This document shows, in pieces, positions 1 to 64,000 of a stretch of DNA of 64,000 nucleotides. The DNA comes from Cymodocea nodosa. Lineage: Eukaryota; Streptophyta; Magnoliopsida; Alismatales; Cymodoceaceae. How positions within the stretch are numbered: position 1 is the stretch's first letter; each line of letters opens with the position of its first letter. The stretch covers positions 20,296,501-20,360,500 of the forward strand of contig CM072338.1 of NCBI GenBank assembly GCA_036874045.1, in the 5' to 3' direction. The notes under the pieces were generated by a model. It had not been told where the DNA came from and made no database searches. It worked only from the letters and a program-made list of their open reading frames with translations. Both the position numbers and the translations under genes were made by a program.

Positions 1-84
1 TGAAATAAGATGAATCCTATTAATAAGGCTCATTCAATTTACAGAACCATCCATCCCTTCTAAACCAATTAAAACAAAGCTACC

Positions 85-589
85 TATGGTTATGTTCATG
101 GTTATTAAGGTGCCGAGGCATACTGATGGTATGCTAGGGCGTCTTGAGCACCTAGACACCATGGCTGCTTGGGTGCCTAAGTGATACATAGATACCCAAA
201 TAAATAAATAAATATGTTTTATGTATATATTATATATTTCTATATATATTTCATAATAATCATGCATACTTCTAGCTCAATTATTTTGTAAATAATATTG
301 AATATATAAATACTCTTAAGATAACATCAAAATACAAGTGTAATAATATTAATGCATGTATTTCAAAAATATATACGATTATATATTTCAAAAAGCATAT
401 ATATTTCAGTGATATTTCATTAAAAATTATATGTCAAAATTTTTTAATGGAAAACATTAAAAATCTTAAGAAATATATATTTAATTTAAAAACCCAATAA
501 AAAATCTGCCTAAGACAAAATAAAGTGGATAGTCTAGGCATAACCAAATCATGCTGGCTAGGTGTTTGACTTAATAAGTATGGTTATGT
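85..589. mobile_element. MITE-like element with 11-bp flanking repeat
   Basis: An AT-rich block of about 480 bp (96-578) is flanked by the identical 11-mer TATGGTTATGT at 85-95 and 579-589, as expected of a target-site duplication. The ends are imperfect inverted repeats: GTTATTAAGGTGCCGAGGC at the left and, reading inward on the other strand, CTTATTAAGTCAAACACC at the right. Both ends contain motifs related to CTAGGC/CTAGGT. It has no coding capacity. The 9-11 bp duplication would fit a Mutator-like family better than hAT (8 bp), but the family is not settled. It lies in the intron or 3' side of the neighbouring minus-strand gene. Confidence 0.5.
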
Positions 590-1130
590 AACTTATGTTT
601 GAGGTGGCCTTCTGTCTTTGACTTTTTTGGATGATGTCAACCGCACCATTAAGGGGCTGATAGAAAATATTTAAGTGCTTTCTGCAAACCAAATACGATA
701 GCAAAGGGAGCAGATCAGGTTTATTAATTCTTCATTCTAAAGATCTAGAATTTTGGCCCATTGTATTCCATTAAAAGGCACCCACTCAAAATACATAATT
801 GACATTTCTTAATGTAATCCTTAAAAAGGGTTTCCAAATTTCAATTGAATTCAAGCACTAAAACATAGGCTGCCAAATGTAGTTCCTTGATAGTGAAAGC
901 AAATACACTTCAACCAAACACACATGTTATGCCCGTCTCAGAAATATATAAAAAATGCTACCTTTTCAAAAACAAAATCTTATGAGATTGCTACTGTTCC
1001 ATAATTTTTTATTCTTCATTGGTATCCCCATACCTATTCAAAGGCCATTAATGTTGGATAATATTATCAATTTATTTTAACCAGTAAGAGCAACCCAAAG
1101 AAAAATCACAACAGATGAATGTATCCCAAC

Positions 1131-2809
1131 CTGGCTATCATTAGAATTTTCATGATGAGACAGATTTCTTCTGGAGTCTTTATGCTGCCCAAGATTATCA
1201 TCCTCGAGAACAGATTTGGCCTTGTTAGCCAAAGTGCCCCAGAATCCATATTTTGATTCATTCAACTTGTTTATGGAACTATTTCTGCATTCATCGGAAT
1301 CCTACAATATCATATAAATTGACATAAGTAGAACATGAAGTGGAACATAGCATTCATATGTGCTAAAAGACCCAGTAAATGATGGGGGAAAATATGCCCT
1401 CTTTTATTAGGTTAAATTGGAAAACTAATAGTTGGAAGAAATCCAAAAGGGTCTTGTGATCAAATGGTTGCCAACATGGAAAAAAAGAGGCTCAAGTTGA
1501 AAATACATGCAGTGCAATGGGTTATGTAACTGAAACACAATGAATTCATTTTTCCAAAGGGTTTAAGAAAACCAGCCAAGAAAAATTATTCCAAATGATT
1601 TAAGATGCGTCATCCCACATAATTTAAATAAACAAATAATGCAATTTTATAAGTTTCATGAACAGGCCACCAACTCTAATCACTGCATCTTGATGACATC
1701 TGCAACTAGCCCATGTTTATCATATAAAGCCTAGATAATTCTGGACTCTACAACCTAGTGTAGTCATCTACTGAAATTCTGGTGTCTAAATGATAAAACC
1801 AGATACCCAGAGAAGCGTATCATCAACGTTGAAATAACAGACGTCAGCGGCAGAAGAACCAAGATAACAGGCTTTTGAGTGGAGAGACGTTATGCAGTAG
1901 TGCAACTAAATAAATTAATTGTATCTCAGAGATTGATGAAGTAATTACTTCTTCATAGAAATTGCTTTTTCTTGGTTCATATTCACAGGATCTCTTGTGC
2001 ACAAAAGCTGTTTTTCATAGAAATTAATTCTTTCAATTTCCAACGGAACTTTGAAGATTGGCAGACAAAGTGGGTTCCAATGCCCGACTAAGTTACTTCC
2101 AAAAATAAATAATAAACCAATATAAAGGTCGTGCAAATCAAATCAGAATTTTCTTGTAAGATTATGAAAGAATCCGCATCCTAAATGAATCCACGGTGCC
2201 AACTGTAAAGAGGTTGATTGCTCAACAGTTCCATCCCCATTATCTGAGGCCTCCAAAGTGTGAAGGAGCACATGTGAATCAAAAGGTAGGTCACTTTGAC
2301 ACACGAACCACGGAGGATTAGCCAATGTTTGGATAATGAATGATACATCGAAAAACTTGCCTAATTCGACAATGACGATAAAAACTAGCGAACCCAGAGG
2401 AATGCAAAAAAGTTGAAAAAACGATACAAAACTAGCACCATTTCCAACATCGATCCAGAATTCAAAGATCCCAGTCACCACCCATACGGCCGAAACTTCC
2501 ATCAAATCCAGAATACCAGAACGCCAAGCAAACAGCAAATCAAGTACACGAACAAAATCTCACCTGCGGCATCGGAACGCATCTGCGGGAGGCATCAGAC
2601 TCCCTACGACTGGCCGAGAACACTGGATCCGCGTAGGCTGAAGAAAGAGAAGAGTCCCTGTAGGCCGAAGACTCCCGGATCGCCTGGGCGGCGAGGGCGG
2701 AGCGCGGCCCGAGCTGCTCTACCTCGTCGAGGCAGCGCAACGGCACGGCCGGAGTCTCCTCGCCGGTGGCGTGATATCTAGGGTTTCCGTTCTTCCTCCG
2801 ATACGCCAT
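1131..2809 (-). CDS. Conserved uncharacterised plant protein, 5' exons only
   Basis: Two exons are supported. Exon 1 (2564-2809, 82 codons) starts MAYRRKNG, contains ALAAQAIRES and SSLSSAYADP, and ends at a CAG/GTGAG donor in phase 0. A later exon (1131-1301, 57 codons) follows a TTGTAG acceptor, contains NESKYGFWGTLANKAKS and ends at CCAG/GTTGGG, also in phase 0, so the two can join directly. Further exons may lie between them, and the rest of the protein should lie at lower coordinates or beyond the left edge. The combination of a LAAQAIR...SSLSSAYG-like N-terminus with an FWGxLAxKAKS segment is, from memory, that of a plant family of unknown function whose C-terminal half is coiled coil; that half was not found here. 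No function is proposed. The gene is divergent from the PPR gene, with about 500 bp between their starts. Confidence 0.6.
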
Positions 2810-3315
2810 TTCGGTAGAAGAACGGGCGGAGCAGAGGCAAAGCCCAGCTCCGCCAAATGGAGGGGGCCGAGGGAAGGGGGAAGGGGCGATGGCGACGACG
2901 TCATGCTTTTTTTAAGCACAGGCGGTGCTGGTAAATTTTGGGTGGAGGGTGGAATCCAGCCGTCCGTTTTGAGCGGGAACGGTAGATGTCCTTGTCTGGA
3001 CCTGGCGACGTATACTTTTGGGTCAACGACGTAATGACTTTCTTAGTTATTTTTTACCATTATTTTTTTACCACGCCGTTAACCAACTCATAATAGTTTA
3101 ATTAGTTAAAACTATCGAAAAATACTTTTGGCGTTTTTTACTGCCAACCCAAGTTTTTTTTTTGTATACTTTAATTTTTGAAAATTAGAATCTGATGATC
3201 CAACCATTTTATTTGAAAGAATGATATAAATTAAAAAGCAATCCACGTCACATCATACAGCAAACGTTGCGGTGATGCCACGCCCGCGCCATCGTGCAAG
3301 TGCAGCCCAGGCCGA
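2810..3315. promoter_or_regulatory. Shared upstream region of two divergent genes
   Basis: The 506 bp between the start codon of the minus-strand uncharacterised gene and that of the PPR gene must hold both 5' UTRs and both promoters. The left half is GC-rich and the middle (about 3040-3240) is AT-rich with homopolymer T runs. No clear TATA box was picked out for either side. Confidence 0.4.
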
Positions 3316-5220
3316 ATGAGCAGAAGTCCTCGTCGCCTCACTACCTCGTTCACCAAAACGTGTCGATGTCCCACCACTACTACGACTACAAGCCCGGCCA
3401 CCGCCGCCGCCGGCAGCCACCCTACCTCCCTCGTCGCCTCCTGCGTATCCCTGCTCCAGGCCTGCGCCGCCCACGGGGACCTAGCCCGAGGGAGGCGGAC
3501 CCACGCCTACATTCTCGTGAACGGGTTTCATGCGTCCCCTTTCCCCATCACCAGCCTCGTCAACTTCTACTCCAAGTGCGCGTGCCCAGGAGACGCCCTC
3601 GCCGTCTTTCGTGACGTCGAAAGCCCCAATATTTTCATGTGGAATGCCGTTATTGCCGGGATGGCTGGAAACCACCTTGCGTCTGATGCTGTCGATTTGT
3701 ACCGGGAGATGCGCGAAGCGGGTCTTGTGCCGGATAAGTTCACGTTACCCCGCGTGGTCAATGCCTGTTGTGATCTGGGGATGGTGAAGGAGGTCAGGAA
3801 GATTCACGGGTTCTTATTCAAGGTGGGTCTCGAGTCGAATCTGTTTGTGTCGAGTGCGATGGTGGGGTGCTATGTGAAGTTTGACTTTGTCGTGGAGGCA
3901 GAGAGGATGTTCGACGAACTGCCTGACAGAGATGTTGTTCTGTGGAATTCGATGGTCAATGGGCTTGCGCAGATGGGTAGATTTCAGAATGCCTTGAGAT
4001 TCTTCCACAGGATGGAGAGTGAAGGAATTTTGCCAAGTAGTTACACGGTCACTGGGATCATTTCAGTGTTCACTGCCACCGGGGATTTGGAGAGTGGCAA
4101 AAGAATTCATGCTTTGGCGAAGGAATGTGGATATGATACTGACATAAGTGTTTCCAATTCATTGATTGACATGTACGGAAAGAGTGGAGACGTAGAAGAA
4201 GCTTTGCGGATATTTGAGACAATGCCTGAAAGAGACATCTTTTCTTGGAACTCAATCATTTGTGTCATTCAGCATGACGGGGACAACATCGAAACCTTAA
4301 AGTTGTTCGAAAGGATGAGGAAAGATGGCGTCCAACCTGATTCCGTCACAATTTCTGCAGTTCTTCCAGCTTGCGCTCAATTATCTGCCTTGCCACATGG
4401 TCGGCAAATTCATGGTTACATGATTGTGAGTGGCCTGAATAATAAGGGTGACCTTTATGTGGAAAATGCCATCATGGACATGTATGCGAAGTGTGGAAAT
4501 TTGCACGATGCAAGATCAGTATTTGATATGATGGAAATTCATGATGTTGCATCATGGAATATCATGATAGGGGGCTATGCCTCTCATGGACAGGGAGTTG
4601 AGGCACTTGATTTGTTCTCTGTCATGTGTAATGCAGGCATTGCAGCTGATGATGTGACATTTGTTGGTGTTCTTTCCGCTTGTGGTCGTTGTGGACTTAT
4701 TGATAAAGGAAAGTGGTTCTTGGAGCATATGGAGACAGATTACAAGGTGGTTCCCATTTTGGAACACTACTCATGTGTGGTGGACATGCTCAGCCGAGCT
4801 GGGCGTCTGGCTGAGGCACATGATATGCTGGTAAAATTGCCAATTAGATCCAATCCAGTTGTGTGGAGGTCATATATGGCTGCTTGCCAAATTCATGGAG
4901 ACACTAATCGTGCAGTAGAAGCAGCAAATTGTTTGTTGGAGATGGAACCAGAACATGGTGGGAGCTATGTGCTCCTGTCAAATGTATATGGATCAGCAAG
5001 AAGATTTGGTGATGTTTTGAACATCAGATCATCCATGAAAAACCAAAATGTGAGAAAAGTGCCAGGATGCAGCTGGATTGTACTCAAATCAGGAGTGCAT
5101 GTGTTTATTACTCGAGACAGGAGACATCCAAACATTGAGCAGGTATATTTCATGTTGAGCATATTGATTGGATGCCTACGGGAGCTTGGGTATGCACCTG
5201 ATGCAATGCAAGAAGAGTGA
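3316..5220 (+). CDS. PLS-class pentatricopeptide repeat protein, E type
   Basis: A 634-residue intronless ORF. The first 40 or so residues are rich in S, T, R and P with few acidic residues, as in an organelle transit peptide. Tandem PPR motifs of the P, L and S types run from about residue 45 to 510, with typical motif ends such as NIFMWNAVIAGM, DVVLWNSMVNGL, DIFSWNSII and DVASWNIMIGGY. Residue 513 onward (NPVVWRSYMAAC) is the E1/E2 region, including PGCSWIVLKSGVHVFI. The protein stops at GYAPDAMQEE, about where a DYW deaminase domain would begin. Such proteins bind organelle RNA site-specifically, mostly for C-to-U editing, and E-type members recruit a DYW deaminase in trans. It somewhat resembles Arabidopsis At3g14730, but orthology is a guess. 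The first ATG of the frame is used. Confidence 0.93.
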   Translation: MSRSPRRLTTSFTKTCRCPTTTTTTSPATAAAGSHPTSLVASCVSLLQACAAHGDLARGRRTHAYILVNGFHASPFPITSLVNFYSKCACPGDALAVFRDVESPNIFMWNAVIAGMAGNHLASDAVDLYREMREAGLVPDKFTLPRVVNACCDLGMVKEVRKIHGFLFKVGLESNLFVSSAMVGCYVKFDFVVEAERMFDELPDRDVVLWNSMVNGLAQMGRFQNALRFFHRMESEGILPSSYTVTGIISVFTATGDLESGKRIHALAKECGYDTDISVSNSLIDMYGKSGDVEEALRIFETMPERDIFSWNSIICVIQHDGDNIETLKLFERMRKDGVQPDSVTISAVLPACAQLSALPHGRQIHGYMIVSGLNNKGDLYVENAIMDMYAKCGNLHDARSVFDMMEIHDVASWNIMIGGYASHGQGVEALDLFSVMCNAGIAADDVTFVGVLSACGRCGLIDKGKWFLEHMETDYKVVPILEHYSCVVDMLSRAGRLAEAHDMLVKLPIRSNPVVWRSYMAACQIHGDTNRAVEAANCLLEMEPEHGGSYVLLSNVYGSARRFGDVLNIRSSMKNQNVRKVPGCSWIVLKSGVHVFITRDRRHPNIEQVYFMLSILIGCLRELGYAPDAMQEE

Positions 5221-6718
5221 AAGTCTTTTTCTGTCTGGATGAAGCTGATCCTCGTACCAAGCCAAGCTGGATTTTTCTTTATTTTGCCTCATAATTCATA
5301 TTTTTCTGATTAGCACAACAAACAGTGAAATCCTATGGCTTAGGCTGTTTGGATTTGTAGTATCCTTCAGATTCACTAGGTTTCTGAAGAATGGAAGCTC
5401 AATCAATAATGTCAAGAGGGGAACCATGATATACTACAATTCCCATAGGTAGATGGCTGCTCTTGAAAATTCATAGAGTTTGGACTTTGAAGTCGTTTTT
5501 AAAAAAGGCACATCTTATACATGTTATTTTGATTCTGCATTTTCAAACGAAAAGCTTGGCTGCCAGGGAAATAATCAGTCAGACGTCACTATCATATATG
5601 AATGATTTATCTTCTGCAAATTTGGCTCATTAAATGTCTTCTACAATTGTATATTTGACTCTTATCATGATATTTGAAGATAATCTGTCGCTATATCAAT
5701 GTTTGTCTCCAGAACCCAATGTTAGTCACATGTTCGTATCACCGGTACAAACTTACCAGAAATCGGATCTTGAGATTAAAGAGGGAATCTAATCTTTCTG
5801 TTCCTTTTTCGCTTGGATTGCATAGGGCTCCTGAAGACTACTAAATAATTGGCGAAGCTGAGAATTTGGTTCATCTGGTCTGAGTTGTTCAGATTTAGTT
5901 GCATCAGGTTGCTGCTACTGCCTTGGGGGAAAGGTCAACATATAGACATGTATCTTTCAGAAACAGCTAATTTATAATTCAATTTAAGTTTAATAGATGT
6001 TTTAATATGTCTATTACGCCATTTGAATCCATGCTATATAGCCTTCTCTGTTCTGGCAACTTCTGGTTTTCTTAGGATACTTGAGATCGATCACATATAC
6101 TTTGTATGATCCCACGGTTATCTCGTGTGGGACTTAGCATGATTTCTTAGGAACAGAAATGCAGGTAAATCCCGAAATGTAAGCGCAGGTAAATCCCGAA
6201 ATGCAGCCTACATTATAGATTGGGCTTCAACACAGAACCTTCTTTTATAATAATAGTATTTTTATCTAAATGTAAATTTAAAATTCCCACTTTCACAATG
6301 AAGTAAAAGACTGTCATGTACTCTTAAGATTGTTCAAACAAACGGCTTTTAGCTCGAGAAGCATTTGCCTGTATATTTCAATGTTAAGCTCTACCTTGAA
6401 CATTTGATTGTATATGATCACATGTTATAGGTGAATTGAGTATAGTATTAATAGGATTTACAGCAACAAATTATGCTATTCATGAGTCACTGAAGACCTT
6501 GGCTATCAAGGATGCAATGGCATCCGCTTGGTTTACATACAGGTCGTCAGAGCAACATCCAACACACCAAAGCTTCTCATCAGGTGCAATTTAGTTCATC
6601 TCTGAAAAAGCTCACATCGAGATAAAAAGCATCTCCTCTCATCGATGCGCCAAAAATGCTCGAATCTGATTTCTTCAGACAGCAATTTAAGCATCAATTT
6701 GATAATTTGCATCAAAAT
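5221..6718. other. Intergenic: 3' UTRs of two convergent genes
   Basis: AT-rich sequence between the stop of the PPR gene and the stop of the GNAT gene, which converge. It presumably holds both 3' UTRs. A 19-bp word (GCAGGTAAATCCCGAAATG) is directly repeated at 6161-6179 and 6185-6203. No gene was recognised. Confidence 0.5.
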
Positions 6719-9700
6719 TCATTCTTTTGCTAAGTTCCTGGTTGTCGGCATTAACAACATCATACGACCAACAATCTTTACCATTGAACTATCAGCAGTT
6801 CCAGCCAACGCAGGCCGGGTATACATCATTGTTGTGGCCCCTAAATAATCATTTCCAAATCCACATGCTTTAAAAAATAACCTGAAGAAATTTTAGATAT
6901 TACAAAGAGTACTAGTTCCGTATCCATTTAACATAAAAAATCTTGTGCCAACATAGAAATGCATATGGTATATACACATCAATGATGGAAACAGATTCTC
7001 GTGCACCATGAAATATTTATAATTCGGCTTAAAACATTAGATGGAATAATGGAACCACAATAAAATCGGCTCACTGGCTCTACGTTCAACGTACAACGTA
7101 GCAAGGATCTAAAGCTTAACACAAGCAACCCGTAATTATCATTATGCTTGCAGCATTGTAGCATACAAGGACATTAAAATAAACTACTGTATGTAGCATA
7201 GGCATGGGCAGTAAAATAGCAAACAAGGACATTAAACAAAAGGATAAAAATGCATATGGAGGTGTCTACAGGTTATTCCCCGTTGTCACATAAAATCTTG
7301 ACCGTCTAATTTTGATATACCTCTTTGACAACCACAATTAGACGGAAAATAATACGGTATAAAAATCCTTACTCGTCCCAATCTCCACTTCTCCACTTTG
7401 TCAATCAGAGTTCCTCTTTTTGGGGTTTCCTCTCTTCCAACGATGGTCTGAAGGGAATCTGTCATCTTTGATTGGGTCATCATCTAGTGCTATTTGAGTG
7501 GACATCATGTGGTGATCCGAATCAAGGGCCGATGGAGTGATCAAACAGCTTCGGCAAATGATTATTACTACATATAGGACTAGCATTCGTTACATAGGAC
7601 CAACATGCTCTCAAATTTCACCTTGGCTGCATGGTCCTATGTTGCTTAGTGGTAAAGCACAATTTCTTCTTTGTAGTAGCTTCCATATATTTATTCTTAC
7701 ACGTTAAAATTTGAACATCTAACTCAAAAATAATTGTTTATGAGTGAAAAAGGTTCTCTCCTTATTACATGCAACTCCCATCTTCACTTTTTTCTCATGT
7801 GAGACTATTTTAAAACTCCTCTTTGTTGTGGTCCATTTTAGGTCTTACAACTATTTTTATTTTTAGATAGCCTACAAGTGTAGAGACTTTTTTATTCTAA
7901 CCATATTGAAATATGAGCATCCAACCTAAAATGGATTCACAACGAATGGAGAGGTCTATCCTTGTAAGTCCTATCCTCATAGTTTCTAACGTAGGACTAT
8001 TTCAACACATCATGTAAGTCTATTTAAGGATTAATGGATCTTGCATTATGTCCACCACCAAGAACATTTTTTCCCACTGAGAGATGAGAGATTTGAGCAT
8101 TTAACTCAAAACTAACGGGTTATAAGTAAAAAGATCTCTCCTTATTGCATGCAATTCCTTTCTTCACTTTTTTCTAATGTAAGACTATTCTAGAACTATT
8201 CCTCATCTGTGGTCCATTTTAGGTCTTACGAGGGTTTTTATTTTTAGATAGGTTGGATGTATAGAGACTTTTTTGTTCTAACTATATCAAAATATGAACA
8301 TTCAATTTAAAATCAATTCACGGTTAAGTGGAGAGGTCTATCCTTGTATGTAAGTCCTATCCTCACAGTTTTTAATGCAGAACTATTCAACATGTCACGT
8401 AAAACTATCTAAGGATTAATGGATCTTGCATTATATTGCCCAACAGGAACATTTTTCCACCAAGAGGAGGCAGATCTATTATCCTCCACCAATGTAGTTG
8501 CCTCTTAGTTGTTGGCTTGTTGCACCACCACATAGGAGGGAATCCAATAAAGAGGACACCAAAGAGAATGGGAGAGGAAGAAGAATGAGGGTTTCATTTA
8601 ACATGTGGGGTCATAATTGATAAAAGAAGAATCCAAGGAAATACTTTTAACCCTTCATTGCATTGAATGAGTGTTGTTTGCTTCTACTCAAGGTACCTAC
8701 AAGATTTCATCCTGTAGGCAACTACATAAAATAGGGGCTCCATCTATAATACATAACATATATGACAAACATCCAAGGCATGCAAATGGGTGTTCTTTTC
8801 AAAATGGAACAGAATTTTCTTATTATACCATCCTCATACACCATTTACACAGACCCTACATGCTAGAAAAAACATGTCGGACTGTATACTCCTTGCAGAT
8901 TATTTAGCTAGTGTTTATATTCATGCTTGTTAGTTGTGCTTGCATTTCATGGGCATATCCAAAGATGAGATTCACAAAGCTAAAGCAAGAAATCAGAAAA
9001 GTCTAAAATGCACGAAAAGTAACAATAGAAGAATGCAAAAAAAGAAGTCTGAATAGCTCAATTATTTGAATAAAGATGTTGCATTACATATTCATTTTCT
9101 TAAATCAGTACCTAGTTAGATAAAGACAGCAATACAGCATAGAAATAGCAAAAGCTGGTTAGCGGAAGTTTGATTTGCAAATATACCCATCTTATTCAAA
9201 AGTAGACATGCCATAAGACTCATATTTTTGCAGAGGGTAAATTTCCTTCTAGTTTGTTTAATTTTGCAAAAAAAAGGGATCAAGAAACATACCTCTCCTT
9301 TTCTGAGCACAAGGCTGAAATATCATGTATATCTTTATTAGTAAGATACCTGGTATTAGTGACATGATCATTAAGGTCCATGAAAATAATGGAAGCAACA
9401 AATTGTGAAAAAAATATAATGGCACAATATATGAACTTTAGGAAAAATATAATGGCAACTTAAAGTTTACCAATTTTCCATTGGTTTGCTTTCAATTCTA
9501 CCAGCCCACCTATGGCTTGTGTAAGGGTCCTTTTTTTCATTTTGTGTGTACTCATCATGCTATCATATTAATCAATTTTATCATATTCTTGTATAATTTA
9601 GTGAAATTATGATTGATTATTGGTAATACTGTAAATTAAAACATGTAGGAAATGTATTTGCATTTAGTTTTATATTCATATATTTAATAATTTATTTTAA

Positions 9701-11534
9701 ATGCTAAATGTTTTGTAACTAGATTAAAATATATTTTAATCATGTTGAATTTGGTAATAATTGTGTTAAATCATTTTAAAATAAAATTATGCTCGTCATT
9801 TAAATATTTATAAATAGCTTTAAAAAATGGACAATTATTGCGTTCATGTATCATGTTATCAATGCTACGTAATTAACATGTTGTGTCAAAATTTATTACA
9901 TCAAAAGCCTAATTCAACATCCAACAAAAACATTAACCAATATCAGAAAATAAACACTACAAAGTTATAAAATCGTAGATGATTGAATGAAATAGGTTCA
10001 CAATGTAAAAGGATGAGCATCAAAATGCATTGTCTTTTATGTCATTTGATACCTTATAATTATTTGAATTATCTTTCGACCTATACCTAACCTCTGTAAC
10101 GAAGGGGCAACCTGCAAGACATTAAGTGATATGAGAGCATGAATAACTGTGATAATTTAATGCCATGGTATGCCATACTTCTTTGATATTGTTTTGCTAA
10201 ATAACTTCAATATTCAGGGAGAATGCAGGTATTTTACATCCAAAGAAAATAACCAAAGTTTTTCTTCATGCAAACTGCATCATACATTGAATTTTTCATC
10301 ACGAGAATAAGAGCTCTTCTATACAACAACAAAATAAGTCATAATCCCACTATGTGGGTTGGCCACATGAATTCTTTCCTTCCAAGCATATGACATGAAT
10401 TCTTTTCTTCCAAATATATTACATGAATCCTTTGTAGATAATGAGAGCTCTATATAGGGATGGAAATAAAAAAGTTCTCTCAAAAAATTACAACATGCTG
10501 TATACCCCCTATTCTCTTTGGATCTAATCAGGACTATGCCCTCTGCCTTCTTTGGTGCCTCAGGCCAGAAAAATGTGATAAAGGATACAAATGGACCTGA
10601 TGAACTCTTATAAGCCACCATTAGAATTGTAGTGTATAGCTTAGATACAAAAGACTTCAGCTATATTCTCGACAAAATTAATAATAGATTGCCCATTTGG
10701 TCGACTACAGTTCTAGAATGTTTGTTGCTTCCGACACATTATTAAGTATGATAAATAAATAATGTTGATAGCAAAGGTTGCAAAAAAAAGAAGACAAATA
10801 GTACTAGGCTATACTACTCTATTAAGGGGAAAAGTATAAGAATTAATTAATTAGCCATGACATATTTGAACACCATACTTTCAGACGTGAGGGAAGAAAA
10901 AATCGAGCTTTCTAGTCCACACACGGCAAGGCTGCAGCATTACTGCTGCTGCTTCTCTCTTGTCTCTAACGCTTGCCATGCTCACGTTTGGGAGAAGGAA
11001 TTAAAAGAAAAAAAATGGTCATTTATTGGGAGCTATTTTTATGCTATGAACAATTGTAAGCACTTAATTTGAAAGAAGAAAAGAAACAAAGCATGTAGTA
11101 AAAACCCTCACCACCACGTCATGGATGGAGGCCGTTAAACCCTCATCACAAACCGCACGGCCGAACCCGACGAGCCTCCTTTCCTCAACGGGCACGGGCA
11201 CGGCCCGCTCGAACAATTGCTCGAACCCAAACTCCGCATCGACTCCCTTGCAGTGCTTCTCCCTGCAGAAAATGGAGACGACCACAGAGCTGTTCGCCAC
11301 GGATTTCCTGAGCTTTTCGACGCCAACCGGTTCCACGCGGCCTTCCGGGGAAAGAGCGGGGAACCTGTGGGGGGAGAGGTTGCAGGAGTGAAGGAGGTTC
11401 CTGAGATGAAGCGGGTCGACGTCGGAGGGGTTGGTGGAGATGGAGATGGGCGGGGGCTTCCGTGGTCGTCGTCTTCCTCCTGCTTGTGTGGTGGTGGTGG
11501 TGGCGGGAAGAGGAGACCAGGAAGGAGAGAACAT
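6719..11534 (-). CDS. GNAT-family N-acetyltransferase, probably plastid-targeted
   Basis: Four exons were assembled on the minus strand: 11112-11534, 10053-10111, 9293-9349 and 6719-6881, all GT-AG and in phase, giving 702 nt or 233 residues. The first about 30 residues (S/T/P/R-rich) look like a transit peptide. Family landmarks then follow in order: SDVDPLHLRNLL, HRFPALSPEGRVEPV, SSVVVSIFCR, LVGFGRAVCDEGLTASIHDVVV, the acetyl-CoA loop VAPSLQRLGIGRKI (residues 142-154), LTNKDIHDISALCSEKER and LFFKACGFGNDYLGATTMMYTR. Plant GNATs of this kind acetylate lysine side chains or N-termini in plastids, and some act on serotonin; the substrate here cannot be read. The glycines of the acetyl-CoA loop (G150, G152) are kept. 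The 19 residues after MMYTR are unusual for the family. Intron 3 (2.4 kb) carries a tandem duplication and intron 1 a short retroelement tail. Confidence 0.85.
7705..8460. repeat. Tandem duplication, period about 385 bp, in GNAT intron 3
   Basis: Two head-to-tail copies are visible: about 7705-8075 and 8090-8460. Paired landmarks include TGTGGTCCATTTTAGGTCTTAC, shortened here to TGGTCCATTTTAGGTCTTAC, TAGAGACTTTTTT, GGAGAGGTCTATCCTTG and AAGGATTAATGGATCTTGCA, spaced 382-385 bp apart. Each copy itself seems to consist of two related subunits about 200 bp long: GAACATCTAACTCAAAA...GGTTCTCTCCTTA and GAGCATCCAACCTAAAA...GGTCTATCCTTG. This gives an older 200-bp duplication nested in a younger 385-bp one. 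There is no coding capacity. The parent element is not recognised. Confidence 0.75.
10319..10376 (-). mobile_element. Retroposon 3' tail (SINE or RTE-type), remnant
   Basis: Read on the minus strand, this piece gives CATGTGGCCAACCCACATAG, GGGATTATGACTTATTTTG and then a TTGTTG-type end. The motif (GGATTCATGTGGCCGACCCCA...TTGTTGTTG) is widespread in plant genomes at the 3' end of elements with TTG tails. Whether the parent is a SINE or a LINE cannot be decided, and its 5' limit is not visible. It lies in intron 1 of the GNAT gene. Confidence 0.4.
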
Positions 11535-11716
11535 CGGGGACCGGAAAGGTTGGAGCAGAACTCGGCTCGTTCATTCCGTTTTCCTTTGCCACAAATTCTC
11601 GATTTTTTTCCTTTACAGGCAGAAACGGTCGGGTTGACCCGACTATGGATAAATGGATAGTACGTTGGAACCGGAAACTATCTGTCGGATCCTTCGGAAG
11701 TATCTGACCGAAGGAT

Positions 11717-14700
11717 GTTTTTAGGAAAGTCAGTGGTCATCCAAGTTTTTTGAGTTTTTTTTAATTTTACTTGTTTAAAACAAGTTATGTGTAAACGTGG
11801 GTTGCTTGACGTGTGTTTTAAATACATCCTGTGTACGCTTGTTCATGTTGAATGAATTCCTCTACAACCTTCATCTATTTCTCATCTCTTCTCGAAACCT
11901 TTCAATCTCCCTTCTTGAAACTCAAGCTTCAACAAGTAAATCATCAAATTGGTATCAGGGTTAGGTTTGGACGATCAAGATGGATGTTGATTAAACCTTC
12001 AACCAGCTTAGTCTGTCCAAGTTCGATGGTGATAACCATCAGTACTGAGTTTTTCAAATGCAAGTCCATCTAGAAGGGTTTGATTTCTAGGAAGTGATAG
12101 AGGATAATTATCTAATACCAATACTTCCAGAGAACCCAACGATGCCACAGTTGAAGAATACAAAGGAATGACATTTAAGGAAAGCTAAGGCCAAATTTGT
12201 CTTGTTTTCAGCAGTCATTCCTAATATATTTGCACGAGCAATGTCTCTGCCAACTGCAAAGGAAATAAATTTGGGATTATTTGAAGGTTGAGTTCTCTGG
12301 CGATGATCGAATCAAGGGCATGAAAGTCCTTAATCTTGTACGTGAATTTGAACTACTTCAGATGAAGGAATCTAATACTATTAAAGAGTAGACCAACAAG
12401 CTCCTTTCCATAGCAAATAAGGTGCATTTGTTGGGTACCACTTTCTCTGATTCATGTGTTGTTGAGAAAATTTCGATTACTGTACCAAAAAAGTATGAGG
12501 CTTCAATCGCCACGATTGAGAATACTTGTGACTTATCCAATATTACACTTGGTGAGTTGATGAATGCGCTACAAGCTCAAGAGCAGCGATGTATGATGAG
12601 GCAAGAGCCAATAGCTGAAGGTGCCTTATTTGCTAAGAACATCGTCAGTAAAAAGGAGAAGAATAAAGCTAGGAAGAAGTTTGCTAGTAATTCGATCAAA
12701 AAGAAGGAAGACACCAGTTCAAAACCGTCATCTCAGAGGAAATAAAATGTTGGAGGAGACCTATTGCCCAATGTACGCGGTGTAATCAAGTAAGGCATGA
12801 AGCAATTATTTGCAAGTTGAACAAGGCTCAAGCAGAAAATAATCTACAGTAAGGTCCAAAGGGAGAATGTGAAGAAGAATGTCTTTTCTTAGCAGCAATA
12901 AGTACTAATGATTCATTTATTCCCACCGATTCTTGGCTTGTTGACTCAGGTTGTAAAAATCATATGACATTTGATAGAAGTTTATTTACAAGCATTACAT
13001 CCACCAATTTCACTCATGTAAGAATTGGAAATGGAGATTTATTACCAGCATTAGAGAAAGGTACTATTACCCTTTCCACAAATGTTCGAATATGCTATTT
13101 GTCAGATGTTTTGTTTGTTCTTGCAATTGATCAGAATCTGATAAGCGTTGATAAATTACTAGAGAATAATTACAAGATTCATTTTGAAGATAATTATTGT
13201 TATATTCTGGACCATTTGGGTTGTAGAATATTTAAAGTAAGGATGAAGAGATGTAGTTTCTCTTTAAATATGGAGAAAGATTCAGCATTAGTATATGTTG
13301 GATCTCATCAACCATCTGATCGATGGCATTAGTGGTTGGGTCATTGTAGTGTTGATCGCATGAAACAATTGGCAAAACTTTTTGATGATCAAAATTTTTT
13401 TGAGGAGATTGGAAATTGCAAAACATGACAGTCAAGCAAAATTATGTAAGAGATCCTTTAAAACCAACAACTTGGAGGGTTGAATCAAAATTGTATCTAG
13501 TTCATTCAAACATAGATGGACCAATGAGTATTGCCTCATTTAATGGTAATCTCTATTTTATCATATTCATTGATGATTATTCACACATGAGTTGGATTTA
13601 TTTCATCAAGGAAAAATCTGAGGCATCAGATATTTTTCGTCAATTTAAAGACCTTGTGGAGAATTAGAGTAATTCTCGAGTTAAAATAATTCGTATAGAC
13701 AATGGAGGTGAATATGTAAGTGCTGGATTCAGAATAAGTTACCTACAAGATTGCTGAAGAAGTTAACACCATTTGAAACTTAGTATGGATACAAACCAAA
13801 GTATGATCACTTACGCGCCTTTGGTTGTAGTTGTTACACACATGTATCGAGTATCAAGAGGGATAAGTTGGATGCAAGAGCAACACCTGGGATTTTTGTT
13901 GGATGCAATGATGTATCAAAAGCTTACCGAGTCTGTCTCCCAACGTCAAAAAAGGTAGCTATTTCAATAGATTTGAAGTTTTTTGAAGATGAGAAATAAC
14001 AATGGGAATGTGAAAACACAAAGCAATCACCAAGTCAGTCAACAACTCCACAAAGAAATCAATCGAAAACATTTGATTCTGACATTGAAAATAATGAAGA
14101 AACAACTTTAGTCAAAGGAACCAAATTCTTAGCCAATATTTATGCCCAGACAAATGTTGTTGATGTTGAACCGATCTCTTGTGACAGAAGCTTTGCAAGA
14201 TCCTCAATGGAGAAGGGTGATGGAAGAAGAATTAGAAATGATTCAAAATACTAATACATGGCAACTTCTTATTGAAAAACTTGCAGATAAAAAGGTCATA
14301 GGTGTGAAATGGGTGTTCCAGATTAAACAGAATCTTAATGGTTCCATACGTAAACATAAAGCTTGTTTGGTGGTGAAAGGTTATGTGCAAGAATATGGGA
14401 TAGACTATTCAGACGCATTTGCTCCTAGGGCACATCAATATACAATCAAATTAATTCTTGTAGTTGTAGCTCAATTTAATTGGAAGATACATCAATTGAA
14501 TGTAAAATTGACCTTTCTGCATGGAGATTTAATTGAAGAAGTCTACGTGGAGCAGTCTACTATTTTTGAAGATTCCAGTAATGCATCTAAAGTGTATCGA
14601 CTCAATAAGGCATTGTATAACCTCAAACAAACTCCAAGAGCTTGGCATAGTAAGATCGATTTCTTTCTTTTAGAATTTGGATTTATTAAAAGCTTATCAG

Positions 14701-15915
14701 AGGTGGCCACCCTTTATGTAAAAAATGAGTTGCATAATCTTCTAGTGGTGTCACTGTATGTTGACGATCTTCTTATCATGGGGAGTGATGATTCAAAATT
14801 TTAAAAATAAGATGAAGATTAAATTTTCAAATGACAGATATTAGATTAGCTACTTATTTCTTAGGTTTGTAGATTTTACAGACTGAAAATAGAATCGTAA
14901 TCAACCAACAGAGGTATGTTGTGGGTTTACTTGAAAAGTTTGGCATGGCAAATAGCAAATCTGTTACTACACCCTTCTGTTTTAAGGAAAAATTGATTGA
15001 AGAGTCAATGGAAGCTTGTGTGGATGAACAACATTATCGAAGCGTTGTTGGTAGTCTGATATTCCTTACGACAACCCGACCAGATATATTATATGTCGTA
15101 ACAAGGTTATCTCGATTTATGCACTGTGCTACTCAAGTGCATATGAAAGCCTGCAAAAAGAGTTCTCAAGTATATCAAAAGTACATCAAAGTTTGGGCTT
15201 GATTTTAGGCGGAATGATAACCCAACACTATTAGGATATTCTAACAGTGATTGGGTTAGATCTACTGATTTCAAAAGCACTTCTGGATACTATTTTTCGT
15301 TTGGAAGTAACATATTTTCTTGAAGTTCAAAAAAGGCAAAGTTTGATTGCCCAATCTACCGTAGAAGTTGAAATCATAGTAGTGAATGCGGTTGTTAAAC
15401 AAGCCATATGGCTAAGAAAGTTGTTGGTTGATCTACACTTGAAGCCAACAGGCGCGCCACAAAAGTATTGGTCGATAATCAGACAGCTTTAGCAATCTCT
15501 CTCGTAATCCAGTACTTTATGGTTGAACTAAACATTTTAATATTAAATACTATATTTTGTTCATGAGATGCAGAAGCTTGGCGAGGCGAGGCGATTTTAG
15601 CTTATTGTAGATGTGAAGATCAGACTGTTGATGTGTTTACAAAGCCTTTACGTGTTGATCGATTTCAACTACTACGAGAAAGTCTTAGTATTCGTGTGAT
15701 CTAAATCAGTAGGAGAGTTAATTGAATTTAGATCATGTGTTGTGTGGGTTGTAAAGACGTTGACTGTGTCAATATTTTTTAAATACTTCAATATCTTTAT
15801 TTTTAGGAGAGTCTGTGGTCATCCAGGGTTTTTCAGTTTATTTTTAATTTTACTTATTTAAAACAAGTTATGTGTGAACGTGGGTTGCATGATCATCATC
15901 GACCTGTGCTTTAAA
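11717..15915 (+). mobile_element. Ty1/copia LTR retrotransposon, old and broken
   Basis: A fossil element in plus orientation. LTR-derived sequence is seen at about 11717-11940 and 15735-15915, sharing the region around GTGGTCATCCA and AACAAGTTATGTGT. A primer-binding site (TGGTATCAGGGTT) lies near 11950. The parts follow in copia order: gag (about 11980-12760), a zinc-knuckle region and protease (DSGCKNH near 12945), integrase (about 13320-13970), reverse transcriptase (about 14140-14860, with YVDDLL) and RNase H (about 14920-15560). Integrase before reverse transcriptase identifies copia rather than gypsy. The coding region is broken in many places, about ten or more, and the LTR remnants differ at roughly a tenth of sites, so the insertion is old. 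It lies upstream of the GNAT gene. Confidence 0.88.
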
Positions 15916-16125
15916 TAAGTTAAATTTAAAGGTTTTTGTATAAATCGTATATGAAAAAAAGGGGAGAGCGGAGATCGAAATTTCCGATGGTAATTAATTT
16001 AATTTAATTTAATAGAAATTTTGATGATTTTTTTTTAAAAAAATTGAATAAATAGATATGTTATAATGAGTTGAGCGGGGATGCAAATATTAAAAAAATA
16101 ATAATTAGTTGGGGGAGGTGGTTTT

Positions 16126-16772
16126 CCTATTAAGGATTTAAGAAGTATTTGTGTATTGAAAAATGATAGAAATAAAATAATAGAATATTATAAAAAATAA
16201 CAGAAAGTCAGTAAAAAAATCAAGATGTTTGTACATAGAATAGAAAATGATAAAATTTGAAATACGTGTATTTATATACACAACATAAAATAATGGAAAA
16301 TCATAAAATGTAAAATATATATGTTTATTCATAAAATAAAAATATTAAAATTAATAAATTAAATATTTTTTATATTTATCTACAAGATAAATAATAATAA
16401 AATTTACTATAGAGAATATAAGATAGAGTCATATGTGATAATTATTACAACATAAAATATATTTCATACATCTTTATTGTTTCACATATCTCTCGTAATA
16501 TTAATTCTCATCTATTAAATATATAAACAATTTCTATATTAAAATTACATATTGTTAATATATTTTATGATCATTCGTATTTTCTTTTCCTTTATTTTCC
16601 ATCAATTTTAGAGATCAGAATGTCGTAAAATGAAAAAAAATTCTTATATACCAAGGAAAAATGGTGGAAAATGATAGAAAATCATTTGATACACAAATAC
16701 TTAGAAAATAATAAAAAAATTTCTATCATTTTTTACTATTTTCTAAGTGCACAAATACCCCTTTAAAGGAAG
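16126..16772. mobile_element. MITE-like element with repeated internal units
   Basis: The ends are imperfect inverted repeats: TAAGGATTTAAGAAGTATTTGTGTA at the left (shown here in part: AAGTATTTGTGTATTG) and, on the other strand at the right, TAAAGGGGTATTTGTGCAC. The interior is AT-rich and repeats the same theme, GAAAATGATAGAAAAT next to ATTTGTGTA or its complement, several times in both orientations. There is no coding capacity. No convincing target-site duplication was found, so the family is open. Confidence 0.45.
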
Positions 16773-18109
16773 AAGATGATGAAAAGAGATAAGAGAAGAA
16801 GAAGATTTTGAAAATATTGTTGACTTTGGAAATAAGTCTTTTATTGATTAGTCTAAAAATAGTATAATTGTTGATTATTACGTATTTTTCATTATTAATG
16901 CATACTATTGTAAATTCATGCATATCATTGTCGATTAATGTTATTATGCATATTACATTTTTATTGTGATTGTTAGTGATTGATGCATGATCGGTATTTA
17001 TTTTGTTACATGATATTACGCATTATTAGACACATTTTTAAGAGATTTCAGTGCATTCTTTCGTAAATGACTGAATAAGGGAAAGGCTTATTTATTATTG
17101 TATTAAAATTATGAAGAATGTATTGATAGTGTTTATGCGTTTATTTGTTAACATGAGACATGTGATCGTAACTTATATATGAAAAGATAATTATAGTATA
17201 AGTAAGTTCAGGATCTAGTTTCAAAAAATTAAACTATGTTATTATATTCATAATTGTAAGACTAGTTTACTTTTAGATTCTATTACAAGATTATATGTGA
17301 CTTTTAAGCATTGTCACACGACTAAATATAACTTTTAGATCCCGTCATAAGATAATATGTGACATTTGAACTTCGTCGTAGAGATAAATGTGACTTTTAG
17401 ATCCAATCGTAAGAATTATACGTAGTTATAAATTATGATTATTGAAATATATAAATAAACGTATCAAAAGAGAAACTATTAACTACGGTTGCAGTAATAA
17501 CTAACTTTTATAGATTTATAAATAAATATATTAAAAACTTGTATATATGAGTTTGTAAAATAAATCTCGTTTTGTACTTAATTAATAAATAAATAATTAC
17601 ATTTTAACTTCATGTTAGATAATTTGATTATGAGGATCGTCATTTTCTATTTTCAATACAATGCTGAAATCCTTGCACCTGAGTTCGGCCTCCACCTCCT
17701 TGCTGCTCAAGAATTTCAGATTTATATATACGCATGCATCAATTGAATCGATCGAACAGATAAGTCCTTCATCCGTGCATATGCGAGAGACAAGCACATG
17801 CATATATACATATCTGTGGATCTCAAAACAAAATTTTCCAACTTAATTTATTTCGAAAAAACAAAATGCAAATTAATAATCCGACGGTACGTGGAAAGCC
17901 AAATCAAATGCTTGTCCCTTAATTTATTATCCACAGAGAGAAATAGCATAATGTTAGGAGCAGTTAAAGAAAAAAAAATAAAACGAAGGTTAGAAAACCA
18001 TGGATGAACCGTAACGGTTTCAGATTATAATTAATTTATTATGAGCAGGCATTGCATTTGCGTCTCTCTCTACCAAGAAAGGAGGGGACAAAAAGAGTGT
18101 GATGAGGTG
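16773..18109. other. AT-rich intergenic region upstream of the P450 gene
   Basis: Strongly AT-rich DNA with short direct repeats around 17260-17420 (variants of ATATGTGACTTTTAGAT spaced about 55-60 bp, seen three to four times). The last few hundred bases must hold the P450 promoter. No gene was recognised. Confidence 0.4.
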
Positions 18110-20141
18110 ATGGGACTGTGGGAGGAGTTCAGCTTCAACATGGAGATGGGGACGTATCTAATGACGGCTTTGGCGTTGGCGGTGGCGGTGGCGTCATCTG
18201 CCTCCTTCCTCTTCTACCTCCACTGCTTCCTGCGGCCCGAGAAGATTAGAAGAGCCCTGAGAAAGCAAGGGATCGGTGCTCCTCCACCGACGTCGCTCCT
18301 ACTCGGAAACATCCCTGAGATCCGGAGGATTGCATCAGAAGCCAAAGCCAGGAGTTGGGAAGAAAGCAAACGGCAAGTGCAGCACCACCACCCATCCATG
18401 CTCTTCCCTTACATCAACTTGTGGGAAAAGCAATATGGTATTTAATCAATGCCTGCCTTCTTCTTCCAAAACTACTTCTTTTCTGTACCCTAATAGTTAA
18501 AATGTGTTGGCTAGGAATTGTAGTATTTGAATTTGTATTTGCTTGCTGCCGTTGTTAATAATAATGATGATGATAATAGGTCCGGTCTTCTTCTACTCGA
18601 ACGGGAACATTATCACGCTGCACGTGGGAGACCTGGATCTGGCAAAGGAGATTTACGAATGCAACTCCATGGACTTGGGTAAGCCGTTCTTTGTGAAGAG
18701 GAACCAAGGAGCATTGATCGGCGGTGGGGTGTTGTCGTCCAACGGCGACAGCTGGGCACGCCAGAGGAAGATCATTGCACCGGAGTTTTTCATGGGCAAG
18801 GTCAAGGTAAACTTTATATATATTTTTTCATTGGAAATCAATAGATACTTTCTCTGTTTAGTGCTGCTACAGATATATATATATATATATGTAGTATTGT
18901 GGTAAGGTAGCTTATAATTAATTATGAACGTAGGGCATGGTGGATCTCATGGTGGAGTCCACAATTCCTCTGCTGACTTCGTGGGAGGCTCAAGTGGAGC
19001 AAGGTGGCGGTGTTGCAGACATAAGAGTGGACGAAGGCATCAAGGCGGTAGCGGCGGACGTTATCTCCAGGGCTTGTTTCGGCAGCAGCTACAGCAAAGG
19101 GAAAGCCATATTCTCCCAAATCAGGTCGCTCCAACAAACCCTGACCGCACAAAGTTCACTCATTGGGATTCCTGGTCTGAGGTACGTGAACAATTTCCCT
19201 GCTCGATCTTAATATATTGTAGGTGATGCAAACGCACACACCCGTGTTTTACATTAATTAATAATATTGACCAGGTACCTACCGACGGAGAGTAACAGGA
19301 AGATATGGGCGCTGGCAGAGGAGATTAGGACGTTGATTCTTAAGGTAGTAGAGGAGAGAAGAGGGAGAGGACAGAGAGGTGGTGACCTTTTGGGAACACT
19401 GATTGAGGGTGCCGGAGGAGAAGGCCTGACGGCCGACGATTTCGTTGTGGACAACTGCAAGAACGTATACTTCGCGGGCCACGAGACGACTGCCAGCGTT
19501 GCCAAGTGGGTGCTGGTGCTTCTCGCTTCTCACCCAGTGTGGCAAGCTCGTGTTGGCGATGAGGTGACGAGGGTCGTCGGGGAGGGAACGCCGACCGCCG
19601 ACATGCTTACCCGCATGCCAGTGGTAAGTGCACATACATGTATATATATATACACGTCGGACTGCATCTAATACGACGACCCGACACCGACATGAACGTG
19701 AAACAGTTGACGATGGCGATCCAGGAGACGCTGAGATTGTATCCCCCGGCACCGCTGGTCCTTCGAGAGGCCTTGGGGGCCGTGAAGTTGGGGAACTTGC
19801 TAATCCCAAAGGGCACGCTTATTCGGATCCCCAGGATCAGGTTCCATCACGACCCGAAGATCTGGGGCCCCAACGCCGGCGAATTCGAGCCGAGAAGGTT
19901 CGAGCGTGGGGTGGCCGGAGCATGCAAGTTCCCCGTTCTGTACAATCCCTTCGGGGTTGGGGTTCGATCTTGCCTGGGCGCGAATTTCGCGATGATGGAA
20001 TTGAAGGTCCTGCTTTCCTTGATCTTTTCGAGGTTCCATGTTTCGCTTTCGCCGAATTATCGACATGGGGTGGCGTTTAGGTTGGTACTGGAGTCGGAGC
20101 ACGGCGTGGAGCTGTTGGTGAAGAAGAGATTAATAGACTAG
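18110..20141 (+). CDS. Cytochrome P450, CYP714 family
   Basis: Five exons (18110-18437, 18580-18806, 18934-19181, 19275-19623, 19707-20141), all GT-AG and in phase, give 528 residues, normal for the family. An N-terminal membrane anchor (about residues 14-39) precedes a proline hinge (GAPPPTSLLLGN). The I-helix AGHETT is at 335-340, the K-helix ExxR at E391-R394, PRRF at about 446-449, and the heme loop FGVGVRSCLG at 466-475 with the heme cysteine at 473. The segment [32 protein letters not shown] (shown in part: [18 protein letters not shown]) points to CYP714. Rice members (EUI1, CYP714B) and Arabidopsis members oxidise gibberellins at the ER, so a gibberellin-inactivating or hydroxylating role is inferred. 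Either ATG 18110 or ATG 18140 could be the start; both sit just before the anchor and both have good contexts. An AT dinucleotide run lies in intron 2. Confidence 0.92.
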
Positions 20142-21625
20142 TACGAATCTGTCATGATCCCATACATACATGTTTCATTTAAATTATGACTATAATTGAA
20201 CGATCTCATATTAAGTAACAAATGGTAGCACTTCTTACTTATTTACAAAACAAAAGCAACATCTTGTAGATTCTAATCACAACTTCTCACATCTCCTCCC
20301 TCAGATAAGAACGTTTACAGTATAAGATGGCAGAGGTTATGGAGCCATCCCTATCCAAGCACCTCTCGCCCTGCAGCCCGCTCCTTTGTGGTGGGGAGAT
20401 CGGCGCAGACATGGCGCCTCTGCTCTTCAACTCTCGTCTGCCACTGCTGGATCTCCCCTCGGCGCTCAGTTTCCCGCCGACGATGTCTTCCAGAACTCCT
20501 ATCATTGTCCCCTGTCCGCTGATCTCCACAATCTTCGGCTTTGGTTGCGTCCCACCCTTGTCGGATTTGAGGGTGAACCGGTTGCCGATAGCTGCCCACC
20601 GCTTCCTCCCAAACAAGGGCAACGACGACCTTGTTGTTGCTTGGGATGGTGTGTTGGTGGTGTTCGTTTTGGAGTCTTCCTTTTTCCCCACTCCTCCTGA
20701 TCTTGGGTCCGGTTTGGACGGCACCGTGATTATTTCTTTGGGTATCTTGACGAGATTTCCGATGTATCCATTCCGAAGTGCTGCGTATAATAGCAAGCAA
20801 ACCCTCCTGCGCAATGTCGGTACAAGAAGTAATTAAGGATCTAGGAAGAACGTTCCCAAGATGATCATGTGTTCGGGAGAAAAGAAAAGGTGACCTGGTC
20901 TTCTTCTTCTTCTCTCTGTCGAGCACTTCATGTGGTTCTGCTCCTCCTCCAGTGAATAGCTTCTTCCCGGCGCTTCTCACTTCTCTTCTCTTTACTTCAT
21001 TACTGCTCCTCAACCTCTCCCCAGCCTGCATCACGTACGACTTCCCGCCGACGAGCTGCTGGCGTCCACCTCGATCACTAAAAATTTTCAACGCAACAAT
21101 CCTGCCGTCGCCGAAGGCGGTGCTCTCTTGAATTGGTAGATGAGACGTTTTGTCTTCTTCAAAGTCTTCGACGTCGTTTGTTGAACTATCCAAGGCAACA
21201 TGGTCCGAAAGTAAAAGCGCAGCACGAGAATATTTCGGCTTTGGTGGACGTGGAGAAAAACAGGCAAGCAGCCGTGGACTGTTCAAACGCACGAGGGAAG
21301 AGGTTGGAGGGGAAATCCGATTTTGGGAGCTTTCAGATTTCGACTTCTCACAAAGTCTTATTTTACGTGTAAAACCATGAATATCGTGACCTTGACCAAC
21401 TATCTAAAATAATAATCCTATATTTGGCCATGAATTCGGACCCTTTCGGCTTCTTCGGGGTCTTTTCATACACACTTTCTTAAAGCGTGTTGGGATATAT
21501 AAAACTCTAACGTATCTTCTTCTCGACGGAAATAAATAAATAAACAAACTTTGCCGTCGTCCAAAAGCTAACTGTGCAATAAGAATGGATCATGTGGCAA
21601 TTGAAAATTCTTACGACGGCTAGGC
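20142..21625. other. GC-rich block with overlapping open frames, unrecognised
   Basis: Between the P450 and CML genes, about 20290-21300 is GC-rich and open for long stretches on both strands: minus frames of 175 and 313 codons (20287-20814 and 20351-21292) and a plus frame of 169 codons (20327-20836). None gives a family I recognise. Charged, low-complexity composition and mutual overlap argue that most are chance frames. A decayed gene or an unrecognised minus-strand gene remains possible. The segment from 21300 to 21625 is AT-rich and acts as upstream sequence of the CML gene. Confidence 0.3.
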
Positions 21626-21632
21626 TATAAAA
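21626..21632 (+). promoter_or_regulatory. TATA box of the CML gene
   Basis: TATAAAA lies only 8 bp before an in-frame ATG (21640). With plant TATA-to-start distances of about 25-35 bp, transcription would begin near 21655-21665, past that ATG, leaving the next in-frame ATG (21688) as the start codon. Confidence 0.5.
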
Positions 21633-21687
21633 TTACACCATGACGGACGATTTGTACCACATTGTTGCATTCAGTAAAAACAAGACA

Positions 21688-22245
21688 ATGGGCTTCGGGG
21701 CAGACCAGAGACCGTCGCTAGGCCGATCGGCTCCGTCCTTCCGGCTGCGGAACCAAAGCCTGGAGACCCTCCGGCTCCGACGCGTCTTCGACCTCTTCGA
21801 CGACAACCACGACGGTGAGATCACCAGCGACGAGCTCTGCCAGGCCCTCAACCTCCTCGGCCTAGTGGCAGACGAGGCGGACATCTCCTCCACGATCTCC
21901 GCCTACCTGAAACCCGGCCGGTCCGGGCTGGAATACGACGACTTCCAGAACCTCCACCGGTTCATAGGAGACAGCCTCCCAGGCGGGCCTGAGGAGGAAA
22001 GGGCGGAGGAGGAGCAGGAGGAGGAGGACCTGAGGGAGGCCTTCAAGGTGTTCGACGGGGACGGGGACGGGTTCATCTCCGCGGTGGAGCTGCAGTCGGT
22101 GCTGATGAAGCTGGACATGCGGGAGGCGAGCGAGCTGGGGAAGGTGAAGGCCATGATTTGCTCCGTCGACGAGAACGGCGACGGAAAGGTCGATCTTTTT
22201 GAGTTCAAGAAAATGATGAGGAACGTCGTCGTCGATCTCCGTTAA
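21688..22245 (+). CDS. Calmodulin-like protein, CML42/CML43 type
   Basis: An intronless gene of 185 residues from ATG 21688. The N-terminus [23 protein letters not shown] (shown in part: [18 protein letters not shown]) matches the CML42/43 group. Canonical EF-hand loops are at residues 38-49 ([12 protein letters not shown]), 123-134 ([12 protein letters not shown]) and 161-172 ([12 protein letters not shown]). The second hand (around residues 74-85) lacks the ligands and is degenerate, as in relatives, so three calcium ions are expected. An acidic linker (E102-E113) separates the lobes. Such proteins are cytosolic or nuclear calcium sensors in stress, herbivory and trichome responses; that role is by analogy. 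An upstream ATG at 21640 would add 16 residues, but it lies only 8 bp after the TATA box and no relative has that extension. Confidence 0.9.
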
Positions 22246-23908
22246 TCAAGGAACGACTCATCATGCATCAATCATATGCTTAGTTGTGATGCCTCTTATG
22301 TTGTCGATGATGATCATCTGTATCGATAATAATGATTTGTAGCAAACAAACAAGTCCTAATCATATCAGTTAGCTTAGGCTGATCGATTTCAAAAAACAA
22401 TAATTGTACTTGTTGTTATTTTTATATTGATAATGTTTTCCGTAACGTGAAGCGGTGAAGGCTCGAGGTTAAGTTTAAAGCTTAGAATTTCCGATACGCA
22501 AACATCATGTCCGACTTTTGACAAATCGTAGATCGTTGCCGCGGTTGGGGGGTTGGACTTGCGTAAGTAATAACCCGAGGTTAAAAAGTGCAAAATGTCA
22601 TTGGTCGCAAGCATCTTACCTACGACGATTCATTTCTTTTCTATTTTATTCTTTGGATATGAATAATAAATTTTTATTTCTTTTAAAAACGGGTTTTTAG
22701 CAAACAGCAAGCTTGAACTTTATTCGGGACATTGGATTGGATTCAACTTATTTGATAATCGGTCACAATTCAAATGATTAGTTGTATCTATCTTTGTTTA
22801 CTTTGTATAACGATTAAAGGAAAAAAAAATAAAAAAAGCATTCCACTTAAACAAAAAAAAACTAACGTAAACCAACCCAGTCGAAGTGTTATCGGTGAAA
22901 GTCACGCGATTTCATAGTTCTTACCAGTATTCGAATTTTGAAAACGGCGTATTCTTGTCGATTTTAGAAGAAACCATATTCTTACCGTCAATATTTTTTA
23001 ACTAATTACAACGATTTGATTGATTAATAACAATGGTACCTGTAACATCGAAATGTAAATAAAAACCATCCTTAATTATAAAAGAAGAAGAGAGCAATGT
23101 GGGTGTCTCTGCCTCCACCTCGTTTGCAACACCCTCCTCCTTTGCTCTAGTTTAGATGACGACAGTGGTAAGTGACTCCATCTCCTTATGTCTGCAGCTT
23201 TTTTTTGCTTAATCGGGTAGATGCGTTTGTACAATTCTTACTTCAAGGAATTGCCTTCGGTTGACTTTCTCAAATTTAAAATGCTAGAGCCCATTTTCCT
23301 CCAATGAACGCCTCATCCTCTTCTGCTCCAATTCAAAGGGACGACGGCAGCTTCTTTTTTTTTATAGCAAGATAAAGTCAATTAACAATGAGTAAAATAA
23401 TTAATATACAATGATCTAGCCGCATGGGCAACTCTTCGACGGAGGACGACTCGTCGATTGGTCGATCGATAGAAGAAAGCTGGGCAAAGACACGGTATCG
23501 ACAAGTGTGTTTAAGTGTGAAGTACCGCTCGGAAACGTCGTCACAGTAATTTCTTCAATGTTGTCATTCTCGTACGAAGTTACGACTTTTGCGAGCACCA
23601 GTCTTCTCCCGACAACCCGGCGCCAGCGCCAGCGCCAGCGCCACCGCACCGCACCGCACCGACGTAACTCAACCACCGTAGCGCTGGCGATTAATTGAAA
23701 GTTTGCATTTAATGTTCCCCAACCGGGACCGACACCGCCCCCTCCCTCGCGTGACGATTACATTCTTTCATGTGTCCCTGGTGGCGATAGGTTTTACCGA
23801 TCGATACCGGAAACATCGTCTTGATATTTTTAACTTGATACAAAAATATCGCCAAAAACAGCAGATTAATTTGCGAAACGAACGAGGTTACTTTACGGCT
23901 GGCTACAA
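22246..23908. other. Intergenic region with short GC repeats
   Basis: It holds the CML 3' UTR and AT-rich DNA. A short hexamer-like run of CGCCAG units followed by CACCGC/ACCGC units lies at about 23619-23662, and A-rich runs lie near 22820-22860. No gene was recognised. Confidence 0.4.
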
Positions 23909-25858
23909 TTACCAAGACCAAGCGTGCACCGACGGCGAGGTGAACGAAGCGGTGCATCTATCACTGCCACCTTCTTCGTTCACATCCCCATCCTGGCCGT
24001 TCATCTCCGGCTTTGCCTCCTCGAGCTCGGCCAGCGCCCGCTTGAGCACGCCCAGGACCTCCTTCATCCTCGGCCTCTCGTTTTTGTATGGCCTCACGCA
24101 CCGGTAGGCCAGCTTGAACACCTCCGTCGTCGTTGCATGATCCCACTCCGTCCCTAGTCTCTCGTCCACCAGTCTGCCCACGTCCACCTCCCCATCCCCT
24201 CCCACGCTCGTCATCACGGCGTGCGCCGTGTGTACGATGCTCTCCGCCCCACCGGACGGGGTCGGCACCACCGCCTTCAGCCCCGTCACCAGCTCCAGCA
24301 GCACGATCCCGAAGCTGTACACGTCCGTCGACTCCGAGACTTGCCCCGCCGAGTAGTACTCCGGATCCACGTATCCCCTCGTCCCCTTCACCTCCGTCGA
24401 CACGTGGCTTATCTCCGCCGGAACGATCTTAGACACCCCGAAGTCAGACAACTTCGCCTGGCCCGACTCCGTCAGCAACACGTTGCTCGGCTTCACGTCT
24501 CTGTGGACCACCATTCCGTCCTGGAACTCGTGCAGATACGTCAATCCTTCCGCGACGTCCACCGCAATCTTGACGCGGTGGCGCCACGAGACTTTTCCGT
24601 GGTGCAGAGCTCTGGAGAGGTTCCCTCCGGGCATGTACTCGTAGACGAGAACGTACTCCTGGAGGCGGCAATATCCGAGTAACGTTGTCAGATTGCGGTG
24701 GCGAAGCTTGGCGAGCACTTCCACCTCGCGATAGAACTCACAGAGCTTCTTCTTCTTGGATATGCGTTTGATTGCCACGCTCTGGCCGCTGGGAAGTTTG
24801 CCAAGATAGACTTTTCCGGCACCGCCTTCGCCGATGAGGTGCTTTGGGTCGTAATTATTCGTCGCGTGTTTCAGCTCACTTTTGGTGAAGATGTAAAGTC
24901 CTTCCGTCGGAAGAGGCGTTCCAACAACGTCGGCGGTGACTGCTTCGTTGCCGTCACCCTCGTTCGCCGTGGATCTCCATTTCCTTTTTCGCTTCCGGGA
25001 TAAGTACACGAATATCAGAACCACGGAAAGGATAGCGATCAAACCCGCTGATGTTGATGCTGCCGCGATGATCTTCGAACTTACGGAAGAAGACTCGACG
25101 GTTTCCTTGCCACCACCGCCGTCCTCGGAAGCAGTAGGAGCAAAGGAATACGACGGGAGGAGATTCCCTATGCCAAGGTTACGGACGTTCTCAAGAACTT
25201 GGAGCATACAGAGAACGAAGGACCGGAACCGCGGTGGTGCCGGAAGAATTGGAGCCCAGATTCCTATGGTCGTGGCTAGACCACAGGCGACGATCTCACT
25301 GCTCCTTGTGACATGGAGCAGCTCGAACACGGCGTTCGTCACGGCGTCTTGGCACAATTCGCACGACGACTGGTTCACGACCAGCAGATAGTCCGGCCCC
25401 TTGTCGCAAAACCTCCGGGAGTCGGTGAGATTGGTGTTGGAGAGGATGGCGGAGACGGTGGAGTACTCGCACGGGCGCTTGCCGGAAACGAACTTGACGG
25501 GGTCACCTTGAAGGTTGCATCGCTGGTCCGAGAGGAGGAGGGAGGGGGACGCAAGGCCCTCGCGGAGGAGGTAGGTAGTGAAATCGGATGTGCAGCGGGT
25601 GAGGAAGGCGGTGCCGGTGGAATTGGCGTAGCGGATGGCGACGTAGAGGTAGGAAGCGAAGACGAACCAGCAGCAGCTAGTGGAGCTTGCGGTGTTGGGG
25701 AGAGGTCGGACGGATGAGGAGGGGGAGGGGGAAGGGGAAAGGGAACGGGAGGTGGCGTTGGCGTAGCAGTCCGGCGGCATGATACGGGAGGCGTAGGTCA
25801 TGTCATAGGGGCAGGTGTTGGCGGCGGTGGCGCAAAGAGGCGGAAGGCAGCAGAAGAA

Positions 25859-25890
<32 letters not shown>

Positions 25891-25909
25891 AGGAGAGCGA
25901 AGGGTGCAT
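23909..25909 (-). CDS. SPARK-type receptor-like kinase
   Basis: A single 666-residue ORF. The signal peptide (about residues 1-29) has a core of 13 or so phenylalanines. The ectodomain begins TCPYD and holds many spaced cysteines (C33, C48, CC79-80, C106, C131, C147, C168, C183, C186, C209, C234), the pattern of the plant SPARK/At1g11050-like extracellular domain, with several N-glycosylation sites. A membrane segment lies at about 280-303, followed by basic RKRKRK. The kinase domain has its glycine loop GEGGAG at 360-365, ATP lysine K381, HRD at 469-471, DFG at 489-491 and GTRGYVDPEYY at 509-519, so it should be active on Ser/Thr. Related SPARK kinases (ARK1, KIN3) act in root symbiosis, but the ligand and role here are unknown. 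The ORF is intronless and GC-rich. Confidence 0.9.
25854..25884 (+). repeat. (GAA)n microsatellite inside the kinase signal peptide
   Basis: An uninterrupted run of GAA units on the plus strand is read as TTC codons on the minus strand, encoding the polyphenylalanine core of the signal peptide of the receptor kinase. Length changes of whole units would stay in frame. Confidence 0.85.
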
Positions 25910-27963
25910 GATGATAAAGGAAGAGCTAGATTGTTGAAAAGGTCCCGGCTTGGGATGGATGAGACGAGCTATCAGTATTTGTTCACTGCGCTCTCAGATT
26001 ATGAAGACGAAATTTATTTATGATACCAATTAAAGCCGAGTAATTTGCATCATAAAAATCATATCACCGTGTTGTTACCGTACAGTGCATGATAAATATT
26101 TCCGATGTATAAGTCACGTATACACTTACAGGTTATATATACTTTTAGTTGTCAATAAATGCATGATTAATATTTCCAATGTAAAAAAAAAAAAAAAAAA
26201 CTGTGTATGAAATGGTGCTACTTAATTAAGGCAGGCCCCGCCCCTATCGATCGTTAGAAAACTTCAGAATTAATTATGCAAAAAAGAAAACTACATGTCT
26301 ATACATATATAATAGGCTCCTTAAATGACTTACTTTCCTTTCACATTTTTATTCATAAACTACCTATGTGCAATTTACACATATATTATTTAATAGAAAT
26401 GAATATTATATATCATATAATTCATTCACGTGTATATCATTCAATGAAAATGAGTAATTTAGAATATTCTTTAAATGCATGCAGTTTGTATGTATTTTTG
26501 ACTGAGAAATATTAATACATGCGCGTTATATGTGTAAATCATCGATAATCAATCACAGCCAAACACGGCGATAGCTAGTCGTGGTTTGGGATTCACAGGA
26601 CACACGGCTGAGATGAGTTCGCTGAATGATATATATAACAGATATTGATTTAAGCAAATATATATGTATATGTATATATAGATATCGATACACCCACACA
26701 TGAATGATCGATCCATGAACACGTACGCCATAATCAGGAATATATATATTTAAATAGTTTAATTCATGAGTGAAAGATTCCTTATTAGAAATCTAAATAT
26801 TCACGTAAGAGAGTAAAATGTCGGATATGAAAAGAAATAATGAAGAATTTTGTTTTGGTAATATTAAAGATGAAGTAAATTAAATTTTAAAATTCACTGT
26901 AACTTACGACCTTGATTTCTTAACAAACGCTTATTTTAAAAAAAGAAAAGCGCATTTAATTACGTTCAAATAATGGTCAAATATATTTATTACTTGTTAG
27001 AAAAATAAATCAAGGAACGTGCTGTGATTGAAAGGTTAGTCTAAAAGAAAATTTAATCACATAATATATAGATTGTTAGTGTTAGATATTAGTATCAATA
27101 TTAGGAAGAGGAATGAAGTACATGGAAACCTGAGAAATAGGTGATGCAAACAAAAAGGGAGAAGGAAGATGATATTTAAAGACAACTTGTTAAAAGAAAT
27201 ATGAAAATTAAATAAACTTTGGAAGAAAATGACTATAAGTAAAATAGGTTTTTATGAAAATTATGTGATAGTTTTGAAACAAAGCAAAAGAAAATAAAAC
27301 ATATAAATCGCCCAAGGTTAGAGAAAAAGGTCTAAAGAAAATGGTAAAGCACCAGGAAAGGGAAAGAAAATGAAATAAAAAAAGATGACATGGGTATTTT
27401 ATTAAACTTTTTAGTATGGCCGAGCCCGTAGAATTATGGCACGAGTTATTTATTTCTTTTTCGAAGTATGTATGTTTTCATGATATAAGATATTTTATCC
27501 GTAGGGAAAATCATACTTTGGGTTTAAGAAGTCTAGTTGAGGTGTTCGTATTTAGTAATCTGATCCCAGGTTTAAGAAGTCTCCCTCAAACGAAAAACAT
27601 AATTTATTACTTTCCATGCGGAAGGGTAATTTTGTAATTTCGAGAAGATCGGTAGGAGTCACCGATACTGGTCAGAATAGATTTATTGATGTCATCGTTA
27701 TCATCAAGATAAATAAATAAATAAATTATTCATAAACAAAAAAAAGTCACTGTTCTGCGGTTACATCATCCGAGGGAGACGCCAACCATCGCTATAAATA
27801 TTTTTCATATATATATATATAAATAACATAAATTTGTACAGAAACAGATCATCGGCATGAAGAAGGTCAAGGAAGAACAGCTCTAGAAATAGAAAGAAAT
27901 CTCACAACACAAAACTGCACCAAAATAAACAATAATGATCTGCACGTCGTCGTCGTCAATGAA
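25910..27963. other. AT-rich intergenic region
   Basis: It contains the promoter side of the receptor kinase and the 3' UTR of the LEA_2 gene. AT-rich DNA includes TA-type runs (about 26635-26700 and 27810-27825) and a poly-A run at about 26186-26203. No gene was recognised. Confidence 0.4.
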
Positions 27964-28623
27964 TCAGAGCTTCGCCACCGAGGAGCAATCCTGGCGCTTG
28001 ACGTCAAGGCTGGGGAAGCCAACGACGAAGTGACACTCGGAGATGGCGACGAGATGCTTCTTTATGAAGCCCAAGAAGGTGACCCTCCCGGGGATCCTGG
28101 CCTTGGTGTCCATCCCCACCTCGCCGCCCAACACGTCCCTGATCAGCTCTGCCGTGACGTTCACTTGCACGAAGCTCTGCAGCGTCAAGGTGACGTTGGC
28201 GTTGACGTCCTCCGTGCCCCGGGACGGAATCCTCCCCTCGCCGACGTCGGCGTCGCCTACCTGGGCGCTCCTGTAGAAGATGAGCACGGTGCCGGGGGCG
28301 TGGGTGAAGGAGGCCCTGTTGGGATTGTAGACGCGGGCGCCGATGAGGAGGGTGAGGTTGAGCTGGAAGGAGGAGGGGGTGAGGGGGAAGGTGATGGAGG
28401 GGGACACGCCCTGTATGACGATGGAGGTGACGGTGATGATGGGGTCCCGGCGCCTGAAGACCGTGAGGGCGAGGACGAGGATGACGACGGCGAGTATGAC
28501 GAGGGTGGAGACGCAGCAGAGAGCGACGCCGCAGAGGCAGCGGCGGCGGCGGCGAGTGCGGGGCGATGGAGGCTTGTGGGCGAAGGAGGGGTCTGGAGTC
28601 GAGGGGGACTTGTGGAGGTCCAT
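27964..28623 (-). CDS. LEA_2 / NDR1-HIN1-like membrane protein
   Basis: A 219-residue intronless GC-rich gene. A short basic, proline-rich N-terminus (RTRRRRR at 22-28) is followed by one membrane segment (about residues 30-56) and then an LEA_2 (water-stress and hypersensitive response) beta-sandwich. Landmarks are the conserved asparagines in RVYNPNRASF, the FYRSAQVGDADV strand and RIPGRVTFLGFIKKHL. Topology is type II, with the LEA_2 domain outside the cytosol. Relatives such as NHL proteins and At1g64065-like proteins act at the plasma membrane in pathogen or abiotic stress responses; a specific role cannot be read. A decayed paralogue in the same orientation lies at 34713-35212. Confidence 0.88.
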   Translation of the reverse strand: MDLHKSPSTPDPSFAHKPPSPRTRRRRRCLCGVALCCVSTLVILAVVILVLALTVFRRRDPIITVTSIVIQGVSPSITFPLTPSSFQLNLTLLIGARVYNPNRASFTHAPGTVLIFYRSAQVGDADVGEGRIPSRGTEDVNANVTLTLQSFVQVNVTAELIRDVLGGEVGMDTKARIPGRVTFLGFIKKHLVAISECHFVVGFPSLDVKRQDCSSVAKL

Positions 28624-28834
28624 GGGTGAAGACGTGGTGGTCTAAACGATGGTCGTCCGGGGGTTGTCAATGAATATAAACGACAAGGGCGGCGACGGAT
28701 CGAGGAAGCATTCAATGCTTCCTCCCAACTGCAACCGCGTGTTGGAATCGGATGGGACGGTGGCGAAATATGGGCGGCTCACGGGTGGCGCAGAGCTCCA
28801 GATTTCTCTGGTGTGTCTACACCTTGTTTACTCG

Positions 28835-28843
28835 CTATATATA
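28835..28843 (-). promoter_or_regulatory. Possible TATA box of the LEA_2 gene
   Basis: TATATATAG on the minus strand, about 210 bp before the LEA_2 start codon. It would imply a 5' UTR of about 180 bp. The surroundings are AT-rich, so chance is possible. Confidence 0.3.
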
Positions 28844-29049
28844 CGTGTATATGTTCTTAACAATAATTTATGCTCTAATCTTTGTACTGTAATTAATATA
28901 ATATAAAGAAGGAGACACCGGACATTCACCTTTCCAGCGGTGGCTTGAAGTTGTGGAGAATCAATAAACCTACCTACAAAAATTAAAGAAAGCAGAACAA
29001 AACTTGAAACCACTTTTATAATTATTTAAGTATTTAAAGGTCTCATGAC

Positions 29050-30078
29050 CATTCGAGTAAAAAGTTTACTAAAATGCTTATACCATTTACCTTTTATTTC
29101 ACTTTATTCTAACAACACTCCACCATCTTCATTTTCGATACACAAATCTTTAGATTTCTTCTTTCTAGTGTGTTGGCAAATTTCTATATTCTATTTCCCA
29201 TTTTTTATGTTAAAACAATCACGTTATTTTCTTATAAGCTTGAATTTTAACTCCACCAACAATTTTCTTAGAATTCTGTTTTGCTAACTCATGCATATCT
29301 AAATTTTCCTCGTTTCTACATTTATAAGAGATTTTAAAATATTCTTTATTTTCTTTTGTATACCTCCATTTCACCACCTAACTTTTCTACCTAGTGAAGT
29401 TATCTCGCAACACTCCTAAAATTTACCTGATGCAACTAACCATTTCATTCCAAAGTTTATTTACCACCATATTCTTTTTTTTTACCAAGTCATTCCTAAA
29501 TATCATTTTCTTTTCACTTTTTAAATTTCACCACCAAGTCCTTTGGTTCTCTTGTACCTTAATCTCTCTCTTCCTCATTTTGATATTAACATCCAATTCT
29601 AATAACCTCTATTGCATAATTTTCTCTTAAAATAACTTTACAATCAGTATACATTCTTTGATATATTTTTCTAATAAGTGAAAAACCTATCCAAAATTGA
29701 ATTTCCCTTTTTTGATTTATATTTCCAAAATTAAATTCTCAATTATCTGTTTTACATCCTATATTTGACCTTACCGCATGACCATTTAGATCTCATCCAA
29801 AAAAAAAAAAAAAAAACATTTTTTCTAATAAATAAATCATAAACCAGACCATCCGAATTTCCCCCAAATTCTTATTTAATACCTTTTTCAAAATTTATTT
29901 GTAAAGCATACGTACTCGTTACGCTAACTGCCTCGTTATCTACTGCAAATTTAATTACCATAATTCCACATTCAATCTTCGTTACTCCATCAACTTCATC
30001 TTTTAAATATTTACCGGTTATTATTTCAACTTCATTCATAATTAATTCACAAAATTAATTGGCTGTCACTGAAGAAAT
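29050..30078. other. G-depleted tract of about 1 kb
   Basis: The plus strand is made almost only of T, A and C; many lines of 60 bases contain one to three G but ten or more C. The borders are fairly sharp: GC-richer DNA begins again near 30080. No long meaningful frame or known element was recognised on either strand. It may be a decayed element with strand-biased composition. Confidence 0.55.
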
Positions 30079-31639
30079 TAGGTGGACGTCACAGCTCTGG
30101 CTAAGGGCCGCACATTCCGCGTTGTCCGCCTAGCACGGCGGAATCGAGTCATGGGAGTAAAGCCCAGGAGAGTGAAAGTCAGGGGAGGACTTACCGCCGG
30201 GTGGACACTCGTCGGTGGTCCAAGCCTTGGAGTGGTTGCCCTCTCTTTCCACGCTGCGGCATCATCGCATTCCAAGATCACCAAGGCAAGCAACGCATCC
30301 TCGTCTGGCCCATTCGGCGTTCATTTTTCTACCAGCAAGACGACGTCACCACATTGGTTTTATTTTTTTTTGTGGTGTCGACGCACCACCAAACGCAAAA
30401 ACTTCACTGAGATGAGAGTCGTCCGTTAACGCGACTTTTCCGTCTTTGCCTGTAAATAACCATGAAATATTACGTATGAACTAAATAATAACTCTAGAGG
30501 GGTTATGTAAAAATTGGGATACGGGGAAAAAAAAGTTTGGAATGGAATAGCTTAAAGTAGGCAATCAAATTTCTCTCTTGAAATGAGATGGGAATAGTTA
30601 CCACACAGTTTTCCACAAACACGGGGATAGATTGACGAAAGCATCTAACTACAGTTTCGACATGAAAAAAGACTCCACTGCTTTCGCAGAAATGAAAGAC
30701 GTATGAATTTTAGAATGTTCTCTGGTTTCTACCAAGCCCGGCTCGCCATACCTGAGTGTCAAGCTTGTACAGTAGCACTGCATTGTCTAATCTGGCTCTT
30801 CAACAGACATGACTCTTAAATTACAGTTCTGTCATTGTCTTCCATCCTCACACTGCACTTCCTCTGATGTTACTTGTTGATGACCTCCTTCCTACTTCTG
30901 TACTGATGTGAGTTAGCCACCACTCGTTTTGATCTTTATTGAGACTGCAGGTTTTAAATTGGAAAGTCATTAGAACACTGCATGCCTACTATAGTAAAAT
31001 AGAGAAAATAGGAACGACAAAATGAAACCGGAAGAAAACCACATGTATCTACTGAAAAATCTAACATCCTCTTAACCACCAAGGAAAAGACCATTTAAGC
31101 CATGTATCTATTTGTTGCAAAATTTTTTGACCCTCAACCTTTAAAAATTATCTCCCCCTCGCATAAACGCATCTCAAAGAATCAAAGCCGAAGAACGGCA
31201 GGAAGCAGGATTCAAGAATTCTTCCAGAGAAAGCATTCGTCCATCTGGTGCTTTCATCGCGCCAGCTGGTAGTCGTGATAAGAGCTTTTGTTTATTCAAT
31301 TGCTAGATTTCTGTGTCTACATGTGCATGTACTACAATCAAAGCGCTCATTTCCAGTTCACACTGATAAAACTCAAGGTACAGCTTCTTTTACGGTGTAC
31401 CTACAATTATTCTTTTTATGAATTTTTATGCATCCAAGCACACGACTGCTTTCTGGTGTGTGCGCTGAAGGGTTTAAAGACAGTTCTTTATTTGAGCAGT
31501 AAAGCTGTAAGATAAGACAATAAAATCAAATTAAGGAATTGGTATTCTAATTAACACAATTGCAAAATAATAAAACACCACCGACGACCTTGCGTTCAAC
31601 ACAATGTTTTTCAAATATGCTGAAGGTTAAGAAGCTTCT
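30079..31639. other. Intergenic region with a short GC-rich island
   Basis: A GC-rich island (about 30080-30430) is open for 115 codons on the plus strand and 71 on the minus, but neither translation was recognised. The rest is AT-rich without visible genes. Confidence 0.35.
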
Positions 31640-32830
31640 TCAAGGCAAGGAGAAACTCCCTGTTACCATGGTTTGACAATGAGGATATACTTCACAATAC
31701 GATCAAGACCATTAACAGCTTCTAAGAAAGTACAACATTGATGCCTAATCAAGAATTGAGCCAGATTGTGGGCACATCAATTGGCCTCTGCAGATTTTCC
31801 TCGATTCAGTTTGTACTAGCTCACTGATCCTTTTCATACCATGATAATCCCATTAATCAGCCATATAGATTCCAAGTTAATATCCAAAAATTAATTGGTT
31901 TCCTCTAGACAATCACTTTCAATGATAACCTTCTATCAATTGTTACTGCAGGCCAGTTCTAACCCCTAAAGAATGACGAGCTTCAGCTGCCACCAGTGGT
32001 TGTGGTGGTCCAAAGGAGCTGCAGGAGAACATGATGTATCCGGTCATCCTACAGCACAATTGCCATTGATCCTATACAGCCAGCATCAACATTAATCCTA
32101 ATGACACCTTCAGGTGGACGGTTCCATATTAAAGCTTCCACAGCAGGGTACTAGACAGTGGGACAGTGGGTGAAGTATTTTTATTTGATACCCACTGTGT
32201 GGTACTCTGCTGTCTACACAGTGGGTGAAGCATTCACGGCAGAGTACTACACTGTCCCATATATTCAGAGGGGTATCATCCCCCACACACCAAAACATAT
32301 GGAGTTTTATTAAATTGCTGACCTGCAGCGATGCATATGAGGTAGATAACCATCTACCTTTCTATCCGTAATCCCAAAACCCCACATAATTAGCTTTAAT
32401 GACCTTGGTCCATAATTCATCAAAATCATCAATAAGCTTCCAAACAAGATCACCAACGAAAGCTTTGTTCATAATATCCACACTTTCATACTTCTGCCCC
32501 CACCTCTCAGACATTTGGAAAGTTTTCCGATATCTTAAGTAGCAGTGCCTTTTGCTTGTTTCACACCCCACCACAAATCCCCATAAATTTGATTCATCAA
32601 GCTGCTGTACTTTTTAACGACTTCTACAACCATTGCATAATTTGGAAGTGTGGCAAGGAAGATTTAAAGAAAACCTCCCTAATAGCATGAGGCAAGAATC
32701 CCTGGACTTCATTTTTTTGTCCTCTGCTGTATCTCTTCCTAAGTGATCTGCTAGTCGGGCACCTATAATCCTCAAACCAAGGTATTTATCATCTTTTCTC
32801 ATTTTGATAACACCGTGCCAGGATAAAATC
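31640..32830 (-). mobile_element. L1-type LINE remnant (RT end, linker and RNase H)
   Basis: Read on the minus strand, fragments follow in L1 order. The end of reverse transcriptase is at about 32740-32790 (KYLGLRIIGARL). The region of SLPNYAM type follows at about 32620-32660. At 32362-32574 comes NKAFVGDLVWKLIDDFDELW. Then CVGDDTPLNIWD is at about 32250-32290. A plant RNase H start with RPPEGVIRINVDAGC lies near 32060-32130, and weak RNase H similarity runs to about 31650. Several stops and frame changes break it, and the linker between the last two parts is mostly replaced by a nested inverted repeat (32145-32262). It is an old, 5'-truncated LINE. Confidence 0.7.
32145..32262. repeat. Nested inverted and direct repeat
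   Basis: CAGTGGGTGAAG occurs at about 32165 and 32220 in direct orientation, and ACCCACTGT between them in inverse orientation. GTACTCTGC (about 32201) pairs with GCAGAGTAC (about 32240), giving a 9-bp stem. CACTGTCCCA near the right end is the complement of the TGGGACAGTG at the left. The block sits within the LINE remnant. Confidence 0.6.
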
Positions 32831-32879
32831 AGTCTGTATGGCTTCAGTGAACATTGGAATGACATGCTGATGGCATAAA

Positions 32880-33135
32880 AGATCAAGTGCAATAATACTA
32901 ATATGTATATTTCATTAATATATATAATTACATGTTTCAATAAATATGTATATTTTAATAGTATTCTATCATATATATATAAGTTTTGCAAGGAAAAATA
33001 GAAAACCCTAAAAGACATTGCTTAATTATATGGATTTGATAGAAAATCTGCTTAATTAGGGCAATGGGAGGCAGACCTCCAAGGTGTGGCACTACCAAGA
33101 CTTGGCACCTAGGCACCCACCGTGATAACTATGCA
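32880..33135. mobile_element. Possible relative of the 85-589 MITE-like element
   Basis: An AT-rich core with words such as TATGTATATTTCATTAATAT is followed by GGCACCTAGGCACCCACC, the same CCTAGG-type end motif as in the element at 85-589. Ends and flanking duplication were not resolved, so this is a weak call. Confidence 0.3.
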
Positions 33136-34712
33136 TGACATCTCCAAACATGTCCAAGAACACATGGAATCGTAAATAACAGGGAGATGAGAAAATAATA
33201 TCAAATCCAAAGACATTTTTCAAATGTGCAATAGAATAAGAAGCTTTTTAAGTAACACAATATGTTGACAAAAATGGCAGGACTGTTTTACCTTGTTTGA
33301 AACAAACAAGAAGCATGCATTTATATCTCCAAACACTTGCAAAAATGCAAGACATCGTATCCTACAGGGATCCCAGGTCCAACGTTGTGCTGCTTTCCTC
33401 AGTTGCCAGCATGTATGGGCCATCATATCGGCATATTGCATAGATAGTGCCAATAATCCAAAATATGAAAATGGGTCTCACGGTTTAGGCACACCAAGTC
33501 CGCCCCACCAATGCACGTCTACTATGTACATTTGAACTAGCTCTGGACCATCACTGAACACTTTAATCTGGCAGTTACAACCCTTTTTTGGAAGCCATTG
33601 AAATGTGGAATAGTACAGACCAATAACGAGAAGAGTTTATTATATGAAAATCCGAGCATTACAACATAATCCAGTCCAAGATATTCCCACAGTCGCCACA
33701 GGTAAAATAATGTGGTGATCCAGCAAGCCAAAAACTTCAGAAGTCAAAGTCAAAGCAATGGGAAGTCATGATTATGTATGATCTTAATTTGAAAAATTAA
33801 CTGATATAATATTTGATAAATCTCCAGGGCTTCCACATGGAACATCGGGATGTAAGCTGCATCAATTTCTCACTGCAGATGATCCACCAGATGAATACAA
33901 CTCTCAATTTATCAGCACATAAAATGACATAGGAAAGGCACTGAACATTTCAATTTAAGTGCTATTAACTGACTGCACAAATGAGATGTTAGACATTCAT
34001 GTTATAAATCTTATGACAATATGGTGCTAGTAGTCAATATGAAAATGATAGAATTGCTTTTATGATGCAAAAAATAATTAAGCTCGTGTTTTCCATACCT
34101 CGTGAAGAAAAGAAGATGGCAGGATTTCCCTTATTAAGCCTTTAGCTTCCAGTATTGGACTACAACCATACCAATCAAATATATTACAATCTCAACATAC
34201 AATTCACTAACACATTTCTTATCGCCATATTGCATTCCCACCTAGATAAATTTGAGGTACGAAGAGATAACCCTGAATCATACTATATGGTTGCAACGTT
34301 CAGGTATGTACATATTCCACGGGCACAACAACAATGAGAGACTTTAGCAAGAACCCATGCTTAACAGACAAATTCAAAATAAGAGAAATTAGATATTTGA
34401 AAGTACCTCAAACAACACATCCGAAATTCTGGTTTTAGGCAAGTTCTTGCTTTCTTTTGGTGGAAACTGGTAGAATCAACTTAAAAATGAATAGGGCGAT
34501 GGCACACGATATCAAATCTCTGTTGCTCGAAATGGCAAAAATGAGTGGAACAGCTAAATTGCCTGCAACACCAAAAGCACTTACAAGTAACAACACTATT
34601 TACATTGCAACAAATATAACTCTGCTAAACATTTATCCTACATTAGGGAAAAAGGAAGGTTCAAAATAAAAACAAAAAAAATGCACTACAAAATAAGATT
34701 ACCATCTCAAAT
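33136..34712. other. Intergenic region without recognised genes
   Basis: AT-rich DNA with scattered short open frames, none recognised. The right end would hold the 3' flank of the decayed LEA_2 copy. Confidence 0.35.
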
Positions 34713-35212
34713 TCAAAAGTTTGTCCTGTACTTGAAATTGGAGTCCGTGACCTCCCAGCTGCCAACGTTTATCGTTACATCACAAGTCGTGTACATCACC
34801 ATATGATGCTTAAAAACCGTCACCTTCCCCGGTATTCTCGTCGCCGTCACGACCACCAGCTTTCCATCCATCCATCAAATCCGAGTATAAGCTCCCGTTA
34901 GTCACGATCCTGTCCGCCAGAATAGTCAACCTCACCACCGTTTCGATCGTCTCCCCGGCGGGATCATTGCCTCCCCGACGAGGCCCCCCCGGTAGTAAAG
35001 CTCCGCCGTCCCATTAGCGTAGTCGAACGTGGCCCTGTTGGGTTAGCGACGGTAGCGTCGAGGACGAAGTTGACAGAGTTGACGGACTGCTTCGGCTGGA
35101 AGACGGTGAATGCGAGGATGACAAGAATGACGACGACGGCGATGACAGCGAACGCCGCGCCGATGCAGACGCGGCGGTGCCTGGAGTCAGTGCCGAGCTT
35201 CTGGCCTCTCAT
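34713..35212 (-). pseudogene. Decayed LEA_2 / NHL-like paralogue
   Basis: Starting at ATG 35212, the frame encodes MRGQKLG, a basic stretch, a membrane segment (IGAAFAVIAVVVILVILAF) and then TVFQPKQSVNSVNFVLDATVANP. After VANP (about 35040) the homologous sequence continues in another frame (ATFDYANGTAELYYRGG), shifts again near AMIPPG (about 34965-34970), continues with TIETVVRLTILADRIV, and shifts a third time at a GATG tandem run near 34870 before ATRIPGKVTVFKHH and a TGA at 34713-34715. The order and motifs match the LEA_2 gene at 27964-28623, though the stretch before the first shift is short for the family. Three frameshifts, all at short repeats or homopolymers, suggest a pseudogene, or less likely assembly errors. 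Confidence 0.75.
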
Positions 35213-37998
35213 CGGTGCGAAGGCAAGGAGGGAAGTGGAGTGAGTGGGCGGGATTTGTTTTGTTGCGTTCGGGGAAAGAACCGCCACATCTGCGTATTGA
35301 TGGACGGCAGCGATTGTTTCGATGGAACGGGACTTGGGGTTGGATGTGGAAGCTTGCCGACTTGGCGAGAAAATCCAAGGGAAGTCACATTTTCTTTGTG
35401 TAGAGACATTTTACCGTCAGCTTACCGTCATGCGTGTTGGCATGATATCACGAGAGTAGATTAAAAAAAATTCAGTATCATTGCAGACAATTATTTCTTA
35501 TCTATGAATAAGCATTGCATTGTGCCTTATCTGCTTCGGTGATTGTTGCACGCCAGTCTTAGATGTCATTCATTATTAAATTGACAATTCGGCGGAGCGA
35601 AAGAGCTTCTGCGTCTGCAAACAAATGCAGTTTAAACAAAATTTAGTAAGATTTGGACATGTAAGTATGATGATTATTTATATGGAAAGAATAAATTAAT
35701 TAAACAAGAATGCATATTTATATATTTATTCATTGTCGTGAGCTTAGAATCTAACTTCGTAGTTCTCGAACAGAATCTACCAAACACCTGCTCTTTTTAA
35801 CAAATCAATGCAATATTAGTCGACGATGGATGCAAGCTATATATCTGCCAACTGTGCTGATCTGTGATTACTTCTCTGGAAGATTAAGATCACCGGAAGG
35901 ATGCATATTATTATTATTATTGACTCTGTTCTCTATTTATTGCATGGTTCACACCGTTCTAGAAATCAATCTCCATCGGTGGTCCTTCGAAAGGCATCGA
36001 TGCCACGAAGCGTGTTCCGCTACCATTTTCAATAATTAATAAATTATGAAACTTTGTCGATCACTGATAATGATACTTATTTTGTTAAATAATTGCTGAC
36101 CTCTAAAATTAAAGCACGGCCATTGTCAATAATCTATGGACCTCAAAAGACATTGGAAATTAAACTGCAGCGTCTGGGCCTCCCGCTGTCGGTCGCCGAG
36201 AACCACAGAAGACGCAGATATGCTAAATAAAATGTAGACGTAGATGACGATGATATGCAGAATTCCTTCCGGAAGGGATGGTGTGGTTTCCTATCCTGCC
36301 CCTCGAGGCTTGAGCACTGTTGTAACTGTAAAGAAACGTGAGAACCCTTCTTCTTCTGTCTACCGCTGCCGCCCACCGGCCGTCAGTGCCAATTATTGCA
36401 GACGACTGGTGAGAAGGATGGATAAAACGTAAAGGTACCTCCTCCTCCTCGCCCATGACATCTCCGTTGCCGCTTGAGGACGCAAGCTAGAAAATTCCAT
36501 CACCGAAAGTGCCCTCTCTCTCTCTCTCTTTCTCTGTATATATATATATGTATATACACACACACACATAAAGACTGCAGGTATTCATTCAACGACGTCC
36601 GCAAGTTAACGTTGACGGACGACCAGGATAGTGTAATATTGAAAAATCAGAGTGTTCGTCGACGGTGAATGATGCATTTGGATGGGATGGCTCCGTCGTC
36701 GATCTCACACAGACACGTTTGTGCTTCCAATTAACTTCTCCGTCGATCTTGCATGCATGGGTGCGTTCCAATTTCTCCGTTCCGGTGACTCGGATTTTTC
36801 ACGTGGCCATCGCGTGCATGGCTTCCCGAAAAAAAATGCAAAAAGGCCGGAGCGCTTCCGACAAGCAGCATGATCCTCCCACCACCAAAGCGTTTTACGC
36901 ACGTAATTTATTTTGTTTCCCGTATATAAAAAATGGCATTGTTCGAAACTGTTCATTGATACGATGATATCATGCATGTTCCAAGTCCAAATCAATTATA
37001 ATAACCTCCAGTCTCTTGATTATCTCATCATGCTTTTATGTTAATGATATTTTAATCCACTTATTCAGCGACCAATATCTTTTCCTTCCTTTTTTTTCGC
37101 TCCTCGGAGTGACCACGGATGGATCGTTGGATGTTTATAATTGTTACTTTTATTTTTCGAGAATTGATGTTCCTTCTCATAAAAAGCATGTGTGTGTCCC
37201 GAATTAACGATCCACTGTTTTTGTGCAAGAGTGCGACTTTTAAGGATACATATTTGTTTCAACGGTCATATTTATCGGTGTTCAAAAACTTGTTAACATA
37301 TATATAATCAGCACGACCGAAATACTGATACACTACGATGACGTAAAAATCCTAAGATGCAGAAGAAAAGCGCTAAAGTATGACTGTTAAACTGTAAAAA
37401 TCAAGGGACATACATATGTAGTACGTCATTTACATGCATTCTAAATCTGAAAAATATGGCGTGAATGATAGCTTAGAACCGAGTAATATTAATCATTAAA
37501 TAAATAAATAAACTTCATATACGTCATCGAAAAATTATATATTTATTCATATGTCTCACGTTATGCCTGAAATATCATTTTACCGATTACATATTTAAAC
37601 TGCAGATTCCAAAATAAGTGACGAAGGGGTGAACATTAATAACTATATATGCAAACAAAAAATAAAAAGACATTTAATCGAGTAAACTATATCGTTAGAA
37701 GATCAAATTTAATTATAACGACAATACATTACAAAAGTATTTTTGAAAAAATCTAAAAGGAAAAACTTACGCAAAATTTTAATTTTACTAGAAAACGGAC
37801 ATCTTACCTGTTAATCCACCACTTCCTCTTTCTCTCTGTCTTCTTACGCGAGCTCGACCCGCGGGTCCTTCACCACCGTTCGAAAAACTACATGCACCCC
37901 AATCGATACATGGAAAGAAAAAATATCTTGTCAGGTTGGCCGACAACCGACGCTTTTCCACGAGGGTGTGGCCGAGACCGTCTTCATTCTTCACGTTC

Positions 37999-38037
<39 letters not shown>

Positions 38038-38280
38038 ATTATCACACCACACCTTTTTCTTAAAGAGCTTCATAAAACTCAACGGCGGCGAATTACCCGC
38101 GAGAAAGAGGAGGAAGAGGCACGCACTTGAAAGAGGGAAATTAATGATAACACCAAATGCCACTACGCCACTCATTTTTTGAAGGGAAAGAGAAATGACA
38201 ACCACAGTGGCAAGTCTAGTAAATAGTGAAAGTAAAAGGGTCAATTTTGTATCGGATGTCTCCAATTTGAATGCAAAATT
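35213..38280. other. Intergenic region with microsatellites
   Basis: There is no recognised gene. A compound microsatellite, (CT)n then (TA)n then (CA)n, lies at about 36510-36570, and a CT run of about 33 bp lies at about 38003-38036, 1.5 kb before the COP1-interacting-protein-like start codon and near its probable promoter. Confidence 0.4.
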
Positions 38281-39534
38281 CCTCCTCTCCACCTGCCACT
38301 CTTCGTTCATTCTCTCCTCACTTCCACACTCTCTCTCCACCCTCCCTGCCATCCTCGCTCGCTCCGGTGTTCTACGATTTGACTTCCAACCTCCCCTCAC
38401 CCTCCTCCTAGGCGCCCTGGTAGGAGCTAGAGTTTGGACGCACTGGATCAAGTAAGCCCCGCATTGTTCCAGACTTCGTTACGGGTGCAGTCCTTTTCCG
38501 CTCTTTAATCCCTCGGCATCGTTACTTTTTTGATGGGTGGCGGGTAATTGGTGGTAGATCTAGTAGGTTTTGCGGTAGATTTGGATTTGCTTGGTTGTTT
38601 ATAGGACGATCTTCCTGGTGGAGTCGGTATCAGTCACCGGCGCCACTGCCGCGTAGAGTTTCTGTTTTTGACCTAGCTTGGGTTCAGGAATGCCGAATGC
38701 GGCTTGCACAATCCTTGTTGCTGTTTCTGAATCAGTGAAAGGTCACGATCTCTCTATTTTGCGTTAATTGCAATTTTCCTGCTAGTTAGTAGGATGGTCG
38801 TAATATGTTTCAAAGCTGAAATTTTCATTGCATGAAAAATCTTTTCATTTTTTTTAAAAAAACTGTTACTTTTCTCCTTTCTCTGCATCTTATCCGTCTT
38901 GCGTTGCTTTCTCCTCCATGCTTTCCCAAGTGTGTTTAGTTTTTTTACAACACTTGAACTTCTGACCCTCCATTGTTACAGCTTTTCCTCTAGCAAGTTG
39001 TTGCTTTTCCAGTCCCATACTTTGCATTTTGTTGCTCTTTCCCCGCTATATTCGTCTTTTCCATTGCTTGAATCTTGAACTATGCATGCGCATGCTTGGT
39101 TATACTTGGTCCCAGTGGTCTTTCTTGTTTATTATCTTTGACATCATGTGTAAGTTTGAGTATTCCGGTACATTGTCAATTTCCGTCAATGCTTCCATTT
39201 ACATTTGCGATGACTTTATGTACTATTTATTGTTCTATGTATTTTGGTGCTTCTAGGGAGCCTAAAGGTAGAATTTCTCTCTTACGATATTAACTTGGTA
39301 ATTGAAATAATAATAGTAATCTTCATTTTTATAATTTTCGATAATCTCTTTCCCAATAACTCCCAATCATTTACTTTTCTCCAAGTCATGTTTTATTGTG
39401 TCCTAAAAGTTGTTTGATTAATTATAATTTTTCAATCGTGCAGCCATTGCATCAGACTTAATTATCGGTTGATCCATCATCTCGAGGTGAACAATTAAGG
39501 GACTTGAACATTCTTTCCATAGTATTGGGAAACA
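38281..39534 (+). promoter_or_regulatory. Probable 5' UTR with a 1-kb leader intron
   Basis: A pyrimidine-rich stretch (38280-38450) ends at GGATCAA/GTAAGC, a good donor at 38454. A TTCAATCGTGCAG acceptor lies at about 39442, 90 bp before the start codon of the COP1-interacting-protein-like gene. The sequence between is T-rich like an intron. The exact borders are inferred. Confidence 0.45.
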
Positions 39535-42500
39535 ATGGAGGGGGAAGTAGATCCTGATGTGATTCTTGACTATGTCATCTTTAATATCATATCTAGGTCA
39601 AATAGGTAATTCGGTTTTATTTGCCCCATGGGAAAATGCCTTCAGCGTACTGTTCTTCGTTGACAAAGAATATAACTTTTACTATGGTTTTCTATGTAAT
39701 TACAGGTTTGAAGCATCCATATGCAGCAATGAGAAGACAGAGAAAGTAACTTCTGGTCTCTTGGATGTACTAGAGTTGCATTTACCATTAGCAAGAGCAT
39801 CTTCTTCTGATTCTAGTTACCACTTCAAGCTAGAGCTGCCTGAAGGCCTCAAGGGTTCTTCTTGGTTCACAAAGTCCACACTGACATGGTACGGATTTTG
39901 ATAGCCATCATGTTACATGTGTTTCACTTTCCTCTCTAATGCATCATTTTCTTTTTCATTTTTGATCCAATCTTATAGGTTCTTGCATATTTTCAATATG
40001 CCTGACTTGTTAAAAAAGATGTCTGCCATTTGGAGTGAGCTAAATCAGTTGGAAGACACTAAAAAATTTCATCTTACAGTTCATACCAAGGTTTGTTTGC
40101 TTTTCAATCTCGAGAAGCCTGAACTTTTTTGTTCTCTTGGTCTTCATATCCTTGTTACATTGCGTACGAATTGTGATTTACCTTATTGCATTTTATCTTG
40201 TTATTTGATGTTTACCAATTTTCCTTCTCAGAGTAAGCAGTCTAATTTTGGAGACTTCACAGCAGGTATGTGCAAAGATATCATGGTTTTCAGCCATTCT
40301 TCCCACTTAACAGATTTTAATAGTTGAAACATGTACAATGCTTCATGTGACCTGTTCTTTGACAAAACTATAGCAACACTTAATCCTGCATAGTTATTGT
40401 AATATAAAAGATATTACTTGATGTTGTTGTCTACATTCAGTTGGTTGGGTTGCTGATATAGTTTTGTTTTTGTGATTTCTTTAGTTCATGCTAACTGCAC
40501 TCCAAATGTTACCATCTTTTGCTGTTTACGGGTTGTAATTAAACTCCATATGTTTATGATCAAATATTATGGTTAAAGATCATAAGCTCCAAAAGGTGTG
40601 TGGTTAAAGGCAAGGACCTGATTGAAATGACAGCAAACCATAAACACAACAAAATCCATAATATGTTAGAACAAAGAGGGAGATGAATGATACTATGGAA
40701 TAAATGTATTTTTTCGCTATACTCATCTACAACTACAAAGTACCTTGTGAGAAGCTTTCAATGTAATTCTCTCCCAGTTTAAATAAACCATAACACTGCA
40801 ATATTTTCATAATAATGCTGACATATCATTAGAGGATAATGATGAAAATTATCAAAAGTTAGAGACACAAAGTTTTTGTGACACATTTCATTTAGAGAAG
40901 AGAGCAAACCCATGAAAAAAATCAAAATATCATAAACAATGACCAAAAGTTGAAACAACTAAAATTGAAAAGATGGTTGGGAAGAAATAACATGATGTTT
41001 TATGGTGCTTACCATAATAAGAGGCACTTTATATTGAAGGTAACCAAGTGTGTGGTTGAATGGATGTGGACCCAGTGGGCTTAGGGTGCTTGGCAAAGAC
41101 AAAGATTTTCACTTGGCTCCAGTCACTTGGGGACTTTGTGATTGCATTCTCAACTCATCATGTTGTGCGAAGTTTCCTTTATTTCATTTGTTTAGTGTGT
41201 ATTTCTAGTGTTTTATTTTGTTTTCATTTTTAGCTCACCAATGGTTTTTGTATGCTGCCTTTTATTGCTTTGAATGGATTTGCTTGTTGCTGCTCAAAAA
41301 CATGAAACTGAAAGATATTTAGAATCAAAAGAAACCAAGAGAATGATGGTTGAATTTTTGGATGAAGTAAACAAAATAGTTGGAATAATTGTAGAATACA
41401 TTTTTGTACGAAGCATCACTTGAAGAGATTCAGTGGACCGCAGCAACAATAGCTTTGGTCCCAAATAGCAAGTAGCTGTAATACTGCTCATTATAAACAA
41501 AGTCTCAAGAAGAACTTGTAAATAATGGGACTCCTTCGCTAGGTTTTGATAGGGGTCACTGAAGGTGCATGAGTGTGCGTGGAGTGACATGGATAGGTGA
41601 ATCTCATGATTGTGGATTGCCAAGGTATGGATAAACTCAACAACAATATTTTGGGTCCAAAGACAACCATCCGCTACTGTGAGAGGAGTTAAGGTTAAGA
41701 TCATAATAAACTACTAAAAAGGCTACTACAGTAATGTGATCGTAGGACTGATATTTGTTCAACTGTCTATTGCACCAGTATTTTTTTGTTCACTGATAAT
41801 ATACCAGTGCTCTTAGTATACCATGAAGTGTAATGCACTTTAGTCTACCAATTTCTAAATAATCAATTATGGTCTGTATTGTGATTTGCAATTTTACGTT
41901 TTCAGCCTTTGTAGCAATAATTCCTGCAGTCTTAATTATTTCTGATGAAAAATGCTGCAGTCAATATTATATTATAAAACAAACAAACGAGCAGCACTTA
42001 GTAGTCCATGTCACTGTCTTCGTTTTTAATTTTTGTTAGTGTTCTAGTAGCATATATGTTAAAGAGTTCGTGAAATTAAACATTTCATGATAGAACTGCA
42101 TGAAATATGAACATTGACCAAATTTCATATGGGGAAACCTCAGATAATTAGAGGAAATTCACAACATTTAGAAAATAACAAGGTTGTTCAGGATATATGG
42201 AATATGGAAAAAACTAAATCCACATGATTGATTATCTACAAGAGATGCCACTTGTTTTTCATTCAGACTTATAAATTTATTTTGATATCTCGCATCTCTT
42301 TAAATATAGTTGAAGATATGTTATCGCATACCATATGATCCATGCACTTTTTACTGTCTTAGTTTCATTTCTGTTTTTCCATTTGGATAACTTATATGCA
42401 GCAACTCACAAATTTCCTCATTTGACTTCACAGAGAGTAGATTCTTGAACAAGGTTGAAACAAATCAGAATGTAAAAATCATTACCCTAGTGTTTTGTTC

Positions 42501-45500
42501 CCTTTTGAATTGCCATATTATATTCTTCTAAGAAATCTTGTCTACAGGATGAACTTGAGAAGGGCTCTTCCGATTCTTCAAGGTAGGCCTTTTCCTGGTA
42601 TAACTATTTTTGGTTCTACTTCTGTCTTAGCTAACTAAGAAAATGCACTCAGAAATAAGTTACTAAGGGCGCTAGATTCAAGAGTTGCAGCCCTTAATCA
42701 AGAGTTAGCCAATATGTTCACTCGAGCTTTGGGCAACAACTGTTCAAAAGTTCAACTTTCCAATTTGACTGCATTTGTTGAACATTTCGGATCAAGCGAG
42801 TTGAGGTACATTGTGAGACTCCTATTAATAGAATTTTTTGCATGGCATTATTGTATGGAATGTGAAATGAGTAAACAGCTTTTTCATTGTTGTATCAGAC
42901 TCAGTGAACATGCCATACTTTGTTCGTTTTATGCATTGTTTGCAATGCCATTAGTTATGAATTTACACTACATTCAAGTTTGTGATCATCAATTTCTTGC
43001 TCATGTGCGTCAAAACTTCCAGTTTCCAAAAAATACCTACACTGTTTAATTCTCCAATACTCTAGATGAAGTTGCCTTCACTTATTACAGGGATTCTTTG
43101 GGCAAGTACTTTCGATTGCAATTTCATGGTGAACTTGCTGATACTCCCCATGATTATTCAGAATTATTGTCACATGATTTAAGGAACCATGTTGAAGAGA
43201 GAATTGTGGATAAGTCTACATCAAATTCACAGACTGAATGCAAAAATGCCACATACAGCAGCATCTCTCCTGCAAAAATTGCACAAGCAGAGCGCCAAAG
43301 CTCAAGTGAAAGTGATAAATCTTCTGATTCAAGTGAAGAGATTCAATCTTTTGTTGAAAGAAGCCGACCTGCCATAAGATCTGCATCTCCTAGACGATCA
43401 GCTTCTCCCTTGCGAAGAATCCAAATTGGGCGATCAGGACCACGAAGATCTACTGCACTAACCATCAAGAGCCTGAGTTACTTTCCAGCTAGAGAAAAGC
43501 CATCATTCAACAGAGATGATAACGAGAATAACAGTGGAGATGAATCATCTGAAGCACAACCAAAAAGATCTGAGAATGCATGTCTGCGGATGAGTGTACA
43601 AGATCGAATAAATCTCTTTGAAAGCAAACAGAGAGATAAAACTTCAGACACCCAGAAGAAGAATTTAACCACGGAGTCAACCTTTGGTGCTAAAAAATCT
43701 GTTTTGAGGAGATGGAGTGTGGGCATGGGTGATTCTTCTACGTTGCATGCTCATGAAAATACATCTGACGGTAAGGCACAACCCTCTTCAAATAATTCAG
43801 AAATTACTCAGGATAAATCTCATGCAGAAGAGGCATTTGATATTGAAAAGCCTAATCATGAACAAGTGGAAACTGCTGCTGATGTATTATCCCAAGAGGT
43901 TCAGGATACATCATCAACTTCAGTCTCTATTCCTACTACTACTGACACACCTCACTTTGAAGCAACCCATAATAGATCTGCTACCTCGGCAGAGTGGAGT
44001 AGGCGGAAGGAGGCTGAGCTCAATCAGATGCTTATGAAAATGATGGAAAGTAAACCTGCTGGTGCTGGTTGGGCTCATGAGTCCGGTGAGCAAAAAGGGA
44101 ATTTTCATAATAGCCACTATAAGGTGAAAAGAGATCCAAAACTACGATTGGAGAGTGCCAATAAACAGACTGAGAAGGAAACAAAGTCCAAGGTGATGCG
44201 GGGTAGGGTGAACAATAAAAAGACATTTGTTTCCCCAAAAGTAGCCAGTGCTGGTGGAAAACATGATTCCTCTGCTTATTCCCAGAAGACACGAAGAAAT
44301 TCTTCCCCCCCAGTCATGGAAAAAGTTTCAAGCCCAAATCCTGTTACTGCCAGGAAGGCTTCACCCAAGGCTCCAGCTGTGACTGCTGGACGCAACTCCT
44401 GCCCATCTATTCCATCCCCAAGAACAGCTGGAACACCGCCTTCTAAAACTTCATCTGGCATGACTAATAACACTAAGATGAACCACAGAAAACCTCAATC
44501 AACTCCATCACCAACTCAGGCTACAGCACGGACCGAAAGACCAAGGCAACTGAAAGGAACAAGAAGCTCTGTTACAGAAAACAAGAATAATTTGAAAGCT
44601 AAGAATGAAACAAAACCAAAGACCATGGCAAAGTCCAGCAAAAGCATCAAAACAAAATCCACAAATCCCCCACGTGATGATTCCGGTGCAAGTCCTGCCA
44701 AGCCAAGCTTATATAGCAAGGTCACCAAAAAGAGCAGTGTAGTGCCTTTGGAGCCAAAGCCCTTTCTGAGAAAAGGAACTGGTATTGCTTCTGGTGTTGA
44801 TCCTGTATCGGCAAAAATAAAATCTGTTCAGCCTGACGAACCCTCCAAGGATGTTGTAAATGTGATTCAAACAGAGAAGGAATCTTCTTTTGAGGCTGTC
44901 GAGAAGATGAATGAACATCAAGAGGAAGACTCTACCCAGCTTCCTAGTGATGGTATAAACCTAGACGATCCTGTTGATGCTGATTTGGTTTCTGAGAAGA
45001 CACAGGCATCGGAGCCATCTGCTACTGAAATGGTCCAAACTGAGAACATTATAGCACAATCAATAGAAATTCCGGCAATCAGCATCCATGCTGATGATGA
45101 GTCGGGCATCTCATCAAGTGCATGGGTTGAGGTAGACAGCGTTGGAGATCCTGCACCACTAGGCGGCGACCTCCCAAACACTGCAACATATGCCGATGCT
45201 ATGCCAGCTTTGATATCCAGCCCAAGGGTTCGGCATTCACTGTCACAAATGTTGCAAGCTGAGAGTATAGAGCCAGAGATTATTGAGTGGGGAAATGCTG
45301 AAATTCCACCTGCTTTGGTTTATCAAAAGGATGCACCAAGAGGGTTGAAGAGGCTCTTGAAATTTGCTAGAAAGAACAAGGGAGAATCGAATATGAATGA
45401 TTACTTAAGTGCTTCGGTCAAGTCTGATGGAGAGGAAGACACGGAAGAGCCTAGAATGATCAACAAGAGGAATATAGATGCTTCATTGAAGAAGGCAGCC

Positions 45501-45950
45501 GTCAAACCAAAGGGCACGGGGATCCATAGAAACATGCTCAGTGAAAGCTATGATTGTGGAAATTCAAGCAAGGGTTCAGCAAATCATCTAAGCAATCGTG
45601 AGTTTCTATCAGGTAAAATTTACCTAAAGAATATTCAAAAAAATAACGAATCATCCATCCTCACTCTCTTTTGATATCATCATTATTTTCTCTAATTTTT
45701 CCTTTTATTCTGACAGCTAGTATGAATGGCCTTCCGTCTGGTACTCACAAGCTGCGAGAAGGGCGCACATCTGCTGCTTCATCCTCTTCGGCTAAAGGTA
45801 TGATTGTATGTCTTTTGCAAACTGTTTTCCGAGCGTGTCCTCCTTCGTTGTATAGCAAACCGTCATTGTTTTTTCATCTCAGGGACACGGTCGTTCTTTT
45901 CCCTCTCAAACTTTAGGAGTAACAAATCAAGTGAAGCAAAACTTCGTTGA
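39535..45950 (+). CDS. COP1-interacting protein 7-like protein
   Basis: Ten exons were assembled: 39535-39605, 39706-39888, 39979-40090, 40232-40265, 42434-42453, 42548-42582, 42653-42805, 43091-45612, 45717-45797 and 45883-45950. All are GT-AG and in phase, giving 1092 residues. The N-terminus (EVDPDVILDYVIFNI, TEKVTSGLLDVL, SSWFTKSTLTWFLHI) and the LLRALDSRVAALNQELANMF...FVEHFGSSELRDSL region are those of plant CIP7-like proteins. The long exon 8 is disordered, rich in Ser, Lys and Pro, with SPRRSASPLRR and repeated basic stretches. The C-terminus GTRSFFSLSNFRSNKSSEAKLR (shown in part: RSFFSLSNFRSNK) is conserved in the family. Arabidopsis CIP7 is a nuclear positive regulator of light-responsive genes that binds COP1; this member belongs to a related branch and its role is inferred. 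Exons 4-6 are only 34, 20 and 35 nt. Confidence 0.88.
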
Positions 45951-48251
45951 ACAAAAAAAGGAAGGCAGCCTTTTGCATCGGTTTTGCCAAGACAAGAGGC
46001 GTGATTTTGGTTTTGGACGGAGGGAATGTTAAGTCAACAAATTACTCGGCTATACTTGAGATTTTATTATGTGTGTTATTGTTAATTATCTCTTGGAGCT
46101 CTTCTCCGGAAGAGTTTCTTTTTTGTAAATGTTATGTGAGGGCTACCCCTTTGACTTCTCTCAGAAGGTGAGCGCTTTCTTTGGTGATATGCTTTACACC
46201 ACGAGAGGTATTTGACATCTTGACCGTGTGCATCTGTTGTAACAGGACAGTTTGAGCATTTGAAAACCCATAGAAGTTAAGCTCTCTTATTTGCCGGACA
46301 TTTCCAAGGTGCACTTGAACCATCCCATTGTCCTCAAATCCCATTTTCATCGTGTCATTTGCCACTATTCTATGGAGATGGTTATGTTTAGAACCCCTGA
46401 AATTTTAACTCAATCTCTTAAAATCAAGCTAATGCTATAAGTTATAACTATCAATTGATTGTATAAGTTTTATTTTAAAATTTATCATTTATACTTTAGA
46501 TTTGGATGATAAGATCAGAAAATTTTGATACCATACTGCAGATACCTCTGTTTTTGGGTAAACTAAACATGCCACAATCTTGCAGAGGAAACTCAGAGGA
46601 CAAAGTATTTGCTTGTTTCATATTTCAGAAACCGTAGATGCGTGGCATTACATCAACTAGCATGGGTTTTTAAATGCAAAAATCATCATCTTTTGCGTTG
46701 CCGTTATGTTTTCTGGGCTTACAATATCATCGTCTTACGTTCGTTCTTTACTAATCGAGGAATCCATCATTCAACCGACTTTGAAACCGCTATATAATTT
46801 TTACATTGGTAAAATTAATAATGATAGGATTGGATTCTTTTCTTTATTATTAATTAATTTTAAATTAAAATATTCATATTATATTAAATTTATTTCGTAT
46901 ATACCTATCCGTAGACACTTGTTTGTACATAAATCAAATACAAATAATGATGAATGTTAGAAAAATCGTATATATAAAAGTAAAGATAAAATTAAACTTT
47001 ATATGTGATAATTTTTATTATTTATTATTAATTGATTGTGATCGTCCATAAACAACCATAAATAAGTCAAATGGAGATGGACCGAAGGTTTTCAATCTTC
47101 CATTGTGACGGACCGGCTGGAAAAGAACACTCCTGTTTATATTCATTCTTTCGAGTCAGAGGTATTTGAAAAACTGAGATAATTCAAGTACAAGTTTAAA
47201 CAATCTTATATGTCTGCATTATTTCGGGTTTGATTGCGGAAGAAATCGAATACCCGTTCGATTTGGCTATGTTTGTTTTGACGATTCAGAGAAGAATTTC
47301 TTGTAGGTGCAGAATTTTTTCTTATAAATACATGAAATGTTTTTTTCCGAAAGGTAGAGAAATAATTGTAAGTAGCTAACTCTCGAGAAGAGAGAAAAAA
47401 GAAGAAGAAGAAGAACGGTGAGAACCATCAACGTACATATACATTATAATTTCATGATTTTAAAATCACTTCTCCAAATACACACGTAACATTAGAGCGT
47501 AGAAACACCATCGAGAGGTTTTATTAATTGTCCCTTTGTCGAATTTTCTTTCCTTACCCTCTTGCAAAGTTTTCTTTGAAGAAATATTCCAGATACGTTT
47601 GAAATCTCAAGCTTAAATGATGCAAAATCGTGAAGTAATTACCAAGAAAAAGGTTCAATATTTGGGAAAAAAAAAAAGGGGGGGGGGGGGGGCGGGATCA
47701 AATATGGAGATGGTAAAAATCCTCAATGAATGTAGCATTTGAGAAGTTAAAAAATGAAGAAAGGCTGGAAAAAAAGAAAAAACCTAATTTTAAGTCACAA
47801 TAATCGCAGGTAGGAGGAAAGACTAACAGATAATTAAATAGATTAATCACTAAAACTAATAGCATTAAGAAAAAATTATTAATTTTAACTCAAGTCCTTG
47901 ATTTTCCGATACACATGAAACTAAAATATAGTATTTTAAAAAATTCAAATCTATTTTTAAAATTTATACACATGTAATATTTTTTCATAATTATACTTAA
48001 CCGTGCGTCAAAGTAACGAGAAAAACATTTTATTATCTTAAAACGCAAATTCAAAGAGAAAAATTTCCCTGTAATAGATATACAAAATAGCGTATTAACA
48101 ACTTCCGGTGCTACGGAAAAAAGGCGGGAATTTTAATTTTTGAAAAGACAAGATGTAACGGTTAACTTCCACTACTCTGGCCGTCCCTTTTCCCGATCGC
48201 ACATATCTAAACCCTAGACCTCATTTTAGTCCTCCGATCACTCGTCAACAC

Positions 48252-48287
<36 letters not shown>

Positions 48288-48292
48288 CAACA
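45951..48292. other. AT-rich intergenic region with poly-A/poly-G run
   Basis: There is no recognised gene. A run of 11 A is followed by about 15 G at about 47667-47692. A GA dinucleotide run (about 48257-48285) lies immediately before the DUF936 start codon, within its 5' UTR. Confidence 0.45.
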
Positions 48293-50929
48293 ATGGCGAC
48301 ACTCACGCCGGGAGTCCTCCTGAAGCTCCTCCAATCGATGAACACCGACACGAAAGTGAAAGGCGAACACCGATCCGCCATTCTCCAGGTGATCGGCATC
48401 GTTCCGGCTCCCGCGGGCCACGACTTATGGCCAAGCAACGGGTTCTACATCCAACTCTCCGATTCTGTCAACTCCACCTACGTCTCCCTCTCCGACGCCG
48501 ACGCAGATCTCATCCTTTCCAACCGCCCACAACTTGGCCAATTCGTCCACCTCGACCGCCTCCACTTCGACCCTCCCTCCTCCGTCCCCCGCGCTTCTGG
48601 CCTACGCCCCCTCCCCGGTCGTCCCCAACCCTTCCTCGGCTCCCCTGAACCCCTCGTCGTTAGGATCTCACCCAACCATACTGGTTTCATCATCCAGACA
48701 GCGTCCTCCGACCTCCCGCCGCCCCCGCCCCCAGAGACCATGACGGTTTTTGTTGCCGGAGAGAATGCGGCGTCGGTGGCGGCGGCTCCTGTGAAGAATC
48801 AGCCCTCAACGACAGTGAAGAGGAGGTTCTTATCGCCGGCTTCGGTGAAGATACCCGGGAGGAAGAGTAGCGGTGGTTCAGCGGACCGACAGCCTTCTCC
48901 GGTGTTGAAGGCCGGAGCAAGGCCTTCGACGCCGCCGTTGGGTAGGAGCAGTTCGAGACCGTCTTCGCCTGCCCCGTCGAAATGCGATGTGCCGAGTCTT
49001 GTTGCAGCGAAAGAGGAGAATCGGAAGGTGGCGAGAGAACCGTCTATCGTGGTGCCTTCGAGGTATAGACAGCCTTCGCCTGTCAGCGTGAGGAGGGCGG
49101 CATCGCCGGTAAGCAGAAGAACTTCGTCGTCGCCTGGGAGGAGGTTGTCCGGTGGATTTAGGGTCTCGCCGTTGGCTGGTGAGGGTAAGAAGAAGATTGC
49201 CACCATGGGTGTGGGGATCTCGAAGGTTTCCGATGTGTTGATGGGTTCTTCGAAATCGGTGAGGAAGGGTCGGGATGACGGGTCTTCCAATTTGGCTTCG
49301 AATTCGGAACGCAAGGAGAAAGGAAGGTCGAAGACAAAGCCCAAAAATGAAGATATCAATCATATCATGAGAACACAGGTAAAAAAACGAATTTCTATTC
49401 TTACTCTTTGATTTATTTTGAGGCATATGACTGAATTATTCAAATCATACCTTTCGATTTGTATCTTGAAAATTGAAGTTTACACCTTACTGATGGCATT
49501 TCCATACTGTTTTTGTTTCATCATGGAAGATTCGCACTGTACTATGGCCATGGATACACCTTTTTCTCTCATATTTTGTGTAACTTCGAACAATAGAAGT
49601 CAGATGCTTACACCAGTACACTTAACTTAACTTCGATCTTTTTTTGTAAGATGGTCTAGCACTAAAGCTCAACACTGCATGTTTGATTCCAATTCCAGGC
49701 TGCCATGCCAGGGGGACTGAGTGATGTCGATGGAAAGCAAACAAATGACGAGGATGTGTCATTGGAAAAGAAGGCTACTGGGAAGACAACCCATAACACC
49801 AATTGTTCTGCAGCAGCAGAGAAATCAAGCTCGTCCCCAAAAATATATGTCCACGACCCCAAATGGACAGATGGTAGCTTCCCTCTTGACGTGCTTCCTG
49901 AAAATCTTGAAAGACTTGGGAAGGTAATGTGATTTATCCAATTTGACTTGTCTGAAGTTTCCTAGTTATGCTTTTTTTCATTTGCCCATGCCCTGACTTT
50001 TCTCTGGAGAAATACCAGGAAGCTCTCCATAGGAAAAATGCTGCGGCTACAGCCGCTGCCGAGGCACTGGAAGAGGCTTGTGCCACTGAATCCGTCGTGA
50101 GAAATCTAAGGTCAGCAATTTACTTCTGTCTGTTACGTGTAGATTTTGTTCCAAAGCAGTCGTCTCAATCCGTTGTTCTGTCATCAGCCAATTCTCTGAT
50201 CTTTGTTCCACGGCAAAGATCTGGAGACCCCTGCCGACGATCGATCGCTTCCTGACCATCTACAACGACGTCACGAAGAGGATCTCGATTGTCGAGTCTC
50301 TTGCAACGAGTCGACGTTCCGACGGGAAAGGAGGCGTCGAACCCGCGGCACGTCGCACGTTGGTCTCCCTCTGGATCGACGCAGCACTGGCCACCGACCT
50401 TGAGGTTGTTTCGCCGCTGCTGGACAAAGGAACCGTGGATCTCTCTGAGCAAACGAAGGCCCTGAAGGTCTCCAAGAAGGTGGTGGGCAACCTGCCAAGA
50501 AGGCGGTCTCTTGGAACAACAACGAAGGGCGCTCCCCGCCAAGGTGCAGCCGGCGGCGACGGTGTAGGGGAGACGGTCGAGCTCGCGCAGGCTCTTAGGA
50601 CTGAAATGGAGGTGTGGTTCCTTAAGTTCGTGGAGCAGGCGCTGGACGCGGGTTTGCAGTTGCTCGGGGACTCACGAGCAAGTGCCCCTGCCGTCGAGAT
50701 GTCCTCCGCCGCCTTCCACCAAGACAAAACAGGAAGAGTTGCCGCTTTGCTGTCCCATCTGAAACTGGTTAACCAGTGGTTGGATGGGATTGGGAAGAAG
50801 ATGGACGACTCCACCCCCATTCGCAGAGAGAGCATTGAGAGGTTGAGGAAGAAGATCTATGGATTTGTCATACGCCATGTGGGTTCTGCTTTCGACGACT
50901 CTGTTTCGCCTGCTTCTTCCGCTTCATAG
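48293..50929 (+). CDS. DUF936 family protein
   Basis: Four exons (48293-49378, 49699-49923, 50019-50110, 50188-50929), all GT-AG and in phase, give 714 residues. The N-terminus [48 protein letters not shown] and [10 protein letters not shown] define the plant DUF936 domain (about residues 1-120). A long Ser/Pro/Arg-rich disordered middle contains short repeats of RQPSPV and [10 protein letters not shown] type. The helical C-terminal part ([24 protein letters not shown], shown in part: [17 protein letters not shown], and [10 protein letters not shown]) is also typical. The molecular function of the family is unknown; basic disordered regions suggest microtubule or nucleic-acid association, which is speculation. 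The start is fixed by the conserved MATLTPG. Confidence 0.9.
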
Positions 50930-52288
50930 TCCGATGTTGTCGGAAGAAGAAAGTCTGGCGTTCCGATTTCATAAGAAAGCATTGCCCGTGTCAGGAAAAT
51001 AGTAAAATAATGTTTTTTTTGTTTTTTCAAGCATCTCGTGGATTTGGAGTCTTGAATTTGTGATTTAAATTGATAAAAAAGTTTAAGTCTCACTGCTTTG
51101 ACGTAAAATGAGCGTAGGATTTCTTTGAGCCATAACTAATAATTGCTTGCAAATCTTGTAGATTTGTCTTCAGCTGATTAATGACAAGCTATTTTTCCTT
51201 TTGTTTTGAAGTACAATTTGCCTTTTCCATTTACCATAGGGTTTTTTATCAGCATACATTTTTCTGGCCTATCATAACCTACATTGTAAAATTATAAAAT
51301 TCTACCTATACTTACTTCATTTTCAAGAAAAAATTACTTTTAAATCTTCTACTTCAAATTAATTTCAATTGAACATCATACGTCATAATATAAGTTAAAG
51401 GTGTTTTCAAATGGCAGACAAGTAAACAAACTTTTTGAAATTGTTTACTCATTAAACTAAGTTAACTGGAGGAATATATTAGGCAAGGATTTCATTTATA
51501 TTAGGCAAGAATATACAATACTCTTGAATATGTAAAAGATGTTAAGAAAATTTTTAAGTCATTCAGGTAAAAATATATCCTCGTTAATTTATCATAAATA
51601 ATAATAAATTTGTAGTTTTTTACAAAATTAAAAAATGTCTATATTTTTTAGTGGGAAATGAGGAAAATCAATTTAAACTTACGTTGAATATCAAAGAAAT
51701 TTATTTTCAATGGAAGTAGATATATAAATGCCAAACTTATAAACATACATCAAATAAAAAATATTTTACTTTTTATTTACACATTTGATTTCATACAGAG
51801 AAATCCTTGAAGAATACGCGTAAACTTGTGGCATGCGTTTCAAAATTAGAACGGTCAAATTTTCCAATAGGCCAGTCGACTAGAAGCTATTTTTGTATTA
51901 TTAAAATTTAAAATCTTAACGATAACGATAAGCAAGTGCGATTAATAAAATTTAATATTTTTAGCTTGTTAAGACAAAATGTTATCGATATTTTTTTGCA
52001 AATATTGTTGTCAACGAATCCTAGTAAAGAATAGGTGCAAATCGTACAGCTCTACAAATCTGAGGGTGGTTTTTGCAAGATTTCCCTACAGATTACCTAC
52101 TATTCGGCGTTTATAAATTCGAGGGTAGTTACCATAAATTTTACGTCTCTTTAAATATTCCAAAATGCTTGTGTGTGTCTGTGTCCTGGACGCTCTTTTC
52201 AAAACGGCGCCTTTCCCTCTTTGTCCGGCCAAGAACGAGCGTGACTGTGAAACACCGAAGAGGACGTAGGGCACAGATATCTCCGCAG
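50930..52288. promoter_or_regulatory. Upstream region of the CDKB2 gene with AACGG motifs
   Basis: AT-rich intergenic DNA between the DUF936 stop and the CDKB2 start. Two AACGG cores, the centre of the mitosis-specific activator (MSA) element bound by three-repeat MYB factors, lie at 51850-51854 (TTAGAACGGTCAAA) and 52203-52207 (TTCAAAACGGCGCC). MSA elements drive G2/M expression of B-type CDKs and cyclins in plants. A five-base core also occurs by chance, so the second, close to the start, is the better candidate. Confidence 0.4.
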
Positions 52289-55200
52289 ATGGACAAGTAC
52301 GTGAAACTGAAGAAGGTGGGCGAGGGAACCTACGGGAAGGTTTACAAGGCACAGGACAAGGTTACCGGCCAACTCGTCGCCATTAAGAAGACCCGTCTCG
52401 AGATGGACGAGGAGGGCATCCCTCCCACCAGTCTACGTGAGATATCCCTCCTCCAGTTGCTCTCCCAGAGCATCTACATCGTCAGGTCTGCCGCTGATGT
52501 CGCTGCTGGCTCCTCGGAAGAAAAGATCGTATTTTGCTAAATGTTGGTCCTTTTTCGGCGGGATTTTGGATCGCAGGTTGATGTGTGTGGAGCAAGTGGA
52601 AAAGAACGGGAAGCCAATGCTCTACCTCGTGTTTGAGTATCTCGAGTCGGACCTCAAGAAGTTCATCGATTCCCACCGCAAGGGTCCGAATCCCGGGCCT
52701 CTTCCTCCTCCACTGATCAAGGTAATGGATTCTTCATTCGCTCATGTCCTTACTTCATACGGTCAAATGTTGAATGTTTGATGTTCCGCTCTCATTATCT
52801 GGAGATTTTTGGGACAGAGTTTCTTGTATCAGTTGTGCAAGGGAGTCGCCCATTGCCACGGCCATGGGGTACTCCACAGGTTCATCATCCTTGCATTTCG
52901 CTACTTTTTTGAAAACAGAATAGCCGTTTTAGCGATTTTAAATACCTATGATTATATTTGCCTTGGTGCTTGTCTTTTCACTTGTACAGGGATTTGAAGC
53001 CTCAGAATCTTCTAGTGGACATGGAAAGGGGGATCTTGAAGGTTGCTGATCTAGGACTAGGGAGGGCTTTTACTGTTCCACTTAAGAACTATACGCATGA
53101 GGTTTGCTTTATCATCTTGTGTGGTCATGCTTTCAGCTTTCAATTGTCTTCTTACTCATTTGAATATTGTTTCAATACAGATTGTTACTCTTTGGTATAG
53201 AGCTCCTGAGGTTCTTCTGGGTGCTACCCATTACTCAACTGGAGTAGATATGTGGTCTGTTGGTTGTATATTTGGTAAACATCCATTTTTTCCTGCTTCT
53301 TCTTAGTTATCAGTGTACTCCAATTATCTGGGGATCAGGATTTCTGTTGCATAATTGCACGTACTATTCATTTTTTCTACCTTATAAATAATTTACATCG
53401 ATTTTTTGATATTTATTACCTTTTTTGAGAAAACAAACATGTTTTTTCATTGTATGCCAAGTATCATTTATTCTGTGCATTTTGCAAGTGTGAGCAGTGT
53501 GGATTGGTGAATGAGTGGATAATAATCCGAAGTTATATATGAATCTGGGGAAATAGATAAGAAATGAATGCATACAAAGTCGTGATTTGTGTTACATATG
53601 TGATAGTTGTGAAAATTTTCTAACAAACTATAATAGTGTTGGTTTAAACAGCAAAATACAACATTAATAATGGATTTTATTTAATATAACAATTGGAAAC
53701 TAGGACATCGGATAATCAAAATTTTGTCAAAATGTAAAAGATCTTATTTGTATAGTGGAAGAGATCTCTTCAAAGTTGACTTGAATCCATAAATCGTTGG
53801 AGTAACATTGAATACCTTACACTTAAAAATCATTATTTGATTCCCACAGCATGAGTCTCTATCGAACCATTCCTAGGTACCATCAAAGAAGACAGTCAGC
53901 ACTCATGATCTACCTTGAGTGAAACCTTATCGGAGTGCCATTCCACCCCACCCTGAAGTAAATAATCTGGACATTTTCATTTCCTTGAGTAGGACCCACA
54001 ACAATCCTCTTTTCTTCTTTAAACAAATCAAAACTATGTTTCCTTACATTCTCAATCAAGTTTATATATGATCATCAAAACACATCCAATAGCTATGGTT
54101 TTATGTGAAGTCATGGAGAACAATCAAGGGTCACAGGCATTCTAAAAGTTTCAGAAAAAAGGAAACATCTAAATTTCCCAATACCCATTGCAAATCAGAT
54201 GTTCAATTGGGACGTCTGCTTGAGACATTTGTAGCATTCAACTTTGTTGGACGTATGATTGGACGTGTAGTGGAGGTCTCTGTGGTCTTCTAGATGTCTT
54301 GGCCGGGAATTCGGTCCTGGAGTTTCAGAGACCATGATGCTCTGATGTCTAGTTGTGGTCTCTGTGGTATTTTAGAGCCATCTTTTGCATGTCTGCCCAG
54401 ATGTCCATATAGGTTCCCATCTCAACTCTAAAGATAGGCTCCTCTTTAACTACGTAGATCATTTTGGATTACCATTTGGAGACTGACTCCAACAACTAGC
54501 CTATTGTGGATGTAAATATTCCTATCGCTATGAGAATATTGAGGAATGAAACAGTAGTTTTGAAAACTGTAGATTTCAGAATGTATAGTGATAATATTCT
54601 CTTCCCATCATTATTAGAAGTCTAGATAATGCATCCTTCTTCTGGTTCCTCAAAATTCTACAACTGTAGGTTTCAAAATGCATGACCAAATCATGAAATC
54701 TAATTCCATCGTTATAAATCTGTAGCACATCATCTATACAGGTCCTAAAAATTCTACTATAGTGAGGCAATCTCAAATCAACTGCCATATATTCTTAATT
54801 GAATTCACACGTAAAGAGTAAACCAATCAAGATGCTTTTCAAGATCTTGATCAATTACTCCCGGATCATGTGGCAGCTTAGTTATCAATTCTTTATTTGC
54901 TCCTTAAATACCTAAAATACCTATGTTAGCCTCTTCCTCGCTATTTCAACATCTGCATTCTCTTTCTTCATTTTCATGTCATTGCGACAGAATAATAAAC
55001 TGGATGGTTGGCTTTTCTTATTATATTTTTTGTGTAGCTGAGATGGTAAGGAGACAAGCTCTGTTCACTGGTGACTCAGAACTACAGCAGCTGCTTCATA
55101 TATTCAGGTACATGGCATATGTATTGGAGGAATGTTGAGCTACATCAATCATGTTCTAATATTCAAGATGTTGCATGCCATACTGTATCTTACTACTTTG

Positions 55201-55965
55201 ATCGTTCTTTGGCTCCAGAATTTCTTTATCCTTTTCCTAGCAAGATATGCATCCATTTTTGGAAACCTAAATGCCACTTTAGCCATTTGTGTCTTTGAGG
55301 GTTATTTGCTGAAGGGCTCACCGGTGTTGTCCCAAGTATCACTTAGGCACTTACTTTATCGATTCATGTCTTTGTATTAATATTCTGTTCTTAATCTTTT
55401 ATTGATCAACTTGGCATTCACTGTGGCAACTCATTTGCCTCTTGTAAAGACTGTTAGGTACTCCAACTGAGGAACAATGGCCTGGAGTCAGATCTCTAAG
55501 AGACTGGCATGAGTATCCTCAATGGAGGCCTCAAAATATTGCTCGTGTGGTTCCTTCATTGGAGCCTGATGGTGTTGATCTGCTACAGGTTAAAATTTCC
55601 TGATATTTCATGATAACTGTTACGGTAGAACTTGTGATTTACCTGTCTAATGTGTGAACGTTTCTACACGAGAATATCTTGTAGTCTTTTTTAGCACCTT
55701 GTGTTTTTTCCCTCATAAAATTGCTTTTAGTAATTCCATTGGCAAATACGTCGTGTATCGTCAATCACATATTCTATACGGTTTTATCTATACCTGAGGG
55801 CTTCGGCATCTGTTTATGATTCGGCAACATTTAGTACCTCATATTGCTTGTATATATTTCATTTTATTGCAGAAAATGCTTCAATATGATCCTGCGAAAA
55901 GAGTATCGGCCAAAGCAGCAATGAATCATCCCTACTTTGACAGCCTTGACAAGTCCCAATTCTAA
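52289..55965 (+). CDS. CDKB2: B-type cyclin-dependent kinase, CDKB2 type
   Basis: Eight exons (52289-52485, 52577-52721, 52818-52879, 52990-53101, 53181-53274, 55038-55107, 55450-55588, 55873-55965), all GT-AG and in phase, give 303 residues. The glycine loop GEGTYG is at 11-16 with inhibitory-type T14/Y15, the ATP lysine at K33, the cyclin-binding helix PPTSLRE at 45-51, HRD at 134-136, DLG at 155-157, the T-loop YTHE at 169-172 and the C-terminus [12 protein letters not shown]. The rice CDKB2 type shares [20 protein letters not shown] and [14 protein letters not shown]-like segments. Plant CDKB kinases peak at G2/M and drive mitotic entry with cyclin B/D partners. The helix has Ser where most B-type CDKs have Ala or Thr (PPTALRE/PPTTLRE). 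Intron 5 is 1.76 kb. An in-frame upstream extension to 52073 is not supported by homology. Confidence 0.93.
53275..55037. other. Large intron 5 of CDKB2, possibly with old insert
   Basis: At 1.76 kb this intron is many times longer than the other CDKB2 introns (77-340 bp). Its middle (about 53850-54800) differs in composition from the flanks and has internal short repeats (GTGGTCTCTGTGGT near 54350 and a variant near 54275), which suggests a decayed insertion. No element family was recognised. Confidence 0.4.
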
Positions 55966-57388
55966 AGAGAAAAATATCAAACTGAAGACGTGTCTGAGCG
56001 TCAAGCAACTATTTTTGTTGCCGAGGATGTTTGTGACAGCTGATGTGATGTAAATCGTTCTGTGTTACAGGTATCACCGATGAAATTGTGTATTGCTGTT
56101 ACATTGCCATTAAGGATTGGCGTACGTGTATCATTGATTTTATCATCGAATTTTGTGCCAAGAAAATGAATTATGTATGATAGTTCAAAATTAATTTTTT
56201 TTCCCTATCTACGATTTTGAAAATTTGAAATGCAAATCATTTTTCAAAATTTTTAATGTTCTCCTCAATATCTATCACGTTAAAAAATCTGGAAATGATT
56301 TTGCCTGAGATCATAACTACGTAAGATATGAAATAACCTAAAATTGAATTCAAACGCAACTTGAGATGAATACTGCTTTTCTTGATGGCGGCCGGTGGTG
56401 TTTTTATTTAAATTCAGATTTAAGATCTCTGTTTTTCATGATAAAGCGAGAAATCGTATGCCTTTTTTATTTCCGTACATGCCAAGACGTCATCTGTGGC
56501 GGTGAATTCCCCAATCTCTGCTCCTTATCTAAGTTCTGACTTCTGTGTTTTGACGTTGTTGCTGAGTTTTTCTTAAGTGAAATCTAATCGTTCAAACAAT
56601 CCTTTTAATAGTGAAATATTGTGAACATTACAATCAAAATTCAATTGCAAACCACAAATAAATGAACACAAAAATTTATGCAGAAAATCTTCTTAGTGCA
56701 AAGATGTCCTAAGGATCAAAAATCAAGAGACCTAATAATTTACCTTTAAATCTTCTACCATAATAATAATGGTGATGATGATGGATATAAAGATGTCCAC
56801 TGTGGTATCACTTCTTCCCCTGGGTCATCCATCGGACGTCTTTCTCTCTTTCTCTCTTCTTCAGGCTTCAGGTTCAGGTTCAGGTGCCCGTGTGAATATT
56901 AGGGTTTTGCAGGGAATAGGGGATTGGACTTGAATAGAGGAGGAGAAGCAGGATACGGATTTACGTGCAACTGCGTGTGGCTTTCGAGGGACGCGGTGAC
57001 CGGGAAGCTTAATTTTCTTGAGCAAGAAGCAGTACATGGACGCGGATGATGTTTTCAGGTGGATCGATCATTAATATTCTGACGCCGGCCGTTGATCAAG
57101 TGCATGCATACAGTTTGGGTGATCAGAAGATATTACCTGGGAGGACGGGAGGGGTGTCATCCTCCCTCCTATACTTGGAGCGATCGGCTACGGATATTAG
57201 ATTCGACTTGTTCTTCATAAAGCTCGCCCCAAACCTACAGAGGCGGATACTTGGAGTTCGCAGGCTCCAATACGACACCCCATCTTCCCCTTTCCGGAGT
57301 CCGCGTAATTTTCCGTTTATTAATGGGGGGTTTACGTGATCGATCGATCATGTGTCAATTGATTAACTTGTTCTTAATTCTTCTGCAG
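55966..57388. other. Intergenic region downstream of CDKB2
   Basis: It contains the CDKB2 3' UTR and AT-rich DNA, with a short GGTTCA-type tandem run (about 56866-56884). Apart from the fragments that follow, no gene was recognised. Confidence 0.4.
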
Positions 57389-57745
57389 AGTCTCACGTAC
57401 CAGTCGTGCAACGAGGTCTATGCCATTTCGATTTCGATCGGTAGTCTTTTCTTGATCTTACATGTACGTACGTACGTACACGTCTTCTGAAAACTTGTAC
57501 TAGAGTCCAAATTACAACGTTGGTACGTAATTTGTCATTTCATCATCATTCATTATTGTCAAATACGATTAAGATTCACCACTGATGAGTATATACTATT
57601 GCGTGCCCGATCTTGTCCGACGATTCAGAAGCACGGAAATCTGTACAGATCTAGCTCCGGAAGCACTTCTCAACAAGGACATAAAATTCTCACACGGGTT
57701 GGACATGTGGTCTGCCGGGTGTGTCGCCCAATCCAAGTTTAAATC
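57389..57745 (+). pseudogene. Fragments of a decayed CDK-like kinase gene
   Basis: 57389-57440 follows TTCTGCAG and reads SLTYQSCNEVYA, matching the start of CDKB2 exon 3 ([12 protein letters not shown]) both in sequence and in its acceptor position. Its end at ATCG/GTAGTC resembles a shortened exon. About 57635-57730 reads EICTDLAPEALLNKDIKFS and GLDMWSAGCV, matching CDKB2 exon 5 ([15 protein letters not shown] and [10 protein letters not shown]). The parts needed for catalysis (HRD, DFG) were not found. This looks like a decayed tandem copy of a CDK gene about 1.4 kb behind CDKB2. It could derive from another CDK class. Confidence 0.5.
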
Positions 57746-58444
57746 ACGTGTTTTACTTAATATTTACCAGGGCTGGCCAGCTACCTTCGTCCTCCCATCA
57801 CCTGTCACGTACGTACGTAATGATCGCAAGTCTTTCTAAATTCCATTCCCTCCTCTCCTCCGGTGACAGTAGAAAGACCTGTCTATATATATATATATAT
57901 AGATATATATGTGCATGTTGTACCTATAGCCTTTTCTTGGTAATTCAAATTTGCATCAGAAATTTACATATATATGAAGGGGCAGGTTTATCTTGAGCTG
58001 TATGATTAATTAGAACTGTGAAATGGATCGTACGTTGTCAGGTTCCAGGGAAAAAAAAAATTCTGGAATGTCGACATCCCCGGCCAATACGCATAAATTA
58101 ATTGAGAGACAGGAATAAACAAATTATGGCCGAGTGTAAATGATGCCGTATTCCATCAATACCACATGATTACGAAGGCAAGGACAAAGCAGAAAGAGAT
58201 CACCATTTCTGTTTACGAGTGTCCAAGACTAAAGAAAATTAATCATGGAATGAGACAACAAACGGCATCCGTATGTCTCTCCCTTCCTTCCCTCTCAAAG
58301 GCAAATAATAATAATAACAACAACATCTCGCGGGATCGAAATCACTCCCTGAATGCCATCTACTTACAACCTAATCAGTAAAATTGGGAAAAAAGGAAAA
58401 AGCCCTCAAGAAGAAGAAGGATAGGAATGATTAAGTCCTCGTCC
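57746..58444. other. Intergenic region
   Basis: AT-rich DNA with an AT dinucleotide run (about 57884-57908) and a short AAT/AAC trinucleotide run (about 58306-58325). The right part is the 3' flank of the LURP-one-related gene. No gene was recognised. Confidence 0.4.
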
Positions 58445-59098
58445 TCATACTCTGGACCCAAACATCTGTTCCAGCAAGATCACGAGCGCCATCGCGACGG
58501 TGGAGTCCAACAGGGACTGATCCACCACCAACCTGAACACGTCATTCCCGAATCCCACCCCGCCGACTGTCTCCTTCCTCCTGACCTCAGCCACCTGCAC
58601 CCCCCGCCGGTCGCACACCCTACAGCACCTGCTCCCGTACGACCCCTCCACCACGTACCCCTCGGCACTGCCGCCGCACATCGTCACACGCGCCAGCACC
58701 TTCGACTGCAGCAGCGGCAGCCTTCTCTGCTTCGTCACCGACAATATCGGGTTGGCGGACTCCTCCCCGGCGTGTACCGTCCAAGTCTCCCCCAGGCTCA
58801 ACCTCTTGCGGCGGATGGAGACGAGGGGGGCGCCGGCGGAGTCCATAAGGACTATCTCGGTGGCACCGCAGATGCCGGAGTCGTAGTTGTCGACGCGGAA
58901 GACGAGGTTGCCCTTGGAGTCGAAGACAGTGAAGCCGCTGCAATTGAAGAGGAGAGACTTCTTCCACACCGTCAGCACGGCCGCCTCTTCGGGACTGCCG
59001 ATGGACGGGAAGATCCTGGGAATCGTCGTCGGCGGAGGAGGAGGATGAGGAAGAGAGCGAGAGCCGGAGATGGCGTTAGGGTGGATCTTCTTCGTCAT
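58445..59098 (-). CDS. LURP-one-related (LOR, DUF567) protein
   Basis: An intronless GC-rich gene of 217 residues. It starts MTKKIHPNA, with a proline-rich N-terminus, and then shows the LOR beta-barrel landmarks: LTVWKKSLLFNCSGFTVFD, GNLVFRVDNY, EIVLMDSAGAPLVSIRRKRLSLGETW (shown in part: LMDSAGAPLVSIRRKRLSL), YVVEGSYGSRCCRV and FRLVVDQSLLDSTVAMALVILLEQ (in part). The fold is that of Tubby C-terminal and scramblase-like proteins, and Arabidopsis LURP1 is needed for full defence against a downy mildew; the function here is unknown. The frame is open for 56 more codons upstream, but ATG 59098 is the conserved start and the extra part is encoded by a CA/TA repeat. Confidence 0.88.
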   Translation of the reverse strand: MTKKIHPNAISGSRSLPHPPPPPTTIPRIFPSIGSPEEAAVLTVWKKSLLFNCSGFTVFDSKGNLVFRVDNYDSGICGATEIVLMDSAGAPLVSIRRKRLSLGETWTVHAGEESANPILSVTKQRRLPLLQSKVLARVTMCGGSAEGYVVEGSYGSRCCRVCDRRGVQVAEVRRKETVGGVGFGNDVFRLVVDQSLLDSTVAMALVILLEQMFGSRV

Positions 59099-59173
59099 TT
59101 TGGGAGGCGACGCTGGCGGTTTTCCCGTCGGTTGCGGTAGGGATGAAAACGAATGAACCGGAAGGATCAGTGG

Positions 59174-59202
59174 ACACACACACACACACACATATATATA
59201 GA
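59174..59202 (-). promoter_or_regulatory. TATA-like box with adjacent (CA)n repeat
   Basis: TATATATA on the minus strand at about 59192-59201 lies about 95 bp before the LURP-one-related start codon. A CA dinucleotide run (about 59174-59192) lies between it and the expected transcription start, so repeat length could change spacing or the leader. Confidence 0.4.
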
Positions 59203-61926
59203 TCAATTTAACAAACACTGTATTACCGAAAATGCCCTTATGAACTGATGGGTTTCCGATTACCATTACTCTAATGGCGATCCTATGATCTTTCGATTTC
59301 GATGCCGCTTCATTTTCGTTACTCGTCGCTGATCCTTGCGATCTTTCGATTTACGATCCGTCGTTACTCTAGTATTATTTCGGAGCAGTAAAATCCATAA
59401 ATAATTTAATATTTACAAGAAAGATTCATACAGATCGTCCATTCCGTCAATTGTATAAAAGGGACCTTGAGTTTAATCTTGCAGATAAAAAGCATTGTCA
59501 TCGGGAAATTAAAACAACCGAAGGTACACCACACGAACTGATTGGTTCAGAACTTGACAAGTCCTTGAATTTTCCTCCTTTAATAGAAATAAATAAATAA
59601 ATTTTCTTAGTGTGCCGTCATGTGCCTCGTAATCTACGTACGATATAAAAGATAGATAGGTACGTTTTGGAGTATTATTTTCTCGTCGTAAAGTGGAATG
59701 CCTTTTTTTTTTGATGTTTTTTCTTTTGTAAATAGATGATGTTGTTAAATTTTCTTGTACAAAGAAAGACCACTTGCATAATTAAATCACAGGTAATTTG
59801 CAAATTATACGACTTGCTGGTGGTGATGCATCTGATCGAGGAGATGCTTCATCTATTCTACCGAGTGATGCATGCACTTTCACGTAGGCTTTCTTATTTA
59901 ATCTTCTAAGATATTCCACGCGAATGATCCCGTGACAGATGCACGTGCCTTCTCATCGGAAGGCCATTACTATTTCGATCAACTTGCTAGTTTTTTTTTT
60001 TTTTTTTGCAACGAGAGCGTTGATTTTGAATTTTGGGAAAAAAATATATGAATGTCGTTGTTGTCAATCAATTATATTATTAAAGTTAGATAATTAATTG
60101 TATTTTCTTTTAAAAAATTAAAACTAGGAGAAATGAATTACGAAAAACGTGAAATTTTTACGAAAATCCCATCGCATTTCTGATCTTGAACGAAGGGCCA
60201 TGATCTTCTCCGGCCCAAGTTGGATTTTCTGAGATTTGTTTTGTAACGATCATTTGGATTTTATGTATAAAAAACGTTACAGAATCTAACTATTTTCCGT
60301 TAAAATTCAAGTTACTTGGCGTCGTATATCGTGATACAAATGTAGGAGGGCCCAATTTAATTTATCCCATCTATGCATTCATTTGACGTTATGGATATGT
60401 TCGTTGGTATGCATTGACATTTCCGTATCGAGGATTGACACGTGCATATCACATCATTTGTGCCACGTCCTTCATTTCCTTTCCTTTTTTTTTTAATCAT
60501 TTTCTCGGATTTTGCATGGAGGTGAGTTTGCCGCCTCGTACACTTTTTATCTTCCGTACGTGTTTACGGCTGTAATTTTGCTCTTTTCATTTTTTTTTTT
60601 TTTTTTTACCTTTTGCTCTTCCTTGTTTATCACTCTCTGTACGAACACCTCATCCCACACGGCGGTGACGACGTCGTTTATTATTATTATTTCCTTCCTG
60701 GCCAACAAATGGCGATAGGTTACTATTTTTTTTATGCCGCCGTTCGACGCCTCTTCCCCTACTACTTCCGTTGCCGTTCAACCGGCGACCGACAACTTGA
60801 ACTCGACGGCGTTTCGCCAACAAGGGCAGCGAGCTACGGCGGCGATTCTACGCGAGTGTGCGGCGATGGTGACAACGACGGGGAGGACCCGGAAGTTTGG
60901 GAGGAAACCCTCCGTCGTTGGTCGTTTTTTCTTTCCTCTACGGTTTTAGAGATGTCCACCTCCGGTGACTGGAGGTTTGTTGTTTTTTCCTCGTCAGTTG
61001 GCAACGCGAGGTTGGAGCAGAGTCCTTCCTTCCTTCCTTCCTTCCTTCCTTCCTTCGTCTCTTGGGTAATTTGATTTTTCACGACTCTGCAAATAGACCT
61101 GTCGTGGTCAATCTTGAAATAATGATTACAAAAATTTGATTTATTTGGATTATATTTAACAAGTTGATTGGTAATCTCATCTTCATTCTTAATAATAATC
61201 GTCATGGAAAGAGATCAATCTCTACGCGGACAAGGAAATCTCTTGATATCATTATGGATGCATAAAAATTTCTCGAACAAGTTAGCAATAGATTAACACG
61301 AAATTTAGGTAGGTAGACTTTAAAGGGGCATCTTTGAGCATTTCATTCTACGTGCGAAGGTTAGAGACTAATGGAATACAAACGTCTTTTTACCTTGAAT
61401 CCTTCACAAATCCTTGACAAACACATTGAAAATGTCCTCCATGTGTTGTAAAATGATTAAGATATATCTTAGATCAATAATTGAAAGAAAAAAGGTCTTC
61501 CTGAAAAAGAACAGCTTTATTCTATAAATCTCTATTTATCCAAAATTGTTGACATAACGATATGTTGTAATTTGCTTCCGAGTGCACTCCTAAAAATGGG
61601 TACGCAATATCTGACGATATTCTGTAGTTTTAAAGGAATCCTTGAAAAATGTAAAATCACTGGAAAAAAGAAAATGGGGGGGGGGGGGGTAGAATGGTAA
61701 TAATGAAGCGAAGATATATTTGGGGAGTCTAGTCACCCAGAGAAACTTTCCGGCGAAAACCGAACCAGCGCTCGAGGACTGAAAATTGATATCGAAACTC
61801 TGGACTAGAGGTTTTTCCAGCGGGACGGCGTCGTTCGGTCTCCATCTCTCGTCCTTCCTCCGTCCTCTCCCTCGGAGGGGACCGTCGCGCCGCCTCGCCT
61901 TCCGCCTCTTTTGCACCAGAGCAGAG
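59203..61926. other. Intergenic region upstream of FHIT
   Basis: AT-rich DNA with homopolymer T runs (about 59991-60007 and 60590-60607). A GC-rich island (about 60720-61020) has short open frames on both strands, none recognised. A CCTT tetranucleotide run lies at about 61024-61056 and a run of about 14 G at 61676-61689, some 240 bp before the FHIT start codon. The last 130 bp are GC-rich and probably form the FHIT 5' UTR. Confidence 0.45.
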
Positions 61927-63492
61927 ATGGAGACGGAGATCTACGCCTTTGGCGCTTACAAGATTGCGGCGAGCGAGGTGTTCTACTCCACGCCGCTCTC
62001 CTACGCCATGGTGAACCTGAGGCCCCTTCTACCTGGTAATAAAGCAAGGATCTCTTTGCATCCTCCCTTTCACCCGAACTTATTGATGAACGCGACGTGT
62101 TCTCGGGATCCGTTTGTCACTGTTTGGTAGAGATTGAATAGTTTTCTCTAAGAATCAGTGTTGTTGGAGTTGTGCACTTTGCTGATGTTTGATTTGTTTG
62201 TTGGATCATCGACACTGGGTAGATATGGAGAGAGCTTTTGATGGAGGTAAGGGTAAATGGGGACAGGTGTGCTGGAAGAATTGAACTTCAGTTGATTCCC
62301 CTTTCAAGAAAAATGGAAATTTGTCTATGGCTAATCTCATTTAATCAATGGTAAACATCCACTAAAAAAACTGTGTATAACATCTGTTCTCTAATTTTTA
62401 GCACAAATGCTTCATTGAGCCAAGCTACAATAAATAGGCACTGATTAAAATAATCTGATGTAAGCAATCAGACTCTGAACAAGTTTAAATCTGGCTTGAC
62501 CAGGAAAGTAAAATCTATGCTTTCCTGACCTTTCTTACTGGGAATCATATTGTATACTACCTTTAATAGAACATTACGAAGAGCATAACATCTGACTTAC
62601 TGTTTAATTGGATAAGAAAAATAAAAAATAGCGTCTTTTGAATGATTATTATTATTGTCTGCTAAAGCTTACTAAAAGCATTTTTTTTCCTGCATATTTA
62701 TACATTACATTCTTGATATGTAATGCACTTATTAAATTTTGTTGTATTTCTATTGATAGGAATTTTTTTCCTTTAGTAGAACCTTGATGCATTGAAAATT
62801 AATGAAAATAGAGATACAGGATTCTTTATCTCATCTTTGAGATTTATCATGTATATTATTTTTGCTGTTTTATTTTTAATCTAATCACACTTTTGCCCCT
62901 TTGCAGGTCATATCCTTCTACATAATACTGTTTCATCTCTTTTTATGCCCAAAGATGCCTGGGCTTACCCTTGATGAGCACGATGCTATATCTCATTCAC
63001 CTTTTTATTATGCATTTCTACAACTGTGGCTTATCCTTCATTCATTGGTGTGCAATCAACATGATTAATTATGGTTACCAAGTTCTTAGCAAGCATACCA
63101 TCTTACAGTTACAACCATAAGATTCAGGAATGCAGAATGCCATCAAATAAAAAGCAAACCAAAGATACATTTGTATTTGCATTATTAATCTTTTCTTTTT
63201 GTATCATCACAATGTAATATTAAATAGCTCATTCATGTCGTGTTTCACATGGACTTAGTTTGCAAGGCAATATTGGGATCACAATATTGTATGTACAAAA
63301 ATACATTTGGTGCAATCTTGTGTTTGTTCAAATTAACTTTGTATACATGTTCTTGTGTGCCCAAGACGTGAAGTGAAGCGATTTGTTGATCTTACTGCTG
63401 ATGAGACTGGTGATCTATGGATGACAGCAAAGAGGGTTGGTTCTCAATTGGAGAGTTATCATAAAGCATCTTCACTCACATTTGCTATACAG
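61927..63492 (+). CDS. FHIT: FHIT-type dinucleoside triphosphatase, 5' part
   Basis: Exon 1 (61927-62035) encodes METEIYAFGAYKIAASEVFYSTPLSYAMVNLRPLLPG (in part: VFYSTPLSYAMVNLRPLLPG), the start of the HIT-family FHIT enzyme. Exon 3 (63347-63492) continues VLVCPRREVKRFVDLTADETGDL and ends SSLTFAIQ. The conserved GHVLVCP junction forms only if a 3-nt exon GTC (62907-62909) is placed between them. The intron after it begins ATATCCTTCT and ends TATAC, the U12-type AT-AC pattern. The exon carrying the histidine triad (HVHIH) must lie beyond the right edge. FHIT hydrolyses Ap3A-type dinucleotides to AMP plus ADP, and the Arabidopsis enzyme also acts on adenylylsulfate. The first ATG in frame is 61927. 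Confidence 0.85.
62910..63346 (+). other. Candidate U12-type AT-AC intron of FHIT
   Basis: The 5' end ATATCCTTCT matches the U12 AT-AC donor consensus (ATATCCTT). The 3' end is TATAC, with no AG near the required junction: an in-frame TAA lies 9 nt upstream of the exon, so an acceptor further upstream cannot be used. A branch-like TTAAC at 63333-63337 puts its adenosine about 11 nt from the junction, the usual U12 distance. Joining GTC to ATGTTCTTGTG restores GHVLV. Confidence 0.65.
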
Positions 63493-64000
63493 GTAACCTT
63501 TTTGGATTGTCTACTATATATCTTCTCTCTTTTTTTGTAAAATAGATGAATTCATCATTTAAGAAATAAAAAGAGTACCAAACTTTTGCAGAATGGCCCT
63601 TCCATTTACACCCATTTATTTAAAAGTTGTGTACACATACATTCATTGACTCCTCACCCCACCCAAAACACAAACACACACCAAGGATTTTTGTGTCATT
63701 TGATTCATTAAGAAGTGATATAATTTACTCATACCTTTTCCAGAACAGAATCTCCTTTCTTACCAATATCATATATATGCAACTAATTGCTACCTTTATC
63801 TCTGTTCCCTAGGACCTTGGGTGTGAATTTTCCAATCCTTTTCAACAACTTCTATCTTTATCATGTAAATTTTATCTACACATGGTAAATACAGAATTTG
63901 TATGCTTGCCCAAAAATACCGTGTTTAAAAAAATCACAATTCAGCATTTTGTAGTTAATTTCAAAAGTTCATAATTAACAATCTTTGAACATGAAATATA

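Follow-up and report, generated by a model that had tools for sequence, protein, structure and literature searches.

A FHIT-like gene near the right end of the window (the whole 64,000-nt stretch of DNA analysed) very probably contains a constitutive microexon of only three nucleotides, GTC, at 62907-62909 on the + strand. This predicted microexon lies between a U2-type GT-AG intron and a putative U12-type AT-AC intron, which would be spliced sequentially. Both spliceosomes would have to act within three bases of each other for the correct protein to be made. Its bases provide the last two bases of a Gly codon and the first base of a His codon in the motif PGHVLVCP. Plant microexons are understood here as internal exons of 1-15 nt that restore a conserved protein and, judged from the DNA letters, GTC is one of them. 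While microexons and U12 introns are each known in plants, their combination was not found in the open-licence literature searched.

The gene is predicted from its coding exons to encode a plant FHIT-like (HIT-domain) protein. Coding exon 1 (61927-62035, + strand, 109 nt) runs from the start ATG at 61927 to the first base of a Gly codon. Its 3′ end, ...CTACCTG at 62035, is in phase 1 and is followed by GTAATAAAGC, so that the letters and coordinates proposed for this end in an earlier note on the DNA are right. The translation of exon 1 (METEIYAFGAYKIAASEVFYSTPLSYAMVNLRPLLP+G) aligns to solved FHIT chains. Coding exon 3 (63347-63492, + strand, 146 nt) encodes (H)VLVCPRREVKRFVDLTADETGDLWMTAKRVGSQLESYHKASSLTFAIQ and ends in CAG, followed by a GTAACC donor at 63493. 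Both of these long exons are open and, in the joined protein, Q86 is aligned opposite Q83 of a FHIT chain. The remainder of the gene is found past the window end (64000). The visible exons hold only the N-terminal HIT part and lack HxHxH, the catalytic motif of FHIT and of the HIT superfamily. Human FHIT exon 6 presumably spans c.104-249 and would thereby have the same length (146 nt) and the same borders as exon 3. We found no printed borders of the human FHIT exons in the open-licence literature searched. The Arabidopsis FHIT locus we assume to be At5g58240.

Joining exons 1 and 3 via GTC leads to the protein METEIYAFGAYKIAASEVFYSTPLSYAMVNLRPLLPGHVLVCPRREVKRFVDLTADETGDLWMTAKRVGSQLESYHKASSLTFAIQ, which has matches to nine distinct PDB sequences at E values up to 0.001. 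The best five of these carry the name fragile histidine triad protein, bis(5′-adenosyl)-triphosphatase or Nit-FHIT fusion, and PGHVLVCP is gapless against FHIT in the three alignments listed. The best FHIT match has a score of 78.9 bits (E = 1.9e-21). Without GTC, the protein reads LLPDVLVCP and the best FHIT score is 66.7 bits with a gapped alignment. The Pfam HIT profile (PF01230, matched by the GTC-joined protein from position 5 to 76 of 98) gives 55.0 bits with GTC compared to 39.2 without, a loss of around 16 bits. Since even the form lacking GTC stays above the Pfam cut-off of 21.5 bits, this score favours GTC and does not forbid its absence.

We also enumerated the single middle exons of 3-60 nt, in multiples of three, that could link exon 1 to the edge of exon 3 with both of these kept fixed. 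Candidates had an AG before them, a GT, GC or AT after them and left the frame open, while pairs of small exons fall outside this enumeration. PGHVLVCP is restored by a single one of the 108 candidates and this is GTC, in agreement with the earlier note, which had picked these three bases after TTTGCAG to complete the motif. GTC is also alone among the 108 in being followed by a complete (10/10) match to RTATCCTTYY, the next best candidates reaching 8.

The upstream intron (62036-62906, + strand, 871 nt) has the features of a U2-type GT-AG intron. The donor, CTG/GTAATA (slashes mark exon borders), matches CAGGTAAGT at 6/9 positions, and the acceptor TTTGCAG is found directly 5′ of GTC. CTAAT at 62881-62885 is the sole CTRAY in the last 57 nt; its branch A is 22 nt from the acceptor and the sequence following it up to the 3′ end of the intron reads CACACTTTTGCCCCTTTGCAG. 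A GT at 62247 (GAGGTAAGG) inside this intron is closer to the U1 consensus than the exon-1 donor (7/9 versus 6/9) and two more GTs between 61990 and 62300 tie with that donor (6/9). All three sit past the stop that is met when exon 1 is read through into the intron. Regarding the source of the intron, no clear signs of a transposon origin were found: no inverted repeats of at least 14 nt are present in 61980-62960, a region with only two weak direct-repeat pairs. There is also no convincing second copy of the intron in the window (best other match 21 nt, E = 0.046).

The signals of the downstream intron (62910-63346, + strand, 437 nt, phase 1) support its assignment as a putative U12-type intron, the rare class removed by the minor spliceosome. 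AT-AC introns of this class have been described with a ATATCCTT 5′ splice site, a TCCTTAAC branch site and an AC end (PMC2831892), and the optimal distance from branch to 3′ splice site in U12 introns has been given as 11-13 nt (PMC3584512). An exact ATATCCTTCT, which conforms to ATATCCTT, is found at 62910-62919, directly 3′ of GTC. The description of this donor as a perfect U12 AT-AC site holds against RTATCCTTYY (10/10); against ATATCCTTTT, the match is 9/10. At the other end, the intron closes with TATAC at 63346, and a TTAAC core (63333-63337, + strand) sets the distance between branch A and 3′ splice site at 10 or 11 nt, depending on which A serves as the branch, and this equals or falls just short of the optimum. 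The earlier note had put this distance at about 11 nt. TTAAC agrees with the TCCTTAAC consensus in its final five bases only, with AAA upstream instead of TCC, and is weak evidence because it is also found elsewhere in the window. No CTRAY is present in the last 57 nt, and the last 21 nt contain 57% pyrimidines compared to 71% in the upstream intron. The gene thereby shares the donor, the TTAAC core, the AC end and the lower pyrimidine content near the 3′ end with U12-type AT-AC introns.

No ordinary acceptor is available for the start of exon 3. There is no AG in 63267-63363 and therefore no U2 acceptor at the edge of exon 3: the closest AGs on either side of the 63346/63347 junction have their last bases at 63266 and 63365, and the His codon is preceded, at a distance of 9 nt, by an in-frame TAA stop (63334-63336). 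The missing AG and the stop had both been pointed out from the letters and are confirmed here.

Two further elements were seen within the downstream intron. CCTTGAT, another sequence resembling a U12 branch site, has its last base 66 nt into the intron, with an AC downstream of it at 62980-62981 (the whole spanning 62969-62981); splicing at this AC would leave 64 codons before a stop. This second site may be a competitor, a decoy site or a chance occurrence. Around 60 nt before the end of the intron, there is a 22-nt near-palindrome (CAATATTGGGATCACAATATTG, 63268-63289) with a 90.9% self-match to the opposite strand.

Next, we investigated how often this arrangement is expected by chance, shuffling the 1311-nt region 20,000 times at the dinucleotide level. 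AG/GNC/RTATCCTT was found in 1 of the 20,000 shuffles (analytic expectation about 1e-4) and the shorter AG/GNC/RTATCC in 12, while RTATCCTT alone was found in 1373 and CAG/GNC alone in 6387. Across the window, ATATCCTTYT occurs once, and 52 of 100 shuffled versions of the window have at least one copy (0.69 on average). The combined pattern YAGGNCRTATCCTTY likewise has a single copy in the window and is found in 0 of 100 shuffles. Because the parts are common in the shuffles and AG/GNC/RTATCCTT is found in only one of them, the evidence rests on the conjunction of the signals and not on the single parts, which are unremarkable. Elsewhere in the window, RTATCCTT is found at four further positions, 5360 and 40146 on the + strand and 37249 and 10588 on the - strand. 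A quick look within 1.5 kb of these four revealed no convincing U12 branch site with an acceptor.

The most serious rival to the microexon uses U2 sites throughout, with the exon-1 donor spliced to an AAG ending at 63373 inside exon 3. Of four AGs tried (63365, 63373, 63378 and 63405) out of the 11 in exon 3, this is the only one whose join (CCTG to 63374) keeps the frame open, and a gene predictor or automatic annotation limited to GT-AG introns may produce this form. Nonetheless, the join loses ten residues, GHVLVCPRRE, and with them the HIT segment common to FHIT chains, PGH included. It also relies on an AG within coding sequence that has no clear pyrimidine tract, and it turns the GTC/U12 arrangement, found in 1 of 20,000 shuffles, into a coincidence. 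We therefore regard it as very unlikely.

A coincidence is likewise assumed if the copy of the gene seen here is decaying or misassembled, or if a pair of other small exons is used in place of GTC. The gene runs off the window and our enumeration was of single middle exons of 3-60 nt between fixed outer edges, which gives such readings some room. However, with both visible long exons open and a joined protein that matches FHIT gaplessly, we give them slightly less credit still. Finally, CAG/GTC contains the letters AG/GT and could be a ratchet (zero-length recursive) site, where exon 1 is spliced to AG/GT and the product is then re-spliced to a downstream AG. But the rejoined CTG/GTCATA is a poor U2 donor and there is no AG at the edge of exon 3, so the in-frame product would lack GHVLVCPRRE; of all the readings weighed here, this is the one we believe least.

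If GTC is used as the predicted microexon, the two introns would have to be removed one after the other, since U2AF at the AG and U11 at ATATCCTT would not fit side by side over 3 nt and would collide. Removal of the U12 intron first would fuse GTC with exon 3 into an exon of normal size (149 nt), leaving the U2 intron to be removed second. The reverse order would likewise give intermediates of normal size. We consider the U12-first order somewhat likelier because plant microexons tend to lose their downstream intron first. Among 69 constitutive microexons in Arabidopsis, 16 had reads with the sole downstream intron removed and none with the sole upstream intron removed, 4 showed the reverse and 49 had both; downstream-first reads were more numerous for 32 of these 49 (PMC8831610). 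These data concern GT-AG or GC-AG introns, unlike the AT-AC intron here. U12 splicing has been described as slower (PMC8329584), which would favour removal of the U2 intron first, while both intron types have elsewhere been held to be fast (PMC7367187).

The difference in class between the two introns should also guard the inclusion of GTC. If exon 1 were joined directly to exon 3, the donor would be of U2 type and the acceptor a U12 AC site. GT-AC and AT-AG combinations have been described as disfavoured, and the infrequent skipping of exons next to U12 introns has been put down to incompatible site classes and to how few genes carry two or more U12 introns (PMC3584512). Simple skipping of GTC should, for this reason, be rare. 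Nonetheless, the class mismatch is not absolute, since a hybrid intron with a U12 donor and a U2 acceptor has been described in the JNK family (PMC3584512), and the arrangement should be seen as skip-resistant, not skip-proof. With the U2 intron alone taken out, the reading frame meets a stop after 58 codons, and slow U12 splicing could thereby limit FHIT expression.

The surrounding window looks like plant nuclear DNA. Of ten window proteins in a profile scan, two are forms of FHIT and seven correspond to PPR, RVT_2 reverse transcriptase, P450, EF-hand, DUF936 (a plant family), protein kinase and LURP-one; no model matched the product of the open reading frame at 43050-45671. The RVT_2 reverse transcriptase domain is found at 14133-14801, in what is probably part of a copia-type retrotransposon, and the open reading frame at 12853-13332 may belong to the same element. 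There are no Rfam matches in the window at gathering scores and no tRNAs were found in it by ARAGORN. We also looked for relatives of the exon-3 peptide: in viral contigs, 51 pattern matches led to no confirmed relative and, in genome contigs, 419 pattern matches led to one bacterial HIT-like match (Myxococcales), which is uninformative on introns. A DNA pattern built for a hypothetical form of the gene lacking intron 1 gave no match in the viral contigs.

The earlier note had described GTC as close to the smallest exons known. An exon of 3 nt is indeed small, although it is no record: constitutive 1-nt exons have been described in plants for APC11 (PMC4674806) and for APC11 and VPS55 (PMC8831610), and an alternatively spliced 3-bp exon has been published in the fly (PMC7392893). 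Given these examples, exon size alone is not new. The ultra-short microexons of plants (the 1-nt exons of APC11 and VPS55 and the 9-nt mini-exon of invertase) resemble GTC in that a tiny exon restores the frame or a conserved motif, and consecutive removal of the introns has been proposed for them as it is here (PMC4674806, PMC8831610). They differ in their flanks. In the survey by Yu et al. 2022, based on a read-based search plus prediction, both flanking introns are GT-AG or GC-AG only (PMC8831610). The downstream flank of GTC is AT-AC, and GTC accordingly falls outside the method of that survey, whose main text mentions neither 'HIT' nor 'U12'.

Compared with usual U12-type AT-AC introns, the exon upstream is here only 3 nt long, which would make cross-exon pairing with the U2 intron sterically implausible. 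Both intron classes are also found close together in U2/U12 twintrons and in genes with mutually exclusive U2/U12 sites such as prospero and the JNK family (PMC3584512, PMC3564746). In these known cases the sites are described as competing, whereas the introns here are in series and both must go. No microexon with flanking introns of the U2 and U12 classes was found in the open-licence literature searched, and a whole-word match of the open-licence literature found no paper on a plant FHIT gene with a U12 intron.

It is conceivable, though on balance doubtful, that GTC belongs to a hidden class of ultra-short plant exons placed between introns of different spliceosome classes, where the mismatch makes the exon nearly unskippable and which annotation and surveys limited to GT-AG introns have missed. 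As part of this tentative proposal, the U12 intron of FHIT would be ancient, given that the borders presumed for human exon 6 match those of exon 3, and the U2 intron would be a later gain three bases upstream. The gene would serve as a natural experiment on how two spliceosomes handle a common exon that is too short for contacts across it, and on whether the class of the splice sites alone can make a microexon be included. The case also reveals a blind spot: the main survey of microexons in plants, being restricted to GT-AG and GC-AG flanks, would miss such exons (PMC8831610), and the proteins they encode may be misannotated.
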